Source: a virus. From it: a stretch of 64,000 nt of DNA. Positions 1 through 64,000 of the stretch are shown here, one piece after another. The notes below the pieces were generated by a model, which did not search any database, was not told the DNA's origin, and saw only the letters and a program-made list of their open reading frames with translations. The translations under genes and the position numbers were made by a program. Location: positions 1 to 64,000 of the IMG/VR virus record IMGVR_UViG_3300019458_000027; one strand, written 5' to 3'. Numbering within the stretch: position 1 is the first letter of the stretch; every line of letters begins with the position of its first letter.

Positions 1-31
1 GGGCTGTTCTGTTATCTGTTAAATCCGACAT
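1..31 (-). CDS. Start of a gene running off the window (partial)
   Basis: An ATG at 31 opens a frame beginning MSDLTDNRTA that stays open to the window edge. It sits after A7 and the G15 run (minus-strand sense), which could act as a crude ribosome-binding purine tract. Only ten residues are visible, so no function can be proposed. The frame could also be the continuation of the small gene upstream if the homopolymer length differs by one base. Confidence 0.3.
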   Translation of the reverse strand, partial: MSDLTDNRTA

Positions 32-135
32 TTTTTTCCCCCCCCCCCCCCCATAAAAGAGACATACCTGATTGTTTTAGCAATCTCATCTATTAGCTGG
101 TGCATCCCCGAATCGTTTTCTGTAAGTCTTTCCAT
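19..135 (-). CDS. Small ORF interrupted by the G15 tract, function unknown
   Basis: A 38-residue frame starts at an ATG preceded by GGGGGAT and begins MERLTENDSGMHQLIDEIAK, which looks like a real small protein. It then runs through the homopolymer as a glycine run and stops at 19-21. With 13 or 16 G residues it would instead continue in frame into the MSDLTDNRTA frame that leaves the window. The gene is plausible; its C-terminus is uncertain because of the tract. Confidence 0.4.
   Translation of the reverse strand: MERLTENDSGMHQLIDEIAKTIRYVSFMGGGGGKKCRI
38..52. repeat. C15 homopolymer (G15 in the coding sense)
   Basis: Fifteen consecutive C residues follow seven T residues on the plus strand. 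In the minus-strand sense this is G15-A7. No other homopolymer of this length was noticed in the window. It lies inside the small frame 19-135, so its length sets the reading frame. It could be a hypermutable tract or an assembly or basecalling artefact. Confidence 0.9.
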
Positions 136-149
136 GCTATCCCCCGTCT

Positions 150-284
150 TTATCTCGTTGGGAATACCAAAAGGAACGCTGTAACCCACCCAAGAATCTG
201 TACTATCTTGTTCGGTTTAGTCAACCAACTCAATGCAATGTTGAATGACACTCCTGCCAAAATCACCCAATCAACGAATAGCAT
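150..284 (-). CDS. Small membrane protein (44 aa)
   Basis: ATG at 284 is preceded by AGGAG at five bases spacing and overlaps the end of the upstream gene (271-474). The product starts MLFVDWVILAGVSFNIALSW and ends with a second hydrophobic stretch, WVTAFLLVFPT. This fits one or two membrane spans with a short basic link. The family is not recognised. Ribosome-binding site, overlap and hydrophobic pattern support a real gene. Confidence 0.6.
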   Translation of the reverse strand: MLFVDWVILAGVSFNIALSWLTKPNKIVQILGWVTAFLLVFPTR

Positions 285-474
285 GGTGTCTCCTATCTTT
301 TATATAGCCACCTTGAATGAGAAGATCGGCGGTTCTCCCGTAGTGTCCTTGAAGCTTCCAAGCCAACCCCGTATCCACTAAATGCTGGAATAGCTCCGCA
401 ACCCCCGCTTCATCCAACTCCCCCGATTCGTACGCTATGATCTGCCCAACTCGATCAAAAGGTTTCTTTTTCAT
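271..474 (-). CDS. Small conserved phage protein (DUF7417-like)
   Basis: This 67-residue protein contains LFQHLVDTGLAWKLQGHYGR followed by a residue pattern ending LIQGGYI. That is the signature of a widespread small phage protein of unknown function, usually read as a short helical protein. The start follows AGGAG and lies just downstream of a strong promoter (487-516), so it is probably well expressed. The family match is from memory of the motif; the role is unknown. Confidence 0.75.
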   Translation of the reverse strand: MKKKPFDRVGQIIAYESGELDEAGVAELFQHLVDTGLAWKLQGHYGRTADLLIQGGYIKDRRHHAIR

Positions 475-486
475 CGGTTTACTCCT

Positions 487-516
487 TTATAAGTGATCGT
501 CTCTCCGATCTGTCAA
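487..516 (-). promoter_or_regulatory. Sigma-70-type promoter
   Basis: On the minus strand TTGACA (516-511) is separated by 18 bases from TTATAA (492-487). It lies directly upstream of the gene 271-474. It is one of four similar promoters in the first 6 kb. Confidence 0.75.
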
Positions 517-583
517 GCCACTCGCTAACCGTCGGCTTTCACGAATCGCACTAGGGAGCGATACCCTTATTGCTTAGGGCGTT

Positions 584-616
584 CACCGGCTAGTCCGCTA
601 TTTCGACTAGCCGGTG
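584..616 (-). terminator. Perfect 12-bp inverted repeat after the DUF932 gene
   Basis: CACCGGCTAGTC (584-595) pairs perfectly with GACTAGCCGGTG (605-616) around a 9-base loop. It sits 11 bases past the stop of the DUF932 gene. It has no U tract on either strand, so it may be an mRNA 3'-end stabiliser or a factor-dependent terminator rather than a classic intrinsic terminator. Confidence 0.55.
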
Positions 617-627
617 GCCCTCCCTGC

Positions 628-1422
628 TTACCGAACCGAAACCAACTCCGAGAAAGCTTCCCCAACCTTGTAAACCTGATTCAAGGTGGAAAGCTGACCC
701 TTTTCCTCCAAGGAACGGGAAAGAACGTCGGTGGTTGAAGCCATCAACCGCCAAAAGTCCCGCCCCTCGTCCTCCTTACGAGTAGGATGGGCAAACAACT
801 CTCCAGCTTGCTCCCCAACCTTCCTCGTTAAAACTTTCTTCTCCACCAGCTTTTTCAGAAACTCCTGTCCCTTCACCGTCGTGCAAGGAAGGGAGATTAG
901 CTCCTTCGCCACCATCAACTGCCCCTCCAAGGCATTGTGAACCTTGGTAACTAGGGGTATCTCGCTCATGAACTTAGCAACTCCCGATTCGATATGTCTC
1001 TCGGAAATGCTAATCAAAGCTTCCCCGAAGTGAAGGAAGAAGGTGTTTTGGCAGATCACCCGAATCGGGGAAACGATCAAGCCAATGCTCCACCCTCCAT
1101 CCAGGGAATTGCGAAGGTTAACATACGTTTGAATCGGGGAATCCCCATCCAATTCGTAAACCTTTGGCAACTTGATGTTGAACACCACCCTAGAGAAGTT
1201 AGCTCTAGTGTAGACATTCTCCACCGTTCCCTCCGGAAGAAACTCTTGAACCCTAGCCAACACGGTGGAATGCGCTATCGGGGCATAACCAGGAGAAACT
1301 ACCCCGAAGATACGGTTCCCGTCCGTAACAGCCCGATATCCTGGAACCGTCTGCCCGTTCCACTGCATATCGTCCAAACGAACGTCCTTGATTGCCAAAA
1401 CCTGTTCCAAATCGGTTTTCAT
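628..1422 (-). CDS. DUF932-family phage protein
   Basis: The 264-residue product has the DUF932 layout. PGYRAVTDGNRIFGVVSPGY lies near residue 30, NLRNSLDGGWSIGLIVSPIR near residue 105, and a conserved RVICQN segment follows. DUF932 proteins are common in phages and plasmids; their biochemical role is not established. The start has a good AGGAGGG site. The gene has its own strong promoter (1449-1478) and a hairpin behind it, so it is probably a separate early transcription unit. Confidence 0.85.
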   Translation of the reverse strand: MKTDLEQVLAIKDVRLDDMQWNGQTVPGYRAVTDGNRIFGVVSPGYAPIAHSTVLARVQEFLPEGTVENVYTRANFSRVVFNIKLPKVYELDGDSPIQTYVNLRNSLDGGWSIGLIVSPIRVICQNTFFLHFGEALISISERHIESGVAKFMSEIPLVTKVHNALEGQLMVAKELISLPCTTVKGQEFLKKLVEKKVLTRKVGEQAGELFAHPTRKEDEGRDFWRLMASTTDVLSRSLEEKGQLSTLNQVYKVGEAFSELVSVR

Positions 1423-1448
1423 CTTACCCTCCTTTTATTTCTACCGGA

Positions 1449-1478
1449 AGTATACCACACCAATAGGGCTTCTGTCAA
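1449..1478 (-). promoter_or_regulatory. Sigma-70-type promoter
   Basis: TTGACA (1478-1473), an 18-base spacer and TATACT (1454-1449) on the minus strand. The base context TGTGG before the -10 is shared with the promoter at 5745-5774. It drives the DUF932 gene and overlaps the 3' end of the gene 1475-1840. Confidence 0.8.
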
Positions 1479-1840
1479 GGTATCTCATTATGCCCATTTG
1501 CTAGAAGAAATTGTTCTTCTAGGTAATCGGCGCACTCTACATACTCATTAAAGCTAAATGCTTTGTCGTATACATGCTTGCTGTCGGCTTTGTATGGCAA
1601 TTCCCCGTTCCTGCCACCCCATCCCTTCTTGCTGTTTACAATGATCTCATCGCTATTCCGATGTTCATAGATGCAAAAAGTCGGGGAATCAATATCAAAC
1701 CCAACGGTGAAAGTTAGTCCCGATTCCCGACAATTCATGAAACATCGTACATAGATATCGATGTTTTGAAGGGAATCCTTGTTTCTCAGAAGCTCCAGAA
1801 TCGCTAAGCCGATACTCAGTCCACTCGACAACGTGATCAT
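1475..1840 (-). CDS. Hypothetical protein (121 aa)
   Basis: The start MITLSSGLSI follows AAGGAGAATAAG. The protein is mixed in composition with no membrane span. A segment CMNCRESGLTFTVGF and a tryptophan/glycine-rich KKGWGGRNGELPY are visible. I do not recognise the family. It begins two bases after the stop of the zinc-ribbon gene 1842-2036, as part of the same run of genes. Confidence 0.65.
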   Translation of the reverse strand: MITLSSGLSIGLAILELLRNKDSLQNIDIYVRCFMNCRESGLTFTVGFDIDSPTFCIYEHRNSDEIIVNSKKGWGGRNGELPYKADSKHVYDKAFSFNEYVECADYLEEQFLLANGHNEIP

Positions 1841-1841
1841 C

Positions 1842-2036
1842 TTATTCTCCTTGGCTCTCTATCATATCCCTGGTAACCTCCCAAGCTTCAACCCCTCCAG
1901 GGTAACAATCGTTTGGGCATTCCAACCGATAGCTGGACGTTTCCCGCATTCGATTCCCGCATTGCGGACACTTCGGAGTGCTCATCCCGCTCCACCCGGT
2001 GGTGATCTTCTTATGGGCGTTATAGTGGTTTCTCAT
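1842..2036 (-). CDS. Zinc-ribbon protein (64 aa)
   Basis: The ATG at 2036 was chosen because it follows AAGGAGGAAAACCG and overlaps the upstream stop as ATGA. The longer frame has no ribosome-binding site. The pattern CPQCGNRM followed by LECPNDC is a four-cysteine zinc ribbon near residues 22-42. It is likely a small nucleic-acid- or protein-binding accessory factor; nothing more specific is visible. Confidence 0.7.
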   Translation of the reverse strand: MRNHYNAHKKITTGWSGMSTPKCPQCGNRMRETSSYRLECPNDCYPGGVEAWEVTRDMIESQGE

Positions 2037-2284
2037 CGGTTTTCCTCCTTCTTGAATGCCTTGATATGCTTGCACCCGCCACTCGGCTGTCGAAAGGTGA
2101 AATCGGGGCAAACACAATGGTACGAGTATTGAAACTTTCCGTGAGAACCATTGGTTCGGTGCCGAAACTTAGTAACCAAGTATCCCACCTTGCTTTCGGT
2201 TTCAGAGGGAACATACCCATACTTGGCAACCCCTCGCTTGATATCTTCCTTCTTCTTAGGAATCAAAATCGTGAGCTTTTTCAT
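2033..2284 (-). CDS. SWIM-type zinc-finger protein
   Basis: The 83-residue product, starting MKKLTILIPKKKED, contains YSYHCVCPDFTF then GCKHIKAF. This is the CxCx(n)CxH pattern of SWIM zinc fingers, which usually bind DNA or proteins. The start at 2284 is preferred over the upstream in-frame ATG because GGGGAGGA lies between them. The gene overlaps 1842-2036 by ATGA. Confidence 0.7.
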   Translation of the reverse strand: MKKLTILIPKKKEDIKRGVAKYGYVPSETESKVGYLVTKFRHRTNGSHGKFQYSYHCVCPDFTFRQPSGGCKHIKAFKKEENR

Positions 2285-2285
2285 G

Positions 2286-2477
2286 TTAAAATCTGTCCTC
2301 CCCATGGATGGAGTGAAGAATCTCTATTTCGTCGCCATCGTTATCAAGCTCTCGAAGGCGAAGATTGGTATACCCTTCCTCAACTAGGGAATCAAACTTC
2401 GCCTTGGCTTCTTTATAGTTGTCGAAATCCCAATTCGCTTCACTGTCCCAATCCTGTATCTGGAAAAAGGTTTTCAT
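2286..2477 (-). CDS. Hypothetical acidic protein (63 aa)
   Basis: A compact acidic protein starting MKTFFQIQDWDSEANWDF, predicted to be mixed alpha/beta with no membrane span or cysteine motif. It lies one base after the stop of 2479-2757 and before the SWIM gene, in an evident operon. No family recognised. Confidence 0.6.
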   Translation of the reverse strand: MKTFFQIQDWDSEANWDFDNYKEAKAKFDSLVEEGYTNLRLRELDNDGDEIEILHSIHGEDRF

Positions 2478-2478
2478 T

Positions 2479-2757
2479 TTAGCTTTTCTCCACGAACAGC
2501 AAATCTTCTACCTCGATAGGCACGTTTCGAAATGTCCTCTCACGTCCACCGAATACGTTCCCCACCAGCCACTTCATCAAGTTTCGGTGTCGGCTAGTGG
2601 TAACGCTGTAAAAGGTTTCGTTGATGCAAAGATCACCGTTCACCCATTGCCCGATCACTGTGCTGTAGCTGAAAAGCTTATCGCCTGTACTAGTCAAGTG
2701 TCGGTTCTTTCCTTCTTGCCTTTCTGCAAACCGCCCAATTACCTGTCTGTTCGTCAT
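2479..2757 (-). CDS. Hypothetical protein (92 aa), first gene of a promoter unit
   Basis: The ATG at 2757 (MTNRQVIGRFAERQEGKNRH) was chosen because GGAGGG precedes it. The longer frame would begin inside the promoter. The product is a basic alpha/beta protein with a glycine-rich LVGNVFGGRERTF segment. The expected transcript start lies only about a dozen bases upstream, giving a very short leader. Function unknown. Confidence 0.65.
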   Translation of the reverse strand: MTNRQVIGRFAERQEGKNRHLTSTGDKLFSYSTVIGQWVNGDLCINETFYSVTTSRHRNLMKWLVGNVFGGRERTFRNVPIEVEDLLFVEKS

Positions 2758-2776
2758 TTTCTTGCCCTCCACCGGA

Positions 2777-2805
2777 AGTATACCATGCGTGGAGCTTTCA
2801 GTCAA
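2777..2805 (-). promoter_or_regulatory. Sigma-70-type promoter with conserved upstream block
   Basis: TTGACT (2805-2800), a 17-base spacer and TATACT (2782-2777) on the minus strand. Bases 2800-2832 match 28 of 33 positions of the segment upstream of the promoter at 5745-5774. The shared block includes TTATAACCTTGCA, so an activator or UP-like element is likely. Confidence 0.75.
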
Positions 2806-2819
2806 CCGGTTTGTGCACC

Positions 2820-3293
2820 TTATAACCTTGCACTCTTACCATCGTGCAATCCCCTCTCGAAAGCTCGGCTGATTAATTTACTATAAACCAAACTGTTAGG
2901 ACTGAACATTCTAAAGTATGGAGAATCGTCTCCACCCGATATTTTCGTTATGGCAGCGGCAACAGCAGGGCTTCGACTGTAACCCGCTTCGCAATGTACC
3001 AGAATCCAGGTAATACCCTTGTGCTCTGTAAAAACAAAGTCTAGAATTTGGTCGGCTTGTTCATCGGTAAACATGGTGTAAGGTTCTGTAGGTTCATCAA
3101 TATCATCGAATCGCAACTGTAGAACTCCCTTTCTAAATTCGGCGCATGCTTCGGGCAGAGTAGGAAACAAAAACGTGCCATACTCACCATCCCAATCCCT
3201 GTTGGGGTTAGTGATCTGGATAACGATATGATTCTCCATCAGAACCGTAGCACTAATGGTATCCCGATTCTTTACTATAGCTTGTCGGTTCAT
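2820..3293 (-). CDS. Tyrosine/dual-specificity-phosphatase-like protein
   Basis: The ATG at 3293 (MNRQAIVKNRDTIS) follows GAGGGAG and sits next to the upstream stop; the longer frame is unlikely to be used. The 157-residue product carries ILVHCEAGYSRSPAVAAA, a textbook HCxxGxSRS phosphatase loop, near residues 99-116. It would give a cysteine-phosphate intermediate on a phosphotyrosine, phosphoserine or small phospho-substrate. The preceding DEPTEPYTMF region fits the usual acid-bearing region. Substrate unknown; it lies in an operon with a deaminase and a metalloprotease. Confidence 0.8.
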   Translation of the reverse strand: MNRQAIVKNRDTISATVLMENHIVIQITNPNRDWDGEYGTFLFPTLPEACAEFRKGVLQLRFDDIDEPTEPYTMFTDEQADQILDFVFTEHKGITWILVHCEAGYSRSPAVAAAITKISGGDDSPYFRMFSPNSLVYSKLISRAFERGLHDGKSARL

Positions 3294-3294
3294 T

Positions 3295-3681
3295 TCATGC
3301 TCCCTCATTAAAAGTAACAACGTCGCAACCTTTTCCAGTTGTGAAGTAAGCCCTCCTAATACCCACACTTTTCAAAAAAGAGGAACAGATCGGGCAGGGT
3401 TTAGCCATGGCGGTTTCCCCGCTTTTTAATATTCTAGCCACGTAAATATCGGCTTTGTGCAAGTCCTTAGCGTCCATCCCAATACAAGAGTGAACCTCTG
3501 CATGAGTACCAGGAACCTCGTACCCATGGCTGAATTGTTTCATAATAGGGTGTGTTTTCCCCATGGTATTGAACCCCGTACTAATAGGGCGATTCTTCCT
3601 AACCACCACCGCCCCAAGACGGTAACGACTAATGCTCTTTCTAGCCATAGAAACAGCCAAAGCCATATGATCGGGTTTCAT
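3295..3681 (-). CDS. Cytidine/deoxycytidylate deaminase-family protein
   Basis: The 128-residue product has the zinc deaminase motif pair GTHAEVHSC (His ligand and catalytic Glu) and KPCPICSSFL (two Cys ligands). This is typical of dCMP or tRNA/nucleoside deaminases, which hydrolyse cytosine to uracil. The internal ATG at 3681 is preferred because it overlaps the upstream stop as ATGA. Whether the substrate is dCMP, another nucleotide or a nucleic acid cannot be told from sequence alone. Confidence 0.85.
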   Translation of the reverse strand: MKPDHMALAVSMARKSISRYRLGAVVVRKNRPISTGFNTMGKTHPIMKQFSHGYEVPGTHAEVHSCIGMDAKDLHKADIYVARILKSGETAMAKPCPICSSFLKSVGIRRAYFTTGKGCDVVTFNEGA

Positions 3682-4055
3682 TTCATATACCTCTCGCACC
3701 TAGCTCTAACGTGCTTGAGCTTGTTCCACATCTTTCGATCGTGCTTTCTACCTTGGGGTAGAAGATGGGTAAATTCATGAGCCACCAGCCCTAGAGAGAT
3801 ACGATCGTATTTTCCTGTGGGAAGATGTATCTCCCCGTTACGGTAACGAAAGTCTAAATCCCACATGCCGTCGTCTTTCATGGGGAACATAGTGTGGCCT
3901 CCCCTCTTTGTGTCGAAGAACACAACCGGAGCGGGTATCTTGTAGTGCTGGCACAACCATTTGATGATTAACCTAGCCCGATTAGGTGTCAGTTTGAAAT
4001 TGTAGTGTTTTGGGTATTCCTGATATTCCCTCTGATAGAACTTGTATGCCGGCAT
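3678..4055 (-). CDS. Zinc metalloprotease (zincin, SprT-like)
   Basis: The 125-residue protein has LVAHEFTHLL followed eight residues on by a third histidine in GRKHDRKMW, the HExxH...H ligand set of SprT-like zincins. The start follows GGAGGAAAC. SprT-type proteins cleave DNA-bound proteins in cellular systems; the phage substrate is unknown. It is co-transcribed with the deaminase and phosphatase. Confidence 0.75.
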   Translation of the reverse strand: MPAYKFYQREYQEYPKHYNFKLTPNRARLIIKWLCQHYKIPAPVVFFDTKRGGHTMFPMKDDGMWDLDFRYRNGEIHLPTGKYDRISLGLVAHEFTHLLPQGRKHDRKMWNKLKHVRARCERYMK

Positions 4056-4071
4056 GTTTCCTCCAAGTTAA

Positions 4072-4145
4072 TAGGCGGGGCGGGGGTCGAACCCGCAACC
4101 GTCGCCTTATAAAGACGCTGCTCTAACCCGTTGAGCTACCCGCCC
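4072..4145 (-). tRNA. tRNA-Ile(UAU)
   Basis: The 74-base cloverleaf on the minus strand has acceptor GGGCGGG/CCCGCCT, D stem GCTC/GAGC, T arm GCGGG-TTCGACC-CCCGC and anticodon loop TTTATAA. The anticodon is TAT, reading AUA. The outermost anticodon-stem pair is G-A and the first acceptor pair is G-T. The 3' CCA is not encoded. It sits between the metalloprotease gene and the gene 4151-5068. Confidence 0.85.
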
Positions 4146-4150
4146 AAGAA

Positions 4151-5068
4151 TCATGCTTCCTCTACCAGTCCAGCCCAATATTCCTCCACAGGCATGTTGA
4201 ACGTCCAAGCCACCGCCCCCCTAGCTGTTCTGATGGTGTCTGGAACCCTCAGACAGTAGAAAGCACCTGTCGTAGCGCACCGAACCTTCACAATGGTAAA
4301 CACTTCTATATCAAAGGTGCTTCTTTTCACATGCTGATCAGATGGAACGACTGTTCCCTCGTCTCGTCTCAAACAGAATCGAAACAGAGTGTAATCTTTC
4401 CATTGATTCATCACTACAGCGTCAACGTCTTTCAGGATTCGTTCGTATCCATATTCCTCTAAGTAGATTCGTCTCCGCTCTTGGTTTGGCTCCCTCAGTA
4501 TCTCTTGTGGTGTCAGCGTGTTCTTTTGGAGCTTTCGGTACTTGAACCATGGGATATGAACCCCTCTAACGAAATTGATAGTGTGGGGCTTTCCGCTATG
4601 TCTGCCAAAATGAACACACGTCCCATGAACCTCTCCTTCCTCGTTGTACGGGAGAATGTCCTTTGGTGCTCCCCTCCTATACCACGTTCTTTCGGTGTTG
4701 CCGGGGCATGGAAATCTGTAAACCTTCACGCCATTGGCATTGAACAAGGTTTGGTGTGATTTGCTCCCCCTTCCTACCCCTACGAATCTTCCGGTCCCCT
4801 GATCTTCTCGATCTTCCCCCCGCCCTCCGCTCTCCATAGTTGGATAGAGCGTAATGGAAGCCAGTCGGTTTTTCGACCAGAAACCGTATTGCAAAACCAA
4901 TTCGTTCTCTCGATTGAAATAGCTCACAATTCGGTGGATGGGCATATAACCACCAGCGTTGTAAAGAGTTTTCCCCTCTTGAACCTTCGCAGAGACAATC
5001 CCAAGCTTCCTTCTTTTTACTTGGCTAATGTCGTTCTCGGTTGTGTCAAACACCTTTCGGGTTCTCAT
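4151..5068 (-). CDS. DUF6745-like protein
   Basis: The 305-residue product has no membrane span. Its C-terminal third (residues 200-300) ends with CLRVPDTIRTARGAVAWTF then EEYWAGL, which I recall as characteristic of DUF6745 proteins of unknown function. The start follows GGAGGG behind the terminator at 5081-5115. It is adjacent to another conserved protein of unknown function (5120-5425). The family call rests on motif memory only. Confidence 0.6.
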   Translation of the reverse strand: MRTRKVFDTTENDISQVKRRKLGIVSAKVQEGKTLYNAGGYMPIHRIVSYFNRENELVLQYGFWSKNRLASITLYPTMESGGRGEDREDQGTGRFVGVGRGSKSHQTLFNANGVKVYRFPCPGNTERTWYRRGAPKDILPYNEEGEVHGTCVHFGRHSGKPHTINFVRGVHIPWFKYRKLQKNTLTPQEILREPNQERRRIYLEEYGYERILKDVDAVVMNQWKDYTLFRFCLRRDEGTVVPSDQHVKRSTFDIEVFTIVKVRCATTGAFYCLRVPDTIRTARGAVAWTFNMPVEEYWAGLVEEA

Positions 5069-5080
5069 CTTCTGCCCTCC

Positions 5081-5115
5081 AAAAAGGAGGGGTGGGGCAG
5101 ATTCGCCCCACCCCT
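5081..5115 (-). terminator. Intrinsic terminator
   Basis: An 11-bp perfect stem, AGGGGTGGGGC with GCCCCACCCCT around AGATTC (plus-strand reading), is followed on the minus strand by a T5 run (5085-5081). It terminates after the gene 5120-5425, yet the ribosome-binding site of 4151-5068 follows immediately, so some read-through is likely. Confidence 0.85.
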
Positions 5116-5119
5116 GCCA

Positions 5120-5425
5120 TTAGTCTTTCACCCTCTGAGAACGATCACCCTCCCACTGGCGCTGCCGACGAAGCATCCAGAAACCCGATTCAAACTTCTC
5201 GGTTCGGTGTTCCTCATGCACCACCTTCACTTCCTCACCACCATCTTGTACGGGGAAGTAGAGATTGGTTCCCGTAGCGAAAACGGGAGCACCAACCAAT
5301 TCATGCTTGTGTCCTGTCGTCTCCCCGTACGCCAAAATCTGAGACTTCACCCTTTTTGCTTCTTTCGGGATACTCTGCACCTTGATGAACAGCAGATCAC
5401 CCTGCCTTTTGTGCTGATTCTCCAT
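5120..5425 (-). CDS. Conserved hypothetical protein with TGHxH and HEEH motifs
   Basis: The 101-residue protein contains ILAYGETTGHKHELV (residues 30-44) and VVHEEHRTEKFESGFW. The histidine-rich motifs could bind metal. This arrangement is familiar from uncharacterised proteins of phages and bacteria, but I know of no assigned function. The start has GGAGGG. Confidence 0.65.
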   Translation of the reverse strand: MENQHKRQGDLLFIKVQSIPKEAKRVKSQILAYGETTGHKHELVGAPVFATGTNLYFPVQDGGEEVKVVHEEHRTEKFESGFWMLRRQRQWEGDRSQRVKD

Positions 5426-5451
5426 TTTTCACCCTCCAGTAAAGGAAAAGG

Positions 5452-5652
5452 TTAAACAACCTGAGCTTGCAGTTGCTCCACCCGACCACGAAGCCAACCG
5501 AGGTAAGGAGAGTTAGCCAACTCTGGTCGTGCCTCACCCTGATCTAAAGCTTTCTTCGCCACGATTACAGCCGAGGCGAAATTCCTCGCTTCAACTAAGG
5601 AAGCGATCTCGTCTGTGAACTCGTACCACGGAATCCGCTGATCTTTCTGCAT
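5452..5652 (-). CDS. Hypothetical small helical protein (66 aa)
   Basis: The start at 5652 (MQKDQRIPWYEFTDEIASLV) follows GGAGGG; the upstream part of the frame overlaps the leader. The product looks like a small helical-hairpin protein, with alanine-rich EARNFASAVIVAKKALDQGE. It is the first gene behind the strong promoter 5745-5774, with a leader of roughly 80 bases. Function unknown. Confidence 0.65.
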   Translation of the reverse strand: MQKDQRIPWYEFTDEIASLVEARNFASAVIVAKKALDQGEARPELANSPYLGWLRGRVEQLQAQVV

Positions 5653-5744
5653 TTTGCGCCCTCCGGTAAAGGAAGCGGACAGGGAAGCCCCACCCGCACC
5701 CGAAAACCCAAAGACGGAAACAGCCCATACGTTCCCACAATCCA

Positions 5745-5774
5745 AGTATACCACACCGTGGCGGTCTCTGTCAA
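5745..5774 (-). promoter_or_regulatory. Sigma-70-type promoter with conserved upstream block
   Basis: TTGACA (5774-5769), an 18-base spacer and TATACT (5750-5745) on the minus strand. The block 5769-5801 is nearly identical to that at 2800-2832. It is preceded by the hairpin at 5830-5864, so it opens a new transcription unit. Confidence 0.8.
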
Positions 5775-5829
5775 TCGGTCTGTGCATGTTATAACCTTGC
5801 AAGCTTACACAAGGTCTCCCAAATATGGA

Positions 5830-5864
5830 AAGGGCCGAATGGACTGAAAGCCCAATCGGCCCTT
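5830..5864 (-). terminator. Probable terminator hairpin
   Basis: AAGGGCCGA (5830-5838) pairs with TCGGCCCTT (5856-5864), followed on the minus strand by TTTCC. The U tract is weak. It lies just after the membrane-protein gene 5879-6103 and marks the boundary between the tail/membrane module and the promoter-rich cluster. Confidence 0.55.
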
Positions 5865-5878
5865 GAAACGGCGAGAGG

Positions 5879-6103
5879 TTACGACAGGTACTCGTCTAAA
5901 AGCTCCTCAACGGTCAAAAGAACGGCCGTAGTCAGAACCGTCGTAACGCCTGTTACGGGAAGAACCCCCGTAACGTGGAGAAGAACTAGGCCAACAAACC
6001 CCACGATAGCGGTGTGCACCAGCGTCCCCAGGTTATAAGGGAGACCGTCTGCCACGTGAGTTAGGTCTAGGACTTTCGATACCAACTTTTTCAACGTATC
6101 CAT
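5879..6103 (-). CDS. Small membrane protein, holin candidate
   Basis: The start at 6103 (MDTLKKLVSKVLDL) follows AAAGGAGGGAATAGG. The 74-residue protein has a hydrophobic hairpin, LVHTAIVGFVGLVLLHV then VTTVLTTAVLLTV, and an acidic end EELLDEYLS. Size, two spans and position after the tail genes would fit a holin, but no endolysin gene is seen nearby. Function is therefore inference. Confidence 0.6.
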   Translation of the reverse strand: MDTLKKLVSKVLDLTHVADGLPYNLGTLVHTAIVGFVGLVLLHVTGVLPVTGVTTVLTTAVLLTVEELLDEYLS

Positions 6104-6156
6104 CCTATTCCCTCCTTTATAGCGGGATGCACCCGCCTTCATTATTATTATACCCC

Positions 6157-6540
6157 TTAAAACCTGTGCTTGACTTTGACCCCAATTTCTTTGTTCTTTT
6201 GACTAAATTCCCCCCATACTCCAAAAGAGTTAGATTTGGGGTTGTTTCTTCTTTTGGCGTCTGATTTGTACGCCTGCGCTTGTTCACTTTCTTCATTTAT
6301 ATACTCGTGAAAAGCGTCGTAATTTCCAGCACTGGCCTCCGAGCTAGGATTATTGCGGGAGGAGACGGGCTGATCAGTGGACGACCGCAAGGAAGCAGCC
6401 GTCCCCATCTCCTCCAAAGCAGCGTGGGGCTGTGAAGTACCCACGCTATGTAAAAACAATAACGGGATATACCCTCCCACACCGAGAAGGAATATCCCCG
6501 TTCCCATACCGATTCTTAGGTAGCGAACCAATGAATCCAC
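6157..6540 (-). CDS. Membrane-anchored hypothetical protein (127 aa)
   Basis: It starts at a GTG immediately after the upstream stop. An N-terminal span, GMGTGIFLLGVGGYIPLLFL (residues 11-30), is followed by a polar serine- and asparagine-rich region of about 90 residues with no recognisable fold. It probably pairs functionally with the next membrane protein upstream (6541-7200). A lysis or envelope role is possible but not shown. Confidence 0.6.
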   Translation of the reverse strand: MDSLVRYLRIGMGTGIFLLGVGGYIPLLFLHSVGTSQPHAALEEMGTAASLRSSTDQPVSSRNNPSSEASAGNYDAFHEYINEESEQAQAYKSDAKRRNNPKSNSFGVWGEFSQKNKEIGVKVKHRF

Positions 6541-7200
6541 TTAGAAATCCCACCCTACATACCCTACGATGGCGTTGTCCCCATTTCCACCCATGTGTTT
6601 GCCCATACCAACTCCAACACTAAGGTTGTCTATTTTGATTCCCTTATCAAGGTGGATTTGATAGGACACACCCGCTCCGATCAAATCTGGCATCATAGCA
6701 AACACATCTAGATTTATGTTATAAAACTGAGCTACTTTGGCTCCGATTCCTAAACCGCTAGTTCCTAGAAACACTTTTGGTTTTAACATGATACCGTATG
6801 GTTTTAGGCCCGGAACGTCTTTTGCCCTTACCAGTTTTCCGTCAAAAAATAACTGACCTCCCCTAACTTCAATAGTGTGCTTTTTCCCTTCGCCATTGAC
6901 CACATTAGCAATGAAGTTGTCGGAGCGAACATGGACGGGCGAATTTTTCCTACCCTTCCAATAGCCCACTCCAAAGATAATTGCTAGAACGAGGCCAATG
7001 ACAACAAGAGTATGAAAAGATAAAGCTAGAGACTTGGCCCAAGCTACAGGGTCAAGAAGATTGAAGCCCCTTGCGAATTTCTTGAAGTTGAAGGATTCTT
7101 TTTTGGATTTCAGAAGCTCTTCCTTTTTTGATTGAAGCTCCCGAATTTGGGATTCTATGTTCCCCAGGTCGTCCTGCGGGGGCAGGTTTGTTTTGTCCAT
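6541..7200 (-). CDS. Coiled-coil/membrane protein with C-terminal beta domain (219 aa)
   Basis: Residues 10-45 form a charged coiled coil (NIESQIRELQSKKEELLKSK), residues 60-85 a membrane span (LVVIGLVLAIIFGVGYW), and the remainder is a glycine-rich beta-like domain ending VGYVGWDF. The start has GGAGGG ten bases upstream. It overlaps the frame 7052-7402 by 149 bases. The topology suggests a cytoplasmic coiled coil and an exported domain. No family recognised. Confidence 0.65.
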   Translation of the reverse strand: MDKTNLPPQDDLGNIESQIRELQSKKEELLKSKKESFNFKKFARGFNLLDPVAWAKSLALSFHTLVVIGLVLAIIFGVGYWKGRKNSPVHVRSDNFIANVVNGEGKKHTIEVRGGQLFFDGKLVRAKDVPGLKPYGIMLKPKVFLGTSGLGIGAKVAQFYNINLDVFAMMPDLIGAGVSYQIHLDKGIKIDNLSVGVGMGKHMGGNGDNAIVGYVGWDF

Positions 7201-7402
7201 CTCTTAGATTCCCTCCATTTCTATTATACCCTTGTGGAGCACTCTTCAACCATCTTTGAAACCCTTCTGGAGTACGGGTTTCTCTATCAAATTTCTGTTT
7301 CCATCTACGATATCCTTTAGGGAAATGGACAGACCCCCTATTTTCCTTTTTGGTGAGCCATTTGTCCAACTCCATAGATAATTGGGATTTCTCATTCTTC
7401 AT
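7052..7402 (-). CDS. Basic hypothetical protein, overlaps the next gene by 149 bases
   Basis: The frame begins right after the stop of 7403-7987 and its first 70 residues look protein-like (SVHFPKGYRRWKQKFDRETR). The last 49 residues overlap the coding start of 6541-7200 in another frame. There is no clear ribosome-binding site beyond coupling to the upstream stop. Either the overlap is real or a sequence error has extended this frame. Confidence 0.45.
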   Translation of the reverse strand: MKNEKSQLSMELDKWLTKKENRGSVHFPKGYRRWKQKFDRETRTPEGFQRWLKSAPQGYNRNGGNLRDGQNKPAPAGRPGEHRIPNSGASIKKGRASEIQKRILQLQEIRKGLQSS

Positions 7403-7987
7403 TTAGGATATATCCGCTCTATTATACAACATGAAAGGAACAGGAAACGTCTGAGTAGGTGCTGTTACAACCGCCGCTGGGACTAGGATATTATTACCGT
7501 CTTCATCAACCACCACTCCATCCTCTACCAGAACTTCCCAATTCAATCCGGAGCTATCTAAGTTCACGTCTCCACCATCAATTTTTTTGATACGATCATT
7601 TCCATTATTATTAACAACAGGATTCTTGGCAACAAATGATGTTTCATTTATTAGATAATCTAGAGTATAACCTATGATGTGATCACCTTCGACTGTTAGC
7701 ATGACCGGCTTCCCCGCAACATATTGATCGTTGAATTGCTGGGTCCACCCCCCATCAGAATCAGTAACATCTTCTGAATAATCGAAAGCCCCCAATGGCT
7801 CTACATCGGGGTTACCCGTTATAGCTCCTTGATCGCCACCAGAATCTATTGGAGCTACATACTTTTTAAATAAATTAACGAAGAAAGAATCTGTCATCTC
7901 TGTGTCTACACTGGAAGATGGAGGGTCCTTTGCCACCGCCCGATTCACCTTTAAGGTTTCTATTTTGAGAAAAACTATCCCGCCCAT
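7403..7987 (-). CDS. Structural protein, tail tip region (194 aa)
   Basis: ATG at 7987 follows AAGGA. The protein is acidic, beta-rich and aspartate/asparagine-rich, with segments such as VNNNGNDRIKKIDGGDVNLD and no membrane span. Position directly after the large tail proteins makes a distal tail or fibre component likely. No family recognised. Confidence 0.55.
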   Translation of the reverse strand: MGGIVFLKIETLKVNRAVAKDPPSSSVDTEMTDSFFVNLFKKYVAPIDSGGDQGAITGNPDVEPLGAFDYSEDVTDSDGGWTQQFNDQYVAGKPVMLTVEGDHIIGYTLDYLINETSFVAKNPVVNNNGNDRIKKIDGGDVNLDSSGLNWEVLVEDGVVVDEDGNNILVPAAVVTAPTQTFPVPFMLYNRADIS

Positions 7988-7996
7988 TTTCAATCC

Positions 7997-9778
7997 TTAT
8001 GGATCATCTTGGCAAAACGAGAATGATGGTGATAAGGTTTCTATCTCCCCCTTTATTGCCGTCCATGTACAAATGAAATCTTCTGGAGGGGCAACTCCCA
8101 AACTTAACCAGGCATTTTTGAGACTATCTTCTGCCCTAACTTCATATGTTACCGTTACCCATTCGGGGTGCTCCGTTGCGTCTCCATTAACTAATATTGA
8201 GAATTGTGCCTTACCATAGAAGTCCACCTGACTTGGAACATTGGTGTACACATACCAAGTATTAAGAATATCACCATACCCCGTCAATTCCGAACTCCAC
8301 GTTGGGTTATCAAAACTTCCAATAAATGGACCAATCTGTGTTTGTCTCGCTGTCCACCCGCCCCCTGTTAAAATAGGGTCAAATAACCCTCTTGCTTGCC
8401 CAAATCCATCACTATCTCTTATAATGTCGCCACTTCCATCAAATGGACAACTCTGCGCTGGAGGTTTCGCAATACACTGAAACGTTTCATCCACCGTTTT
8501 GGATGGAATAGTCCACTCCATCAAGTAACTCTCTTCGGGCACTATGACGCACACCTGGTTCCCAGGAGGCCCAACTCTCTCTATAGAATTGAAATGCATG
8601 TTCTCTCGGACTTCCATAATAGGATATACAGCAACGCTTACTGCGTATTCCTTCGGACTGGTTACTAGACCTCCTTCAATTTTCGTCGTTTCCAACTTAA
8701 TGGTGGTCTCATTGAAAAAATCCAATTCGGTGCCATTGAAGAATCCCGAAGACAACGCTGACATATTCGGGTATTCACCTGAAATAGTTAGTGATGAATG
8801 AGTGGGATGAGCAGGATTGGGAACTTTGTCTTTAGAGTAAAACTCTTTAATTCCTGTATTGAAGATATTGTGGGGACCTCCCGATACCGAGACAGAACCC
8901 CCCAATTCCAAACTCCATCGTCTGCCAGTGAATAGAAGCCCTCCTACATCGCCCGAAGCGAAACCTGATTGTTGCACAACATTTAGAGTGGACACTACTT
9001 GTGTAATTTTTGTGGTATCGGCTGCCGCTATCTCGGAATGAACGTAGAATATCTTGTCTCGAACCGATTTTACCATTCCGATATTCTCTTTGTCTTTTTG
9101 TGGAACGATGATTCCAGCAAATTCCCATTTTCCCCCACCATTACGAATGGAGACCCTCAAGGTGATTGACTGTCCGCTCTCTGGAATGGCTCCATTGGTT
9201 CCGTTTCCAAATGTAACTTTACCGAGGTCAGAATCATACTCGAAATTTCTACTATCGGGTCCCGAAAGGGATAGATCGACAACTACTGTCCATTTCTCCC
9301 CAGTTAACCCGCCAACAAAGACCGTTGGGGTTCCCAATGTCGGCAACAATATCTGCGATCCTGACACGCTTAATGACTGATTAGGTAATCCATTGCTAAC
9401 ACCCAAGGTCTCAGTATTTACAAAATCATAACGGGAAATATAAGTTTTTCTTATAGGAACATTCGCAAATTCTGGGGACTCTGCTACTCTCGTAGGAGTA
9501 TACTCCTCTAGAAAGAGGGACAGACGATCTGGAAACCTAGAGATACTTCCCGAATTGCTTCTAAAATCGCTGGGCAAGGGGTCAACCATCCCTAAAGTGG
9601 GGAAAGGACCAGGAGGAATTTCATCGGCGTTGGCACACAAATCTGTAGAGGTGAATTGCTCGTAACTCAGGGAACCGAGGCCTATTCCAAATAATCCTGT
9701 CTGAAAAATATGAAATACAGTATTATCGTCTTTATCAATGAAGATAGGATCGGTTATGTTCAATACAACCTGTGGCAT
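7997..9778 (-). CDS. Large tail/baseplate structural protein (593 aa)
   Basis: Beta-rich throughout, with KVTFGNGTNGAIPESGQSIT near residue 190. That FGxGxxGxxPxxG loop recurs in baseplate and tail-tip proteins and is also found in the gene 14117-15037. The C-terminal 150 residues contain several cysteines. It lies in the distal-tail block and probably forms part of the tip or fibre. The exact role is inferred. Confidence 0.6.
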   Translation of the reverse strand: MPQVVLNITDPIFIDKDDNTVFHIFQTGLFGIGLGSLSYEQFTSTDLCANADEIPPGPFPTLGMVDPLPSDFRSNSGSISRFPDRLSLFLEEYTPTRVAESPEFANVPIRKTYISRYDFVNTETLGVSNGLPNQSLSVSGSQILLPTLGTPTVFVGGLTGEKWTVVVDLSLSGPDSRNFEYDSDLGKVTFGNGTNGAIPESGQSITLRVSIRNGGGKWEFAGIIVPQKDKENIGMVKSVRDKIFYVHSEIAAADTTKITQVVSTLNVVQQSGFASGDVGGLLFTGRRWSLELGGSVSVSGGPHNIFNTGIKEFYSKDKVPNPAHPTHSSLTISGEYPNMSALSSGFFNGTELDFFNETTIKLETTKIEGGLVTSPKEYAVSVAVYPIMEVRENMHFNSIERVGPPGNQVCVIVPEESYLMEWTIPSKTVDETFQCIAKPPAQSCPFDGSGDIIRDSDGFGQARGLFDPILTGGGWTARQTQIGPFIGSFDNPTWSSELTGYGDILNTWYVYTNVPSQVDFYGKAQFSILVNGDATEHPEWVTVTYEVRAEDSLKNAWLSLGVAPPEDFICTWTAIKGEIETLSPSFSFCQDDP

Positions 9779-9790
9779 TCCTCTAACTCC

Positions 9791-10831
9791 TTATACTTCG
9801 GGGACGGAACAATCGAACGCTTTCCTAAATGACGCCCCGCTAAACTTTTTGGCTTTTATGACGAACGATCCATTTTTCACCAACAAAGCTGGTATTCCCA
9901 AAACTTCAATTTGTCTTCTTAAGTCCTCTAGGTGGATACCAGTTAATACGGTATTTTGTGGGAAACTGGGAGAATCCTTCTCACTCCCGTCCGGTAACTC
10001 GAAAGTGGTAGCAACAGTGCCATCTTTCTTGGTAAACGGAGCACCACGCTCCACATCAGCCCAATCGGCCTTAGTTGGCAGAGAAGAATCAACCTCCCCA
10101 TTGTCATTTAGTTGAAAATACTCACTGAGAGTAAGACCAAGATCGCTTAAAATCTTTTCGGTAGACTGTCTCAGTTCGGTAATCACAGTTTGAGTGCAGA
10201 CCACGTTGTCCGAAAATGGATCACTAAAGTCAGTTATTAAGGAGAATCCCGATACCTCCTCTTGCGCTCTTCTTACATCTTGAATCTCTTTTATCTGTTT
10301 AGCGGTAACAATATCATCACCGAAGAAATCAAGTCCATTCAGTTCTGATCTCGTCCTAATAGGGTCGTCGCTCCATCGTGGAATTGGTCTATTACCAAAT
10401 CCTATATCAGAATCGGTCTCTTCTGTAGTTTGCGCTCCCTGTACTCTAATCTCAATAGGATCATCCGCTATTCTACTGTGGCAACTAGGGCAAGACAATC
10501 CTACAGGTTGCGGAGGAGGAGCCGGTGGAAACGGAAACGGAGATAGGGGAATCCTTGGTGGAATAGGAGTAGGAAGAGACGGAGGCGGGACTGGTATTTT
10601 ATTAGGTCTAGATATTGGCCGACTTATAGGGGTTGGGATAACGATCGGTAACCCAGGTACCGGTGAGGGCCCTGGAATAGGAGGTTTGGGTCCAGGCACA
10701 GGTCCAGGAATCGGGGTAGGGATTGGTATTTGAACGGGTCTTTCTGGTACTGGGGACGGATTGACAGGGATCTTCGGTATCCCTGGTATTGGGCTAATCG
10801 GCGATGGAAGTTGTATAGGGCCACTGGGCAT
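9791..10831 (-). CDS. Tail protein with polyproline stalk (346 aa)
   Basis: The ATG at 10831 is one base past the upstream stop. Residues 3-118 are an extended proline-rich stretch with PIPGPVPG-type repeats, probably a stiff polyproline rod. It is followed by a zinc-like CPSCHSR and a globular region with PFTKKDGTVATTFELPDG. It lies between the hub-like and baseplate-like proteins and may be a linker or adaptor. Family not recognised. Confidence 0.6.
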   Translation of the reverse strand: MPSGPIQLPSPISPIPGIPKIPVNPSPVPERPVQIPIPTPIPGPVPGPKPPIPGPSPVPGLPIVIPTPISRPISRPNKIPVPPPSLPTPIPPRIPLSPFPFPPAPPPQPVGLSCPSCHSRIADDPIEIRVQGAQTTEETDSDIGFGNRPIPRWSDDPIRTRSELNGLDFFGDDIVTAKQIKEIQDVRRAQEEVSGFSLITDFSDPFSDNVVCTQTVITELRQSTEKILSDLGLTLSEYFQLNDNGEVDSSLPTKADWADVERGAPFTKKDGTVATTFELPDGSEKDSPSFPQNTVLTGIHLEDLRRQIEVLGIPALLVKNGSFVIKAKKFSGASFRKAFDCSVPEV

Positions 10832-10832
10832 C

Positions 10833-13061
10833 TTAGTACCATTTCCCGAAAGGACTGTCTGGTCCTTTATCAGGATCACTGGGTACACCAGTTGATGGGG
10901 TTAGTGTATTTTTGTTCCCACTAGTGTCGATGTGGATAATTTCAAAGGTCTGCTCATCCACAACCGTTCTGGTCTGTCTTACTCTATTTTCATCTTGCTC
11001 AGGAACGAAATCCACGGCGGGGTCTCTAACAAATTCAAACAGAGGAGGTTCTTTAGTTAGTTGCAGTTGCACGGTATAACCATTGGTAAATCGATGAGTA
11101 ACCGACGTAACGTCCATTCCGTTGACTGTAGTTCTGAGGTCTAACGTCTCATCTCCTAAAATAGTCATGGTTCCACTTATGGGAGTGAATCCCAATCTGG
11201 CAACTTCATTAGTGGCCCTGGTTGTCATATCCGTCAGAACCGTGCTAATATTGCTAAATCCTGAGGAGGCTGTTGGCCTATAAGATTGATCGGTTATACG
11301 TCTATTGGCGGTTCCAGAGCCACCCCCAACCGTTACTTCAAGAGGAGCTTGATCGAACTCATAACTTACTCTTAGAGGCCCTCTTCTAAAGTTAAATTCT
11401 TTTAGTACCTGAAATTCTAGGGTTCCTGCGAATCCTCCTGGGGCCGGCACTGTAGCGACAATCGTTTCTGCTGTCCAAATTCTCGGAATATTGCTAAGAA
11501 GGATTGTAGCCGAACTGGTTCCGCTATATTTCACTTCGGCAGAAAGACCCTCCCAGTCGGGTTGAAAATGACCAACCTTGACGATAGCCGATCGGAACGC
11601 AGCATCCTGCTTTTCTAGTGGTTCCCCGGTTTGAGTATCAAAGCCCCCAGGCCATAAGCCGTCGGTGAATCCAGCATGGCTAGGAAGAGCGGATCTTAGA
11701 CCGTCATATAGGATTTCGGGGGGGCTATTTAAGTACCCCTCTACGGTAACATTCCCGACGTTTAAACCTCCTACCTGGGTGGATTCTACTAGGTTCCCAT
11801 TGGAATCCCTTCTCAAAATAAGATCGGCCCACGAAGGAACAAAGCTCCGAATATGAACACGAACTGGAGCACTCTTTATAGTAACAGAGCCAATAACGTC
11901 TTGCGTCGAAGTTGTTTTGTTGAAATCGATAATATGCCCTGCTCCAAGTTCTCTCTGAGATTTGCCTCCTGAGCCGATTTGGTAGATTTCTAATCTATTG
12001 GTGGCCTGATTGAAGAAAACTTTAAAGTTTCCTATTTGTCTCAGAACATGCTCAACAGCTTGAAGCTTGTTTTGGTCGGTGATTACTATTTCTCCTGGGA
12101 AAGAGCTAGGCGCACCCGCAGGTATGTACCCTAAGATTTTTCCTAGAATATCATCGGCATTCTTTTTCCCAAGAATCGTGAGGCCTGGGCTGAAAACCCC
12201 GATAAAGAATTGAATATCCTCTCTGGTGTTGAATGAAGTCCCAGACGGTTTATTCTGGCTAACTAAAGTTTTAGTTAGATCGGTTATATCGCTAAGGGCG
12301 TTATAATTAGTCCTAAGGCCAGAATTGGAGATAGAAGACGTAATTCCTCGAATCTTGCCCTTAAATATGCTCCTACTGTTGACCACAACCTCAACAGAAT
12401 CCCCATCCGCTAGGGACGGACTGTCTTCTGGTTTGTGGAATACAGACCTAGAAAAATCCGATCCATAACCTAATCGAACCTCTTCCAAAATGATATCAGA
12501 ATCCTCTGATCCGTTAATCTTCACAAGCCATGTTGGGGACGTGAATTTTGACTGAGTGAGGTCTAGCGTAGGTATGGCTACCGCTGACGGAGAAGGCCCA
12601 CTCTCGACTCCCTCTCCGTTAACTCCTTTAATATGGAAAGTAACGGACACCCCGATTGACAAACCTCCTACGTTATAACTAAGCTCTCCAGGAGCTAGAG
12701 GGATAGAATTAACCTTGACAAATGGACCCCCAGTGCTCTTATAAACATTGTAACCAGGAGCACCTGAGGTAGTCCAGTCTAATTTAATAGAATCCCCAGT
12801 GGCCAGGTCAGTAGCAACCAGGGCCGGAGGAGCAGAAGGAACTGGTTGTAGAATTTCATCAATTTCGGCTTGTTTATCGGAGGCCCCTGGGCTAGAATAC
12901 GTCAGAGTAGATAACAGTTCTATAAATTGCTTGACGACTATCTTAGCATTGATAGCTATATCCCGTGCTGTGAGAACAAGATTGGAATTGCCCCCGATAG
13001 TGGAAGACAAAACCACCTTGATGTGAGAGTTTCCTCCTATTGTAGAATTGTTAGTTGGCAT
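10833..13061 (-). CDS. Tail hub-like protein with FN3 domain (742 aa)
   Basis: Residues 5-45 carry two or three IGGNSHI-type repeats shared with the Asp-box protein 15049-17859. Residues 75-165 look like a fibronectin type III domain (LDWTTSGAPGYNVYKS and a later VTFHIKGVNGEGV). The middle region (residues 180-560) resembles tail hub proteins of the gp44/gpD type, with DSVEVVVNSRSIFKGKIRGI. The C-terminus is charged. It likely forms the central tail hub or tip. Fold assignment is by layout, not search. Confidence 0.6.
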   Translation of the reverse strand: MPTNNSTIGGNSHIKVVLSSTIGGNSNLVLTARDIAINAKIVVKQFIELLSTLTYSSPGASDKQAEIDEILQPVPSAPPALVATDLATGDSIKLDWTTSGAPGYNVYKSTGGPFVKVNSIPLAPGELSYNVGGLSIGVSVTFHIKGVNGEGVESGPSPSAVAIPTLDLTQSKFTSPTWLVKINGSEDSDIILEEVRLGYGSDFSRSVFHKPEDSPSLADGDSVEVVVNSRSIFKGKIRGITSSISNSGLRTNYNALSDITDLTKTLVSQNKPSGTSFNTREDIQFFIGVFSPGLTILGKKNADDILGKILGYIPAGAPSSFPGEIVITDQNKLQAVEHVLRQIGNFKVFFNQATNRLEIYQIGSGGKSQRELGAGHIIDFNKTTSTQDVIGSVTIKSAPVRVHIRSFVPSWADLILRRDSNGNLVESTQVGGLNVGNVTVEGYLNSPPEILYDGLRSALPSHAGFTDGLWPGGFDTQTGEPLEKQDAAFRSAIVKVGHFQPDWEGLSAEVKYSGTSSATILLSNIPRIWTAETIVATVPAPGGFAGTLEFQVLKEFNFRRGPLRVSYEFDQAPLEVTVGGGSGTANRRITDQSYRPTASSGFSNISTVLTDMTTRATNEVARLGFTPISGTMTILGDETLDLRTTVNGMDVTSVTHRFTNGYTVQLQLTKEPPLFEFVRDPAVDFVPEQDENRVRQTRTVVDEQTFEIIHIDTSGNKNTLTPSTGVPSDPDKGPDSPFGKWY

Positions 13062-13501
13062 TAGTCCCCACTAATAAAAACTTGATCGTCGTCATGAACT
13101 TGCAAGAGCATTTTGTGATTCTTCCCCAATTCATCGTTATACTGATACCCAAGGAAATAAGCTTTAACCACAGGTTCAGATTCGCTCATTTCCCTGCCAT
13201 CAAACTCCATTTTCTTCTCCATCCTTCTGAAATAGATAAGCCGAACCTTCTTGGTAGAATGGTCCGGCTCTGGATTGTGAACAAAAGAACTTTGTTTTAT
13301 GATATGAACAATACCAGTCTCCAAGTTTAACCTATACATGGTCTTGGTATCAAGATTGCACAAGTTAAATAAAGTGAGATCTTCTTGATGATCCAAAACT
13401 TCTTTGAAAAGATGTTCCCTAGTCTGATCCTCATCATCAAATTGTCTGAGGACCCTTCCATCTTGAAATTGCGCAACCCAAATAACGCTGTATTGTCTCA
13501 T
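13061..13501 (-). CDS. Hypothetical protein in tail module (146 aa)
   Basis: A soluble alpha/beta protein starting MRQYSVIWVAQFQDGRVLRQ, with acidic patches and no repeats. Its composition differs from the serine/threonine-rich tail proteins around it. Its stop overlaps the next start as TAATG, so translation is coupled to the hub gene. This suggests an assembly partner or chaperone for the hub; that is inference. Confidence 0.6.
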   Translation of the reverse strand: MRQYSVIWVAQFQDGRVLRQFDDEDQTREHLFKEVLDHQEDLTLFNLCNLDTKTMYRLNLETGIVHIIKQSSFVHNPEPDHSTKKVRLIYFRRMEKKMEFDGREMSESEPVVKAYFLGYQYNDELGKNHKMLLQVHDDDQVFISGD

Positions 13502-13528
13502 CCCGAAATTCCCTCCTATTGTATTAGG

Positions 13529-13563
13529 AAAAAGTTACCGACACATTGAATTGCGTCGGTAAC
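13529..13563 (-). terminator. Intrinsic terminator
   Basis: GTTACCGAC (13534-13542) pairs perfectly with GTCGGTAAC (13555-13563), and a T5 run follows in the minus sense (13533-13529). It lies behind the gene 13590-14099, suggesting that gene is expressed at a higher level than those after it. Confidence 0.85.
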
Positions 13564-13589
13564 CCAATCTTTAGGTATTGGATTACCGA

Positions 13590-14099
13590 TTAGGTTTCAT
13601 CCCATTGTAGCGTGTATGTCTGCGTCGGAATAGCTCCAGGTGGAGCGGCAGCTGTGGTAACCAACTGCAACGCAACATACTCCGAAAAATTAGGATCGCC
13701 TGACGTTCCCCCACCTGCACCGGGCGGTAGAGGAAGCAATGCGGTTCCAACCGTGAGGTGCGTCTCCATATCCGATGTTGCTACAGCCGAGGCTGAGGCG
13801 GTCGGAGTGGTGTAACCTGCAATCGTGGTCGTACCCCCATTGATGATCCTAGAGACCGTCAGAGCAGTACCCGCTGACTTGTAGAATTTCGTGTTTGTAA
13901 TAGACGTGAATACTCCCGTCCATCGTCCACGAATCCATTTTTCAAACGATCGGTTTCCAGCGGTTACTGGGTTGCTGGCAGGAATCAGCGTATCACTATG
14001 TGTATCGGCGTTTCCAAAGTCAATCGATCCACCCGTGATGTTGGCCGGAGTTCCTGGCGCAGATCCGTTAGTCTCACTAAATGCGAATGTTGCTGGCAT
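13590..14099 (-). CDS. Tail-associated structural protein (169 aa)
   Basis: Start with AGGAGGTGAG. A small beta-rich, threonine/alanine-rich protein (ITGGSIDFGNADTHSDTLIP) with a proline/glycine linker near residue 125. A strong ribosome-binding site and a terminator directly behind it suggest abundant expression. No family recognised; probably a decoration or tip protein. Confidence 0.55.
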   Translation of the reverse strand: MPATFAFSETNGSAPGTPANITGGSIDFGNADTHSDTLIPASNPVTAGNRSFEKWIRGRWTGVFTSITNTKFYKSAGTALTVSRIINGGTTTIAGYTTPTASASAVATSDMETHLTVGTALLPLPPGAGGGTSGDPNFSEYVALQLVTTAAAPPGAIPTQTYTLQWDET

Positions 14100-14116
14100 A
14101 TTAACTCACCTCCTGT

Positions 14117-15037
14117 TTATCCTTCGAATAGAAACTTTAATCGAAACTTAACCTTCATCCCATTTGTCGGACTAGCATTATCCAACAAAGATACTTGAAA
14201 GAAGAGTAGTTTTGCATTGTTAGAAGGGATCGGAGCGGCGAATTGGTGCGTCTCCCCTTTCCCTAGAAATGTAAAATCCGTTTCTGCATCATCAGCTATG
14301 GAATAGGTATAGGTTACTAAGACCTCAGAATTGGCTAAAGGTAGAGAGAAACCCAGTGTAATTATCCCAGTAACCGGATCGAAGCTTCCTCCCGGAAAGA
14401 AATCGGATCCATTAGGATCAGAGGCCAGGACTACTTTAGTAACACTAGTGATTCCCGTGTGAAGAACTGTAACATGCGTGGCATCGGTTGAAGTCTCTGA
14501 TTCGTTGCTTTGGGTTATTGTATTAGCTATTACCCCTGTGGATCTAACCGCAAAGTACCTTCTGTTAACTAGTTCTGCCCCATGCAAAAGATCGTTGGGA
14601 GTATAAGAAATCTTTATTTGGTCCCCAAGAGGAGGAACCTTACCCTCTGCTCCACTTCCAAACTGCACAACTCCTGTATCAATGTTAATAGTATACACCT
14701 CTGCGGTAGGGGATTGGCCAGTGAAAGAGAATACTCTTGTCCAGGCGATCCCTGCAACCTCAACAATAATCGGATTATCGGCATCGAGGTCTATAATAGG
14801 GAAGAAAGCGGTAGTAAATGACTGGGAGGACGATCCATCGCTAGTCCCTAGAATTTCATCTTCTATGAGCATTTCCACAACTTGAATAGCCACATTCTTC
14901 GCATCTTTACTCTTGAGAACCCCTCCTTTATCATTCCATAAAGCAATAGGAGAGTCCGGGTGGGTAGTCGTGGTCCCGGCCGTGAGGTCTGCAAAGGCAA
15001 GTGGATTGGATGAAGTTCCTAATTCTACTACTGGCAT
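14117..15037 (-). CDS. Tail/baseplate structural protein (306 aa)
   Basis: Beta-rich, with NIDTGVVQFGSGAEGKVPPL near residue 130, the same FGxGxxGxxPxxG loop as in 7997-9778. A second half has repeated strand-loop units (DPVTGIITLGFSLPL). Position after the Asp-box protein places it in the distal tail. Likely baseplate or fibre-attachment component by analogy. Confidence 0.55.
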   Translation of the reverse strand: MPVVELGTSSNPLAFADLTAGTTTTHPDSPIALWNDKGGVLKSKDAKNVAIQVVEMLIEDEILGTSDGSSSQSFTTAFFPIIDLDADNPIIVEVAGIAWTRVFSFTGQSPTAEVYTINIDTGVVQFGSGAEGKVPPLGDQIKISYTPNDLLHGAELVNRRYFAVRSTGVIANTITQSNESETSTDATHVTVLHTGITSVTKVVLASDPNGSDFFPGGSFDPVTGIITLGFSLPLANSEVLVTYTYSIADDAETDFTFLGKGETHQFAAPIPSNNAKLLFFQVSLLDNASPTNGMKVKFRLKFLFEG

Positions 15038-15048
15038 CTTTTACTCCC

Positions 15049-17859
15049 TTACGAAGTGGTGAACAACCTTAAATCTATGGGCCCACTTTCTATAACTGCA
15101 TTAGCGAAGGTTACTTGACTACCGAGGAAGGTTATTGAAGCATTTCCTCCAATGCTCTGTGATACCATACTATTTATATGGGCATTACCATCAACAGTAG
15201 AGGTTTCCACGATTTTAATATGGGCATTACCATCAACAGTTGCCGTTTGATCAACAATCTGAATATGGGCATTACCCGATATTGGCTCTTCCCCGCCCAG
15301 CCTAAGATGGGCATTGCCATCTATATTGGATGATATTGTGGCCTGCAAGTGTGCATTACCGCCGATATCCTGATCGAGAATTGCCAGGATATGGGCTTCT
15401 CCACCGACGCTCTCGGCTCGGTTGATGAAAGCATTACCATCTATATCACTGGTGATTGTTGCCTTGATGTGGGCTTTCCCACTAACGGTGGAGGTCTTAG
15501 TAGGATTTTCTTCGGCGTCCAGAACGTCCATCCATACGCCCAAGGCGGCCTGTAGTCCAACAAATCGAATTAAAGTATCGTCGTCTCTGGAGTGCTTTTC
15601 AGCAGCGAAACCCGGAGGAACGCCACCTGACAGGGTGGGTTGGAAATCATGGATTGGACCCTCGTCGCTCCACGTGAGAGTATCTTTATCAAACCTAGAA
15701 TGAGACACAAAATTAAATGTGCTACTGTCCGGAACAGCGGTGTCGTCAAGCCAAAAGGCGTGAATATTGCCAGCACCATCAGAAGACAGGGATACTTCTC
15801 TTCTGTCCGTTCCCGTGGCAATAAGAGTACCGACTAAATCAGTAGCGGCACCCCAAATTCCACCAGATTGCCGATTATATCGTAAGATATCTCCATCTTG
15901 TTTCCAAGCAACATAGATATTGGAAGTTCTCCTATCAATAATAAGATCAACCTCATTGGTGGTGGTGCTACCCCCAATGCTGGCAGAATCTTCTGCTCCC
16001 CAAGTCCATGTGCTAGGACCAGAAAAGGCGGCCTTAGCATAGGAAGTCGTTCTAGGGGAATGCTTCCTCCAAGCTATGTGAAGGTTGTTATCCTTATCGG
16101 CATCGGCTCCGATTCCCTGTTCTGCTCCAAGAGTAGAGAATATAGTATCAGTCTGAGTGAAAGATTGTCCATTATCTGTAGATCTGGCCCAATAGATACC
16201 GATAGGTAGTGAAGTGCCACGGGGAGCGAAGATATGAACAGAATCGTTGGGAGCGACCAATATAACGGGGTCGGCTAAACGAGAAGCTACGTTTCCCGAC
16301 AAAGTGATGACAGAATCCCAGATTCCTCCTGCTCTCCTAGCGTATTTTAGGTTACTGGGGGATGCGGCGTTATTGTGCCATACAACGTGAACACGATTGG
16401 CAGAATCGACAGCTATAGCTGGATTAAACTGGCTGCTACTTGATTGAATTGTATGACGGGTGTTGTCTGCTCCTCCATCCCCATCAGTCCAGGTGTCTCC
16501 CCCATCAGTAGACGTAGCGTAGAAAACCCCACTGTCGGTCCTAAAAGCAGCATGCAAATTTCCCAATGAATCCTTAACGATCCCGCCGCCTAAACCTAAT
16601 CCATGGCTAGTAACATTTAGGTCGGTTACTGATCTCTTTCTAGTAGAGAAGGAGGTAAATCTTGCAAAGCTAAAGTCCTGTTGTTGATATATAACGGGTA
16701 TAGTAGGGTCAGAATCAGAACTTCTTACAATGCTTGGAAATATGATCTTGTTCTTAGTGGCGTCGTCGTTTCCGTGCCCCTCCCACGTCTTATAAACACT
16801 AGCCCCTGAGGTTCCATCCCCACGAACCCAAAAGTCTCTCTTCTTATTGAAGTGGCAATATGCCGCCCTTCTGACAGTCGTAATTATCGGGCTGAATGCA
16901 TCAACAGCAGAAGCTACGAAATGAAGATCATCATGAGAATCCACACCCAACGTGGGATGCTCGTACATGCTCTCAGTTCCCGTTCCTAAATCAGCATGGG
17001 AAGACCAGTTGGACCCGCCATCGGTCGATCTAGTCCATTTTAGGGTTACATTACTTCCAGCCAAATTTTCTCGTACGAAGACCAGATAAATGTCATCCAA
17101 ACTATTGACTACCAGGGCCGCCTCTAATTCTCCTCTTGGTCCAACATTACCCCATGGGTCTGTTGATGTTGACCCCCATGTCCATACTGGCCCAGCAGAA
17201 AGAGTGGCTTTTACATAGACCGCTCTACGGTTGGATTTGCTAGCAGCGTTTAGAATATAGACTAAATGAAGATTACCGTTAGAATCTGCATCGAATCCCC
17301 ACTTTGTTCCAGATTGGCACGTAGGGGAGGTAATCTGATTTGTGGTTAATGCCCACGTCGCTCCACCATCTGTAGACCTAGCCCAAAAGACAACGTTATC
17401 GGTGGTGTTAGTTCCAACCACGTGGAGTGTAACGGAACCTGGGGTATGCGTTATTAAGTTGGGATTCTCTAAAGCTTTAGTGCCGCTGGCGATACTAGCG
17501 GTGTCCTCTGTTTGCCAAACTCCACTCACTTTTCGTCTATAATTGATCCTTTTAGGGGAGGCACCCTGATCATCCCATACGACGTGAATATTGCCGAGAG
17601 AATCAACAACAATGGATGGGTGCTTTTGACTAACCAAAGAGGAGGATACTTGAAAGGATGAACCGGCCCCGCCACCCTCTCCATCTTCCCAGGTCTGTCC
17701 CCCGTCGGTAGAAGTAGCGTAGAAGATACCTGTAGCACCGTCTTTAGACCATACAGCATGTAGTCCTCCGATAGAATCCTTGGCAATTGCTCTACCAAAG
17801 GTCTTGGCTGAGTCGGCCCCGATAACAACAGAACTTACTGTAGTAGGTCTTTGTGCCAT
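15049..17859 (-). CDS. Asp-box (BNR) beta-propeller tail protein (936 aa)
   Basis: Five or more Asp-box motifs of the form STDGGxTW are present (for example STDGGQTWEDG near residue 48 and STDGGDTWTDG near residue 445). They are spaced with HxVW strands as in sialidase-type propellers. The two halves look like an internal duplication (residues 1-400 and 415-760). The C-terminal 150 residues are about ten GNAHI repeats. Likely a receptor-binding or glycan-recognising tail protein; no catalytic residues can be assigned. Confidence 0.75.
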   Translation of the reverse strand: MAQRPTTVSSVVIGADSAKTFGRAIAKDSIGGLHAVWSKDGATGIFYATSTDGGQTWEDGEGGGAGSSFQVSSSLVSQKHPSIVVDSLGNIHVVWDDQGASPKRINYRRKVSGVWQTEDTASIASGTKALENPNLITHTPGSVTLHVVGTNTTDNVVFWARSTDGGATWALTTNQITSPTCQSGTKWGFDADSNGNLHLVYILNAASKSNRRAVYVKATLSAGPVWTWGSTSTDPWGNVGPRGELEAALVVNSLDDIYLVFVRENLAGSNVTLKWTRSTDGGSNWSSHADLGTGTESMYEHPTLGVDSHDDLHFVASAVDAFSPIITTVRRAAYCHFNKKRDFWVRGDGTSGASVYKTWEGHGNDDATKNKIIFPSIVRSSDSDPTIPVIYQQQDFSFARFTSFSTRKRSVTDLNVTSHGLGLGGGIVKDSLGNLHAAFRTDSGVFYATSTDGGDTWTDGDGGADNTRHTIQSSSSQFNPAIAVDSANRVHVVWHNNAASPSNLKYARRAGGIWDSVITLSGNVASRLADPVILVAPNDSVHIFAPRGTSLPIGIYWARSTDNGQSFTQTDTIFSTLGAEQGIGADADKDNNLHIAWRKHSPRTTSYAKAAFSGPSTWTWGAEDSASIGGSTTTNEVDLIIDRRTSNIYVAWKQDGDILRYNRQSGGIWGAATDLVGTLIATGTDRREVSLSSDGAGNIHAFWLDDTAVPDSSTFNFVSHSRFDKDTLTWSDEGPIHDFQPTLSGGVPPGFAAEKHSRDDDTLIRFVGLQAALGVWMDVLDAEENPTKTSTVSGKAHIKATITSDIDGNAFINRAESVGGEAHILAILDQDIGGNAHLQATISSNIDGNAHLRLGGEEPISGNAHIQIVDQTATVDGNAHIKIVETSTVDGNAHINSMVSQSIGGNASITFLGSQVTFANAVIESGPIDLRLFTTS
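15095..15495 (-). repeat. Array of about ten GNAHI repeats (DNA and protein)
   Basis: Units of 14-15 codons with consensus xxIDGNAHIxxxxxx give visibly repeated DNA, for example two near-identical copies of ATGGGCATTACCATCAACAG (plus strand) at about 15178 and 15220. A regular strand-turn period suggests a small beta-helix or solenoid. Confidence 0.8.
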
Positions 17860-18287
17860 TAGACTGTGTACTCCGTTGGGTCAGCCGTGGTAAGACTGAT
17901 TGTGTAGGTTAAAAGATTGGCTCTCTCTAGATTGTCGAATTGAACGCCTTCGGGGGTCGGAATAGCTTTATAGAAGACGTGATTCCCCGCAGCGATGATA
18001 TGGAGTTGACCAGGCCCCGTGCCAATACCACTAGCCAAATCTTTTCTTTTCTGGTCTAGTATAAGGAAGTTAACTGGGGTGGTGAATAAAACTCCTTTTA
18101 CCACGATAGTTCTTTGAGCCAACCCCTGGAGTTGGATTACGGCTCCATCTGACAGAGGCAGGATGAATGCAGCTTGTCTCTTATTAGGGGAGTTTCTTTG
18201 AATAGTAGGAATAGGACTGAATGTATAAGTACCATCTGTTCCGTCAACTCCTCTACGCCATTCTATGGTCACCTGTGGTGGAATCAT
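17859..18287 (-). CDS. Distal-tail-like protein (142 aa)
   Basis: Lies directly after the tape measure, where distal tail proteins are usually found. The sequence is beta-rich with one helix (PVNFLILDQKRKDLASGIG) and ends in a TVSL-type strand, compatible with a Dit-like ring protein. Stop and next start overlap as TAATG. The call rests on position and size. Confidence 0.5.
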   Translation of the reverse strand: MIPPQVTIEWRRGVDGTDGTYTFSPIPTIQRNSPNKRQAAFILPLSDGAVIQLQGLAQRTIVVKGVLFTTPVNFLILDQKRKDLASGIGTGPGQLHIIAAGNHVFYKAIPTPEGVQFDNLERANLLTYTISLTTADPTEYTV

Positions 18288-18290
18288 CTT

Positions 18291-20573
18291 TTACCTCGGA
18301 GTCTGTGTCCTTCCTCTAGAAATTCTCTCTCTATTCAATTCGGCTCTGGTTCGGGCTTGAATATCCAATACGGCCTCTTGGACTTGCCTTCTGAGGTCTT
18401 CTACACTAAATCCAAGCTCCACCGTAACACGGTTTTCCAACTGGGTTTGTAATCTCTGGATGATTTGTTCCTCTGGAGCAGTAACCCCACCAAGCTCCAA
18501 CTGAGTTTCTCTTCGAACATTAGCAAGAGCTTCCTTAGTTTGCTTGTCTAAATCTCGTGGAATGAAGAACTGCCCCAATCCTCGATCCCTAAGAGAGGGA
18601 TCGTTACGAAAATCCTCGGAAGCAGCTATGAAGGCGGCCTTAAATCTAGGATTGGTCAGAGCTTCTTGCACAATTTCAGCATTTTGCTGAACAAACTTTT
18701 CTACACCGCTTCTTCGAAGGTCAGCAATAGCTCGATCTACGGCTCTTTCCTCAGAAAGGCGTTGCTCTCTGGTTTTACCGAGAGCTTTTGTAAACTCGTC
18801 CAAATCGATTTGGTTAATCGATTTTCTTAGTTCGATGATCTTGATAGCGGCATCGCTCTCGGCCTTAACCCTAAGACTTGTTCTTTCAATCTCGGTAAGA
18901 CCCTCGTTGGCCAAGATTTCGGCTCTCTGGTTGGCTAATTCGGCTCGGATAAGGTCTAGTTCCTCTAAGAATCGGGCCCTATCTAGCTCCGATCTCCTGA
19001 TATTAAGAAGCTGAGCGTTACCTAAAGCAGACCTAAGTTGCTCATCGGCTAGGGCCCTCTCTACCGTTAATAAACTCCTTCCAGCATCTATTCGAGCTTT
19101 CTGCTCGGCTACATTCTGAGCAAGAACCGATTGAATGGCTTCTCTAGCAAGAATAGTTCTAAGTCTCCTCTGAGATTCCAAGTCTTGGGTCGAAGCAGCT
19201 AGCTTATCGGCCGTATCCTTAATCTGTTGTTCTCTGGCCGCAGCAAATCTATCAAGGGTGACCTTGGCAAGTTTTTTCTCAGTTTCCTCTGAGAGATCAG
19301 CAAATTTCTGCTCTAATCTGATTCTCTCTTCTAGAGAAGAAATAACTTTATCAATGGCAACCTTTTCTCTCTCTAGAGAAGTGGTTCGTGTTTCCCCTCC
19401 AGGGGTTCTTCTAGCTTCCTCTATTTGTTTTGCCAAATCCTCGGACCTCTTGGCAAAGATATCCAATTGTCTGCTACTTTCTCTAAATCCCGCTACAGTC
19501 TCACCTGCTAGAAGACGCTTTGCGATAAGAGCACGATTGGAGGCCCCAACCTCCTGCTCAATCTTTCTCAAGCTCCTTTCAGAAGCTTGCTCTATAGCGA
19601 TACTAACGGCGGTAATGGCACCAGCTAGCACCAATAAACCTCCACCGGCGAGGGTAGCAGCCCTAAGAGAAATCGACAGTCTAGACAAAGACGGAATAAG
19701 ACTTAGAATAGTGCCACCAAGTGCTCGAACGTTTATAAATAGAAGTCCAAATCCCCTTCCTAATGGCCCAAGAATCAACCCTAAAGCTGTAAGTCCAGCC
19801 AATAGCGATCCCGAAGCCACAGCTGCGGTCAAGATGGGGGTAGGGATAGAGTTTATGGCTCTCAGAAAGGCCGTTACCAGAGGTAAAGTTTGATCTCCTA
19901 ATACCTGACTAACATTTTGAAATCGGTTAGTTAGGATAGCTAACTGACCAGCGGCCGTTTTCCCGTCTTTCTCGGCAAATCCTCCAAATCTTCTACTGAG
20001 TTCTGCAATTAATTCGCCGTTTTTCTGTAGTTCCCTAGCTTGACCAGAGCTTAGTCCTGTAATACGAGACAAAAGAACTACCGTTCCAGCTTGTGCTCTC
20101 GCTAGGGCCAGCGTTACCGTGGACAGTTCCCTTCCTGTGGCAGCGGCGATATCCTGGGCCAACACCAATAGTTGTTGGGCCCTTGCTGCTGATTGAGTAA
20201 AATTAATCAACTGGCTAAGGGCCTGTAGGGATTGCGTAGATTGGAATTTTGTTAATTCAGACTGTTTTTCGGCTAGAGCCTCAAAATCCTTTACTAGAGA
20301 GCTACCAGAAAGACCGAGAAGATCAAGTTGATTTCGAAGTCGAGTTACGACCTTTTCGTTTTCTATAGCTTGTTTTGTAAACTCGGTTAACCCAGCAGCA
20401 ATGGCTACCGATCCCGCAATCTGCAAAAAGTTTTTAAAAGAAAAAGACAGCTTCTCGGTTTGAGTTTGAGCACCTTTAATCTGACTGACCATTCCAGATA
20501 GTCTGTTGCGCAAATCCTCAAAACCTTGGGGATCGAGCTTTGCTAAGAGTTGCAGGATTAGACTACTAGCCAT
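18291..20573 (-). CDS. Tape measure protein (760 aa)
   Basis: Residues 30-150 have the N-terminal tape-measure pattern, with KQAIENEKVVTRLRNQLDLL and SQLINFTQSAARAQQLLVLA. Hydrophobic segments follow at about residues 240-330 (GLTALGLILGPLGRGFGLLF and LAGGGLLVLAGAITAVSIAI). The rest is long coiled coil. It sets tail length and is likely released on DNA injection. Its start overlaps the end of the frameshifted chaperone gene (TAATG), the standard order in long-tailed phages. Confidence 0.85.
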   Translation of the reverse strand: MASSLILQLLAKLDPQGFEDLRNRLSGMVSQIKGAQTQTEKLSFSFKNFLQIAGSVAIAAGLTEFTKQAIENEKVVTRLRNQLDLLGLSGSSLVKDFEALAEKQSELTKFQSTQSLQALSQLINFTQSAARAQQLLVLAQDIAAATGRELSTVTLALARAQAGTVVLLSRITGLSSGQARELQKNGELIAELSRRFGGFAEKDGKTAAGQLAILTNRFQNVSQVLGDQTLPLVTAFLRAINSIPTPILTAAVASGSLLAGLTALGLILGPLGRGFGLLFINVRALGGTILSLIPSLSRLSISLRAATLAGGGLLVLAGAITAVSIAIEQASERSLRKIEQEVGASNRALIAKRLLAGETVAGFRESSRQLDIFAKRSEDLAKQIEEARRTPGGETRTTSLEREKVAIDKVISSLEERIRLEQKFADLSEETEKKLAKVTLDRFAAAREQQIKDTADKLAASTQDLESQRRLRTILAREAIQSVLAQNVAEQKARIDAGRSLLTVERALADEQLRSALGNAQLLNIRRSELDRARFLEELDLIRAELANQRAEILANEGLTEIERTSLRVKAESDAAIKIIELRKSINQIDLDEFTKALGKTREQRLSEERAVDRAIADLRRSGVEKFVQQNAEIVQEALTNPRFKAAFIAASEDFRNDPSLRDRGLGQFFIPRDLDKQTKEALANVRRETQLELGGVTAPEEQIIQRLQTQLENRVTVELGFSVEDLRRQVQEAVLDIQARTRAELNRERISRGRTQTPR

Positions 20574-20772
20574 TACCTATTCACGACCTTTACTGTATAC
20601 TTGTCTCGTTTGTCTTGTAAAGACTTAGATTCCAAGTCGATAACATAGGCCACCGCCTCAGCAATAATGGCGTATTGCTCCCACGTTAAACCTTCAATCG
20701 ACCCAGACTTAAATAAGGACAATCCTGCGGAGCGAGACACAGAAAGTTGGGACAAGAACTGTGCGCTCCTTA
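20573..20772 (-). CDS. Tail assembly chaperone, -1 frame extension (T-like part)
   Basis: No good independent start exists for this frame. After a -1 slip at 20776-20782 translation continues as LVRSAQFLSQLSVSRSAG to the stop at 20573, adding 67 residues. The product is a second, longer chaperone (about 253 residues) of the GT type. The extension ends against the tape measure start, as in lambda-like systems. Production by frameshifting is inferred from sequence. Confidence 0.75.
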
Positions 20773-21333
20773 CGAGTTTTTTCTTTCGTCCGCAGAAAGG
20801 CCGATTTTGGTCATATAAAGATCAAACAGATCGTTCACCGTCTCATCGGGAAGAACAGCAATTTCTTCTAGATTCTTGAAAAACTTGGTTTTGCCGTCCT
20901 TCTGCTTCAATGCAAAATAAACGGTTAAAATCTTCTGCTCGATAATGGACATGAGAAGCTGAATGTCCAAGTCGTAGTTCATCTTCCTTGTTTCCAACTG
21001 AGCTTCGGCGATCCCCGCCTTGATCAGTTGAATCTCCCTATAAGTAATGGGAGTTAAATACCCTTGAATTTTGTCATTTTCCAGCTTACCTAGTTCATCC
21101 TCGGCATTCTTGAGGACGGTAGAATAATCGTCTGGTTTGCTGGAATCTTCAAGGGCTTTACGAAGATTGGCTACTTGTTCCTTAGCAGCTTCCACCAGAG
21201 GCCGATACTTATAAACATCAACCTCCACTTTATCAGTGAAAAGCTTCGCTAGGGTTTTGGAAGCTTCCCCATCCTTCTCTATAGCGTCAGCAACACCCTG
21301 CTTTTCCTCTTTTGTCATTTCTTTATTGTCCAC
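20770..21333 (-). CDS. Tail assembly chaperone (G-like)
   Basis: GTG at 21333 (VDNKEMTKEEKQGVADAIEK) follows GGAGGG; the longer frame starts before that site. The 187-residue helical acidic protein lies between tail tube and tape measure. Its 3' end has the slippery heptamer two codons before the stop. Such chaperones coat the tape measure during tube assembly. No sequence family is recognised, but position and frameshift make the role clear. Confidence 0.75.
   Translation of the reverse strand: MDNKEMTKEEKQGVADAIEKDGEASKTLAKLFTDKVEVDVYKYRPLVEAAKEQVANLRKALEDSSKPDDYSTVLKNAEDELGKLENDKIQGYLTPITYREIQLIKAGIAEAQLETRKMNYDLDIQLLMSIIEQKILTVYFALKQKDGKTKFFKNLEEIAVLPDETVNDLFDLYMTKIGLSADERKNS
20776..20782 (-). 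promoter_or_regulatory. -1 ribosomal frameshift site A-AAA-AAC
   Basis: Codons AGA AAA AAC TCG TAA contain A_AAA_AAC in the correct zero-frame phase. The -1 frame continues without a stop into the 20573-20755 frame. No strong stimulatory stem was identified downstream; AAGGAG lies four bases past the heptamer. Confidence 0.8.
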
Positions 21334-21387
21334 GATTGTACCCTCCAAAGACACAAATATCCCGAATCACCCAATATTTCCCGAATG

Positions 21388-21472
21388 AAAAAAGAGGGGT
21401 GGGAGTAGTAGATCGTCGGGACAGCAATCCACACTACCGTAAAGACGTGGGTGGCGTCTGTACCCACCCCTC
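21388..21472 (-). terminator. Large terminator between tail tube and chaperone genes
   Basis: GAGGGGTGGG (21394-21403) pairs with CCCACCCCTC (21463-21472) and a T6 run follows in the minus sense (21393-21388). The 59-base loop can form further short stems (GACG/CGTC). It would limit expression of the genes after the abundant tail tube. Confidence 0.75.
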
Positions 21473-21496
21473 AAAGTCATTTTCCTCCGTTAGCTA

Positions 21497-22252
21497 TTAC
21501 GGAAGGAAGATTGTAACAACTTCCCAAATGTCGGTCGCTAAGGGTTCAGAAGTAACCTCAAACTCCGTAGCGGACAGAGTGTAACCTGTCGTAACAGCAT
21601 CCCCATTCTTTCTGACCTGGATGGCACGTGTGCCAAATCCAAAGTCTTGAGGAAGGGTAACGGCCGATTCATCCAACGTGATCTTGTATGGACCAGGGTT
21701 GGCAGGAAAGTTCTTATCAACTCTAGAGTTTCCGTTGACAAGAGACTGTTCGTACACTGATGGATCCGGCGCATTCGCCAAAATCCTGGTGTACAGAAGC
21801 CCATGCTCCTTAATCCTGATAACGTTAGTACCAGAACCATCCACCGTAATCCTAGATTCCTCTTTAACGGGTTCAGCCGAACCCTGCCCCTTGGTGCGAA
21901 CATCTCGGCAGAAGATCGACTCGAAAATATCCCCGTTGCTATCCTTAATGTTAAGGACAACCTCCAAAATCTGGAGATTGGATGGGTCGTTAATCACCAC
22001 ACCCGTAGGATCGAGGTCGTTCAGAGCAGCATCCACCAGCTTTGAGTCCGTGTCGAAATAATCGAAACGAACGTCAACACCGTCGAACGAAACGAGAACC
22101 GCTGCAGCTTCCAGGTTATCGAACTCGTTAATCGTTCTTTCGGTAAAGCGGGGAGTGTAGTCAAAACTCTGAGCCAACGGAACTCGATAAGCTCCGTGAG
22201 ACTTGCTAACCAATTCAATCTTGGTAGCGACTCCTCTTACAAATTCAGGCAT
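21497..22252 (-). CDS. Major tail tube protein (251 aa)
   Basis: Strong AGGAGGTG site, beta-rich sequence, position after the tail terminator gene and a large terminator behind it all fit the abundant tube protein. Residues 1-130 resemble a tube domain (RTINEFDNLEAAAVLVSF then DYFDTDSKLVDAAL). The C-terminal 60 residues (RKNGDAVTTGYTLSATEFEV) look like an added surface beta domain. No sheath gene is next to it, supporting a non-contractile tail. Confidence 0.75.
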   Translation of the reverse strand: MPEFVRGVATKIELVSKSHGAYRVPLAQSFDYTPRFTERTINEFDNLEAAAVLVSFDGVDVRFDYFDTDSKLVDAALNDLDPTGVVINDPSNLQILEVVLNIKDSNGDIFESIFCRDVRTKGQGSAEPVKEESRITVDGSGTNVIRIKEHGLLYTRILANAPDPSVYEQSLVNGNSRVDKNFPANPGPYKITLDESAVTLPQDFGFGTRAIQVRKNGDAVTTGYTLSATEFEVTSEPLATDIWEVVTIFLP

Positions 22253-22293
22253 ATCAAAACACCTCCTATTTTAACTTCTGCTATAGACAGAAG

Positions 22294-22899
22294 TTATATG
22301 TTTTCTAACAACTCAAACCAGAATACTCTCACAAGAAGTTTAATCCTGCGAATCTGCTGATTCACTGGATCAATCAAAAATCTTTCGTTAATGGCGTTAG
22401 CAGATGGGTCGATTACGATTTGCCCCACCACAGGACTTCCTAATTCATCTATGGCTTTCAGATCGATCTTAGGTAGGATCGGCAAACCTGTATCTTCATT
22501 TATCTTTCCTGCATTAACAAGTGCGAAGATCACCTTATCACGAAGATTACGAACATTCTTTGTGGCACTAGCACTTTTGTCTAGACTATCCCAACAATTT
22601 ATTTCTATTAATGTTTGATTCTTTACTCCTTTTATCGGTTTCCCAGAGCTATCAAATCCTAGTAGGTTATCGTCAAAGGCAAAATCACCTAAATTAAACA
22701 ACCCCACCTCGGCCGTAGTAATGCCAGGGAATTGCATAGGAGCTATGGGGTTATCAAACTCGAAGAAAAAAGTCTTACCGATACCTAGACTGGTGCCACC
22801 CACTTGGCCCCCGTCAATATTGGCAACCAGGTAGTCATTGAGGGAGGCCAACATGGCCTCCTTACCAGTCTGATGATGAAATCCTGAGGGTATCGACAT
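22294..22899 (-). CDS. Tail terminator/completion-like protein (201 aa)
   Basis: Alpha/beta protein starting MSIPSGFHHQTGKEAMLASL, with LIEINCWDSLDKSASATKNV and a central NLRDKVIFALVNAG helix. These are the features of tail terminator proteins, which cap the tube. It lies between the HK97 gp10-like gene and the tail tube. Start overlaps the upstream stop as TAATG. Confidence 0.65.
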   Translation of the reverse strand: MSIPSGFHHQTGKEAMLASLNDYLVANIDGGQVGGTSLGIGKTFFFEFDNPIAPMQFPGITTAEVGLFNLGDFAFDDNLLGFDSSGKPIKGVKNQTLIEINCWDSLDKSASATKNVRNLRDKVIFALVNAGKINEDTGLPILPKIDLKAIDELGSPVVGQIVIDPSANAINERFLIDPVNQQIRRIKLLVRVFWFELLENI

Positions 22900-23516
22900 T
22901 ATGAGGTAATCTCCAATTCTTCGTCGGGGGTGTCTAAATCAACAACTTTTCCCTCTTGTGAAATTTTCTTAAACCACGATTCAAAGATGACCGGAAACCA
23001 AAGTTCTGCTTTGTAACGGGATAATTCCAGAAAGTGCCTACCCTGAATGAGACTGGTTCCAAACTCCAAATACTCTCCATGGGGGACATTATTGATGAGA
23101 ATAACGTTAAAGGGGTTATCCTGAAATTCGGATTCAGTCTTTCCTTTGGCAATCAAAGAGGGATCCCAGTGATACTCCTGGAAGTAAGGAGTTTTATTGG
23201 CAGCTTTCCATGGATCGTAGAGAGCGGTGTCAAAAAACTGGCGATCATATGATTGACTGTATTTATCCAGTATGGAGGTCCAACCCCCTCGAAGTTCCCC
23301 GCCGTCTACTGGTGTTAATCTGATAAGATATTTATGAACCTGAAATACATACCGCAAGAAAACGGCTTCGGCTCTCTTAGTAAACTCGTCCTTCATATCA
23401 AACCATTGCTTAATTAACTCTGGATTCTCAATAGTCAGGGATACCCTAAAGGCCCCTCCCGATCTTTCAAGGTCTTCACGGGACAAAATGGATTGGCTGC
23501 CAATGGAAAATGGCAT
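22899..23516 (-). CDS. HK97 gp10-like neck/tail completion protein (205 aa)
   Basis: Contains IRLTPVDGGELRGGWTSILD (residues 65-84) and YLEFGTSLIQGRHFLELSRY (residues 150-169), the two signatures of the HK97 gp10 family. These proteins act at the head-tail joint. Coupled by TAATG to both neighbours. Confidence 0.75.
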   Translation of the reverse strand: MPFSIGSQSILSREDLERSGGAFRVSLTIENPELIKQWFDMKDEFTKRAEAVFLRYVFQVHKYLIRLTPVDGGELRGGWTSILDKYSQSYDRQFFDTALYDPWKAANKTPYFQEYHWDPSLIAKGKTESEFQDNPFNVILINNVPHGEYLEFGTSLIQGRHFLELSRYKAELWFPVIFESWFKKISQEGKVVDLDTPDEELEITS

Positions 23517-23926
23517 TATCCTACCTTCCCTACCTTTCTTACAGCATAGGAGAAGACATGATCTGATTCTGCTATAGTATTAGTCTGTACCTTACCAACT
23601 ATGCGATATTCATGCCCACGATAGATAAGTCTATCCCCAGGTTGTCCTTGATCTTCTTGTTTAAGCTCTTCAAATAATTGCAGTTGCATGTCCCCCACTT
23701 GGTAAATACCACCAGAGTACATAATGTCTTGTGGGGACAGACCAGAGATTACAACTTTGCTCTTTTTTACTAGATAGGTGAAAGTCCTAGCGATACCGTG
23801 AGCGGGATTTCCTGCTATTTCGCCGGTGTGAATTTTAAGAAGGACAAATTCGTTAGCCACTCTAACGCTATCCAACAGAAGGTCACGAATGAAAGCACCA
23901 TCCCCATCTCGAACTAGATCGGCCAT
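23516..23926 (-). CDS. Head closure / head-tail stopper-like protein (136 aa)
   Basis: Small beta-rich protein with GGIYQVGDMQLQLFEELKQE and RLIYRGHEYRIVGKVQTN, the barrel layout of SPP1 gp16-like stoppers. It sits between the adaptor and gp10-like genes, as in other siphoviruses. Family call by motif and order. Confidence 0.65.
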   Translation of the reverse strand: MADLVRDGDGAFIRDLLLDSVRVANEFVLLKIHTGEIAGNPAHGIARTFTYLVKKSKVVISGLSPQDIMYSGGIYQVGDMQLQLFEELKQEDQGQPGDRLIYRGHEYRIVGKVQTNTIAESDHVFSYAVRKVGKVG

Positions 23927-23928
23927 GG

Positions 23929-24537
23929 TTACTCCAAACGACTGGAAGTGTTATAATATCTGAGTGAGTTCATTTGGGAAGCTAATTGCTCCTCGTTTGT
24001 TTCGATAATTTTGGTAAAGTGGTCAACGATGGTGTTTTTGTCCATACTACGGCCAGCAATTGAAACAGAGAAATAATCCTTAGCTTCTATAACTAACCTC
24101 TTTAAAACGTTGGTATAGACTCTTTTGGTAATGGCTTCCACATAAGGGTCGGCTACATCGGTCGGGTCTATCGTTCTGTAAACACCCGTAGCAATTTCTT
24201 TCCTGGCCGGTTCCAATTCTTCGGTTAGTTCGGCATCCGTAAATGGGTCGAAGTCATAGGTAACCCTAACCACATCGCTGGTTGCTACCGTTAGGGTAAC
24301 CTTCCCGTTAGTGGCATCAATTACATAGTCAGCGGAGAATAAGGTCGTCTCCACTCCCAAGGAATCAATCTTTCTAACCTGTGGGACCGGGAACGATCTC
24401 CAATTTTTATGACGAGATTGAAATACCGTAGCGGGGAGGGCTGTCGTGTTAGACAAATCCTCATCTCTAATGCTTACTTGGATATTCGAAAGTCGTCTTT
24501 TTACCCCTGTAAGTAGGGAAGCAAGGGTTGTTGGCAT
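23929..24537 (-). CDS. Head-tail connector/adaptor-related protein (202 aa)
   Basis: The middle part has SADYVIDATNGKVTLTVATS (residues 68-87) and the C-terminus is helical (VYTNVLKRLVIEAKDYFSVS). It lies in the neck gene block. It may be a connector component or a neck decoration; no precise family is recognised. Confidence 0.5.
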   Translation of the reverse strand: MPTTLASLLTGVKRRLSNIQVSIRDEDLSNTTALPATVFQSRHKNWRSFPVPQVRKIDSLGVETTLFSADYVIDATNGKVTLTVATSDVVRVTYDFDPFTDAELTEELEPARKEIATGVYRTIDPTDVADPYVEAITKRVYTNVLKRLVIEAKDYFSVSIAGRSMDKNTIVDHFTKIIETNEEQLASQMNSLRYYNTSSRLE

Positions 24538-24824
24538 TATTTCGTTTCGCCGTCCTTTTTCTCTGCTTTCTGAACGTTCTCGTCGTGTTTAGGATTAGGA
24601 GTGGTTCCCTGAGAACAATACTCAGCCATTACTTTCAGGGCTTCCCCTGCTCCCTTAAGAAATATGGCTCTGTCTTTCAGTTTAACCAATTCCTCCTCAA
24701 GATTCAGGATTCTAACCAACGTCCAGGTTCTTTCTGCCTCTTGACCATTCAATAAGACCAGAGCTTGCTTCTTAATATCTTCTCTCGATGGTAATTGTCC
24801 CATAACCCTCTTTTCTTCACCCAT
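24537..24824 (-). CDS. Helical hypothetical protein in neck block (95 aa)
   Basis: Almost entirely helical and charged (ILNLEEELVKLKDRAIFLKG), ending KKDGETK. Two start codons are possible: 24824 after GGAGGACACAACAG, or MGQLPSREDIKK seven codons later after AGAGGG. Coupled to the downstream gene by TAATG. Function unknown. Confidence 0.55.
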   Translation of the reverse strand: MGEEKRVMGQLPSREDIKKQALVLLNGQEAERTWTLVRILNLEEELVKLKDRAIFLKGAGEALKVMAEYCSQGTTPNPKHDENVQKAEKKDGETK

Positions 24825-24851
24825 TTTCTGTTGTGTCCTCCATTATTGATG

Positions 24852-24905
24852 AAAAACTAGTGAGGGATTGAATCCAAGGGATTGGTTGAAGACCCAATCC
24901 CTCAC
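24852..24905 (-). terminator. Intrinsic terminator with a competing hairpin
   Basis: GTGAGGGATTG (24860-24870) pairs with CAATCCCTCAC (24895-24905), followed in the minus sense by TAGTTTTT. An alternative stem inside it, GGGATTGG with CCAATCCC, would exclude the terminator. It lies behind the fibre-like gene 24927-26219. Confidence 0.8.
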
Positions 24906-24926
24906 TTGCTCACCCTAATCTACGAA

Positions 24927-26219
24927 TTACAGCGTAGATCGGTTGTAGCTAACCAGAACCACGTCTCCAGCAGTAGGAGCGGTGTTGAACGTCATCGTCT
25001 CAGCCGTGGCGACATAATCATTCGATGCGCCAGGTCGCTGGAGGATTCCGTTGAGGAAAAGTAACTCACTACCCACCACGTTGTCGGAAAAGGCGAGATC
25101 GAAAATGGTAGGATCACCATCCCCAACCTGTGAAGTCAAATCCTCATTGGTAACGTCAAAACCACCCAAATTGGTATGGAAGTGGTCGGATCGAGCAATA
25201 GTAGCCGCCGCTCCGAGGGCACCACCAGTACCAGCATACACTGAGCTATTAAACTTAGCCGTGGTAATACCGCCATCTTTAAGTCTAGCGGTTCCGGGAC
25301 CAGAACCCCCAACTTCGAGGGTCGAGTTATCTGGATTCCACTGGATATCGTCGGCGTTGACTACGATCGCTCCCGTTGTGTGTTGTCCAACGTCCAGCGT
25401 GTTCCCCGTCTTGGTCAAACCCGCACCAGCGGTGATCTGACCGGCCCCAGAGAACTGCGTAAAGGAGAGACTGTGAGTTCCCACAGTATCACTCCCTGAA
25501 TTGCTAGTGCAAACCCATCCAGAATCAGCGTTTGCCGTGCCTTCCTCAACAAATGTAAACACACCAGCGGCAAAAGAACCAGCCGCCATGTCGGTAGCAC
25601 GGGTCGGTGCACCAGCGGCGTTTACGGTGTAAATGCCGTTCTCGATACCATCGGCCTGATTTTTGATCAGGATTCTGTTACCAGTAGCCAGCACAACACC
25701 ATCCACTGTATCGCCGTTCTCAAAGTCAGACGCTAAAGTTCCAGCAGCCGTAGTAGCTACTCGAACTGATTGTTTCACGTCTAACCCGCTAGCAACACTG
25801 TCAACATACGACTTGTTAGCAGCATCGGTAACTGCGACAGGAGCAGACACTTTGATCGTACCACCCGCAGCAGCGAAGTCATATGTATCAGACTTCAACA
25901 GTTTAGCAGCATTGACGTAACTATCTGCCATTTTTGCTCGACCAGTCGCATCAGCGGACAAATAACCATCCTGCATCTTCGAAAGGCCGGTGGCATCAGC
26001 AGACAGTACGTTAGCAGCTAATTTTGCGGTAGTAACGTTCAGATTAGCGATTTTGACCGTTGTAACTGAATCCGTCGCCAGCAATGTGTCGTTTACAAAT
26101 CCCGCAGCAAATTTACCACGTCCAGTAACGTCAGCAGTAAATATCCCGTCCCCAACAATAGCTAGAGACAAAGAACCCGCTAACGCCTGTGTACTTAATC
26201 TAATTTTAGTTGCAGCCAT
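24927..26219 (-). CDS. Fibre-like structural protein (430 aa)
   Basis: Residues 20-120 carry short repeats of the type DGYLSADATGRAKMADSYVN. The middle has AVTDAANKSYVDSVASGLDV, a phrase common in phage fibres. The last 65 residues (ELLFLNGILQRPGASNDYVA onward) match the C-terminal domain of 30681-31418. Located in the neck block and followed by a terminator, so likely an abundant fibre of the capsid or neck. Confidence 0.65.
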   Translation of the reverse strand: MAATKIRLSTQALAGSLSLAIVGDGIFTADVTGRGKFAAGFVNDTLLATDSVTTVKIANLNVTTAKLAANVLSADATGLSKMQDGYLSADATGRAKMADSYVNAAKLLKSDTYDFAAAGGTIKVSAPVAVTDAANKSYVDSVASGLDVKQSVRVATTAAGTLASDFENGDTVDGVVLATGNRILIKNQADGIENGIYTVNAAGAPTRATDMAAGSFAAGVFTFVEEGTANADSGWVCTSNSGSDTVGTHSLSFTQFSGAGQITAGAGLTKTGNTLDVGQHTTGAIVVNADDIQWNPDNSTLEVGGSGPGTARLKDGGITTAKFNSSVYAGTGGALGAAATIARSDHFHTNLGGFDVTNEDLTSQVGDGDPTIFDLAFSDNVVGSELLFLNGILQRPGASNDYVATAETMTFNTAPTAGDVVLVSYNRSTL

Positions 26220-26557
26220 TAAATATCACCTCCGTAGGTATTACTTTTTATCATTTTCACCTTTTCGGAGTCGGGTTCAAGATTCACATATCCAGCCCCA
26301 TGGCAATGAGGGCATTTGGTATATCCTTGTCTCAAGTTTGCATTACAAGAGCATTTCACAATCAGTTTCTCGTCTGCCAATCCCTTGAGAAGCTCCTTTA
26401 ACCGTACATAAAAGGTGTCCATAACTCGACGCTTGAAATAGGTGTACTCTTTAGAGTCTTTGCCCATTTTATACTCACCAAGGTCGAGGACTTCTTTCAT
26501 TACTTCAAGATTGCTTAGGAAGATCAATTCCGCTTGGTTTTTCACCCGTTCCCCCAT
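26219..26557 (-). CDS. Zinc-binding protein with DnaJ-like CxxCxGxG motif (112 aa)
   Basis: KCSCNANLRQGYTKCPHCHG followed by AGYV gives two cysteine pairs like one half of a DnaJ zinc domain, near residues 69-90. The N-terminus is helical. Start after AAGGAC, overlapping the upstream gene by 53 bases. Possible assembly chaperone; not established. Confidence 0.6.
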   Translation of the reverse strand: MGERVKNQAELIFLSNLEVMKEVLDLGEYKMGKDSKEYTYFKRRVMDTFYVRLKELLKGLADEKLIVKCSCNANLRQGYTKCPHCHGAGYVNLEPDSEKVKMIKSNTYGGDI

Positions 26558-26786
26558 TCAATAAGTCCTTAATGAGACCATTCATCTGCTCTTCGGTTAG
26601 GGCTTCCAACCGTTCCTCGTCCATGATTTTGTTCAAAACTGTTTGAAAGAATTGCGTTATAAAGGGTTTGATCAAATCGGGCTTAACGACAATAGCCCTA
26701 GCTACCACCTCTTTATCACCTTCTTGCTGGTAGGTAATTCGGATTGCTTGGTCGCTAAATTCCACGAAGGTAACTTTACGCAACAT
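26505..26786 (-). CDS. Hypothetical protein in neck block (93 aa)
   Basis: The ATG at 26786 overlaps the end of the connector gene by 11 bases. The product has a beta N-terminus (LRKVTFVEFSDQAIRITYQQ) and a helical C-terminus with EERLEALTEEQMNGLIKDLL. No family recognised. Confidence 0.5.
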   Translation of the reverse strand: MLRKVTFVEFSDQAIRITYQQEGDKEVVARAIVVKPDLIKPFITQFFQTVLNKIMDEERLEALTEEQMNGLIKDLLNGGTGEKPSGIDLPKQS

Positions 26787-27600
26787 TGATGCGTTTCTTT
26801 CGCCCAAGCAGATCGTATGCTTTCTTCTCCATCATCTCTATGACTTTACCGTAGGGCATGTCCCCAAAGCTTCGGCTAACACCCTCAAGGGTAATAGACT
26901 GAGCACCCGCTCCAGCCCACACCGCTTTGTCCTTCAAAACGTAAGAAGCGGCTAAAAGAGATGTAGCATCAACAAATTCTCTTGGAAGACTGGGTTGGTC
27001 TTTATAGCCGTAGTCATAAGTAACAGAAATGTTCTTGTATCCACGCAACCAAGTATAATTCCAGAAAGGCACGGCTTGATTCTCAAGAAACAAAATCCGT
27101 GGAGGAATAGAAAGAACTCCCTTTGCACAGTCTACATGGAGATCGCTCCTACCGTACTGCTCTTCTGAATCAGTAAAAGTAGCATTCGGTACTCCTGGAT
27201 CCCCTAAAGACGCCACAATATAAGGCGGTGTGGCGTTGCCAATAGGTTCAAATCCCCCCTGGGTGGCTATCTCGGTCCCAGTAATCTCCCTAACATTCAT
27301 TTGGAACATTCGGCGAAATTCAAACCACTGAACACTAGGAATAACTCTAAGGATACAGGCCCTAATCCGATTAATGGGTCTGCGTCTCAAATGCAGAGTG
27401 GCTGTACCAGAACCGTCATACCATTCTTGGTAATTGGTTACAAGATCAAGATTTTGGCCTAAAAAGGTATCAACGTCTCTTTTGGCCCATGGAATATAGG
27501 TGTCGGTAATCCGATCAGTCAGAGACGACGGCAGATCAGAAACGTCGAGGCCCAAAAGCTGCCTCTTTACATCATCCGCTGTACAATAATCAAATGGCAT
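26776..27600 (-). CDS. Head-tail connector (gp6/gp15-like) protein (274 aa)
   Basis: The N-terminus DYCTADDVKRQLLGLDVSDL and the segment YIPWAKRDVDTFLGQNLDL have the connector layout. So does LHLRRRPINRIRACILRVIP and the late helix SLLAASYVLKDK. These resemble phage connector/adaptor proteins that sit under the portal. Position upstream of the neck genes agrees. Confidence 0.65.
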   Translation of the reverse strand: MPFDYCTADDVKRQLLGLDVSDLPSSLTDRITDTYIPWAKRDVDTFLGQNLDLVTNYQEWYDGSGTATLHLRRRPINRIRACILRVIPSVQWFEFRRMFQMNVREITGTEIATQGGFEPIGNATPPYIVASLGDPGVPNATFTDSEEQYGRSDLHVDCAKGVLSIPPRILFLENQAVPFWNYTWLRGYKNISVTYDYGYKDQPSLPREFVDATSLLAASYVLKDKAVWAGAGAQSITLEGVSRSFGDMPYGKVIEMMEKKAYDLLGRKKRINVA

Positions 27601-27631
27601 TGATTCCCACCTTTATAGGGTATTGCAAATA

Positions 27632-27826
27632 TTAAATCAAAGACTTCTTGAAAAGAACTACTAGATTCCTAACATCTGTAATGACCCCATTGTCGTCGTA
27701 ACTAACAGATGGATCAAACATGACCCCAACGGCCTCCCAACCGCTGGCTCCCTGAGTACTCATATCAGATTCTACTGCAGAACCAGTTCCACTGAACACC
27801 ATAATCTTATAATCCCAATTTGCCAT
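27632..27826 (-). CDS. DUF4177-like small protein (64 aa)
   Basis: Begins MANWDYKIMVFSGTG and has MSTQGASGWEAVGVMFDPS and an ending VVLFKKSL. This matches the compact YK...GWE...F+ pattern of DUF4177 proteins, whose role is unknown. Lies between the fibre-like trio and the connector. Confidence 0.65.
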   Translation of the reverse strand: MANWDYKIMVFSGTGSAVESDMSTQGASGWEAVGVMFDPSVSYDDNGVITDVRNLVVLFKKSLI

Positions 27827-27827
27827 C

Positions 27828-29345
27828 TTATACCTCCACCCATTGAAATGTTACAGCCACCGTTCTGTTATTGGCATCAGGACTTCCAGTTATTAATATA
27901 TCGTTCCCTGGTGTTAACTCAAGACCAAATTTAAAGTCAAGGGAGAGGCTACTGGCGTCTTTTCCTACTGAATAGGTTGCAACTCTAGTACCATTTGCCG
28001 AAATAGTTGGGGCAGAATATAAAGTCATAACTGAAGCACCATTACCCCCCAAGCGGGAAGAAATCGGGGTAACCGCCGTTCCCACCGATGTTATAGTTGG
28101 ATTTTTATACATTCTAATCGTAGCTTGTCCACCCTTAGTTAGCATATCCAGTATTGATATTCCGAGAAACAAATTTTTACCACTTCCTGATGGATTTCTC
28201 AACAGAATGACTTTGTTTTCTGACCCGGCGGTGGCTAGGCTTAATTCTACAGATCCAAAAAAGGCTTTGTCTTCTCCGCACAAAGTTACTAAAAGATCGG
28301 AGATTACCGCCCTAACTAATTCTGCATCAGAATTTTCTTCTATTATATCATCTATACGATGGGACGATGGTTTGGTATGACGAGCTTTCAGAACTACCTG
28401 TAGTCTGAAAGTAGTTTGGGCAACAGAACCGTTTGTATAATAAATTCTAAAATACCGAGCTTCTGGGGAGAAAGTAAAGAACTTTCCATTATTTGCCGGA
28501 ATAGTGTAGGTGTCATCATCATCCCAGTTTGTGCCATCAATGGAATACTGAATTTTGAATCCATCTGTCGCCGAAGCTACATTTGAAAATATAAATACTG
28601 ATATAGTTCCATATTTAGTTGCGTCTTCGGCTGTGCCTGTGAAAGTCCTGCCGATTCCCAATGGGGTAGTGGTAGAATTTGCCGTGGATATAACATTATC
28701 CAAGTCGGCTTTAATTCCAGATAGGGTAGTCTCAGAAGCCCTCGTCGATAATGCTATATCTAGGTTGTCTGTTTTAGCTTTAATTAGGGCTAGTGTAGTT
28801 TGAGTTGCAAAGTCTTTGGAATTGAGGGAACTTAACGTAGACTCGGACGCTCTTGTACTTAAAGCCGCATCAAGATTATCAGTTTTCGCTTTTATCAGAG
28901 CTAGAGTAGCTTGTGTTGCAACGGTTGAAAGTAGAACATCTATATTATCCGTCTTAGCTTTAATAAGTGCAAGAGTGGCTTCCGAAGCTCTAGTCGAGGA
29001 TAGAACATTGAGTTGGTCTCTAACTGATTGTACCTTAGATTCCAAGTCATCAGTGTTGACCTCTAAAGTATCCGTGTTGTCAATTAACGATTGGAGTTTA
29101 GTCTCAACCGTGTCCAAGGAGTCCCGAACTTGCGCTAAAGTAGCTTCGGAGGCGTTTCCTGATATGATGGAGTCTAACTTCGTCTTTACATCATCAAGGT
29201 TATTTTTTACGGAAAGTAGGTTTCCATCTTCTTTAGATGGGTTTATGATATTGCCCTGCGTATCTGCTACCTGTTGATTTGGGTCAGCAATCGGCTCTGT
29301 TGGGATTACCGGATTTCCACTTCCGTCAACGATTATTGTCGGCAT
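27828..29345 (-). CDS. Coiled-coil fibre-like protein 1 near the capsid gene (505 aa)
   Basis: Residues 45-225 are repeats of LSTRASEATLxxIKAKTDNLD, giving a long coiled coil. The C-terminal 280 residues are a beta-rich globular region (ISVFIFSNVASATDGFKIQY). It shares the repeat with the two following genes. Position next to the major capsid gene suggests a head fibre or decoration. No family recognised. Confidence 0.65.
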   Translation of the reverse strand: MPTIIVDGSGNPVIPTEPIADPNQQVADTQGNIINPSKEDGNLLSVKNNLDDVKTKLDSIISGNASEATLAQVRDSLDTVETKLQSLIDNTDTLEVNTDDLESKVQSVRDQLNVLSSTRASEATLALIKAKTDNIDVLLSTVATQATLALIKAKTDNLDAALSTRASESTLSSLNSKDFATQTTLALIKAKTDNLDIALSTRASETTLSGIKADLDNVISTANSTTTPLGIGRTFTGTAEDATKYGTISVFIFSNVASATDGFKIQYSIDGTNWDDDDTYTIPANNGKFFTFSPEARYFRIYYTNGSVAQTTFRLQVVLKARHTKPSSHRIDDIIEENSDAELVRAVISDLLVTLCGEDKAFFGSVELSLATAGSENKVILLRNPSGSGKNLFLGISILDMLTKGGQATIRMYKNPTITSVGTAVTPISSRLGGNGASVMTLYSAPTISANGTRVATYSVGKDASSLSLDFKFGLELTPGNDILITGSPDANNRTVAVTFQWVEV

Positions 29346-29346
29346 T

Positions 29347-30495
29347 TTATACTCCTAGTGCGTATGCTCTGGTTTCAACCGTGGTGGCCCCGCCAGGGAT
29401 ACGGGCTTCGATTCTTATATGAGTCAATGCTCTAGTTTCCTCTATTAACATTGTATTACCAGAGTTTACCGCAACATTATTTTGTATCATTACATCAAAA
29501 TTTACTCCGTCATCTACACTACCGTAAACACTCACCCTAGCATTGTTCGCTCCGGTGTTTACTATGGCTATTTGTTTTCTTGGGTAATTTTTTGTATTTA
29601 AGTTCCCATTGATTGGTCTAGCATTTGCAAATACAGCGGTTGGGCTATAGGATTCTGTAACGTATAGTTTTTCAGAAGCCAAAACTCTACCAATCTCTCT
29701 AGTGGTATCATCCGATGGGTCGCTAGGAATTGCGGGTTGGTCAGAAGCCAAAACAACTGGAACTGATCCTACCGCCGTCTTCTGCCCTAAGCTATTAAGT
29801 TTAGAATCAATACTAGAGAGGGTAGCTTCGCTTGCTCTAGTGGACAAAAGAACATCTAGCTGATCACGAACGGACTGAATCTTGGCTTCTAGGTCATCTG
29901 TATTGACTTCAAGGGAATCTATATTATCAATAATTGATTGAAGTTTGACCTCAACGGTATCCACAAAGTCTCGAACCTGTTGAAGGGTTGCTTCGGTGGC
30001 ATAATCTTTTGCTATCAAAGAGTCCAACTTTGTCTTAACATCATCCAGATTGGTCTTTACTGATACAAGAGTGGCCTCAGACGCTCTAGTGGATAGACCG
30101 ACATCAAGGTTCTGAAATAAAGGAGTTAAATCGGCCCCAGTCTGGAGAGTCCCGCCCCATTTTTCTACGTTAACGTTCCCGCCACCTGTGGCTAAAGCTA
30201 CCTGCACTACCCCGTCGGTGTCAGTCTTAATGTAACGAAGGGTACTTGGGGTTCCGCTCTGATCAATAGCTGCTACCTTGATATTGGTAAGGTTGAAAGT
30301 GGCCGAATCGACCTCAAGCTCACTATCTACCTTGATTCGCAGAGTGCCGTCTCCCTCTTCTGAACTGGCAATGGGGGCCCATCCAATAATATTTCCGGCC
30401 CCATCAACGATGGGCAAGCACAACCCTGCTAAAGGTCTGTTGTTCTCGTCGTAAGGAAGGGGCTTTACTTTTTTATTTCTTAGGTCATTCGCCAT
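29347..30495 (-). CDS. Coiled-coil fibre-like protein 2 (382 aa)
   Basis: N-terminal residues 10-60 (KVKPLPYDENNRPLAGLCLP) are shared with 30681-31418. A coiled coil spans about residues 130-240 with LSTRASEATLVSVKTNLDDV units. A C-terminal beta domain contains NNARVSVYGSVDDGVNFDVM. It looks like a duplicated and diverged sister of its neighbours. Confidence 0.65.
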   Translation of the reverse strand: MANDLRNKKVKPLPYDENNRPLAGLCLPIVDGAGNIIGWAPIASSEEGDGTLRIKVDSELEVDSATFNLTNIKVAAIDQSGTPSTLRYIKTDTDGVVQVALATGGGNVNVEKWGGTLQTGADLTPLFQNLDVGLSTRASEATLVSVKTNLDDVKTKLDSLIAKDYATEATLQQVRDFVDTVEVKLQSIIDNIDSLEVNTDDLEAKIQSVRDQLDVLLSTRASEATLSSIDSKLNSLGQKTAVGSVPVVLASDQPAIPSDPSDDTTREIGRVLASEKLYVTESYSPTAVFANARPINGNLNTKNYPRKQIAIVNTGANNARVSVYGSVDDGVNFDVMIQNNVAVNSGNTMLIEETRALTHIRIEARIPGGATTVETRAYALGV

Positions 30496-30659
30496 TTAAT
30501 AAGCTCTCCAATCCTATGAATCTCCCAACCAATTTTCTTCCAGAAAGACAAAGTAGGCCAAGTGCTAGGGATTACCCTATTCTTTTTAATGACCAAAATA
30601 GCTTCCCCCGCACTTCCGATCATTTTTACTGTTTTTTTGGATACACTAGGAAGTCCCAC
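30480..30659 (-). CDS. Small basic protein (59 aa, GTG start)
   Basis: GTG at 30659 is preceded by AGGAG and opens a frame reading VGLPSVSKKTVKMIGSAGEA, with a tryptophan/lysine-rich end FWKKIGWEIHRIGELIKW. It overlaps the next gene by 16 bases. The ribosome-binding site and coupling support a real gene in what would otherwise be an intergenic gap. Function unknown. Confidence 0.6.
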   Translation of the reverse strand: MGLPSVSKKTVKMIGSAGEAILVIKKNRVIPSTWPTLSFWKKIGWEIHRIGELIKWRMT

Positions 30660-30680
30660 TTATGTAGACTCCTGCAAATA

Positions 30681-31418
30681 TTATAACTTACGATAGTCAA
30701 CCAAAAGCGTATCCCCAAGAATTGGGGCTACAGCTAAGGTTAGAGTAACGTTGTCAGCTTCTTCAACATAATCGAAACCAAGCCCCTCTTGAAGTCTAAC
30801 TCCGTTCTTGAAAAGATGCGTGGTCGTTGGTTTCCAAGAATTGGCCGTGGTGAAGGTTACGTTAGACCCGTTAATAGTCCCTGATGGGGTTTCTCCATCC
30901 ACGATAACATCAATCTTCGCTAGAATAGCAGCCAGAGTTGCCTCTGTAGCTCTAGTGGAAAGTAGAACATCTAGTTGGTCTCTAACCGATTGAACTTTTG
31001 CTTCTAATTCGTCGGTATTGATATCTAGGTCAGCCGTGTTGTCTATGATAGATTGTAATTTGGCCTCTACCGTATCGAGGTGATCTCTTACTTGAATTAA
31101 AGTGGCCTCGGTAGCTCTAGTGGACAAATCAACGTCAAGATGTTGAAATAGTGGAGTGAGGTTTGCCCCGCTTTGGAGAGTTCCTCCCCATTTCTCAACA
31201 TTCATATTGACGTTACTAATAACAACGTCTCCAATCTCTGTTTCAACCTTTAGTGTCGCTGTACCATCTCCGTTGTCAACGGCCGCTAATGGAAGATAGC
31301 CATCAATTACTGTGGCACTAACAATCGGAGAAAACAACACACTGGCAGGCCGAGCATTTTCGTCGTAGGGAATCGCTTTAATCTTAGCTCCCTTGTAGTC
31401 TGCCGGATCTGTAGGCAT
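30681..31418 (-). CDS. Coiled-coil fibre-like protein 3 (245 aa)
   Basis: The shortest of the trio. The N-terminal domain KIKAIPYDENARPASVLFSP is shared with protein 2. The coiled coil includes LSTRATEATLIQVRDHLDTV. The C-terminal beta domain (THLFKNGVRLQEGLGFDYVE) is shared with 24927-26219. First gene after the capsid gene and its hairpin. Confidence 0.65.
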   Translation of the reverse strand: MPTDPADYKGAKIKAIPYDENARPASVLFSPIVSATVIDGYLPLAAVDNGDGTATLKVETEIGDVVISNVNMNVEKWGGTLQSGANLTPLFQHLDVDLSTRATEATLIQVRDHLDTVEAKLQSIIDNTADLDINTDELEAKVQSVRDQLDVLLSTRATEATLAAILAKIDVIVDGETPSGTINGSNVTFTTANSWKPTTTHLFKNGVRLQEGLGFDYVEEADNVTLTLAVAPILGDTLLVDYRKL

Positions 31419-31501
31419 TTTAAATTACACCCCCTTGTTATACTTCATATTGCAACTGTTTTATTTCATCTAACTTCGGTAATTTTAAATCTAACTAGAT
31501 C

Positions 31502-31540
31502 GTAGTGGGGATAGTGGACTGGCTACCACTATCCCCCTAC
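31502..31540 (-). terminator. Hairpin after the major capsid gene
   Basis: GGGGATAGTGG (31507-31517) pairs with CCACTATCCCC (31526-31536), extended by GTAG/CTAC outside. There is no run of T after it, only ATTT ten bases on. It may protect or partly terminate the capsid mRNA. Confidence 0.65.
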
Positions 31541-31568
31541 ATAAGATGATCGGTATTAACCCTAAGGA

Positions 31569-32576
31569 TTAAGGACCGACTTTCTTGATCTTGCCCTGGA
31601 ACGCCTCCGACGTAAGCTGGAGAACGCTAAATTCCAAGACGATAGTTCTGTAAGCCGTCTGGAGCAACGCCAAATCAATGCTCGACAGAGGCATGAGATC
31701 CACCATCTGAATTGCGTTACCATCTTCCAACACCGTCTTGTCGTCCAAGACTAGCACGAAGTCTTCACTAGACCCGTCAGGAACGATGTAACGTGAACCA
31801 ACCACGTCCACAATCCCATAAGGGCTGACCCAACGAGTTACGCTGATACCCGACGGAATGTCGGCCAGCGTACCCGCTCCCGCCTGGAACAGGCGATAGA
31901 ACGAGGTGAAAATCAACTCGTTGAACTTCTGCAAGTCTCTATAGGACATGACCACTAGCTGCGGCTTACCACCCTTCGCAACGATTTCTCGTTCCGTAGT
32001 CGTGATATCCGACAAAGCCAAGGCCGCACCAGCGTTATCCTTAACGTTGGAAGTAACCTGAGCATTGAGACCATCAAACATCAGAGGATTAACAGCAGAA
32101 TCCCCGTTGATGATCGCCCATTCCTCCATCAAAGCAACGTTGAGCATCTTCACCTTGATTTGGTGCTTTTTGATATCGGTGTAAGTACCACCGGCCATCT
32201 GTTCGAAGAACGAGACGGTAACAACATCTCCAAGTGAAGTATACGGTGCGCTCTTAAACTTGTACGTCGGCTGAACCGCATCCGGCAACCCACCCTTCGG
32301 GAAGAACCCTTGATCCGGAGAAGTACCACCAAGAAACAAGTGGCCGCTGGACAGTGCTCCAGTAGAAGAAACTGGGGTCAACTGATACCATGCGTGAGCT
32401 TTACCATTTCCAGGGATTCTGTTCAGGCGGTTGCGTAACGGAGTGTCCGTAGGAGCCATGATAGCCATCTCGGCCTGCAAGTCCTCACGGACCAACAGTA
32501 ACCCCGACACGTCAGTAGACGAAATCGCCTTCTGGATATCGTTGATAGCTTGCTCCACAACCTGCGCATTATACAT
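31569..32576 (-). CDS. Major capsid protein (335 aa)
   Basis: The ATG at 32576 follows GGGGGTG. The sequence MYNAQVVEQAINDIQKAISS, then VSGLLLVREDLQAEMAIMAP and NPLMFDGLNAQVTS, reads like an HK97-fold capsid protein of the SU10/DUF5309 kind. It follows the protease-scaffold gene and is followed by a stable hairpin, consistent with high expression. The N-terminal arm motif recurs in the gene 40691-41710. Confidence 0.8.
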   Translation of the reverse strand: MYNAQVVEQAINDIQKAISSTDVSGLLLVREDLQAEMAIMAPTDTPLRNRLNRIPGNGKAHAWYQLTPVSSTGALSSGHLFLGGTSPDQGFFPKGGLPDAVQPTYKFKSAPYTSLGDVVTVSFFEQMAGGTYTDIKKHQIKVKMLNVALMEEWAIINGDSAVNPLMFDGLNAQVTSNVKDNAGAALALSDITTTEREIVAKGGKPQLVVMSYRDLQKFNELIFTSFYRLFQAGAGTLADIPSGISVTRWVSPYGIVDVVGSRYIVPDGSSEDFVLVLDDKTVLEDGNAIQMVDLMPLSSIDLALLQTAYRTIVLEFSVLQLTSEAFQGKIKKVGP

Positions 32577-32626
32577 TATAGAATACACCCCCTTGTTTTA
32601 GATCGTTCGAAACTAATTAGACGAGA

Positions 32627-34369
32627 TTAGGAAACCTTGCGAACGTCGTATTTTGAACTAAACATCTTGTTCAAAACGCCATCACGCTTAATTTCCTGTT
32701 CTTTCGTGAGAGGTTTGCCAGTCGCTTTCGCAACTTCAACAAACGCACGAACTTCTTCGACTTCCTTTGCCAGTTCACTTTCGGGAGTCTCAGGTCCGCC
32801 AAAAGTCTTCTCGACCTTTGTAAACTTCCTTGGCAACGCCTTCTCATCAACTTCTTTCAGCCTCTTTTCGAGAGTCTGAATCCTCTCTTCTAACTTCCGA
32901 ACGACCTTCTCGGTGCGGTTCGGCGATTCAGATTTCTGAGTCTCGTCTTTATCACCCTTATCATTGGTCTCGTCTTTCTTTTCCAATGTATTGGATGCCT
33001 TACGAGTCCCATTATCATCGTCCTGTCCATCAACACTCTTTTTGGCTTTTTTCACAGGTGCGGCGGGATCTTCCTGAGTTTTCAGGTCCCCCTCGTCAGG
33101 GATGGCCTTCATTGTTTCCTCACTCTTATCCTCGTCGTCCTTTTCATCCCCATCGTGAGTTTTAGTAACTTTGACGGGGCCTTTTGCCGGGTATGCGCCC
33201 TTGGAGGGTTGAGTCTCTAGGTCTGACGTAGCGGGATCAGCCGCCTTCACAGGCCCCTTAGCGGGGTAAGCCCCTTCGGGCTTCTGTGTCTCAACGTCAT
33301 CGGCCGCCCCCGGAGCGGATGGGGCTGATTCTCCAACCTTTGGGTTGGTATCAGCATCCGTCGGAGTCTCTTTTGCGCCGGGCTTAGGGGAGTGTGCTCC
33401 CTCGTAAGCCTTTTCAAGACCAACAACCTTCTCCACCAAAGCGGTTACCGTTCCAGCTAGCTCTTTGAGGAGCTTGATTGCTTCACCAGGCATTTCATTA
33501 TCACCCCCATTTATACAGTATAAACACTTGTCGGCATTATGGGCCGATCCAAGTATTGCAGTTGCTTTCTCATGTACTTCCGATTTTTCTATATCAGAAA
33601 GCCCTAAACCATCGATACTGTCCAGAGTGTTAAAAGCATGAACTTTATCGGGAAGGGGAACTCGTTTTTCAATGACTATGGTTCCATCCTCCTTGGTATA
33701 CTTTCTTATAACACCCCAGGCACTTTCAGTAAGAGATTGTAGCTCGTCCTTATCCAAAACTTTCTTAGCTAAGGAATCCGCTTTTTCTCGGTGGATTTGT
33801 ACTTCTTTGGCCAAAGGATCCTCTACCTCGACCATCAAAACTTTCTTTAAATCCTCTACTATTTGAGTTTGGTACAAGAGTCCATCAGAAGCTCTTTTTA
33901 CTAACTCAAAAGCACAAGATGGATTAGCGGGGTTATCAACCAATGATAACTCATTCAGTCGATATTTTGTGATCTCCGTAACCTGCCTATCTTGTTTAGT
34001 ACCAGAATCCTTGACGATTTTAACGGTCTTGTTCATCGTCTGTCCACCGATGGAAAAACCAGTGAGGGTTCCGTCCAGAATCTTCTCCCAGGTATCTTTT
34101 GCGCCTTTGGAGACTTTTGCCGTAACCCAAACCTTACGAGAATCATCATCAGGGATAATCTCAATAGCTTTGCCAACGGCCTTGGGTTCGTGCATTTCAC
34201 GGATATTCCCAGGCCAATCAGCGAAAGCTTCTTTGGAGGCCTCGTAGCCAACGATCTCGGACTGTTTGTCAATGTCCTCCGTCGTGGCCCACCCTCCAAC
34301 CGTCATTCGCTCTTTGTCTACCTTCTCGATAGGAGCGAATAATCGTATATCATTCTTAGCTTCACTCAT
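32627..34369 (-). CDS. Prohead protease-scaffold fusion (580 aa)
   Basis: Residues 1-170 look like an XkdF/S78-type prohead protease: MTVGGWATTEDIDKQSEIVG, a histidine in NIREMHEPKAVG and LTGFSIGGQTMN. Residues 200-300 carry a helical domain. From 310 onward the protein is charged and low-complexity with two GAYPAKGPVK repeats and a C-terminal coiled coil (TEKVVRKLEERIQTLEKRLK), fitting an internal scaffold. Located directly before the capsid gene. Catalytic residues are inferred. Confidence 0.7.
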   Translation of the reverse strand: MSEAKNDIRLFAPIEKVDKERMTVGGWATTEDIDKQSEIVGYEASKEAFADWPGNIREMHEPKAVGKAIEIIPDDDSRKVWVTAKVSKGAKDTWEKILDGTLTGFSIGGQTMNKTVKIVKDSGTKQDRQVTEITKYRLNELSLVDNPANPSCAFELVKRASDGLLYQTQIVEDLKKVLMVEVEDPLAKEVQIHREKADSLAKKVLDKDELQSLTESAWGVIRKYTKEDGTIVIEKRVPLPDKVHAFNTLDSIDGLGLSDIEKSEVHEKATAILGSAHNADKCLYCINGGDNEMPGEAIKLLKELAGTVTALVEKVVGLEKAYEGAHSPKPGAKETPTDADTNPKVGESAPSAPGAADDVETQKPEGAYPAKGPVKAADPATSDLETQPSKGAYPAKGPVKVTKTHDGDEKDDEDKSEETMKAIPDEGDLKTQEDPAAPVKKAKKSVDGQDDDNGTRKASNTLEKKDETNDKGDKDETQKSESPNRTEKVVRKLEERIQTLEKRLKEVDEKALPRKFTKVEKTFGGPETPESELAKEVEEVRAFVEVAKATGKPLTKEQEIKRDGVLNKMFSSKYDVRKVS

Positions 34370-34586
34370 CGACCATTACCTCCTCGGTTTTCCTAGTTAT
34401 ATACTCAACCAAACACTTATCGGAGCAGAAATGTTTATTCTCATCCAAACTGTCAAGCTTATGCCCGTATGGGAAGCTAACAGTAATAGCGTTCCCTATC
34501 TGTCCAATATTACAACGGGCATCGCAGTTATCGCAATGAATCCGATATTCAGTATGAAAGCCGTAAAATTTCATAGGTTTTATCAT
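34362..34586 (-). CDS. Zinc-binding small protein (74 aa)
   Basis: IHCDNCDARCNIGQIGNAIT and NKHFCSDKCLVEYI give two cysteine pairs, a ribbon fold also seen in the gene 58936-59238. Start overlaps the micro-membrane gene upstream as ATGA, and the end overlaps the protease gene start by eight bases. Confidence 0.7.
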   Translation of the reverse strand: MIKPMKFYGFHTEYRIHCDNCDARCNIGQIGNAITVSFPYGHKLDSLDENKHFCSDKCLVEYITRKTEEVMVDE

Positions 34587-34684
34587 GGCAGAAAGATGGT
34601 TTTCAGAAAGGCACCGATAGCGATACCGACCGCAATTCCAATGACTGTGTACTTACTAAAGAATAACGCCCACATCTTGCTCAT
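34583..34684 (-). CDS. Micro-membrane protein (33 aa)
   Basis: ATG at 34684, two bases past the upstream stop, opens MSKMWALFFSKYTVIGIAVG and continues IAIGAFLKTIFLP. It ends in an ATGA overlap with the next gene. One glycine-zipper-like membrane span; the span has a superficial likeness to the first helix of MscL channels. Gene overlaps make it credible despite its size. Confidence 0.6.
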   Translation of the reverse strand: MSKMWALFFSKYTVIGIAVGIAIGAFLKTIFLP

Positions 34685-34686
34685 CC

Positions 34687-34992
34687 TTACATTACCTTAA
34701 TCCACGTTCTTGTTTTAGAATCATAAATGGAGGTAGCTTTGTAGTTTGTTGGTCTTGTAACCCCGCCTCCACGTGCCTTCTCTTGAAACATACCAAATTT
34801 CTTGGGGTCGTCAACCTTAAACTCCATATAGCCCCCATCCTCCATATGCACCCTGCCAGTATGGGTTCCAGTCCGCTCCATTCTAGTACCACGAACGTCG
34901 GTCATTTGCTTCTTGGTCATTGTTTTGTTGTGCCGATATTGACCAGGTTTTGCCGACATGGATTGTGGTCTGTGAACTTCCCGCCGTGCCAT
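34687..34992 (-). CDS. Basic hypothetical protein (101 aa)
   Basis: Arginine/lysine- and glycine-rich, starting MARREVHRPQSMSAKPGQYR, with RVHMEDGGYMEFKVDDPKKF. Coupled to the MuF-type gene by TAATG. Likely a small virion or assembly protein; family unknown. Confidence 0.6.
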   Translation of the reverse strand: MARREVHRPQSMSAKPGQYRHNKTMTKKQMTDVRGTRMERTGTHTGRVHMEDGGYMEFKVDDPKKFGMFQEKARGGGVTRPTNYKATSIYDSKTRTWIKVM

Positions 34993-36869
34993 TACTTTTT
35001 CTCCCTGAAATTAAGATGATATTTTACATTACCAATCTGGGAATAATTGTCTTTCGCTTCGGGATCAACCTCAAGATTGTCTACACGACCCACTTGTTTG
35101 CTACCATCCTTGAATCTAAGTTCTGCGTTACCGTCATCCAGTCGGATTACAGCATCTTGATCTAAGACTCTGAAAGCTATGTTTTCCAACCTGTCGGCAT
35201 TTTCAGGACTAACACTTACAATAAAGCTAGTTTCTTCTTTCCCGCCCCAAACACCCTTTTGGCGAACTACATCATCAGAATATAATTTCAATGATTGTTC
35301 CAGGTTGGCGGTTTTCCTAGCATTCTCTTCGGGAGTTAGATTTCCTCTCTCAGCCGACACTATAATCTTAGTTCCCGATCCCAAATGTTCTTTTACTCCA
35401 CCAGATTCGGAGAACCGACCCGATTCATCCCTAGGATGAAGTTCCTCAATCCAACCTTTGGTCATTGACACCAATTTCTCGTACAATCCACTAGTAGAAG
35501 GGAAGTAAACGGTAATAAGTTTTTCTTCAACCTTGGTTACTGGTTTAGTCTCATGGGTGTCAGGGTCGTAAATTCCAACTATCCATTCAGCTTTCACATG
35601 CGGGAGGGAGAAAGCCGAAGGTTCTCTCCCTGCTACGCTCAGAGCCAAATCCTCCTCAGCATTGGACTTGAAATAATCTTCGGGAATCTTGGCTACAACC
35701 GTAACTCCCTTTTCCCCTTCTGGAACGACCTCAGAATTGGTAGCATAAAAGGAAGCCCATACCTTGCTGGTAGTTACGAACACCTTATTGGCTCTATCTC
35801 CCGTATAAAAACTATCATCAAAATTTCTATACTTTCCTGAAACAATTCCCTCTTTTAAAATGGAGGCCGATCTTTCTAGGGTGGTGGAATGATAAACTTC
35901 TACCTCACTGAATTTCCCCGTCTCGTCCCTTGGGTGCTGCGCTTCATCCCAAACTTTCATCATCTTTTCGGATTCATCATCTGGATGAGGGGCAGGTTCG
36001 AAAAGCTCACCACATCGGCAATTGGTAAGGCATTCGTTGGTTTGATACTCTGTAGCAAAGTGATCTAAAGTCATCCAAACGCCTTCGTTACCTTCGCACC
36101 CATCACAAACCTTGTCGTCCTGGACCGTATGCCAATATCCACCCTCGTACTCGACTTCTCCCTCTTCGGTACTGGCGGCCTTGACCGATTCAGAAAACCC
36201 TAGGGAGAAAGCTCCCAATGCCGCCATAGCGTACATATCCAAACGGCTGAGCTTTTTGTCCATAACACCTTCAAGGGCTTCACTGTACGCTACTTCGTCG
36301 GGATATTCGCCGTCGATCACTCCGGCGAACTCAGCATAGAGATCGTTGTTAACAAAATTGTCGAATTTCTCTTGATGTTCCTCTATAAGAGATTCGATTT
36401 CTTCCTTATCTTCGGGGGAAAGCTCATCGTCGATCGGTTGCCCCGTCAATCCCTGTCCCCTCTCCTTACCAATTTGATAAAGACGGTCAAAAGAATTGGA
36501 GGCCGCTAAACTAAAAGCTAGAGCTAGCTCTGCTAAATGTTTCTGTACAATGCTTTTCTTCTCTGGTCGGTCGTCTGATTCAAATTCGGCCTTGGTAAAC
36601 TTGCGAACTCCCTCTTCTGAGAGGATCGTTGCTTTAACTTTGTTCCATTCATCACGGAGCTTGTTATCAAGACCCTGCAAAGCACGATCAATCTTTCTCT
36701 TTGCGTCTAGGGGAACGATTCGTCTCTTGAGGGCCTTTTGGATACCACCACTAAACTCGATGGCCTCTACCAACGGATATTGAGTAGTAGAGGTTATGTA
36801 GGTTACCGAGTCGTTAAACTCTTCCCTAAGTTTTTCAATCGGCGTTGGCTCATCAAGATAAATGCGCAT
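34992..36869 (-). CDS. MuF-type minor head protein with extra effector-like domains (625 aa)
   Basis: Residues 1-300 match the MuF/SPP1 gp7 head-morphogenesis layout, ending in a cysteine cluster (VCDGCEGNEGVW and ECLTNCRCGELF). After a first HPRDETGKF linker (about residue 312) comes a domain EVYHSTTLERSASILKEGIV ... ASFYATNSE that resembles ADP-ribosyltransferase-type folds. A second HPRDESGRF linker (about 480) precedes a C-terminal domain with NLTPEENARKTANLEQSLKL. MuF proteins enter the capsid, so the added domains may be delivered to the host. The enzymatic call is tentative. Confidence 0.7.
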   Translation of the reverse strand: MRIYLDEPTPIEKLREEFNDSVTYITSTTQYPLVEAIEFSGGIQKALKRRIVPLDAKRKIDRALQGLDNKLRDEWNKVKATILSEEGVRKFTKAEFESDDRPEKKSIVQKHLAELALAFSLAASNSFDRLYQIGKERGQGLTGQPIDDELSPEDKEEIESLIEEHQEKFDNFVNNDLYAEFAGVIDGEYPDEVAYSEALEGVMDKKLSRLDMYAMAALGAFSLGFSESVKAASTEEGEVEYEGGYWHTVQDDKVCDGCEGNEGVWMTLDHFATEYQTNECLTNCRCGELFEPAPHPDDESEKMMKVWDEAQHPRDETGKFSEVEVYHSTTLERSASILKEGIVSGKYRNFDDSFYTGDRANKVFVTTSKVWASFYATNSEVVPEGEKGVTVVAKIPEDYFKSNAEEDLALSVAGREPSAFSLPHVKAEWIVGIYDPDTHETKPVTKVEEKLITVYFPSTSGLYEKLVSMTKGWIEELHPRDESGRFSESGGVKEHLGSGTKIIVSAERGNLTPEENARKTANLEQSLKLYSDDVVRQKGVWGGKEETSFIVSVSPENADRLENIAFRVLDQDAVIRLDDGNAELRFKDGSKQVGRVDNLEVDPEAKDNYSQIGNVKYHLNFREKK

Positions 36870-37981
36870 TACTTTTTCTTTTCGGGTTTGTCTTCTATTC
36901 CTGATTGAACAATCATGTGCCGTCTAGCACCCTCATAATCACGCCCTTCAAACCCTGTCCTACGGGCTAGATCAACTACTTTCTTTTCGTAAACCTTCAT
37001 GTGGCGATCCGTTTCCTGCTTTACCTTCTCATCGCCTTTTGGAAGACCAGCAATCGAGTCCGCTAAATAACGGCCATAATTAGACGCCATAAACTCGGCT
37101 GCTTTGTCTTCGGCGGCTGTTCCCCTCCCTGCATAGCGTTCTCCTACAGCAGACTCTACAGCTTGGTCGTGTTGTTTATCTCGCTCAGTAGCCGTCCCAT
37201 AATAACCCCACTTGGATGGTCCACCATCGGGTTCACGACTCTCGAATCGACCTCGACTAGGCTCTTCTTTTGAACCGCCTGATCCTTCACCGAATTTTCC
37301 ACTGGCATCCCGTGGGTGCTTACTTTCGTCCCACTCCTTACGAAGGTCGGCTAATTTCTTCATAGTGCTATCAATGAGACCCTTTTTCTCTTTCCGATCT
37401 TCTAGGTGTTGCTCGGCCATCATATAAAGAGCATCGGCCATATTCTCCCGCATTTCAGGATCATTTATGCTCATATCACGGATTTTGTCCATAGCCAATT
37501 CAGCAACTTCTCTTAGAGACCACTCATCCCTTTCGGCTTCCTCCTGCTCTTCGTCGGATAAGTAAGGGAGAGCATTTTCTTTATCATCATAGATTGAGTT
37601 CGCCAGGTTTTCCTGGGCTACTTCATATAATTCTTTGTCGCCAGGAATCTCGAATCCAGAAGCCACCGCTCTTTGAACGGCCTTTGCGGCGTCATCCTCA
37701 GGGGACCCAGGTTTCCCTTTAAAATAAGGTTGTTCTAGCCACTTTCTAGCTACCCTCATAGAGGTAGCCGCTCTCGCTCCCGTAGCTGCCCGTTCTTGAC
37801 TTGGGGTTCTGCCTGACGGTTTCGCCCCACCCGTACCCTCACCAAATTTCCCACCCTCTCCACGGGGGTGCTTGGATTCGTCCCACTCGCCCTTATTAAG
37901 GTCTTGGTTGGGAATCTCGATTTCAGTTCTCTTTGCTACGGGACCAAAGGGATCTTTTAAAATTGCATATCTCTTTCCCAT
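36869..37981 (-). CDS. Modular minor head-region protein with two HPRD linkers (370 aa)
   Basis: ATG at 37981 follows AAAGGAGGAATA. Linkers GEWDESKHPRGEGGKFGEG (about residue 34) and KEWDESKHPRDASGKFGEG (about 217) divide it into an N-terminal leader, a helical domain and a C-terminal domain. The C-terminal domain contains KWGYYGTATERDKQHD and FMASNYGRYLADSIAG and recurs in 43446-45098. Between portal and MuF genes, so a virion protein is likely. Confidence 0.65.
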   Translation of the reverse strand: MGKRYAILKDPFGPVAKRTEIEIPNQDLNKGEWDESKHPRGEGGKFGEGTGGAKPSGRTPSQERAATGARAATSMRVARKWLEQPYFKGKPGSPEDDAAKAVQRAVASGFEIPGDKELYEVAQENLANSIYDDKENALPYLSDEEQEEAERDEWSLREVAELAMDKIRDMSINDPEMRENMADALYMMAEQHLEDRKEKKGLIDSTMKKLADLRKEWDESKHPRDASGKFGEGSGGSKEEPSRGRFESREPDGGPSKWGYYGTATERDKQHDQAVESAVGERYAGRGTAAEDKAAEFMASNYGRYLADSIAGLPKGDEKVKQETDRHMKVYEKKVVDLARRTGFEGRDYEGARRHMIVQSGIEDKPEKKK

Positions 37982-37991
37982 TATTCCTCCT

Positions 37992-39794
37992 TTACTTATC
38001 CTGAAATCCAATTAACAAGGTTGCTTGAACACCTTGATCTTGGAGGGACTTCACGGTGTTGTGTAGAAGTTGGTATTGTTTCAAGACAGGTTTCCTTCTG
38101 TTTACCACAATTTTTACCCTCTTCTCTTTCAAAACTTCCTCTTCCTCGGTTTCAGGAGGGACCTCTTCTTCCTCAACCACAGGTACTTCCTCTTCCCCAA
38201 TAGGTTTACCATTAGGTCCCATTTTGGGTGGTTCTGGAGGAGCTTCTCCTACAGGTGCAGGAGGTTCAACAGGAAGCTTGCTCAAACCTTCAACAGGAAT
38301 TAAACCACTAGCGGTTTCAATGACCGGAACGTCGCCGCCGTCAATCGGTTTCAGTCCCAATTTTTGCCTTCTATCGTTTCTAGAAATGACACCAGACTTA
38401 ATATCCTGAATATCAATAGTTGATTCTCTCGATGGGTCTCCCAAGTCGATATCCAGCCACTCGAATTTCACATCTCGGTAAGAGAACTCAGACTTTACGA
38501 TCTCTCTGTTGTAGTGTTCCTCTAATAGGGTTAAAAGAGATTGAACACCACGGGCCTTGGACAATTTCTCTTGGACCTGCGCTACCCCACCCCCACCAAG
38601 ACCCCTGGAGGAATCCATGAATCCTAAATCCTGCGGAGAAATACCGTATGCAGCGCATTTCACTCCCATTGTCCATTTCAGGTAATCGATCAACTGCATC
38701 TCTTTGTTCGTTCTGGTTGACATTGGAATAAACTTTGGGTCCTCAGAACCAGAAATGAACATCATGCGGTGCTGGCCACCCCTACCCTGCACTTCGTTCT
38801 CCCACATAGCACGGAAGGAATCCAACTGATCGGAGTCCACGCCCTTTCCAAGATCAAATACCCCAGGGGGAACGTTGGAGTGCTTAAAGTAGTCAATTTG
38901 GTATTCGTCGGCAAACAAGGAAGCCGTGATAATGTATGCCGCCACTTCCAATGGGGACATTCCGTAACCACTCTGTTGCGGATTCTCCATAATGTAGATA
39001 AGTTCTTCGGAACTAAACTCGGCCCGATTTATTCCCATTTGCTCCCAAACAAAAGCGGGTTCAGGTGGGAGTGGGGCCGTCATGTCTTCGTTTCGATAAA
39101 TCTTGACTTCATGCCCTGGAATGGTGTATAACTCAGCAAGTTTACCCGTAGCCGACCAGTTCTTTACGAGAACCCCCGAATCGTAAATTAAAAGATCATC
39201 TAGGATTTTCTCCTGCAAAGTCCTCCATGTCCTATCCGTACTGTTAGGGCATTCAAAGATTCTTTTGATATCGTGCCTGTGGGATTCAGCTTCTTGCTTA
39301 ATTCTTCGTTTGAGGGATTGAATATACCACCTAATTATGGGCTTTTTATCGGCTTCTGGACCTTTCATAATTCTGACTAAGTTTTTACCCATCTCGGTAA
39401 CAAGAACCTGATCTAAAGCTTCGGAAATGAACTCTTCTTTCCCAGTGCTATACGGTTGCAAATTCGAGATGGCTAACTCTTCAAAACGGTCTAACTCCGC
39501 TTCCTGATTCTCGGTATCGGGAACAATATCCCACTTAATCTGACTGATATAAGACTTAATAGCTCTTCGAATTGCCCACGTGATAGGATCAGTATTTGCT
39601 AGTCTACCCAAAGTGGCGGTAGATAGCGTGAACATCTTTTGCTGTTTCTTGTTGATGGTGGTATTCACCAAACGGTACATACCCTTCCTGGGTTCAGGGT
39701 CAGGGAGATTCCCACGATCTCTTTTATAGATATCGTCCCGTTTGAAGTCCGTGGGGAGGGTTAAATCCTCCATCTTGAAGTCTTTAAATGGCAT
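37992..39794 (-). CDS. Portal protein (600 aa)
   Basis: Portal-like features: ATLGRLANTDPITWAIRRAI near residue 60, IYIMENPQQSGYGMSPLEVA near 265, KHSNVPPGVFDLGKGVDSDQ near 305 and YGISPQDLGFMDSSRGLGGG near 390. The C-terminal 130 residues are acidic and proline-rich (EVPVVEEEEVPPETEEEEVL). It forms the dodecameric DNA gate and docks the terminase. Confidence 0.85.
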   Translation of the reverse strand: MPFKDFKMEDLTLPTDFKRDDIYKRDRGNLPDPEPRKGMYRLVNTTINKKQQKMFTLSTATLGRLANTDPITWAIRRAIKSYISQIKWDIVPDTENQEAELDRFEELAISNLQPYSTGKEEFISEALDQVLVTEMGKNLVRIMKGPEADKKPIIRWYIQSLKRRIKQEAESHRHDIKRIFECPNSTDRTWRTLQEKILDDLLIYDSGVLVKNWSATGKLAELYTIPGHEVKIYRNEDMTAPLPPEPAFVWEQMGINRAEFSSEELIYIMENPQQSGYGMSPLEVAAYIITASLFADEYQIDYFKHSNVPPGVFDLGKGVDSDQLDSFRAMWENEVQGRGGQHRMMFISGSEDPKFIPMSTRTNKEMQLIDYLKWTMGVKCAAYGISPQDLGFMDSSRGLGGGGVAQVQEKLSKARGVQSLLTLLEEHYNREIVKSEFSYRDVKFEWLDIDLGDPSRESTIDIQDIKSGVISRNDRRQKLGLKPIDGGDVPVIETASGLIPVEGLSKLPVEPPAPVGEAPPEPPKMGPNGKPIGEEEVPVVEEEEVPPETEEEEVLKEKRVKIVVNRRKPVLKQYQLLHNTVKSLQDQGVQATLLIGFQDK

Positions 39795-39795
39795 A

Positions 39796-40209
39796 TTATT
39801 TTTCCTCTACTAAAGCTCTTGTAATCCCCACCACAACTTGGTGTTCTATTTTCCCCAACTGTTTGCAGAGAAACTCTTTACTATTTTTGTCCGAAACGTA
39901 AGAATTGATCGTGTCTGTTATAGATTCCATTAGAAGGTTAAGACGAGCATGAACTAATTCATGCACAACAGTATTCTCTGTCTCGTTTGGCTCTTCCTTC
40001 AAATACTTCTCATTAATGTAAATCTCGACTTCTTGTTTTTCTTCCGAGGTGATCACCTGGGCGTAGTCGTGGGTTGTGCCATCGTCGTGTTGCAAATCCT
40101 CCATATCCTCAGGTTTTACAATATGAACTATGTACTTATAATTGCCGATTCCCAGTCTGTTTGCCCACGTCTTTACTGATTCTGTCAACTTGGCTTCTCG
40201 CTTGGTCAT
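39796..40209 (-). CDS. Zinc metalloprotease-like protein (137 aa)
   Basis: ENTVVHELVHARLNLLMESI holds an HExxH motif near residue 84. The rest is alpha/beta with IVHIVKPEDMEDLQHDDGTT. It could be a virion-associated peptidase or a morphogenesis protease; it is unrelated in sequence to the zincin at 3678-4055. The third ligand is not identified. Confidence 0.65.
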   Translation of the reverse strand: MTKREAKLTESVKTWANRLGIGNYKYIVHIVKPEDMEDLQHDDGTTHDYAQVITSEEKQEVEIYINEKYLKEEPNETENTVVHELVHARLNLLMESITDTINSYVSDKNSKEFLCKQLGKIEHQVVVGITRALVEEK

Positions 40210-40342
40210 CTCTGCGCCCTCTGTGATTGTCTGGTTTCTTAAGACACCATTGGCATACCATTAAAAAAATTTCCTTTCCGTGAGAACTGACGGTCTTGGG
40301 AAAAAGAAGTGCTTTATTCATCTTGCACCGTGAGCACCTCAT
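40136..40342 (-). CDS. Zinc-binding small protein (68 aa)
   Basis: MRCSRCKMNKALLF and LMVCQWCLKKPDNHRG give two CxxC pairs. It overlaps the upstream gene by ATGA and the metalloprotease gene by 74 bases, so the last 24 residues are in an overlapping frame. The N-terminal zinc part is convincing; the C-terminus less so. Confidence 0.55.
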   Translation of the reverse strand: MRCSRCKMNKALLFPKTVSSHGKEIFLMVCQWCLKKPDNHRGRRDDQARSQVDRISKDVGKQTGNRQL

Positions 40343-40545
40343 CCTAAGGTTACCTCTCCATCCACAAACTTCGGCGGTTTTATATTCTTGAACAAAGGCG
40401 GGGTTTCTTTAATTTTCTTAAATTTGCCCCCACACTTACAATCTACAATGGGTTCGGCAACTTTATATCTGCCTACAATTCCAAAGGCGGTCGTAACCTT
40501 CTTCTTACATTTAGTGCACTTAACCATATACACCATGTAAGACAT
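40339..40545 (-). CDS. Zinc-ribbon protein (68 aa)
   Basis: KCTKCKKKVTTAFGIVGRYK then VDCKCGGKFKKI is a four-cysteine ribbon. The start overlaps the micro-membrane gene stop (TAATG) and the stop overlaps the next start (ATGA). Confidence 0.65.
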   Translation of the reverse strand: MSYMVYMVKCTKCKKKVTTAFGIVGRYKVAEPIVDCKCGGKFKKIKETPPLFKNIKPPKFVDGEVTLG

Positions 40546-40679
40546 TATTTCTTCCTCTTATAGTAATTAGTCGCAACTCGCAAAAACTGAGCTAACAATA
40601 TCATTAGAACCAACGCCATAACCTGCTTAGCAACGCTTACCATTTCCATCACAAGCATCAACAGCATCATAAGATCCAT
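40545..40679 (-). CDS. Micro-membrane protein (44 aa)
   Basis: ATG at 40679 follows AAGGAGGG. The product MDLMMLLMLVMEMVSVAKQV continues with MALVLMILLAQFL and a basic tail NYYKRKK. It is unusually methionine/leucine-rich, with one or two membrane spans. TAATG junction to the next gene. Confidence 0.65.
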   Translation of the reverse strand: MDLMMLLMLVMEMVSVAKQVMALVLMILLAQFLRVATNYYKRKK

Positions 40680-40690
40680 TCTATCCCTCC

Positions 40691-41710
40691 TTAACGAAAT
40701 GCGTCGGGTTCTGGAGTGGCCTGGTAATACGTGCCAACTCTGTAACTATCAGACACCATTCCCATACCAGCAGGAGGGGTCCTGTGCGGGTTCTTGGTGG
40801 GTTCTTGGTGCTTCTGACCAAAAGCAACGTCCCCCCGATGGGGTTCCTTGGTATCCTCTTTGACTTTTTTTGGTGTCGGGGGACCACCCTGAGTTTTGGG
40901 AGCTTTCGTCGCCTCTCGATTTCTCGGAAGGGCTTCTCCAAGAGTTTCCCTAGACGGTTCCCACACTAGAGAATCTGCTTTTTCGGTCTTCGGTTTATCT
41001 TTTGGTTCTCTTTGAGCGATCATACGTTGTACGGCGTCCGACTGACCCCCATGATATTTTCCATCGCCAAGAATGTAACCCCCGTCTACTATATCGTCGG
41101 GGTCAAGATCGGCGTTATTGACCACATCTCCATGATGAAGGGCTTTGGGATCGGCGTAAATAGTTCCGTCTTTCATCTTTATAGCGTAACTATGACGACC
41201 AATTCCACTCCACTTTGGGTCTTTGGGGTCAAAACGATATTGGGAAGCTCCACCACCTACCCCAGATTCCGTAAATTTCCCACTTTCGTCTCTTGGGTGT
41301 TGCTCCTCTTCGAAAGCTTTATTCATTCTTAATCTTCTATCTCTCCGAAGGATATACTTCAAATCCTCCAGAGGAATTATAGCTTCGCTTTGCTCTTCCC
41401 CTTCAATATCTATCGGAAGCACCATAAAGACCGCTCCCTCGTCATTCATTCGGGTGTAAACCAGTCTATTTTTGTAGCCCCGATCATACCCTCTTTTCCC
41501 TAAAAGTCCTTTATTCCTACCCACACTATCCCGCAAGTGATGAAGGGTGAAGATACCGGGACCCCCGATGGCCATATCCTCTTGGAGATCCTCTCTGACC
41601 AGTCCCAGACCGGATACCTCGGCCGTGAGGATACCTTTGCTGGTCGTAAGATTATCTCTTAGTTTTTCGACTTGTCTTTTTAGAGCTAAGTTTCTTGCCA
41701 GGGTGTCCAC
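40691..41710 (-). CDS. Virion-region protein with capsid-arm mimic and HPRD linker (339 aa)
   Basis: GTG at 41710 follows AAGGAG with seven bases spacing; the longer frame lacks a site. Residues 32-51 read LTAEVSGLGLVREDLQEDMA, closely matching the N-terminal arm of the major capsid protein. The linker EEEQHPRDESGKFTESG follows near residue 135, then a domain with GIGRHSYAIKMKDGTIYADP and a basic proline-rich tail. Probably a capsid-associated protein. Confidence 0.65.
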   Translation of the reverse strand: MDTLARNLALKRQVEKLRDNLTTSKGILTAEVSGLGLVREDLQEDMAIGGPGIFTLHHLRDSVGRNKGLLGKRGYDRGYKNRLVYTRMNDEGAVFMVLPIDIEGEEQSEAIIPLEDLKYILRRDRRLRMNKAFEEEQHPRDESGKFTESGVGGGASQYRFDPKDPKWSGIGRHSYAIKMKDGTIYADPKALHHGDVVNNADLDPDDIVDGGYILGDGKYHGGQSDAVQRMIAQREPKDKPKTEKADSLVWEPSRETLGEALPRNREATKAPKTQGGPPTPKKVKEDTKEPHRGDVAFGQKHQEPTKNPHRTPPAGMGMVSDSYRVGTYYQATPEPDAFR

Positions 41711-41804
41711 GCTTAATCTCCTTAAGGCAAACGCAGGAAAAAGTAATACTAGCATCGCTAGAGCCGGTAATGGTTGTCTGGGGTTTCATAATATAGTGTT
41801 TCAT
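41652..41804 (-). CDS. Possible small basic protein (50 aa), overlapping
   Basis: ATG in a TAATG junction with the HAD gene, preceded by GGGGGTAGGG, gives MKHYIMKPQTTITGSSDASI and a lysine/arginine-rich end. It overlaps the next gene by 59 bases in another frame. The junction type matches other real genes here, but the sequence itself gives little support. Confidence 0.3.
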   Translation of the reverse strand: MKHYIMKPQTTITGSSDASITFSCVCLKEIKRGHPGKKLSSKKTSRKTKR

Positions 41805-42136
41805 TAAACCCTACCCCCATGCTTTTTGACCTGTTCCAAAGCTTCTTCTCTGGTGGTGTATTTAACCGAATTAGTTCCGAAATAAATATCCTTACGAGGC
41901 ATGCCATAAAGGACATGATGGTATGGAATCTTGTGCTTACTAAGCCACTGCTCAGTCTCCATCATGAGACTGGGGTCTCTGCTGGTGTAAAGTTCGATCT
42001 GATAATTCTTTAAGTGGAGGAGCTTGAGGAACTCTACTACCTCTTCTTTTGGAACCCGATCTTTCACCTCATCAAAAGCTGTAGATTTGGAAATTGGATT
42101 ACAAAGAACGCCATCAAGGTCGATTGCGATTATCAC
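41804..42136 (-). CDS. Small HAD-family phosphatase (110 aa)
   Basis: Begins IIAIDLDGVLCNP, the DxDGV/T motif I of HAD hydrolases. YQIELYTSRDP supplies motif II (T/S) and PRKDIYFGTNSV is in the motif III region. Lacks a cap domain, like small nucleotidase or polynucleotide-phosphatase-type HADs in phages. GTG start behind GGAGGG, overlapping the upstream stop as GTGA. Confidence 0.8.
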   Translation of the reverse strand: MIIAIDLDGVLCNPISKSTAFDEVKDRVPKEEVVEFLKLLHLKNYQIELYTSRDPSLMMETEQWLSKHKIPYHHVLYGMPRKDIYFGTNSVKYTTREEALEQVKKHGGRV

Positions 42137-42393
42137 AGTCTATGCCCTCCACGACTTTTTACCCTTGGTTTTAGCTTGCCTTTTTCCCGAATCTTCCATT
42201 TCTTCTTGATCACAGTAGGAATGGTATCATCCATACGAGGATCATAAGTTAACAACCCGATCTTCTTTTTGCTGATAATAAGTAGAACATTCCCACATTT
42301 TGGGCAACCGTTCAATGTAGACGTAATCGCCTTAGTGCCTTCTCTGATCTGAAAAAGCTGACCACAATTCACACATTCTGCCCAAAGATACAT
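42133..42393 (-). CDS. Zinc-ribbon protein with WKIREKGKL tail (86 aa)
   Basis: AECVNCGQLFQ and NGCPKCGNVLLI form a zinc ribbon. The C-terminus KKKWKIREKGKLKPRVKS shares a motif with the protein 43130-43429. ATG in a TAATG junction with the small basic gene upstream. Confidence 0.65.
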   Translation of the reverse strand: MYLWAECVNCGQLFQIREGTKAITSTLNGCPKCGNVLLIISKKKIGLLTYDPRMDDTIPTVIKKKWKIREKGKLKPRVKSRGGHRL

Positions 42394-42527
42394 TAGACCT
42401 CAGTGGTTTCTCCGAGCTTGGTTACTCGAATCCGTGGGTCGCTTTTCACCGATTTCTTGGCGTTCCCGTTATCTTTCAGAGAACGAACTTTCTTTTTAAG
42501 ACTTGCGTACTTACGAAATCTCACCAT
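42393..42527 (-). CDS. Small basic protein (44 aa)
   Basis: ATG at 42527 overlaps the end of 42511-42681 and the stop is in a TAATG junction with 42133-42393. The product MVRFRKYASLKKKVRSLKDN is highly basic with an acidic end LGETTEV. Probably nucleic-acid- or protein-binding; no family. Confidence 0.55.
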   Translation of the reverse strand: MVRFRKYASLKKKVRSLKDNGNAKKSVKSDPRIRVTKLGETTEV

Positions 42528-42681
42528 TTTTACATACCTCACATTGTTCTGGTTTCACTAGATTGATCATAGCGGGTTGACCCGCAAATTTCTTAAACAC
42601 CAAGGCCCGAACTTCCTTGTCCTCTTCGAAGTGCTGCTTACAAATGGGAAAGTATTTGAAATTTCCTACAGATTGTTTCAT
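42511..42681 (-). CDS. Small zinc-like protein (56 aa)
   Basis: The ATG at 42681 overlaps the upstream stop as ATGA, preferred over longer forms that overlap by more than 70 bases. MKQSVGNFKYFPICKQHFEE and PEQCEVCKNGEIS give a few possible zinc ligands. Function unknown. Confidence 0.55.
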   Translation of the reverse strand: MKQSVGNFKYFPICKQHFEEDKEVRALVFKKFAGQPAMINLVKPEQCEVCKNGEIS

Positions 42682-42947
42682 GATCGTACTACCTTTAAAA
42701 TTTGGATAATGGTCCATGTTAACCCTCCCGCACCCAGGGCAATTTTCCATAATAGTGCGGCAAACTCTTTCACAGCTTCGAAACCAATCTTTTGATTAAG
42801 CAGTGCATCCAATCCTTCTTCAATTTCCTCTAGGTCCTTCTTGTCCTGGAGCTTGTCCTCTGCATATTGCTTCTCAAAGTTTCTGACCTCGTTTTTGAGA
42901 ACGGCCATTTCTTTCTCTACTTGGTTGCACTTTTCGCAATCGCTCAT
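42678..42947 (-). CDS. Coiled-coil protein with C-terminal membrane span (89 aa)
   Basis: MSDCEKCNQVEKEMAVLKNE starts a charged coiled coil (with a CxxC). Residues 62-86 (FAALLWKIALGAGGLTWTII) are a membrane span. The topology is like small phage tail-anchored proteins or some holin/antiholin partners. ATGA overlaps on both sides. Confidence 0.6.
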   Translation of the reverse strand: MSDCEKCNQVEKEMAVLKNEVRNFEKQYAEDKLQDKKDLEEIEEGLDALLNQKIGFEAVKEFAALLWKIALGAGGLTWTIIQILKVVRS

Positions 42948-43111
42948 TTAGCTTTCCTGTCTCCAAATCGGCTTTTAAATTCAACTATAATTTCGTCTAC
43001 AAATAAATTACAATCAAACAATCGGCAAACCCCGTACTGATTCAGTATATCGGTTACCCATTTTCTGACTTCGGAGAGGGAGAGTTCGTATTTTTCGTCT
43101 TGATCGTCCAC
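42944..43111 (-). CDS. Small hypothetical protein (55 aa, GTG start)
   Basis: The frame GTG at 43111 reads VDDQDEKYELSLSEVRKWVT and ends CNLFVDEIIVEFKSRFGDRK, overlapping the next gene as ATGA. It is in the same frame as 43130-43429, directly past that gene's TGA, so read-through would fuse them. Codon and residue composition look natural. Function unknown. Confidence 0.6.
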   Translation of the reverse strand: MDDQDEKYELSLSEVRKWVTDILNQYGVCRLFDCNLFVDEIIVEFKSRFGDRKAK

Positions 43112-43446
43112 TTTTGTCTCATTGGAGGTTCAGACAAGCTTACCCTTTTCTCGAATTTTCCACTTGGTCTTGGAGGAGGTAGGAGGAGCGGGTACTTTGG
43201 TGCCATTGGGAGGTACTGTTCCCCATTTCCTAAGATATTCAATGAAGGCAAGTTCTTCGAGGTATCTCTGGAGTTCTTCTCTTGATGTGATGAGGTACAC
43301 GGTTTGCCCAGGGCCTTGGTTAGAAGAGGCTTGATTATCCGACTGAGTACGGTCAGAATTATAGCTAGTCCTTCGACGAAGCCCACCAGTGCCATTACTA
43401 CTATAAAAATCGTAGCGAACAAATCGCATCCTCTCCTCCCAAACAT
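43054..43446 (-). CDS. Alternative overlapping frame with membrane segment
   Basis: ATG in a TAATG junction with 43446-45098 gives MFGRRGCDLFATIFIVVMAL continuing VGFVEGLAIILTVLSRIIK, a good membrane span. The later part overlaps 43130-43429 and 42944-43111 and is proline/lysine-rich, probably non-coding. The truth may be a membrane protein whose C-terminus lies in the other frame. Confidence 0.35.
   Translation of the reverse strand: MFGRRGCDLFATIFIVVMALVGFVEGLAIILTVLSRIIKPLLTKALGKPCTSSHQEKNSRDTSKNLPSLNILGNGEQYLPMAPKYPLLLPPPRPSGKFEKRVSLSEPPMRQKWTIKTKNTNSPSPKSENG
43130..43429 (-). CDS. Hypothetical protein with WKIREKGKL tail (99 aa)
   Basis: ATG behind GGGAGGAG. The first 45 residues are low-complexity (SYNSDRTQSDNQASSNQGPG). 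The second half is protein-like (LITSREELQRYLEELAFIEY) and ends KTKWKIREKGKLV, shared with 42133-42393. It overlaps an alternative frame (43054-43446) whose N-terminus is a clear membrane segment. Confidence 0.5.
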   Translation of the reverse strand: MRFVRYDFYSSNGTGGLRRRTSYNSDRTQSDNQASSNQGPGQTVYLITSREELQRYLEELAFIEYLRKWGTVPPNGTKVPAPPTSSKTKWKIREKGKLV

Positions 43447-45098
43447 TATTTGGCTTTTGCCTTTACCGTTACATACCAATGCTGACTATTGGCAACACTG
43501 GCCCCACCTCTAAAAGGCGCATCGTGCGTTCCATAATTGACTACCTCATGATCAATTTTAGCGGATTTAAGCCCTGCAGTTACTTTATCTCTAAAGTCCT
43601 CGGCAGACTTCCCGTAACTATAGAAGAATTGCCGTCTAATTACAAGATTTCCAGATTTGTCCTTCCCCACCGAATCTGGGTGCACCCCCGCATTCTGTAG
43701 TGAAGTCTTCACGCTAGCTGGTGATAGGGTCTTTGGAGTCGGTGCTGGCCCTTCTTTTGGTTCCTTCTCGCCCCTAAAAGGCGGTTTATCGTAATGACCG
43801 GCGGTTGCCTGATCATAGGCTTCTTGAGCTTCTTGTCTTTCACTCTCGGTGTATCGATCCCTGCTCTCCCCTGCTCCTTCGCCAAATTTACCATCGGGAT
43901 CACGGGGATGCTTTGCCTCATCCCACTCTTTTTGAATTTTATCAAGCTCAAGATCGGACAATTCTTTGTTTCTACTAGCGAGACTAATAGCGTCCCGTGC
44001 TCTATCAAGAGCTTTAGTTACTTTCTCGTCCTTCACGCCCATATCATGAACATCTTCAGGCCGTGGATGAAGCTCTCTATCCGATTCTTTCTGATTCTCA
44101 GCATAGTCCTTATATACACGATCGATGACTTCTGACATTGATTGAGTATCCTGTTCGCTATACTCGGCGTCATCGTCCTGTTCGTAATCACGAAGCTCAT
44201 CGGCCAGATGCCTGCCATAACTAGATCCCAAGAAATCCTCCACCTCTTGATTGGTGAGGTCCATATACTCCAAAGAATCGGCCACAAACTCATCATGATC
44301 GGAGTTCCGATCTGTCGCCACACTAAAATAGCCCCAATCTTTCAGCGAAGCCCTTTCTGGAGTTGCCAAATCCCTCATATGCTCTCGAAGGGGCTTATCT
44401 TCTTTTCCTGCGCCCCCACCTGCTCCTTCACCGAATTTCCCACTCTCATCCCGTGGGTGTTTACTCTCATCCCACTCTCCTTTGAGAAGGGCCGACAAAT
44501 CACGAAGTTGATCAATAAGTTTGGTGGTGTGCTTTCCTTTGTCCTCGCCGTGGGTCGTTCTCACGTTCTCGTTCTGGTATTCCTGCCCATCTCTAGAACC
44601 AGCAGAACCCCCCGCACCAGGGTCATAATTGATCCCTGTTATTGGATTCGTACCAATAGCGTCGGGCTTAATACCAATGTCGGCTTTATTAAGATCATCG
44701 GCTAGTGGACCCAAAAACTTCTTTTGGTGGATAAGGGGATTTCCTCTCCAATCAAAGATCGGTCCGGATTCTCCTGTGAAGGAGTGCTCAGGATCGGTCG
44801 TTGCTCTTTCCTCTTCTTTAATAAGATCGGCATACTCGTTGACGCATTGCCCACCAACACCCTTGATCATGCCCCGATCTCCGATAAAAGCAGGATTACT
44901 AATGTCTCTACAAAGGGAAGCTAAATCATCAAAGAGTTTTCGTACCCACTTCCCCTTAGATTTCTTATATTTGGCTTTGGCAGCTGACCAAGCAATAGCG
45001 GAAGCTGTACCTTTGTCCTTCCCACTAGAAACAGCGGATCGGTAAGCTCCCTCTAAAATCCTATTAAGCCCCGAAGGGCCTCCTTCTACTTGAGGCAT
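43446..45098 (-). CDS. Large modular virion-region protein with HPRD linkers (550 aa)
   Basis: Residues 10-55 look ChaB-like (GTASAIAWSAAKAKYKKSKG). Linker GEWDESKHPRDESGKFGEG (about 209) precedes a domain with DWGYFSVATDRNSDHD and FLGSSYGRHLADELRD, homologous to 36869-37981. A second linker KEWDEAKHPRDPDGKFGEG (about 394) leads to a C-terminal alpha/beta domain (FYSYGKSAEDFRDKVTAGLK). The layout suggests a polyvalent protein built from exchangeable modules. Confidence 0.65.
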   Translation of the reverse strand: MPQVEGGPSGLNRILEGAYRSAVSSGKDKGTASAIAWSAAKAKYKKSKGKWVRKLFDDLASLCRDISNPAFIGDRGMIKGVGGQCVNEYADLIKEEERATTDPEHSFTGESGPIFDWRGNPLIHQKKFLGPLADDLNKADIGIKPDAIGTNPITGINYDPGAGGSAGSRDGQEYQNENVRTTHGEDKGKHTTKLIDQLRDLSALLKGEWDESKHPRDESGKFGEGAGGGAGKEDKPLREHMRDLATPERASLKDWGYFSVATDRNSDHDEFVADSLEYMDLTNQEVEDFLGSSYGRHLADELRDYEQDDDAEYSEQDTQSMSEVIDRVYKDYAENQKESDRELHPRPEDVHDMGVKDEKVTKALDRARDAISLASRNKELSDLELDKIQKEWDEAKHPRDPDGKFGEGAGESRDRYTESERQEAQEAYDQATAGHYDKPPFRGEKEPKEGPAPTPKTLSPASVKTSLQNAGVHPDSVGKDKSGNLVIRRQFFYSYGKSAEDFRDKVTAGLKSAKIDHEVVNYGTHDAPFRGGASVANSQHWYVTVKAKAK

Positions 45099-45107
45099 TT
45101 ATCCTCC

Positions 45108-47225
45108 TTAATCCAAAGCTAATTGCAGAACCCCGGCGAGGGGTTCAGTTATCGTATTCCCACGCCCTGCATTATAAAGAATAGACCGTTCATCCTCAGT
45201 TAACACCCGTTTCCAGAAACCGACCTCATCGATGCGACCATTCATAGCATTTGGGGTGGTGGGAAATGCCGGATTTATTCCTATGGCGAACGCAGAGGCG
45301 GTAGAATTTATCGAATCGTCATGAAAAGCGGTCTCCACAGGTCCGTTATCAACCTGCATAGAAAGGAGATCGGCATCAGGATCATGCCACGCTACTACAA
45401 AATACCATCTCCCTATCTGAATGGCTCCAGTAGAAACATAATTTAAATCAGAATCGTTGGTAGGAGCACCCCTAGTACCAAATTGGAATAAGATAGGTCC
45501 TAAGTCTGTAGCGGTTTGTAGAAAATATTCTACGGCGGAAGCCCCACCCGAACCAAACTTAGCAACCATAGTTTGCCCATTGCTGACGGAATCGAAGTAG
45601 ACCCAACAAGCGAGGGAAAATGGCACAGTCCCAGGTCTAAGTGGCGTAATATCCGCTCTACTGAGATACTCGGCGTTTGCCGCCGTAAATTGCCCTGCTG
45701 ATCCTACTTTTCCAGGGTTAAAAGTAACGGTATTATTGTCGGTTAAATCCTTCTTTCTGGTGTAGGAGTTTCCTAATCCAGAATTGTAAAGATCCTCTCT
45801 TTCTTTAGCCGTCAACAACCTCTTCCAAAAACCAACTTCATCAATTCGGCCATCCAAGGTCTGACTATCTTGGTTATTGGTACGACCCAGTTCAAATGGT
45901 GCTGTACCATCATTTGGTACAAGTCCAGCGGTTGCTGTTGACTCTATTATTCCGTTATTAATCTGTAGATTTATGGTATTAGCAACAGAATCATGCCAAG
46001 CCACTACAAAATACCAGGTGGCATTTGCAAGAAGTACCGTCGAATTAACGGTTACAAAAGTACCGTCTGATGCAAATACACGCCATTTAAATCTACGTTT
46101 TGTTTGATCCCCATCCAGATCGGTTTCGAAAAGATCGTATTCTCGATTGGGTGCTACGCCGGCCTTTGAAAGCATACCAGAAGTAACCGATACATTATCG
46201 AAATAAATCCAACCGGCAAAAGTAAAATCAATGTCTCCCACAGAAAGATCGGCATTATCAGCAACCGAAAGGTATTCAATATTGGCCATAGTGAATTGCG
46301 CTGCTTTAACTTTTGTTCCTTGATTTTGAGTAACGGTATTATTGTCGGTAAGATTGCTTCCAGGAAGATAGGTGTTTCCTCTACTTGCTAAATAAAGGTC
46401 TTTACGCTCCCTCTCGGTAAGGACTCTTTTCCAAAAACCAACTTCGTCAATTCGGCCATCCCAAGGACCGGCAACTCCTAGTGAGCCGATATTAAAGGGG
46501 CCGGTCAAGTCGGAGATGGTTAGAGTCTTAGTTACACTATCTACCGCCCCGCCATTAACCTGAATATTAATAGTGTTTGCTGTCTCATCGTGCCAACCCA
46601 CAACGAAGTACCAAACTCCAGTGGACAGAGTACCGAAAGAATCTGCTGTTACAAATTCGGAAGCATCTATTAAATCTTTTACTAGAAACTGAAATTTATT
46701 AAGACTTCCACTTACCCGAAGTTGCCATTCGTCTTTCCCACCAGTGTTATCCCCTTTGCTAGCTATGACTCTGGTGGTTCCGGTGCTATCGAGGTAAACC
46801 CATGCACAAATAGTAAAGTCAATCTCTCCAGTAGAGAGAGATGCATTGTCAGCTATCTGAAGATACTCGACGTTAGCAGCTACGAATTGCGCTGATTTTC
46901 CCCTTTTTCCATCAGCTTGTGTAACTGTGTTGTTGTCTGTAAGATGGTTAGAACCTTTTGAATCAAATCGGGTTCCGCTCGTCTCTTCTAGTTTCCAGTA
47001 TGCTACCAAACTCTCTGACATTTTCTTGGTTCGGTCTACTGCAAATCGGTCTGTGGTTTCATCTTCTCTTGTTCCTGATGCTTCGTCTAAAGTCCAATAG
47101 CCAAACAACTCGTCGGTCAAGGTCCGGTTCGTATCAAGCTCGAAATGCCCTCCCCACCTATCTCTACGAATCCCACTAGTTTCTTCTAGCTTGTAATAGG
47201 CTTTAAGATCGGTAACTAAGGGCAT
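45108..47225 (-). CDS. Triple laminin-G-like lectin-domain protein (705 aa)
   Basis: Three units of about 210 residues, each with SGTRxD, LTDNNTV, EYLSxADNxxLSxGDIDFT, WYFVVAWHDxxxNTINIQ and GRIDEVGFWKRVLTxxER. This is the Laminin_G_3/concanavalin-like fold. Short SGTR units at the N-terminus look like truncated extra repeats. Probably a surface protein binding glycans, displayed on the virion; the attachment site is unknown. Confidence 0.8.
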   Translation of the reverse strand: MPLVTDLKAYYKLEETSGIRRDRWGGHFELDTNRTLTDELFGYWTLDEASGTREDETTDRFAVDRTKKMSESLVAYWKLEETSGTRFDSKGSNHLTDNNTVTQADGKRGKSAQFVAANVEYLQIADNASLSTGEIDFTICAWVYLDSTGTTRVIASKGDNTGGKDEWQLRVSGSLNKFQFLVKDLIDASEFVTADSFGTLSTGVWYFVVGWHDETANTINIQVNGGAVDSVTKTLTISDLTGPFNIGSLGVAGPWDGRIDEVGFWKRVLTERERKDLYLASRGNTYLPGSNLTDNNTVTQNQGTKVKAAQFTMANIEYLSVADNADLSVGDIDFTFAGWIYFDNVSVTSGMLSKAGVAPNREYDLFETDLDGDQTKRRFKWRVFASDGTFVTVNSTVLLANATWYFVVAWHDSVANTINLQINNGIIESTATAGLVPNDGTAPFELGRTNNQDSQTLDGRIDEVGFWKRLLTAKEREDLYNSGLGNSYTRKKDLTDNNTVTFNPGKVGSAGQFTAANAEYLSRADITPLRPGTVPFSLACWVYFDSVSNGQTMVAKFGSGGASAVEYFLQTATDLGPILFQFGTRGAPTNDSDLNYVSTGAIQIGRWYFVVAWHDPDADLLSMQVDNGPVETAFHDDSINSTASAFAIGINPAFPTTPNAMNGRIDEVGFWKRVLTEDERSILYNAGRGNTITEPLAGVLQLALD

Positions 47226-48680
47226 TTAGACCTCCACCAACTCTTTCCCAAAGGCGGGAGACTTCGATTTCAAGATTGCTCTGACTGTGTTTCCCCTTCC
47301 GGCGTTGTAAAGATCAGAACGTTCTTGGGAAGTTAAAACCCGTTTCCAGAATACAGCTTCGTCTATCCTTCCATTCCAAAAATTGGATGGCGTGGTGTCA
47401 AGATTTATAGCTCCAATTCCTAAAGATGAAGTCCCAACAAAAACCCCTAGAGTGTGAGAGGAAGAATCTATGGTTCCATTATTAATTTGAATGTTGATAG
47501 TATTAGCTTCGGGGTCATGCCATGCCACAATAAGATGCCATGAAGCGGTTGATGGGGAACCAAAGCTATTGGCAAGTAAGGAGACGATACCGCCTGGTGA
47601 TCCATCGTTGTCCACAAAGAACCTAAACCTGTCCTCTGAGTTTCGGTAGTCAATTCCAAACTCTCGTTGGTCAGTGGAATCGTTACTTTTAGTGTATATA
47701 GCCATGTTCCCTGGCTTGCTATCTAAATATACCCACGCCGACACCGTAAAACCTATATCGCCCGTTTTGATTGCGGAATTATTGGCTCGGTTAAGGTATT
47801 CACTGTTCGCCCGTACAAATTGCCCCGCTCGACTCCTGATCCCCGTGTTTACCCCAACTGTGTTATTATCGGTCAAACTTAACGACCTGGTATAAGAATT
47901 TCCTCTCCCTGAATTATAAAGAAGGGATCGTTCCTCTGCTGTCAAGACTCTTTTCCAAATTCCTACTTCGTCAATACGCCCATCGTGGAAACCACCATGG
48001 GTAGTTGGTTCATTTCCCATAGTAAACTCATGAGTGCTATCAAAACTCCCGCCGCTTCTACTCGTAGAATCTATCGCACCACCATTAATTTGAACATTCA
48101 TTGTATCATTAACCGAATCGTGCCAAACAACAACAAAGTACCAAGTATTAATAGATAAAATAACGGTGGATGACAAAGTGGTGGAATTGATTCCATTGGC
48201 AACTACAAACTCAACAATAGGTCTTGTACCCCCCAACCCAGTGGCGTTATTGACTCTAACGAGATATTCATTTTGTGCGGCGACGTTGGAACTTCCCTTT
48301 GCAACGAAATTGAACGCCGTATCTCCGGAGGACGGCGGCACTGAATCCATATAGAACCAGAACGCTATCGTAAAATCTATATCACCCATACTAATATCAG
48401 AATTGTCTGCAACACTAAGATATTCACTATTGGCCCGTGTAAATTGCGCTCCCCTAACTTTCTTACCAAGTGCTTGAGTTACTGTATTATTGTCGGTAAG
48501 ATGGTTGGTTCCCTTTTCGTCCTCCCTGGTTCCGCTTAACTCATCCAAAGTCCAATAAGCCACCAGATTATTAGGAAGGGTGTTTCTAGCGTCCCGCTCG
48601 AATTTGTTGCCCCAGGCGTCAAATCTGGTCCCGCTCGTCTCATCCAATTGCCATAACGCTTTAAGATCGGAAGTTAGCAT
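47226..48680 (-). CDS. Double laminin-G-like lectin-domain protein (484 aa)
   Basis: Two full units (RANSEYLNRANNSAIKTGDI, and NGRIDEAVFWKRVLTSQERS in the second). It is the middle gene of three tandem paralogues; its end meets the next gene with no gap and its start overlaps the upstream gene by seven bases. The repeated modules and DNA similarity suggest the trio arose by duplication and can recombine. Confidence 0.8.
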   Translation of the reverse strand: MLTSDLKALWQLDETSGTRFDAWGNKFERDARNTLPNNLVAYWTLDELSGTREDEKGTNHLTDNNTVTQALGKKVRGAQFTRANSEYLSVADNSDISMGDIDFTIAFWFYMDSVPPSSGDTAFNFVAKGSSNVAAQNEYLVRVNNATGLGGTRPIVEFVVANGINSTTLSSTVILSINTWYFVVVWHDSVNDTMNVQINGGAIDSTSRSGGSFDSTHEFTMGNEPTTHGGFHDGRIDEVGIWKRVLTAEERSLLYNSGRGNSYTRSLSLTDNNTVGVNTGIRSRAGQFVRANSEYLNRANNSAIKTGDIGFTVSAWVYLDSKPGNMAIYTKSNDSTDQREFGIDYRNSEDRFRFFVDNDGSPGGIVSLLANSFGSPSTASWHLIVAWHDPEANTINIQINNGTIDSSSHTLGVFVGTSSLGIGAINLDTTPSNFWNGRIDEAVFWKRVLTSQERSDLYNAGRGNTVRAILKSKSPAFGKELVEV

Positions 48681-51631
48681 ATTAGAAGCTCCGTATCCTT
48701 CTCGAAGATTAAAGATCGGGTTCTTGGTTTCTTGGTTATAAGTGCATTACCACGCCCCTGCAAATATAAATCACGACGCTCCTGGGCTGTCAATATCCGC
48801 TTCCAGAACCCTAACTCATCAATAAAGCCATCCCATCTGCTAGCGTTTCCTGAAGTATCGGCACCCACAGTAAGAGGTTCTGAGGTAAAGTCTGGGACAC
48901 CTATAGTCGCAACTGAATCTATAGCCCCGCCATCTATCTGAATGTTTACAGTGTTGGCAACGGAATCATGCCACCCAACTACATGAAGCCATTGTCCTAT
49001 CGGTGGAGACCCGAAAGAATTAGCAGGAACGGTTCCAACTATGGTGCCACTTCCTAGGCCAAAGATGGTAAATTCAAGTCGATCCAGAGAGCTATTATAC
49101 CGCATTCGATATTCTCGACTTCCAGTGGTTGGATCGGACTTAGCAACGATCGTCATAAATGTGGCCTTTGACTCGAAGTAAATCCAAGCGGAGAAGGTGA
49201 AATCTATATCCCCAACGGAAACAGAAGTATTACTGGCTAAGGACAGGTATTCACTGTTGTCAACTTCAAAGTCCGCTGCATTCTCCCTAACCCCTGCTAT
49301 TGTGGAGCCAACGGTGTTGTTATCAGTCAACTCTAGCGATCTAGAGTAAGAATTGGCGTTTCCTGAATTATATAAGTCCGAACGCTCTTTCGCTGTAAGG
49401 GTACGCTTCCAAATACCGATCTCCTCTATTCTACCGTCCCAATGCTTGTCGATAGTCCCCAGCACGTTTCTTGCTCCAATGATGAGAGAATTGCTGGTCC
49501 GCTGGGTGCCTTTTTCATGAGACGCCGACATTATCCCGTTATTGTTGACTTGAAAAAACAATCTGCCCTTAATCCCGTCGTACCAAGCTACTAGGAATAA
49601 CCAAGTACCTGTGGTTATCGTTACTCCAGCGTTGCCTTCTAGAGTAGTAAAATCTGCGCCATTCGATATGGTAAATTGCCAAATGTAGGTTGGCGTGTTT
49701 GGAGAGTTATTAGTGAGAGATATAGCATACTCTGAAGCCACGCTTCCGGCCTGAGCTTCGCCTTTATGAATCAGTTGGTGAACGTCTCCTGGAAGGGAAT
49801 CGATATAGACCCAACAGGCAATAGTAAAATCTACCCGCCCTGAAGCCAGACCAACATCATCATTATCTGGGAGGGATAAATATTCCGAGTTAGCTTTGGT
49901 AAATTGCCCAGCTTTTACTTTCTTCCCTGCAGCTTGAGTTACTGTATTGTTATCAGTAAGATGATGGCCGCCGTGATATGGGTTGCCGAGGCCATCATTA
50001 TAAAGGTCTTGACGTTCTTGGGCGGTAAGGACTTTCTTCCAAATTCCGACCTCATCGATTCGGCCATTATGACGGTTTTCTTGACCAGTGCTGGTGAACA
50101 CCGCACCCATCTCGAAGGGATGAGAACTATCGTAGCTTCCGCCATTCCAAGATGTGCTTGCTATCGTCCCGTTGTCAATCTGTATGTTGATGGTATCGGC
50201 TACAGAATCGTGCCAGGCAACGATAAAATACCACTGTCCTGTAACCTGAGTCCCATCGGCGTTTACGTTCGCAAAGGAGACATTGTTCCCAACATGAAGG
50301 ACGAACCTAGTTCCATTCCAGTGGATATAATACTCAAGGGTCTTGGTAACGTTCCCATCGCCTTTGCCTAAGATTGTATTCCCCCCTGTAAAGGAATCGA
50401 TAAATACCCAACAAGCGATGGAAAAGTCAATATCACCCATAGACAGGGCAGCGTTGTCGGTAATTGATAGGTACTCAGTGTTGGCTGCGACAAATTGCGC
50501 TGCTTTGCTTACCTTCCCGTCATTTCGGGTTACGGTATTATTATCAGTAAGATGGCTAGAACCCTTGGAATCTATCCTGGTTCCACTCGGCTCCCCCAAT
50601 TGCCAATACGCCACTAGACTTCGGGTGAGTGTTCCATCCGTGTCTTTTTCGAAATAGCTTACTTCGTCCTGTCTTGTGCCAGAAGCCTCATCGAGGGTGT
50701 AATAGGCCGAAAGTCCGTCTCTAAGACTTCCAACTGGAATCCTCCTACCTGGAAAGAATGTGTTACCTCTTCCCCTCTGGTAAAGCTCTCGACGTTCGGA
50801 AGACGACAGCACTTTCTTCCAAAAACCTAACTCATCAATCCTACCGTTCATGAACTCCTTTACCCCGCCACCCCCACTTTCGGTTACAGCCCCTACCAAA
50901 AATTGCGTACTGCTGGAAAAAGCCGCCCCAGTGGTGGAAACAATTACTGGACTTCCTCCATTCACACTAATGGCTATCTGATTGTTCACTGCGTCATGCC
51001 AAGCCACTACAAAATACCAGGTTGCTGTGGTAAGTGCCGTTGGCCATTGTGCGTCGGCACCAGTTCCAGTGTGACCCAGGACTATCTTGTTGTCATTAGC
51101 ATTTATCTGTAAGAGATACTCCTGATTGGGGGAACCAATTTCATACTTTGTTACTACGTTGAAAGAAGAACCAGCAATGGATGGAAGGGAATCTAGGTAA
51201 ATCCAGCAAGCGATGGTGTAGTCTATGTCGCCTGTCGTAAGATCACTGTTGCTGGCCCGGCTTAAGTATTCGCTGTTGGCTTTGGTAAATTGGGCGGCCG
51301 GTCCTATAATCCCCGAACTTTGCGTTACGGTGTTGTTATCAGTAAGATGACTTGATCCTTTAGAATCTCGACGGGTTCCTGAGGTCTCGTCCAATTTCCA
51401 ATAGGCCACCAATCTGTCGGCCAATGTAAGACTGGGGTCAACGTCGAATATACCAGGATCGCTACCCCCCATAATAGCCGTCCTGCCTTGATTACAGTCG
51501 GTGTCTTTCTCGAATACTCCTCCCCAAGCCCCAAAACGGGTTCCGTCAGTTTCTTCAAGACGGAAATACGCTTTCAGATTTGTTCTTAGGGAATCGTTGG
51601 TATCGTATTCAAAGACAGGGGACTTAGGCAT
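48674..51631 (-). CDS. Quadruple laminin-G-like lectin-domain protein (985 aa)
   Basis: Four units with FTIACWVYIDSLPG-type strands, a CWVF variant in unit two and LTDNNTVGSTIAG in the last. The N-terminus carries two degenerate SGTRxD half-units. It is the largest of the trio and first in transcription order. A head or tail surface lectin is likely from the fold and context. Confidence 0.8.
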   Translation of the reverse strand: MPKSPVFEYDTNDSLRTNLKAYFRLEETDGTRFGAWGGVFEKDTDCNQGRTAIMGGSDPGIFDVDPSLTLADRLVAYWKLDETSGTRRDSKGSSHLTDNNTVTQSSGIIGPAAQFTKANSEYLSRASNSDLTTGDIDYTIACWIYLDSLPSIAGSSFNVVTKYEIGSPNQEYLLQINANDNKIVLGHTGTGADAQWPTALTTATWYFVVAWHDAVNNQIAISVNGGSPVIVSTTGAAFSSSTQFLVGAVTESGGGGVKEFMNGRIDELGFWKKVLSSSERRELYQRGRGNTFFPGRRIPVGSLRDGLSAYYTLDEASGTRQDEVSYFEKDTDGTLTRSLVAYWQLGEPSGTRIDSKGSSHLTDNNTVTRNDGKVSKAAQFVAANTEYLSITDNAALSMGDIDFSIACWVFIDSFTGGNTILGKGDGNVTKTLEYYIHWNGTRFVLHVGNNVSFANVNADGTQVTGQWYFIVAWHDSVADTINIQIDNGTIASTSWNGGSYDSSHPFEMGAVFTSTGQENRHNGRIDEVGIWKKVLTAQERQDLYNDGLGNPYHGGHHLTDNNTVTQAAGKKVKAGQFTKANSEYLSLPDNDDVGLASGRVDFTIACWVYIDSLPGDVHQLIHKGEAQAGSVASEYAISLTNNSPNTPTYIWQFTISNGADFTTLEGNAGVTITTGTWLFLVAWYDGIKGRLFFQVNNNGIMSASHEKGTQRTSNSLIIGARNVLGTIDKHWDGRIEEIGIWKRTLTAKERSDLYNSGNANSYSRSLELTDNNTVGSTIAGVRENAADFEVDNSEYLSLASNTSVSVGDIDFTFSAWIYFESKATFMTIVAKSDPTTGSREYRMRYNSSLDRLEFTIFGLGSGTIVGTVPANSFGSPPIGQWLHVVGWHDSVANTVNIQIDGGAIDSVATIGVPDFTSEPLTVGADTSGNASRWDGFIDELGFWKRILTAQERRDLYLQGRGNALITKKPRTRSLIFEKDTELLIC

Positions 51632-51673
51632 AATCCTTTTCTTCTACCTTTCCGAAACCACCTACTAGTGAGA

Positions 51674-52093
51674 TTAGATTTCTTCTATGACTTCGGCCCA
51701 AGCAAAATCACGACTCTCAGGGCCAACTCCAACAGATCGGGAGTATTTCCTCACGACGTTCGGGGTAACGGAGGTGTCCGTTTCCTTAACTGTCGCAACG
51801 ATCACATATCCTTTTCCACTAGGCCCATTATAAGCGTGGACTTCCAAGCGTCCCTTGGCATTGGCCGGAACCGTAATTCCAGCATCGGTCCAGTCGGCGG
51901 TTTGATCGGTCGGACTGACTGTCGCATCGGTGGCAACGGTCGCCCCATCCTGTGGAATCGATGGCGTCCAAGCAATTCCCTGCCAGTATTTCCCATTGGC
52001 AGCCAAATAGTCGGCTTGCTTGGTGGTAAGTTGTGTTTGCAGATCGCTGATTTCTAAATCAACGGCATCTTTTAAAGCGGTTGAAAGTGGCAT
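51674..52093 (-). CDS. Structural protein upstream of the lectin genes (139 aa)
   Basis: AGGAGGAGGATTAGAAC before ATG. Begins with helix TALKDAVDLEISDLQTQLTT, then a beta domain with KGRLEVHAYNGPSGKGYVIV. Possibly an anchor or decoration linking the fibres; no family. Confidence 0.55.
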   Translation of the reverse strand: MPLSTALKDAVDLEISDLQTQLTTKQADYLAANGKYWQGIAWTPSIPQDGATVATDATVSPTDQTADWTDAGITVPANAKGRLEVHAYNGPSGKGYVIVATVKETDTSVTPNVVRKYSRSVGVGPESRDFAWAEVIEEI

Positions 52094-52111
52094 GTTCTAA
52101 TCCTCCTCCTG

Positions 52112-52894
52112 TTAATATCCTTTAACGAAAGCTACAACGTCCCATTTATCATCAGTAGAATCATAAATGGCGGTCATATAATCGATGGCACTTGGAGTGG
52201 TTGATAAAGTTACGTCAACAATATCAGTCCCCAAGCGAAACTTTGTATCAAGGGTGATTGTTCTCCCACCCGTAGAATCTTGTTTAAGAATCCAGGTAAC
52301 TTTCTGTCGATTTGACGGATTGGTCGGATTTCCCAGCGTTCTATTTCCCGCCAAAGTAACGGTAAATTGGTTCCCTAAAGCGGCGTTCGTAGCAATTGTG
52401 GCTGCATCGGTTAAAGCTGCCGTTCCTGATCTAAAGCTTTCACTAACGTCGAGCTTAGTAGATGGAGAAGAGGTTCCAATTCCAACCTTATCGGTGGAGG
52501 TTTCTAGTCTAACAACCGTACCATCGTCAGTCCACCCATTAGCACCGCCACCACCACCACCTGCTCCCGAATTTACCCACGTCCTTTTGTCCGTGATAGT
52601 AGTAATTGCTCCACCTGCAGTTACTACTGTGGCAATGGGGATTCTACCAGTAGTGAATCCTACGGTGTTGGAAGTAGCTACTCCCGCCGTGTCAATCTCT
52701 ACATAGTTAGTGGTAGCATTAGTAAGAGCAACAGTCTGCTCGTTTTTATCTGTAACCGTGTTATCGTTTCTAATTCGGCCCGCCCTGACTGTCAGATTTA
52801 GGCCCCCTCCATCTTCTGGAGAGAAATCACGGAGATCATCTATTAAGATGCTTTCGTCTCGTATTTGTCCTGATGGAACTGTAGTTCTAGGCAT
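52112..52894 (-). CDS. Fibre-like structural protein (260 aa)
   Basis: N-terminal QIRDESILIDDLRDFSPEDG, then DKVGIGTSSPSTKLDVSESF, a phrase typical of phage fibres (IGTxxPxxKLDV). A glycine linker (SGAGGGGGGANG) separates halves. The C-terminus is a beta domain with TWILKQDSTGGRTITL. Likely a short fibre near the lectin proteins. TAATG junction with the upstream zinc gene. Confidence 0.65.
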   Translation of the reverse strand: MPRTTVPSGQIRDESILIDDLRDFSPEDGGGLNLTVRAGRIRNDNTVTDKNEQTVALTNATTNYVEIDTAGVATSNTVGFTTGRIPIATVVTAGGAITTITDKRTWVNSGAGGGGGGANGWTDDGTVVRLETSTDKVGIGTSSPSTKLDVSESFRSGTAALTDAATIATNAALGNQFTVTLAGNRTLGNPTNPSNRQKVTWILKQDSTGGRTITLDTKFRLGTDIVDVTLSTTPSAIDYMTAIYDSTDDKWDVVAFVKGY

Positions 52895-53055
52895 TACTTC
52901 TTCTCCTTCCTACACTTGGGGCAAACGTAATTATCGGATATCTCAAAGTGTGAGCGTTCTTCCCTAGGAAGATTCTTGAGTAATCCTGCTGGATATTCGA
53001 CGATACACGCACACTTCACGCAGATTTGCTTTAGAAGTTTGTTATCTTTATCCAT
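52894..53055 (-). CDS. Zinc-ribbon protein (53 aa)
   Basis: ATG at 53055 (MDKDNKLLKQICVKCACIVE) lies two bases past the upstream stop; the longer frame overlaps it. CVKC and CPKC pairs with YPAGLLKNLP between are shared with the next gene upstream, so the two are paralogues. Confidence 0.65.
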   Translation of the reverse strand: MDKDNKLLKQICVKCACIVEYPAGLLKNLPREERSHFEISDNYVCPKCRKEKK

Positions 53056-53057
53056 CG

Positions 53058-53246
53058 TTAACAATTGCAATCCCCACTTTGGTATTCTGCTTTTTTGATT
53101 TTGAAACAATCTCTGCACATCAGTTTCTCAGGCGTTTCCACAATTTTTCTACCTGGGGGTAGTCCTTCTAATGCCCTCTTGGGGTAAATAATTGGCTCTC
53201 CGCAATGTGAGCATTTATAAACTAACCTGGGGTCTATGTCTGCCAT
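53058..53246 (-). CDS. Zinc-ribbon protein (62 aa)
   Basis: KCSHCGEPIIYPKRALEGLP and KLMCRDCFKIKKAEY mirror the neighbouring 52894-53055 protein (CxxC, YPxxxLxxLP, CxxC). Start after GAGGAG at the end of the structured untranslated region. Function unknown. Confidence 0.7.
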   Translation of the reverse strand: MADIDPRLVYKCSHCGEPIIYPKRALEGLPPGRKIVETPEKLMCRDCFKIKKAEYQSGDCNC

Positions 53247-53519
53247 TTTTACTCCTCAATAGGTGATGGGTTAACGTACCCATCGAACGATCATAAGTCG
53301 CTTGACTTTATGACTGGTTGAAATTTTGCCTTTCTAGCCACTCGAAATTCGAGATGACTAGATCGGACTTTAATATTTTATGAGTGCAAGTGCCTCCTGT
53401 TCCCAAGAGGCACCGTCGAAATGTCTTAAGAATCATCCCTTTCGGGATTATCCCTTCACCAGGTTTTCACTGGCTGATTTCGAATCTACTTGTATTCGAC
53501 ACCCTACGGTGTCCTCCTA
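53247..53519 (-). ncRNA. Candidate structured RNA, eight hairpins in 273 bases
   Basis: The region between two genes holds stems at 53265-53284 (GATGGGT/ACCCATC), 53291-53313, 53334-53361 (CTAG...CTAG with inner CTCGA/TCGAG), 53390-53413 (GTGCCTC/GAGGCAC), 53435-53448, 53459-53473, 53480-53499 and 53498-53513 (GACACC/GGTGTC). No frame of useful length is open here. It could be a leader RNA, a processing or packaging element or a non-coding RNA; I recognise no known class. Confidence 0.45.
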
Positions 53520-53744
53520 TTAAACTGAGGTGATGGTTTTGACGCCAACGTTGTCCTTGTGCTTCAAGACATTAGCCGTGGTGTCATACCAGAGATCTCC
53601 CTCAACAGCATCGGTCGGGTTGCCGTCAACACCACGAAGGTGGACAGCGAGACAATCAACAACGTCTCCCCTCATCGTGCCTACCCACTCTCTCCTCGGA
53701 GATTCCAGAGAATCGTGGTCCCTAACTGAAGTCGGTACTGCCAT
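53520..53744 (-). CDS. Small structural-like protein (74 aa)
   Basis: The C-terminal half GDLWYDTTANVLKHKDNVGV is a phrase common in phage fibre or decoration proteins. The N-terminus is charged (RDHDSLESPRREWVGTMRG). Probably a small virion surface protein; precise role unknown. Confidence 0.55.
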   Translation of the reverse strand: MAVPTSVRDHDSLESPRREWVGTMRGDVVDCLAVHLRGVDGNPTDAVEGDLWYDTTANVLKHKDNVGVKTITSV

Positions 53745-53760
53745 TTAAATCACCATCCTT

Positions 53761-54036
53761 TCATAAAGAATTTGGTACATGATTAATCCCAGGTACATTA
53801 ATCAAAACAAGAGTTCCTGCATCCACACCTAAAGTATAATTCGTAAGGTGCTTGCTGGTTTCTTCGTCCATCACTATCTGCACGTCTCCTACCGTGGGGT
53901 GAACGACGATATCGCCTGGGTTGATTACTTTATCGAATCCAGCCGAAATAATTCCATCCCTGTAACGCAAACGGTAGAACGTACTTGGACTTTCTTTGTT
54001 AAGTCTCTTTACTGCCACTTCCGTAAGTTCTAACAT
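53761..54036 (-). CDS. Hypothetical beta-rich protein (91 aa)
   Basis: ATG in a TAATG junction with the CTG-start gene. The sequence contains YRLRYRDGIISAGFDKVINP and VDAGTLVLINVPGINHVPNS with no membrane span. Possibly a small decoration or adaptor; no family. Confidence 0.55.
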   Translation of the reverse strand: MLELTEVAVKRLNKESPSTFYRLRYRDGIISAGFDKVINPGDIVVHPTVGDVQIVMDEETSKHLTNYTLGVDAGTLVLINVPGINHVPNSL

Positions 54037-54203
54037 TATCCTATTTTCCTCACTCTAACACCATTGTTTTCGAAATTAACCACTTCAAAGGTTCCAATCT
54101 TTATAGTGAACTGATCTCCTACTCTTGGTTTCCTTCCCAGGTAGTTCTCAACTATCCGCTCAGGGACTATCTGCGTCGAGTATTCCTTCCCAAAAGAAAT
54201 CAG
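54036..54203 (-). CDS. Small SH3-like protein (55 aa), probable CTG start
   Basis: AGGAGGG (54213-54207) followed by TAA and CTG at 54203 opens LISFGKEYSTQIVPERIVEN and YLGRKPRVGDQFTIKIGTFE up to a TAATG junction. No ATG, GTG or TTG is available near the ribosome-binding site. Either CTG is used, or the start is supplied by RNA splicing of the upstream segment. The sequence looks like a compact beta-barrel domain. Confidence 0.5.
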   Translation of the reverse strand: MISFGKEYSTQIVPERIVENYLGRKPRVGDQFTIKIGTFEVVNFENNGVRVRKIG

Positions 54204-54430
54204 TTACCCTCCTAATAAACGACAGCAGGTAACGACGATCCGCCAGTACGTGGCAATTTTAATTCGTACACTCACGCCGTAAGGCTCCCGCTGTCAATTG
54301 GTTCGGGTGCTATAGTCTCTGACAGGCTGCATTAACCTAAGGCGATCTATTATCCATAGCTTCTACGCCCCATTACCAAACCAACCTGCTTCTTAAAACA
54401 CCTAATTATTAGTCCGTCCCCGACGATCTC
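54204..54430 (-). ncRNA. Structured leader, group I intron core-like
   Basis: Pairings in group I order on the minus strand: GGTTTGG/CCGAACC (54376-54382 with 54300-54306), GGCG/CGCC (54366-54369 with 54341-54344), CTAT/ATAG, AGGTT/AGCCT, and TCAGAGACTAT (54322-54312) complementary to ATAGTCCCTGA (54170-54160) with one mismatch. A further stem GACAGC/GCTGTC (54221-54226 with 54290-54295) encloses two small hairpins. The last strand lies within the coding frame 54036-54203, so a functional intron is not proven. Confidence 0.4.
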
Positions 54431-55597
54431 TTACTTCTTTTTGTTCTTTTTCTCCCCACCAGCTTGCTCAACAATATGCTGAGCTAGAGCATGCGGATCT
54501 TCCACCCCTGGTTGATCTACAACTCTCTCGTATGCCTCGGTGTGAGTTATTTCGCCCTTAGCAAGTTTACCAATTCTAGCCACTCGTTCTGCTAAGGAAA
54601 TTACTTGCTCCGCTAATTCCATCGCTTGTGGAACAACATCGGCCCCTTCTTCCTCGGCATGTTCAGCACCCTCACGCCTGGCCTGATTCTCAAGGTAGGC
54701 AGCAGGTTCCTCTTCTTCATCCATCGAAGGTGCATCGCCTTCATCGATCGGTTCCCCGTTTTCGTCTACCTTCGGGGCCTCATCCGCTTTCTCTTCTCCA
54801 GGAACGACTTCCTCCTCACCCGCTTCTTCCTCCATACCCTCTTCTCCTGGTACTTCCTCCTCTTCCTCTTCCGTACCAACGTCATCCTTCGGAGGGAATC
54901 TAAAAGCACCAGCTTTCTTAACGGGGGGAGTGATTTCGTCCTCTTCCTCCTTGTAATTCTTGTCTACGAGCTTTCCCTTATAGACTTTCTTGACCGAATC
55001 GGGGGTTTCGAATGTCTGGGTCATGGTAGATTTCCAGAGAACGGTCAATCCGCCCTTTGAGGAGACACCAGCAACGACACCAACCTCTTTGCCCATCCTG
55101 GTCTCTCGAACGACAAGGTTCCCAACTTCGAACTTAATAACACCCGCTTTCTCACGGGTATACATCTCTCGGCGATCCGCCTCATTCTGCAGATCGTTCT
55201 TATCCTCGTCGGCGTCCTTATCAGAAGCTTTCGGCTTCCCTTTGGCGTCATCGTCTCCAATCTTGCCAGCTTGATCGGAATGTTTGTCGCTCTTGGTCGG
55301 GTCCTCCGCTTTCGGTGAGGTCTTAGCTTGTTCAAGCCCTCCCGCAGCTTCTGCCAGCCTATTGACGTGGGTCTCACTGGGAACCTGCCCAACAAAGGAA
55401 GCTGCTTTCTTCAACTCTTTGACTTGCTCTCCTGTAAGAGTATACCAATTCCTCTTCTGCATGGTGCTCTTAGCGGCGAGTAGCTTGTCGAAAGTCTCCG
55501 AGGCGAACTTATCTTCCTCTGGTGTTAATGGAATACAAGCCGATCTCTTTTCGAGAACAGACTTGAGCAATTCTTTTTCTTTCGGCGTTAAAGCCAT
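54431..55597 (-). CDS. Acidic low-complexity protein with SH3-like insert (388 aa)
   Basis: Residues 1-80 are helical. The middle has EVGNLVVRETRMGKEVGVVA then GLTVLWKSTMTQTFETP, a KOW/SH3-like barrel. The C-terminal half is very acidic (EEEEEEVPGEEGMEEEAGEE) with a final basic KKNKKK. It could be an internal virion or scaffold-type protein. Strong AGGAGG start. No family. Confidence 0.6.
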   Translation of the reverse strand: MALTPKEKELLKSVLEKRSACIPLTPEEDKFASETFDKLLAAKSTMQKRNWYTLTGEQVKELKKAASFVGQVPSETHVNRLAEAAGGLEQAKTSPKAEDPTKSDKHSDQAGKIGDDDAKGKPKASDKDADEDKNDLQNEADRREMYTREKAGVIKFEVGNLVVRETRMGKEVGVVAGVSSKGGLTVLWKSTMTQTFETPDSVKKVYKGKLVDKNYKEEEDEITPPVKKAGAFRFPPKDDVGTEEEEEEVPGEEGMEEEAGEEEVVPGEEKADEAPKVDENGEPIDEGDAPSMDEEEEPAAYLENQARREGAEHAEEEGADVVPQAMELAEQVISLAERVARIGKLAKGEITHTEAYERVVDQPGVEDPHALAQHIVEQAGGEKKNKKK

Positions 55598-55611
55598 CTT
55601 TCCTCCTTTTC

Positions 55612-56157
55612 CTAATATCCTCTTCGAAGAAGGTCTCGGCGTGTAATTACGTCAAGATCACTTTCTTCGTGTTCGTTTAAGTCCGTCTCCCTCTCGGCAA
55701 AAACTCTCCTAGCAAACTTTCTCAGAGTTCGAGGACTGTACTTGGCTAACAAGTACCTGATTAAAGTCTCCTCATCCACGTGGACGGGGAAATTTCCGCA
55801 CATATTCGCTGTGTACATTCGGCTGAGCTTTTCGTGATCGGGAACAATACACAGACGTTCATAGGTTACTGGATTATGGCCACATTCAACTGCATAAGGC
55901 CTCATCCACGTGTAATCGGAGGGATACCTTTTTCTAGCCGTGTTATACTTACGATAGTCGGCTCGGCTTCTAAAAACGTGAACCTCGGTTCTCTCCTTCG
56001 CCACCTCGTAAACCTGCTTGCCGTGGTACACTACAATAACCCTCTTTCGAAGGTATTTACTGTACTGCTTTTTGCCTAGAAGCCGTCTTAGGAGCTTCCT
56101 GGCCCTTCGTCCCGCCCGTTCCGACATGATCTGCTCATCGTCCATATAAGGAGCCAT
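55612..56157 (-). CDS. Basic hypothetical protein (181 aa)
   Basis: Rich in arginine, lysine and tyrosine, starting MAPYMDDEQIMSERAGRRAR; contains VIVVYHGKQVYEVAKERTEV and TLRKFARRVFAERETDLNEH. Two to three cysteines (VECGHN and a later ANMCGNF) could bind metal but do not form a standard motif. Possibly nucleic-acid-binding. Confidence 0.55.
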   Translation of the reverse strand: MAPYMDDEQIMSERAGRRARKLLRRLLGKKQYSKYLRKRVIVVYHGKQVYEVAKERTEVHVFRSRADYRKYNTARKRYPSDYTWMRPYAVECGHNPVTYERLCIVPDHEKLSRMYTANMCGNFPVHVDEETLIRYLLAKYSPRTLRKFARRVFAERETDLNEHEESDLDVITRRDLLRRGY

Positions 56158-56178
56158 CACACGCCACCCTTTAAGAGA

Positions 56179-56391
56179 TTAACCCCCAACCATTGGCATT
56201 AGGAGAAACGTCTCTCGCTCGTTGATATCGAACGACTTGGAGACTTTCCCATCTTCGGTAATTCCTGTGTATCCCTGGCGAACACGGTTGCGAAACTCTT
56301 CTCTAGCTTTCGCAACGGAAGTCTCGTCTTTCACGTTAAACTCCAAAGTCGTGTCCCCAAAACGAGGATCAATAATAGTCAGTTTGTTCAC
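56179..56391 (-). CDS. Hypothetical protein (70 aa, GTG start)
   Basis: GTG at 56391 follows AAAGGGG; in-frame alternatives are nearby. VNKLTIIDPRFGDTTLEFNV and SVAKAREEFRNRVRQGYTGI look like a small ubiquitin-like alpha/beta fold, ending in glycines (MPMVGG), as ThiS/MoaD-like proteins do. That resemblance is suggestive only. Confidence 0.5.
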   Translation of the reverse strand: MNKLTIIDPRFGDTTLEFNVKDETSVAKAREEFRNRVRQGYTGITEDGKVSKSFDINERETFLLMPMVGG

Positions 56392-56472
56392 TTGTTTCAC
56401 CCCTTTAAAGGTAAATGATAAACAGAGCATGAGGTAAACTCAAGCTCTATGTGGCCACCCCATAAAACAAAA

Positions 56473-57120
56473 TTATTCCGCTACCTCGGCCTTCATCTTA
56501 GCTTGGGCTTCTTTAATCAACTTCAAAGCTAACTCCTTGGCTTCCCCCTTGCACACTTCTAGAGCGTTAGCTGCCTCGGAATCGCCAGAATTATAAAGCA
56601 TTCGAACATGATCGTCCATGCTCTTAGCAAGCCGAATCAGTTGCTCAGCGTAGTCAATGTAAACCTCTTCTGGTGTCTGCATGAGAGGAGTAGCAGGATA
56701 GGCCTGCGTCGAATCCATCTCCATGCCATTCTTTCTAATGTCGATTATTTTCTGAGTGAGATCAGCTAGTTTCTTAGCTTCCTCATCTATGCCCTCTTCT
56801 TCTACGTGGCCGGCGATGGCTTCTCCAGTGGATTCTCCTGGTTCCTTACCAACGGGCTTACCGCCGATAGTAACCTCGGTTTCCTCTTCACCCTCTTTAA
56901 CTTTTACAACCACTCTCTTCTCCAGTCGGTCGAGGCGGGAGACTACTTTCTTAGTTTGGTCCGCTTCTTTCTCCACGGAACTCCCTTTTTCGATCTTGAG
57001 ACCCTTACCGACGGCGGTCTTGATGGCTTCGGCTTCCTGGCGAGAGACTAATCTCTTAAAGCCGATCTTGGTCGCAAGGGATTTATCAATCTCTTTGTTT
57101 TCAACTATATTTCTGTTCAT
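56473..57120 (-). CDS. Coiled-coil/acidic protein (215 aa)
   Basis: ATG at 57120 lies in a TAATG junction after GGAAGGGGGCG. SRQEAEAIKTAVGKGLKIEK, a helical VVSRLDRLEKRVVVKVKEGE and a C-terminal long helix EAKELALKLIKEAQAKMKAE. Likely internal or scaffold-like; no family. Confidence 0.55.
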   Translation of the reverse strand: MNRNIVENKEIDKSLATKIGFKRLVSRQEAEAIKTAVGKGLKIEKGSSVEKEADQTKKVVSRLDRLEKRVVVKVKEGEEETEVTIGGKPVGKEPGESTGEAIAGHVEEEGIDEEAKKLADLTQKIIDIRKNGMEMDSTQAYPATPLMQTPEEVYIDYAEQLIRLAKSMDDHVRMLYNSGDSEAANALEVCKGEAKELALKLIKEAQAKMKAEVAE

Positions 57121-57230
57121 TACGCCCCCTTCCAGAGCTTTACTACAAGCTTCACAAACCAATATACAAAAACGATCAAGACCAGTCGGGTCACGATCAT
57201 TTCATACATTGGAAGGCAACAGGGATTCAT
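57120..57230 (-). CDS. Micro-membrane protein (36 aa)
   Basis: ATG at 57230, immediately past the upstream stop, gives MNPCCLPMYEMIVTRLVLIV and FVYWFVKLVVKLWKGA, one span with a basic end and two adjacent cysteines. TAATG junction to the next gene. Confidence 0.55.
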   Translation of the reverse strand: MNPCCLPMYEMIVTRLVLIVFVYWFVKLVVKLWKGA

Positions 57231-57305
57231 TTACTTGGCAATGTACTTTTTATAGAGCAGATACAACCCGTATGCCACACCCGCTAACAGTAATAGTTTC
57301 AGCAT
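57231..57305 (-). CDS. Micro-membrane protein (24 aa)
   Basis: ATG at 57305 follows AAAGGAG at nine bases (an alternative start at 57314 adds three residues). MLKLLLLAGVAYGLYLLYKK then YIAK: one short span with a basic tail. The strong ribosome-binding site and the tail-to-head junction with the next gene support it. Confidence 0.5.
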   Translation of the reverse strand: MLKLLLLAGVAYGLYLLYKKYIAK

Positions 57306-57406
57306 TGAAATCATCTCCTTTAAATTAAGATTGCGAACTTCCCTCTTTACTGCGCCCGTCTTGCGTTGGGATCACACTCCTGGAAACATTGTTTCATAGC
57401 TCCTCC

Positions 57407-58933
57407 TTAGGTTCGGTAAGCCCCGACCCCATCATTCGAGAAACTACCTCCTGCTTGTCCTTGTGCGCCTCTTGTTGGCCCGAAGCGGAAATCCTGATTC
57501 TTAGGCCCCCTTTTACCCTCAGGATCGAGAGCGGTAATTGAGTAAGGTGGTTCTACCCCTTCATGAGCACCTGTAACCTTCTGAGTCTCTGCCTTTCTAG
57601 CTAGGTAATAGCTAGACTTCTTCTTATCAGCGTCGTATCGTTCTTCTACCCTCAATTGACCACGATCAACCAATGATAACAACGCTGCCCTTTCATTCTT
57701 ATTCAGCCATTTCAACGGGTCAGAATACATTAAGGGATTAGAGACAAATCCAAGCTCTAAACCCCCAGATGGCACATATCTGTCTATCACACCTTGTTCT
57801 GTCCTAGTCAAAGGTGCATTGGGGTCTTTACTAGCAAATTCTACATATCTGGAGCTAAATCTAGGTACGGCCCTCGCCTCGTCTAAAACTCTGCCGGAAA
57901 CGTCTTTATGTTCTTCAGTTGCAGAACCTTCTCCAAACTTCCCATCAGAACTACGTGGGTGCTTGCTCTCATCCCACTCAGCTTTTTCGAATTTCTCGCA
58001 CACTCCACCGATTCTCTCTTCGTCTCCGCATTGAAGACACCGTGGGTGTCCGTTTGGGTGGGTCCACTCAGCAGCTTTAAACTTGTGAGGAAACTTAGCT
58101 GTCTTCTTATTTTCATTAATTAGTTCGGTTTCTTTGTCAGCAGCAGGGTTGCTCTTCCTCTTTGCCACCCGATGTAAAACGCTTCCATCAGCGTCTAAAT
58201 CATCACTTGCCCAAACTCCATAACGATCTCTGGTCTGATCCCTCGTAAGAAAGCGTCCTTTATCATCAACAAACCCATCAACGGCTGCGGAGGTATCATT
58301 CATCTGACTACGATGCCGAACGAATAACTGACCATGAGGGGCTATATCATTTGCTATAAAAATCCTGCCACTATCGTTTATTGCGGGTCGCAGACCCGTT
58401 TCAGGTATTGTCCCCACAACCACGTTGAGCTTAGGTGAACCCTCGCCTCCAGAGAACCGACCTTTTTCATCCCTAGAGTGCTTGGCTTCGTCAAAGGCAG
58501 CTTTATCTATTGACTTTGGCTCTCGCTCCTTTGCCGTTTCAGTCCCCCTATCGTCGGCCATTACAGCGGGGGCTGTCTTATACCCCATTTCTTTAAGAGC
58601 ATGATATCTATGGTGACCGTCTGTAAGCATTAAGCTTTTCTTGCCGTCATTATCTACCTCGGTTACAACTAGAGGCTTGATCTCCCCCGATTCCTTGATC
58701 TTGCCTTTGATTTCTTCGACCTTATCCTTGTCGATATCTTTATTGTAGGGATTTAGGAGAACTTCGTTTAGATTGATATCGAGGGATTTCTTATCTAAGG
58801 GCTTTGCTACCGGAGGAGACACGGCAAGGTTCTCCTCTTGCTTCATATAGACGATTCCCCGATTTTTCGAGGAGGCGTTCCGTGCCCTCTCAATACACGC
58901 TTTTACATTCTGATCATACTCAAATAGTGGCAT
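57407..58933 (-). CDS. ParB-like multidomain protein with HPRD linkers (508 aa)
   Basis: Residues 50-125 are a ParB/Srx-type domain (LNEVLLNPYNKDIDKDKVEE, then LMLTDGHHRYHALKEMGYKT). After linker DEAKHSRDEKGRFSGGEGS (about 148) comes a domain with GFVDDKGRFLTRDQTRDRYG. A zinc-like WTHPNGHPRCLQCGDEE follows, then linker AEWDESKHPRSSDGKFGEGS (about 319) and a helical C-terminal domain. Possibly a virion-carried protein acting on DNA or nucleotides; the function of each domain is inferred. Confidence 0.65.
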   Translation of the reverse strand: MPLFEYDQNVKACIERARNASSKNRGIVYMKQEENLAVSPPVAKPLDKKSLDINLNEVLLNPYNKDIDKDKVEEIKGKIKESGEIKPLVVTEVDNDGKKSLMLTDGHHRYHALKEMGYKTAPAVMADDRGTETAKEREPKSIDKAAFDEAKHSRDEKGRFSGGEGSPKLNVVVGTIPETGLRPAINDSGRIFIANDIAPHGQLFVRHRSQMNDTSAAVDGFVDDKGRFLTRDQTRDRYGVWASDDLDADGSVLHRVAKRKSNPAADKETELINENKKTAKFPHKFKAAEWTHPNGHPRCLQCGDEERIGGVCEKFEKAEWDESKHPRSSDGKFGEGSATEEHKDVSGRVLDEARAVPRFSSRYVEFASKDPNAPLTRTEQGVIDRYVPSGGLELGFVSNPLMYSDPLKWLNKNERAALLSLVDRGQLRVEERYDADKKKSSYYLARKAETQKVTGAHEGVEPPYSITALDPEGKRGPKNQDFRFGPTRGAQGQAGGSFSNDGVGAYRT

Positions 58934-58935
58934 CT

Positions 58936-59238
58936 TTACATCTGATAAGGTTCTGATGTTGCAGGAGTTACTGGCTCCGTTGCCTCTTTAGAGGGCTTAA
59001 TTACCTTCACAACTTTGGCTTTGTAAGCACCAGAATCCTTGACGGATTTTTCGATAAATCCTAGTACACAGGGGTCTGAGCAAAAATGGAAGCTTGGGTC
59101 AGTCGCCAATGGATGACTTTCTGGGAAATAGACTATGATCGCTCCACCTTTGATCTCTTTAAGACAAGTATCACAAATGTATCCCTTGTTGTCTCCCGAA
59201 CTCTCACCCCTTGGAGTTCTTTTGAACACCCTCATCAC
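58936..59238 (-). CDS. Zinc-binding protein (100 aa)
   Basis: GYICDTCLKEIKGGAIIVYF and FHFCSDPCVLGFIEKS form a two-part zinc site, with a proline/threonine-rich tail (EATEPVTPATSEPYQ). The cysteine layout is shared with 34362-34586. Confidence 0.65.
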   Translation of the reverse strand: MMRVFKRTPRGESSGDNKGYICDTCLKEIKGGAIIVYFPESHPLATDPSFHFCSDPCVLGFIEKSVKDSGAYKAKVVKVIKPSKEATEPVTPATSEPYQM

Positions 59239-59334
59239 CTGTCCTATGCTATTAATAGTGGCTTACAGGGCCGATTATCTATGATTAGATTTGCCCTGTT
59301 GTCCCTTTATGGTTGGAGGGGACGGATGGCTTCA

Positions 59335-59628
59335 TTAGGAAGCGAAACAAACACAAGGTTTTTGGTTGCAATCCTCACAAACTTCCACCTTCGTTGAACC
59401 ACCATTATCCATCAAGATTTTCCGATTTAGTCTCGGCATATATTTCGATAAGAACGGATCGTCTAGGTCTATAGGAGTTGCAATTGTTCCAGTCTCTACT
59501 TGTTCAGGGTCATACCAAGTAACTTTCCCAAGATTGCCCTTATTGATTTCCATCCTCAATACTCCAGTGGGATTCTTGAAGAGGTGGGTTATCAACCAAT
59601 GGACAAAGGTACTGACCCGATCAGCCAT
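59335..59628 (-). CDS. Hypothetical protein with C-terminal zinc knuckle (97 aa)
   Basis: MADRVSTFVHWLITHLFKNP, a middle KVTWYDPEQVETGTIATPID and a C-terminus VEVCEDCNQKPCVCFAS with four closely spaced cysteines. Function unknown; TAATG-type junctions to neighbours. Confidence 0.6.
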   Translation of the reverse strand: MADRVSTFVHWLITHLFKNPTGVLRMEINKGNLGKVTWYDPEQVETGTIATPIDLDDPFLSKYMPRLNRKILMDNGGSTKVEVCEDCNQKPCVCFAS

Positions 59629-59828
59629 TAAAAGTTCTTAACCTCTGTTTTGCCGTCATTATGATCGACGGACTGAATTTGGGTTACCCTGCCCTCCACC
59701 ACCTGCAGAGTAATCCTCCCCGTCGGCTTCTTTTTGAACCAAGCGTTGACATAATCACCAGAGGGGTTTATCTTGAACTTTCGCTCTTTCGCCAGGTATG
59801 GTGGTTTGCCTCTCTCTCGAACTAGCAT
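59628..59828 (-). CDS. Hypothetical small protein (66 aa)
   Basis: Basic, beta-rich: MLVRERGKPPYLAKERKFKI, KKPTGRITLQVVEGRVTQIQ. Overlaps the upstream zinc gene by seven bases. No family recognised. Confidence 0.55.
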   Translation of the reverse strand: MLVRERGKPPYLAKERKFKINPSGDYVNAWFKKKPTGRITLQVVEGRVTQIQSVDHNDGKTEVKNF

Positions 59829-60049
59829 GACTCCCCTCCGATCTCCTGAATCTTCTTACCCATGATCTTCAATGCTTCGGGTCCATACAAATCTAAATTA
59901 CAATCAGTGCAGTGTCCATACTCGATCTTTGGGGCTTCTATCTTCTTCTCCACAGGCCAAACCTGAATAGCAACGGTAGGATATGCCTCCATTACCTCAC
60001 AAGATTTCCCACAGTTAGGGCATTCGATCGTCTTGGGTTTGGCCATCAT
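59822..60049 (-). CDS. Zinc-ribbon protein (75 aa)
   Basis: TIECPNCGKSCEVMEAY and YGHCTDCNLDLYGPEALK give a ribbon with four main ligands. Start in an ATGA overlap. One of at least seven zinc proteins in the 53-63 kb block. Confidence 0.65.
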   Translation of the reverse strand: MMAKPKTIECPNCGKSCEVMEAYPTVAIQVWPVEKKIEAPKIEYGHCTDCNLDLYGPEALKIMGKKIQEIGGESC

Positions 60050-60255
60050 TTTTGCACCTTCGCCTTCTTCTCCTCGTTGATCACTCTTGTAGTTCTCTGT
60101 TTGATAGTACGAGTAGCTATCGTTCTATTAGTCTCTAGCTCTTGAACCTCCCCACAGTCAGAGCAAATCTCAATGATTACTCTATGACCGTTGGCTAGAA
60201 CTTTGTAGGTCGTTTTCGATGAACCCGTCGCTCGTTCGCAACTCGTACACCACAT
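60046..60255 (-). CDS. Zinc-ribbon protein (69 aa)
   Basis: MWCTSCERATGSSKTTYKVL then IEICSDCGEVQELE, with a basic C-terminus (TRTIKQRTTRVINEEKKAKV). Could bind RNA or protein; not a recognised family. Confidence 0.65.
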   Translation of the reverse strand: MWCTSCERATGSSKTTYKVLANGHRVIIEICSDCGEVQELETNRTIATRTIKQRTTRVINEEKKAKVQK

Positions 60256-60269
60256 GGTCCCGAACCCCC

Positions 60270-60419
60270 TTACTTTTCTAACCTGTCGCCACCCAAAAGT
60301 TTGATCGCCTTGTCCAAACGCTTAATTATCCTCTGATCCTGCACCCAAATAAGTACCATGAGAGCCAAGGAACCCATCAACCCCAAAAAGATAAATCGTA
60401 ATATTGCAACTAGCTCCAT
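60270..60419 (-). CDS. Micro-membrane protein (49 aa)
   Basis: ATG at 60419 after GAGGGCAG. MELVAILRFIFLGLMGSLAL MVLIW (one span) followed by a charged helix DQRIIKRLDKAIKLLGGDRL. Small tail-anchored type; role unknown. Confidence 0.6.
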   Translation of the reverse strand: MELVAILRFIFLGLMGSLALMVLIWVQDQRIIKRLDKAIKLLGGDRLEK

Positions 60420-60452
60420 CTGCCCTCGCTTTAATTGTAAAGGCTACCGCCG

Positions 60453-60644
60453 TTATTTAACTTTTTTCGGATAATCGTTGCAATGAAATCCAGGCCCTTT
60501 GAAGATGACCCCCAGTCCAGCCGAGATAAGCCTTTTCGAAGTGCCTCCACAGTCTGGACACTTAGCTGTTGGCTTTGAAGTAATTGGTTGAAGCTTATCA
60601 AACCGATAATAGCATTTATTACATTCGTACTCATAAGTTGGCAT
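60453..60644 (-). CDS. FmdB-family zinc-ribbon protein (63 aa)
   Basis: MPTYEYECNKCYYRFDKLQP and KCPDCGGTSKRLISAGLGVI match the FmdB/CxxC_CxxC_SSSS putative regulatory family, with a conserved PGFHCNDYP end. Common in bacteria and phages; possibly a regulator. It begins right after the stop of the micro-membrane gene. Confidence 0.8.
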   Translation of the reverse strand: MPTYEYECNKCYYRFDKLQPITSKPTAKCPDCGGTSKRLISAGLGVIFKGPGFHCNDYPKKVK

Positions 60645-60773
60645 TTACCTCTTCCCCACCATCTTCCCAAAGACTACAATTGCGGTGATCAACACCATAC
60701 CGATCACCGCCCAATTTCTCAGAATCAAAGCCCATTGAGGGCTTCCATTAGGAAACAGGAGACTTGCTAGCAT
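60645..60773 (-). CDS. Micro-membrane protein (42 aa)
   Basis: ATG in a TAATG junction with the large terminase. MLASLLFPNGSPQWALILRN then WAVIGMVLITAIVVFGKMVG: one membrane span, basic end. Not a known family. Confidence 0.6.
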   Translation of the reverse strand: MLASLLFPNGSPQWALILRNWAVIGMVLITAIVVFGKMVGKR

Positions 60774-62566
60774 TACCAGTTCATCCTCCTGTGTGGCTTC
60801 TCCCCGTACCTCACCAATTTTTCCTGTTCTTCCCTCTGCGGGTCCACTGATTTCGGAGGTACGCCGGGAGTCCTATTTGCTGCCCACGATCGGAACTCGT
60901 ATTGACCCGCTTCCAAACAGAGGCGAACGACACCTGCGACAGCATCCGCAACGTCTTTGGATCCGCCCATTCTCCCTTCTTCAACCTGTCGTCTATAGGA
61001 GTTGTCAGGGTGATCTACCTTCTGTCCAACTTCCGTTAGTTGAAGTTCCTCCAGTTCTCTCTGGAGGATCGGCTGAGCGTAGAGGTCCACCAAACCTTTG
61101 TATATTAGCTCCTTCAAAGAGTCGTAAGCAATCCTATCTCTATCGACTGACTGAACCTCTGACTGAATGCCAGCTTTGTTCAGCAGTTGAATTTCACCTA
61201 GAGATTGCCAGCCGTCGTAAGTTACCTTGTGAATCGGAAACTTAGCACCATATTTCAACTTCTCAAGGAACAACCGAACTTCTTCTAATTGGATTTCTTG
61301 CCCTGGTCTCGCTCGAATTTGGATAGCCAGGTCTATTACCACCCCAACCTGGGGCTTACCCGCCACTCTTGAGAGGTCTATTCCCTCATTCTTTAGAACA
61401 TTCTCGACATACTCTTGGCTGAGAGTCGTCGTCATACCTCTCACTAGGTGTCCAATTGAAATACCAGCACAGTCGCCACCTTCTTGCCCCTTCGCCAGGT
61501 CGACGTGGCAATAATAGCTGATACCAATCAAGGGGATGAAACTTTCTTTAAATCTAAGAGTTAAAAGGTCATCCGTCCATACCCTATCGCCAAAGACGGG
61601 GTTATCCCTACCTTTGTTAAAGCTTGCAGATATTCTCTCTCTATACCTGATATAGCCCCGTTCACCAGCTTCGATAATGCACTGATAGGTACGTTTCGCT
61701 GCTATCGGGTCCTTGGCGAAATCGTCGGCGAAGTCCTCCATGGTAACCCTAGGATTCCACTCCCAGGTTGCCTTCCTATCTCGGAAGGTGGTAGGTTCGT
61801 TCTTCGCCTCATTGTACCGAATCATCATATAGTCGTTCTCATCCCGGGGATAGGATATCAAGAACGTCTTGTGGAGCTTTGGAAACCGGCTTCTTTGGGT
61901 AGTCTTGAGGGCAGAATAAAGCTTCTTGGCTTTCAGCGGGGGGAATCCTCCCACCTCATCGAAGATTACCACCAACAGGTTAAGTCCCTCCCCAGTATAC
62001 TCCTCGGAATCTAGGGAATAGGCGGTAATATTCTTCGGGAACTTGACCTCCCTGATCTGGATGGCCTTCTGGAGGTCTACCCCGTGCTCCTCAAACCAAT
62101 TCTTCCCAGTCTTGGGGTCTCTCGTCTCCCTTAGGAGGGTGGTAAAGTTTTTAAAGAAAACGTCTTTCGCCAGTCGGGAGTTAATCGACACATTACCCAA
62201 GTCAATAGCTGATCCAACGCCAAGGGTAGCCCCCATCTCTCTAAGGTACTTTTGGGGATTCCTCATACAGAGGAGTTTGTAGACACAGTACACCAGGATT
62301 TTGGAGATTGTCCTATCCTTCCCTCCACCCTTCCCAATTAGCCCTATTCCCTCCTGGAAGGTACTATCCCAGGTAGTAGGATTGGTTCCTAGAGTTTTAT
62401 CGACAAATGATTGTTGTTCGGGATAAGCTGCTTCCCCTATGTACTTCTCAAAAAACTCTTGTGGGCTTACTGGAGGTTCCAACCATGCTTCCCCAGTCTC
62501 TTTTCCCTCGTTGACCACTCCTTGAAGGATCTCCTCAGTCTCCTTAGGGATATCATTAGCTTCCAT
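60773..62566 (-). CDS. Terminase large subunit (597 aa)
   Basis: ATPase domain: Walker A LIGKGGGKDRT (76-86), Walker B LLVVIFDEVGG (197-207). Nuclease part: acid in CHVDLAKG (356), a KVTYDGWQS segment (447) and DVADAVAG (538-545) fit the RNase H-like metal site. It packages DNA through the portal and cuts the concatemer. Unusually the C-terminal tail continues to RTPGVPPKSVDPQREEQEKL. Very confident. Confidence 0.95.
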   Translation of the reverse strand: MEANDIPKETEEILQGVVNEGKETGEAWLEPPVSPQEFFEKYIGEAAYPEQQSFVDKTLGTNPTTWDSTFQEGIGLIGKGGGKDRTISKILVYCVYKLLCMRNPQKYLREMGATLGVGSAIDLGNVSINSRLAKDVFFKNFTTLLRETRDPKTGKNWFEEHGVDLQKAIQIREVKFPKNITAYSLDSEEYTGEGLNLLVVIFDEVGGFPPLKAKKLYSALKTTQRSRFPKLHKTFLISYPRDENDYMMIRYNEAKNEPTTFRDRKATWEWNPRVTMEDFADDFAKDPIAAKRTYQCIIEAGERGYIRYRERISASFNKGRDNPVFGDRVWTDDLLTLRFKESFIPLIGISYYCHVDLAKGQEGGDCAGISIGHLVRGMTTTLSQEYVENVLKNEGIDLSRVAGKPQVGVVIDLAIQIRARPGQEIQLEEVRLFLEKLKYGAKFPIHKVTYDGWQSLGEIQLLNKAGIQSEVQSVDRDRIAYDSLKELIYKGLVDLYAQPILQRELEELQLTEVGQKVDHPDNSYRRQVEEGRMGGSKDVADAVAGVVRLCLEAGQYEFRSWAANRTPGVPPKSVDPQREEQEKLVRYGEKPHRRMNW

Positions 62567-62728
62567 TTATACCCCTTCGGGTGTAGCTTCGGGTTCTTCA
62601 ACTACCTTATTAACCCGCCTCCAACAACCCTTATGGCAGTAGTTTCTACCATCCCGAAAGTAATGCTTCTTCTTCTTAAAGATACTCTTTTTATCGGCGG
62701 GACAGATTCCCAACGGATCTTTCTTCAC
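62567..62728 (-). CDS. Zinc-like small protein (53 aa, GTG start)
   Basis: GTG at 62728 directly follows the upstream stop. VKKDPLGICPADKKSIFKKK, then HYFRDGRNYCHKGCWRR: three cysteines with histidines could bind zinc. Ends EATPEGV just before the terminase. Small accessory. Confidence 0.55.
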   Translation of the reverse strand: MKKDPLGICPADKKSIFKKKKHYFRDGRNYCHKGCWRRVNKVVEEPEATPEGV

Positions 62729-62992
62729 TTAACAATACCTTTCCCCGGGCGGTACATCTTCGTCGTCGGGTGTCATTCCTTGCGGATGCTCAGGAGGTAT
62801 TTCTATGTTTTCCAGATACTCGATAGCTTCTAAGCACTCCTCCATAGTATTGCTAAGCTCAGCCAAGTCCTGAAGACTGTCCTCCCTGTCCTTCAGGTCG
62901 TGTCCTAACTTAATCTGAAGGTCTACCAGTCTCGCTCGAATTGCTTGCCTTCCCTCTGTGGTCATGGGGGATAGGGGATGAATTTCTCTCAT
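62729..62992 (-). CDS. Helical hypothetical protein (87 aa)
   Basis: Helical, charged: RARLVDLQIKLGHDLKDRED and ELSNTMEECLEAIEYLENIE, ending in acidic DDEDVPPGERYC. It lies between the small and large terminase genes and could assist packaging; no family. Confidence 0.55.
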   Translation of the reverse strand: MREIHPLSPMTTEGRQAIRARLVDLQIKLGHDLKDREDSLQDLAELSNTMEECLEAIEYLENIEIPPEHPQGMTPDDEDVPPGERYC

Positions 62993-63027
62993 ATTGTCCG
63001 TTTCCGGGATTCCCCTCTGTGGGGTTC

Positions 63028-63570
63028 TTACCCTTCTTGAACCGGGGTCGAAGCGGTTTTGAGATATTCCTCGATCCTGGCGATTAGAGATGCTTTCAAA
63101 CTGGGTGAATCTCCCAGTACGTCTTCTATGGCTTTGCTAAGAATCTTGATCGTCTCTTCTACAGCTAAGTTTGGAACCCTCGACTTTAACCCTTTTTCTA
63201 TCTCAATTTTGGTCCTAACCAATTTCTCGATACTATTGACATACCCTTGAATTGCCAATGGTCCCAAGTTCTCTTGGGTTAGCATGGAAGCTCGAACGAA
63301 GTTAATCTCATCGTCCAACTTCTCTACCTCCTCCTTATCTAGTTCGGAAAGCTCCTCGTAGACTTGGCTTAAGGTGGTATTCTTCTTCAAAAGTTGTTCG
63401 GAATAGATAAGTCCTTTTTTCGGGGTAGAACCTGCTCCCCCATGGTAGAGGCACCTTCCGACACTTACATGGCCGGTCTTATAACCAGCGGGAAGAGAAC
63501 AATACCCTGGACTATTCTTCTTCCTAGCATTGCACTTGGTGTCGGGTTCTTTTACGGGCAGATCGCTCAT
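63028..63570 (-). CDS. Terminase small subunit-like protein (180 aa)
   Basis: ATG at 63570 after GAGGAGGACC; longer frames start in a leader hairpin. The N-terminus has NARKKNSPGYCSLPAGYKTG and GRCLYHGGAG, the zinc-like C...C...H motif of HGG-type small terminases. The helical remainder (ELDKEEVEKLDDEINFVRAS) is oligomerisation-like. Recognises the packaging start site. Confidence 0.7.
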   Translation of the reverse strand: MSDLPVKEPDTKCNARKKNSPGYCSLPAGYKTGHVSVGRCLYHGGAGSTPKKGLIYSEQLLKKNTTLSQVYEELSELDKEEVEKLDDEINFVRASMLTQENLGPLAIQGYVNSIEKLVRTKIEIEKGLKSRVPNLAVEETIKILSKAIEDVLGDSPSLKASLIARIEEYLKTASTPVQEG

Positions 63571-63651
63571 GGTCCTCCTCAGAATAAGTTGGGCCTCCCC
63601 CATTAGAGGAGGAGGCCCTCTGGGCCCGCCTACGGGCATAACGGATACTTG

Positions 63652-63702
63652 AAAAAGGGAAGGTGGCCATCATCGGTCGCTAGAGAGCGGCCGATCCTTC
63701 CC
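63652..63702 (-). terminator. Terminator/attenuator upstream of the packaging operon
   Basis: GGGAAGG (63657-63663) pairs with CCTTCCC (63696-63702) with an inner near-palindromic stem (ATCGG/CCGAT), followed in the minus sense by T5. A shorter hairpin, GGCCTCC with GGAGGCC, lies between it and the small terminase start. Transcripts from the sigma-like gene would be stopped unless anti-terminated. Confidence 0.75.
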
Positions 63703-63757
63703 GAAAACTATAAGTGCAGTGGTTTTTTAGTCCGCTTACCCTGTTGGGAAAATACCA

Positions 63758-63790
63758 CTAAAAACCAACTTTTGTAAGGAGTCTTATCAT
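63758..63790 (-). other. Possible 10-codon leader ORF
   Basis: ATG at 63790 preceded by AAAGGAGC at six bases gives MIRLLTKVGF and a stop. It precedes an inverted repeat (63720-63731 with 63757-63767) and the terminator at 63652-63702. The layout is like a leader peptide before an attenuator. Only suggestive. Confidence 0.25.
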
Positions 63791-63862
63791 AGTTTGTGCT
63801 CCTTTGTGGGCAACTTTTAGGTTGCGGTTTCACAAATGCTGGGTCTTGCAGATATTTGGGGA

Positions 63863-64000
63863 TTATTCTTTGGTGGGTTTGACGAGCAGGATTAGAGCGA
63901 TTCTCTTACGAAGTTGGGTTAGCCCCCTTCTCATTATAATAGAGGCGGATTGGTGGGTTATTCCTAGTTCTTTACCAATCTCCTCCAGGGTCATTGGCTT
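63863..64000 (-). CDS. Sigma-70 region 4-like protein, C-terminal part (partial)
   Basis: A frame open from the window edge to a stop at 63863 reads MTLEEIGKELGITHQSASII then MRRGLTQLRKR. This is the helix-turn-helix of sigma factor region 4 (TLEEIGKxLGVTxxxVRQ). Forty-five residues are visible; the start is outside. A phage sigma or late-transcription regulator immediately upstream of the packaging operon would be a natural place. Confidence 0.75.
   Translation of the reverse strand, partial: KPMTLEEIGKELGITHQSASIIMRRGLTQLRKRIALILLVKPTKE

Follow-up and report, generated by a model that had tools for sequence, protein, structure and literature searches.

Predicted programmed −1 frameshifting in the tail assembly chaperone gene of an uncultured phage group

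Results

Two overlapping frames between the tail genes

We analyzed a 64,000-nucleotide window (positions 1–64,000) of the IMG/VR virus record IMGVR_UViG_3300019458_000027, which comprises 104,918 bases. The locus lies on the minus strand, where two overlapping frames separate a likely tail tube gene from a tape measure gene. The features are as follows.

21497..22252, minus strand: likely tail tube (major tail) protein of 251 aa, encoded immediately upstream of the chaperone gene; named from position and conservation only
20770..21333, minus strand: short product of the zero frame, a predicted tail assembly chaperone of 187 aa that runs from GTG to TAA
20776..20782, minus strand: slippery heptamer A AAA AAC, read in the zero frame as part of AGA AAA AAC
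20573..20776, minus strand: T-like domain encoded by the −1 frame as an extension, with TAA following its 67 codons
20729..20769, minus strand: predicted stimulatory hairpin, starting 6 nt after the heptamer and assessed by synonymous recoding
20753..20755, minus strand: TTG, alternative start candidate in the −1 frame
18291..20573, minus strand: tape measure protein of 760 aa, matching phrog_1272 (tail length tape measure protein) at E=5e-6 and six relatives by tblastn

The chaperone gene starts at GTG 21333, with GGAGGG seven bases 5' of it, and stops at TAA 20772-20770. Its final codons are GAC GAA AGA AAA AAC TCG TAA, and the heptamer is therefore in the correct phase for tandem −1 slippage, as the earlier note had read it, with TCG as the single sense codon before the stop. 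In the −1 frame, no stop intervenes between TGA 20824-20822 and TAA 20575-20573, the latter overlapping the tape measure ATG at 20573 (TAATG). Joining the −1 extension after zero-frame residue 186 yields a predicted fusion of 253 aa. Thus, the near absence of a zero-frame tail, the 67-codon run to the tape measure start and the 253-residue length of the predicted long product, all proposed previously, are borne out. This sequence anatomy, its conservation and the folding potential of the hairpin are directly seen.

Homologues and the chaperone assignment

Searches with the chaperone alone and with the tape measure protein alone found no relatives, and tblastn of the chaperone and tube proteins against 50,697 phage records gave no match, as did a search of the genome contigs collection with the tube protein. 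Using the tube protein, a conserved connector-region protein and the capsid protein as queries, followed by searches with the records found, we recovered diverged chaperone homologues on nine other IMG/VR contigs: L002, L003/G005, L004/G006, L011/G004, L020/G001, L025/G002, L021/G003, L043/G020 and L048. Together with the window they represent a group of uncultured phages that includes contigs of approximately 84–105 kb. When the first eight chaperone sequences are aligned, the others share 24–32% identity with the window protein. The candidate tube protein has no Pfam or convincing PHROG match; it shows 42–57% identity in the relatives and is encoded upstream of the chaperone every time.

The gene order is tube, chaperone and tape measure, with the tube identified by its position; in lambda, G/GT is likewise flanked by the genes for the tail tube and the tape measure. 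The chaperone homologues had no match in Pfam or PHROG (scans of eight homologues) or in a PDB sequence search. The AlphaFold2 model of the 187-aa chaperone (pLDDT 88) matched none of the solved structures. In the viral library searched with Foldseek, the named entries near the top were tail assembly chaperones of the Arthrobacter phages Faja and Molivia (probability 0.96–1.00, E of approximately 0.01–0.02, TM 0.40–0.46, 12–16% identity), a fold likeness that is suggestive only. Gene order and predicted fold together support the assignment as a chaperone; the fold by itself would support it only weakly.

Two further observations concern the relatives. In L002, we found a 323-aa SGYSG-repeat protein and a tube protein carrying a short insertion of the SGYSG kind (97..1068 and 4769..5581, respectively). 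In L043/G020, a minus-strand frame that lies beside the tail genes, upstream of that for the tube, resembles a free-standing HNH-type endonuclease with CxxC motifs.

Conservation of the slippery heptamer

The 57 non-overlapping predicted genes of the window contain 78 in-frame X XXY YYZ heptamers. Of these, the heptamer at 20782 alone is followed by a −1 frame that continues at least 90 nt past the zero-frame stop (it reaches 197 nt), and this heptamer is also the sole A AAA AAC among the 78. A canonical heptamer lies in phase at the equivalent place in all ten sequences, shortly before the zero-frame stop as in frameshifting of the lambda G/GT type. Eight sequences carry A AAA AAC (the window, G001, G002, G003, G005, G006, G020 and L048), while G004 has A AAA AAT and L002 has G GGA AAC. 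In L002, all three X bases are altered together, as tandem tRNA slippage would require. The zero-frame tail after the heptamer measures zero or one codon in nine sequences and seven codons in G003.

A predicted hairpin 3' of the heptamer

The earlier sequence-only reading overlooked a hairpin located 6 nt after the heptamer. Its outer stem pairs GGAGCG (20769-20764) with CGCTCC (20734-20729), and its inner stem pairs CACAG (20763-20759) with CTGTG (20742-20738); a bulge of three nucleotides, TCT, lies in the 3' strand. A stem occurs at the matching site in each of the first nine sequences, 5–8 nt from the heptamer. The bulged form is present in the window, G002, G003, G004 and G020; a continuous stem of 10–12 bp is present in L002, G005 and G006; and G001 keeps mainly the outer stem.

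Because the hairpin stretch also codes in the −1 frame, we used synonymous recoding as the control, with 2000 recodings per phage drawn from its own codon usage. The real hairpin was more stable than the recodings at p<0.05 in eight of the nine phages (p=0.0005, 0.0025, 0.0075, 0.030, 0.038, 0.004, 0.0005 and 0.007), with the window itself marginal (p=0.063). Fisher's combination gave p=6e-12 for the nine phages and 2e-8 for a reduced set, values that treat related phages as independent; the Stouffer combination likewise ignores their shared ancestry. In the held-out tenth phage, L048, which was found afterwards, the outer stem is still the lowest-energy fold of a 46-nt segment, but the hairpin is weak (p=0.29). 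Thus, a stable structure selected beyond coding at this spacing was found across the nine phages, and L048 did not pass.

The outer stem is nearly invariant, and stem pairs with both sides changed number one per subgroup, which is not above shuffles. RNAalifold and pair counts on the homologues gave no significant covariation, and covariation is therefore not claimed; Rfam had no match at the frameshift site. Given the recoding p values on the one hand, and the result for L048 and the nonsignificant covariation signal on the other, a stimulatory effect of the hairpin on frameshifting is likely, although short of proven.

Origin of the −1 extension

The −1 extension is homologous in all ten sequences (blastp of the window against L002, E=6e-10; alignment A5), and the −1 frame is thus coding and conserved across phages. 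Modeled alone with AlphaFold2, it reached a low-confidence pLDDT of 60. Directly after the slip, the −1 frame encodes a motif, L-x-x-S-x-x-F, that is common to all ten (its first residue is Y in G004) and that precedes any ATG, GTG or TTG of this frame in every case. Conserved −1 residues located 5' of any start are expected only when ribosomes enter from upstream.

This motif bears on whether the −1 frame might instead be a separate 60-aa gene, translated by re-initiation at TTG 20755 after the stop with GGAG 20769-20766 as its Shine-Dalgarno sequence. The earlier note had held that this frame lacks a good start. That view overlooked the window's TTG, which has GGAG ten bases 5' of it, and G004 offers an ATG at the same place with GGAG before it. 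However, the relatives do not conserve the TTG: eight of the ten sequences have no start at this position, and in these the first −1 candidate comes 12, 20 or 29 codons beyond the heptamer and lacks such a GGAG site. Moreover, the GGAG is itself the 5' arm of the hairpin, a canonical heptamer is retained in all ten, and the L-x-x-S-x-x-F motif lies 5' of the start, which makes a separate gene most unlikely. It is very doubtful, too, that the GGAG arm is doubly used in the window and G004, as hairpin stem and as ribosome-binding site for a free T-like domain (from TTG 20755 in the window), such that one locus would give three products.

A change of frame by the RNA polymerase, slipping on the run of As, would also connect the two frames, and nine of the ten homologues do contain six As. 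Six As are short for polymerase slippage, however, and L002 (GGGGAAAC) has no long A run, and yet its heptamer keeps the X XXY YYZ phase and leads into the same −1 extension. Because L002 preserves this tandem-slip logic and extension without the run, and with the hairpin at ribosomal spacing likewise favoring the ribosome, we prefer ribosomal slippage and consider transcriptional slippage hardly plausible. Finally, a sequencing or assembly error in the error-prone six-A homopolymer, or decay of what was truly one long frame, is effectively refuted by the homologues: nine independent contigs, each taken from other samples, show the two frames in the same relation, and one of them has G GGA AAC.

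Other genes of the window and its relatives

Three successive proteins encoded between the connector and capsid genes (27828..31418, minus strand) share repeats such as QVRDSLDTVETKLQSLIDN and are probably paralogous coiled-coil structural proteins. In the 625-aa protein encoded at 34992..36869 (minus strand), residues 197–286 give a weak Mu F-like match that falls short of the Pfam cut-off, and residues 502–614, near the C-terminus, match an S-adenosylmethionine lyase domain (PF23780, E=2e-11); the protein is possibly a head-associated anti-restriction enzyme. In G004, the capsid gene (L011 2335-4212) is split by approximately 900 nt containing a 232-aa ORF that resembles a homing endonuclease, and L011 3115-3274 matches the group I intron family RF00028 with 49.6 bits, where the gathering score is 50 (E=5e-11). 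The sole tRNA found in the window is tRNA-Ile with anticodon TAT (4071..4146, minus strand).

Discussion

Collectively, the ten heptamers in phase, the homologous extensions with their L-x-x-S-x-x-F motif, the hairpin, the gene order and the fold near-neighbors point to a tail assembly chaperone of the lambda G/GT type that is expressed by programmed −1 frameshifting; the earlier note had proposed such a chaperone frameshift. We place the probability of this sequence-based prediction at approximately 0.95.

From these features we infer the slippage itself and its efficiency, the role of the hairpin and the functions of the proteins. Most ribosomes would end at TAA 20770 and release the 187-aa protein. 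In a minority, the tRNAs on AAA and AAC would shift back by one base at A AAA AAC, aided by the hairpin, which might pause the ribosome, and these ribosomes would read 67 further codons to give the 253-aa protein. If the parallel with lambda holds, the common N-terminal part may coat the tape measure protein, while the rare C-terminal part may recruit tail tube subunits, and the ratio of short to long product would be important for tail assembly because of these two roles.

The practical use is in annotation, since gene callers without frameshift modeling would miss the predicted 253-aa product. The ten diverged copies also show what selection keeps, namely the heptamer logic, the 6-nt spacer and a hairpin with varying pairing registers.

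Both the G/GT frameshift of lambda and its distribution across long-tailed phages are well documented (PMC5009743), and the frameshift-type tail chaperone system is thus already known; the protein family and the signal reported here are new members. A classic recoding system thereby gains an uncultured phage group whose chaperones are unrecognised by any family library. As in lambda gpG/gpGT, the slip lies near the end of the short gene and the long product continues in the −1 frame as far as the tape measure gene (PMC5009743). In contrast to lambda, A AAA AAC replaces the lambda site, the zero-frame tail is at most one codon in nine of ten sequences, a conserved hairpin is predicted, and the window family has no detected sequence similarity to any known chaperone family. 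SPP1 gp17.5/gp17.5*, a functional analogue of G/GT, similarly has a putative −1 frameshift at a homopolymer heptamer, UUUUUUC (PMC6316719); however, its site is U-rich, and no homology to the window chaperone was detected. Among the Arthrobacter phages that gave the best named fold matches, Faja and Molivia, the Molivia chaperone entries are 204 and 358 aa long.

The signal also resembles that of Escherichia coli dnaX, which combines a poly-A heptamer with a downstream hairpin stimulator (PMC3711429). The dnaX heptamer is, however, A AAA AAG, which is much shiftier in E. coli, and it is accompanied by an upstream SD-like element, whereas no clear upstream SD was noted at the window site. The earlier note had called A-AAA-AAC the most slippery sequence known, which is untrue for the ribosomes of a bacterial host; it is for mammalian ribosomes that the review places A_AAA_AAC among the shiftiest sites (PMC5009743). 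Frameshift efficiencies of 6–7% have been measured for a tail chaperone cluster (PMC3711429). In the phages described here, a modest slip site together with a hairpin would fit a low, fixed product ratio.
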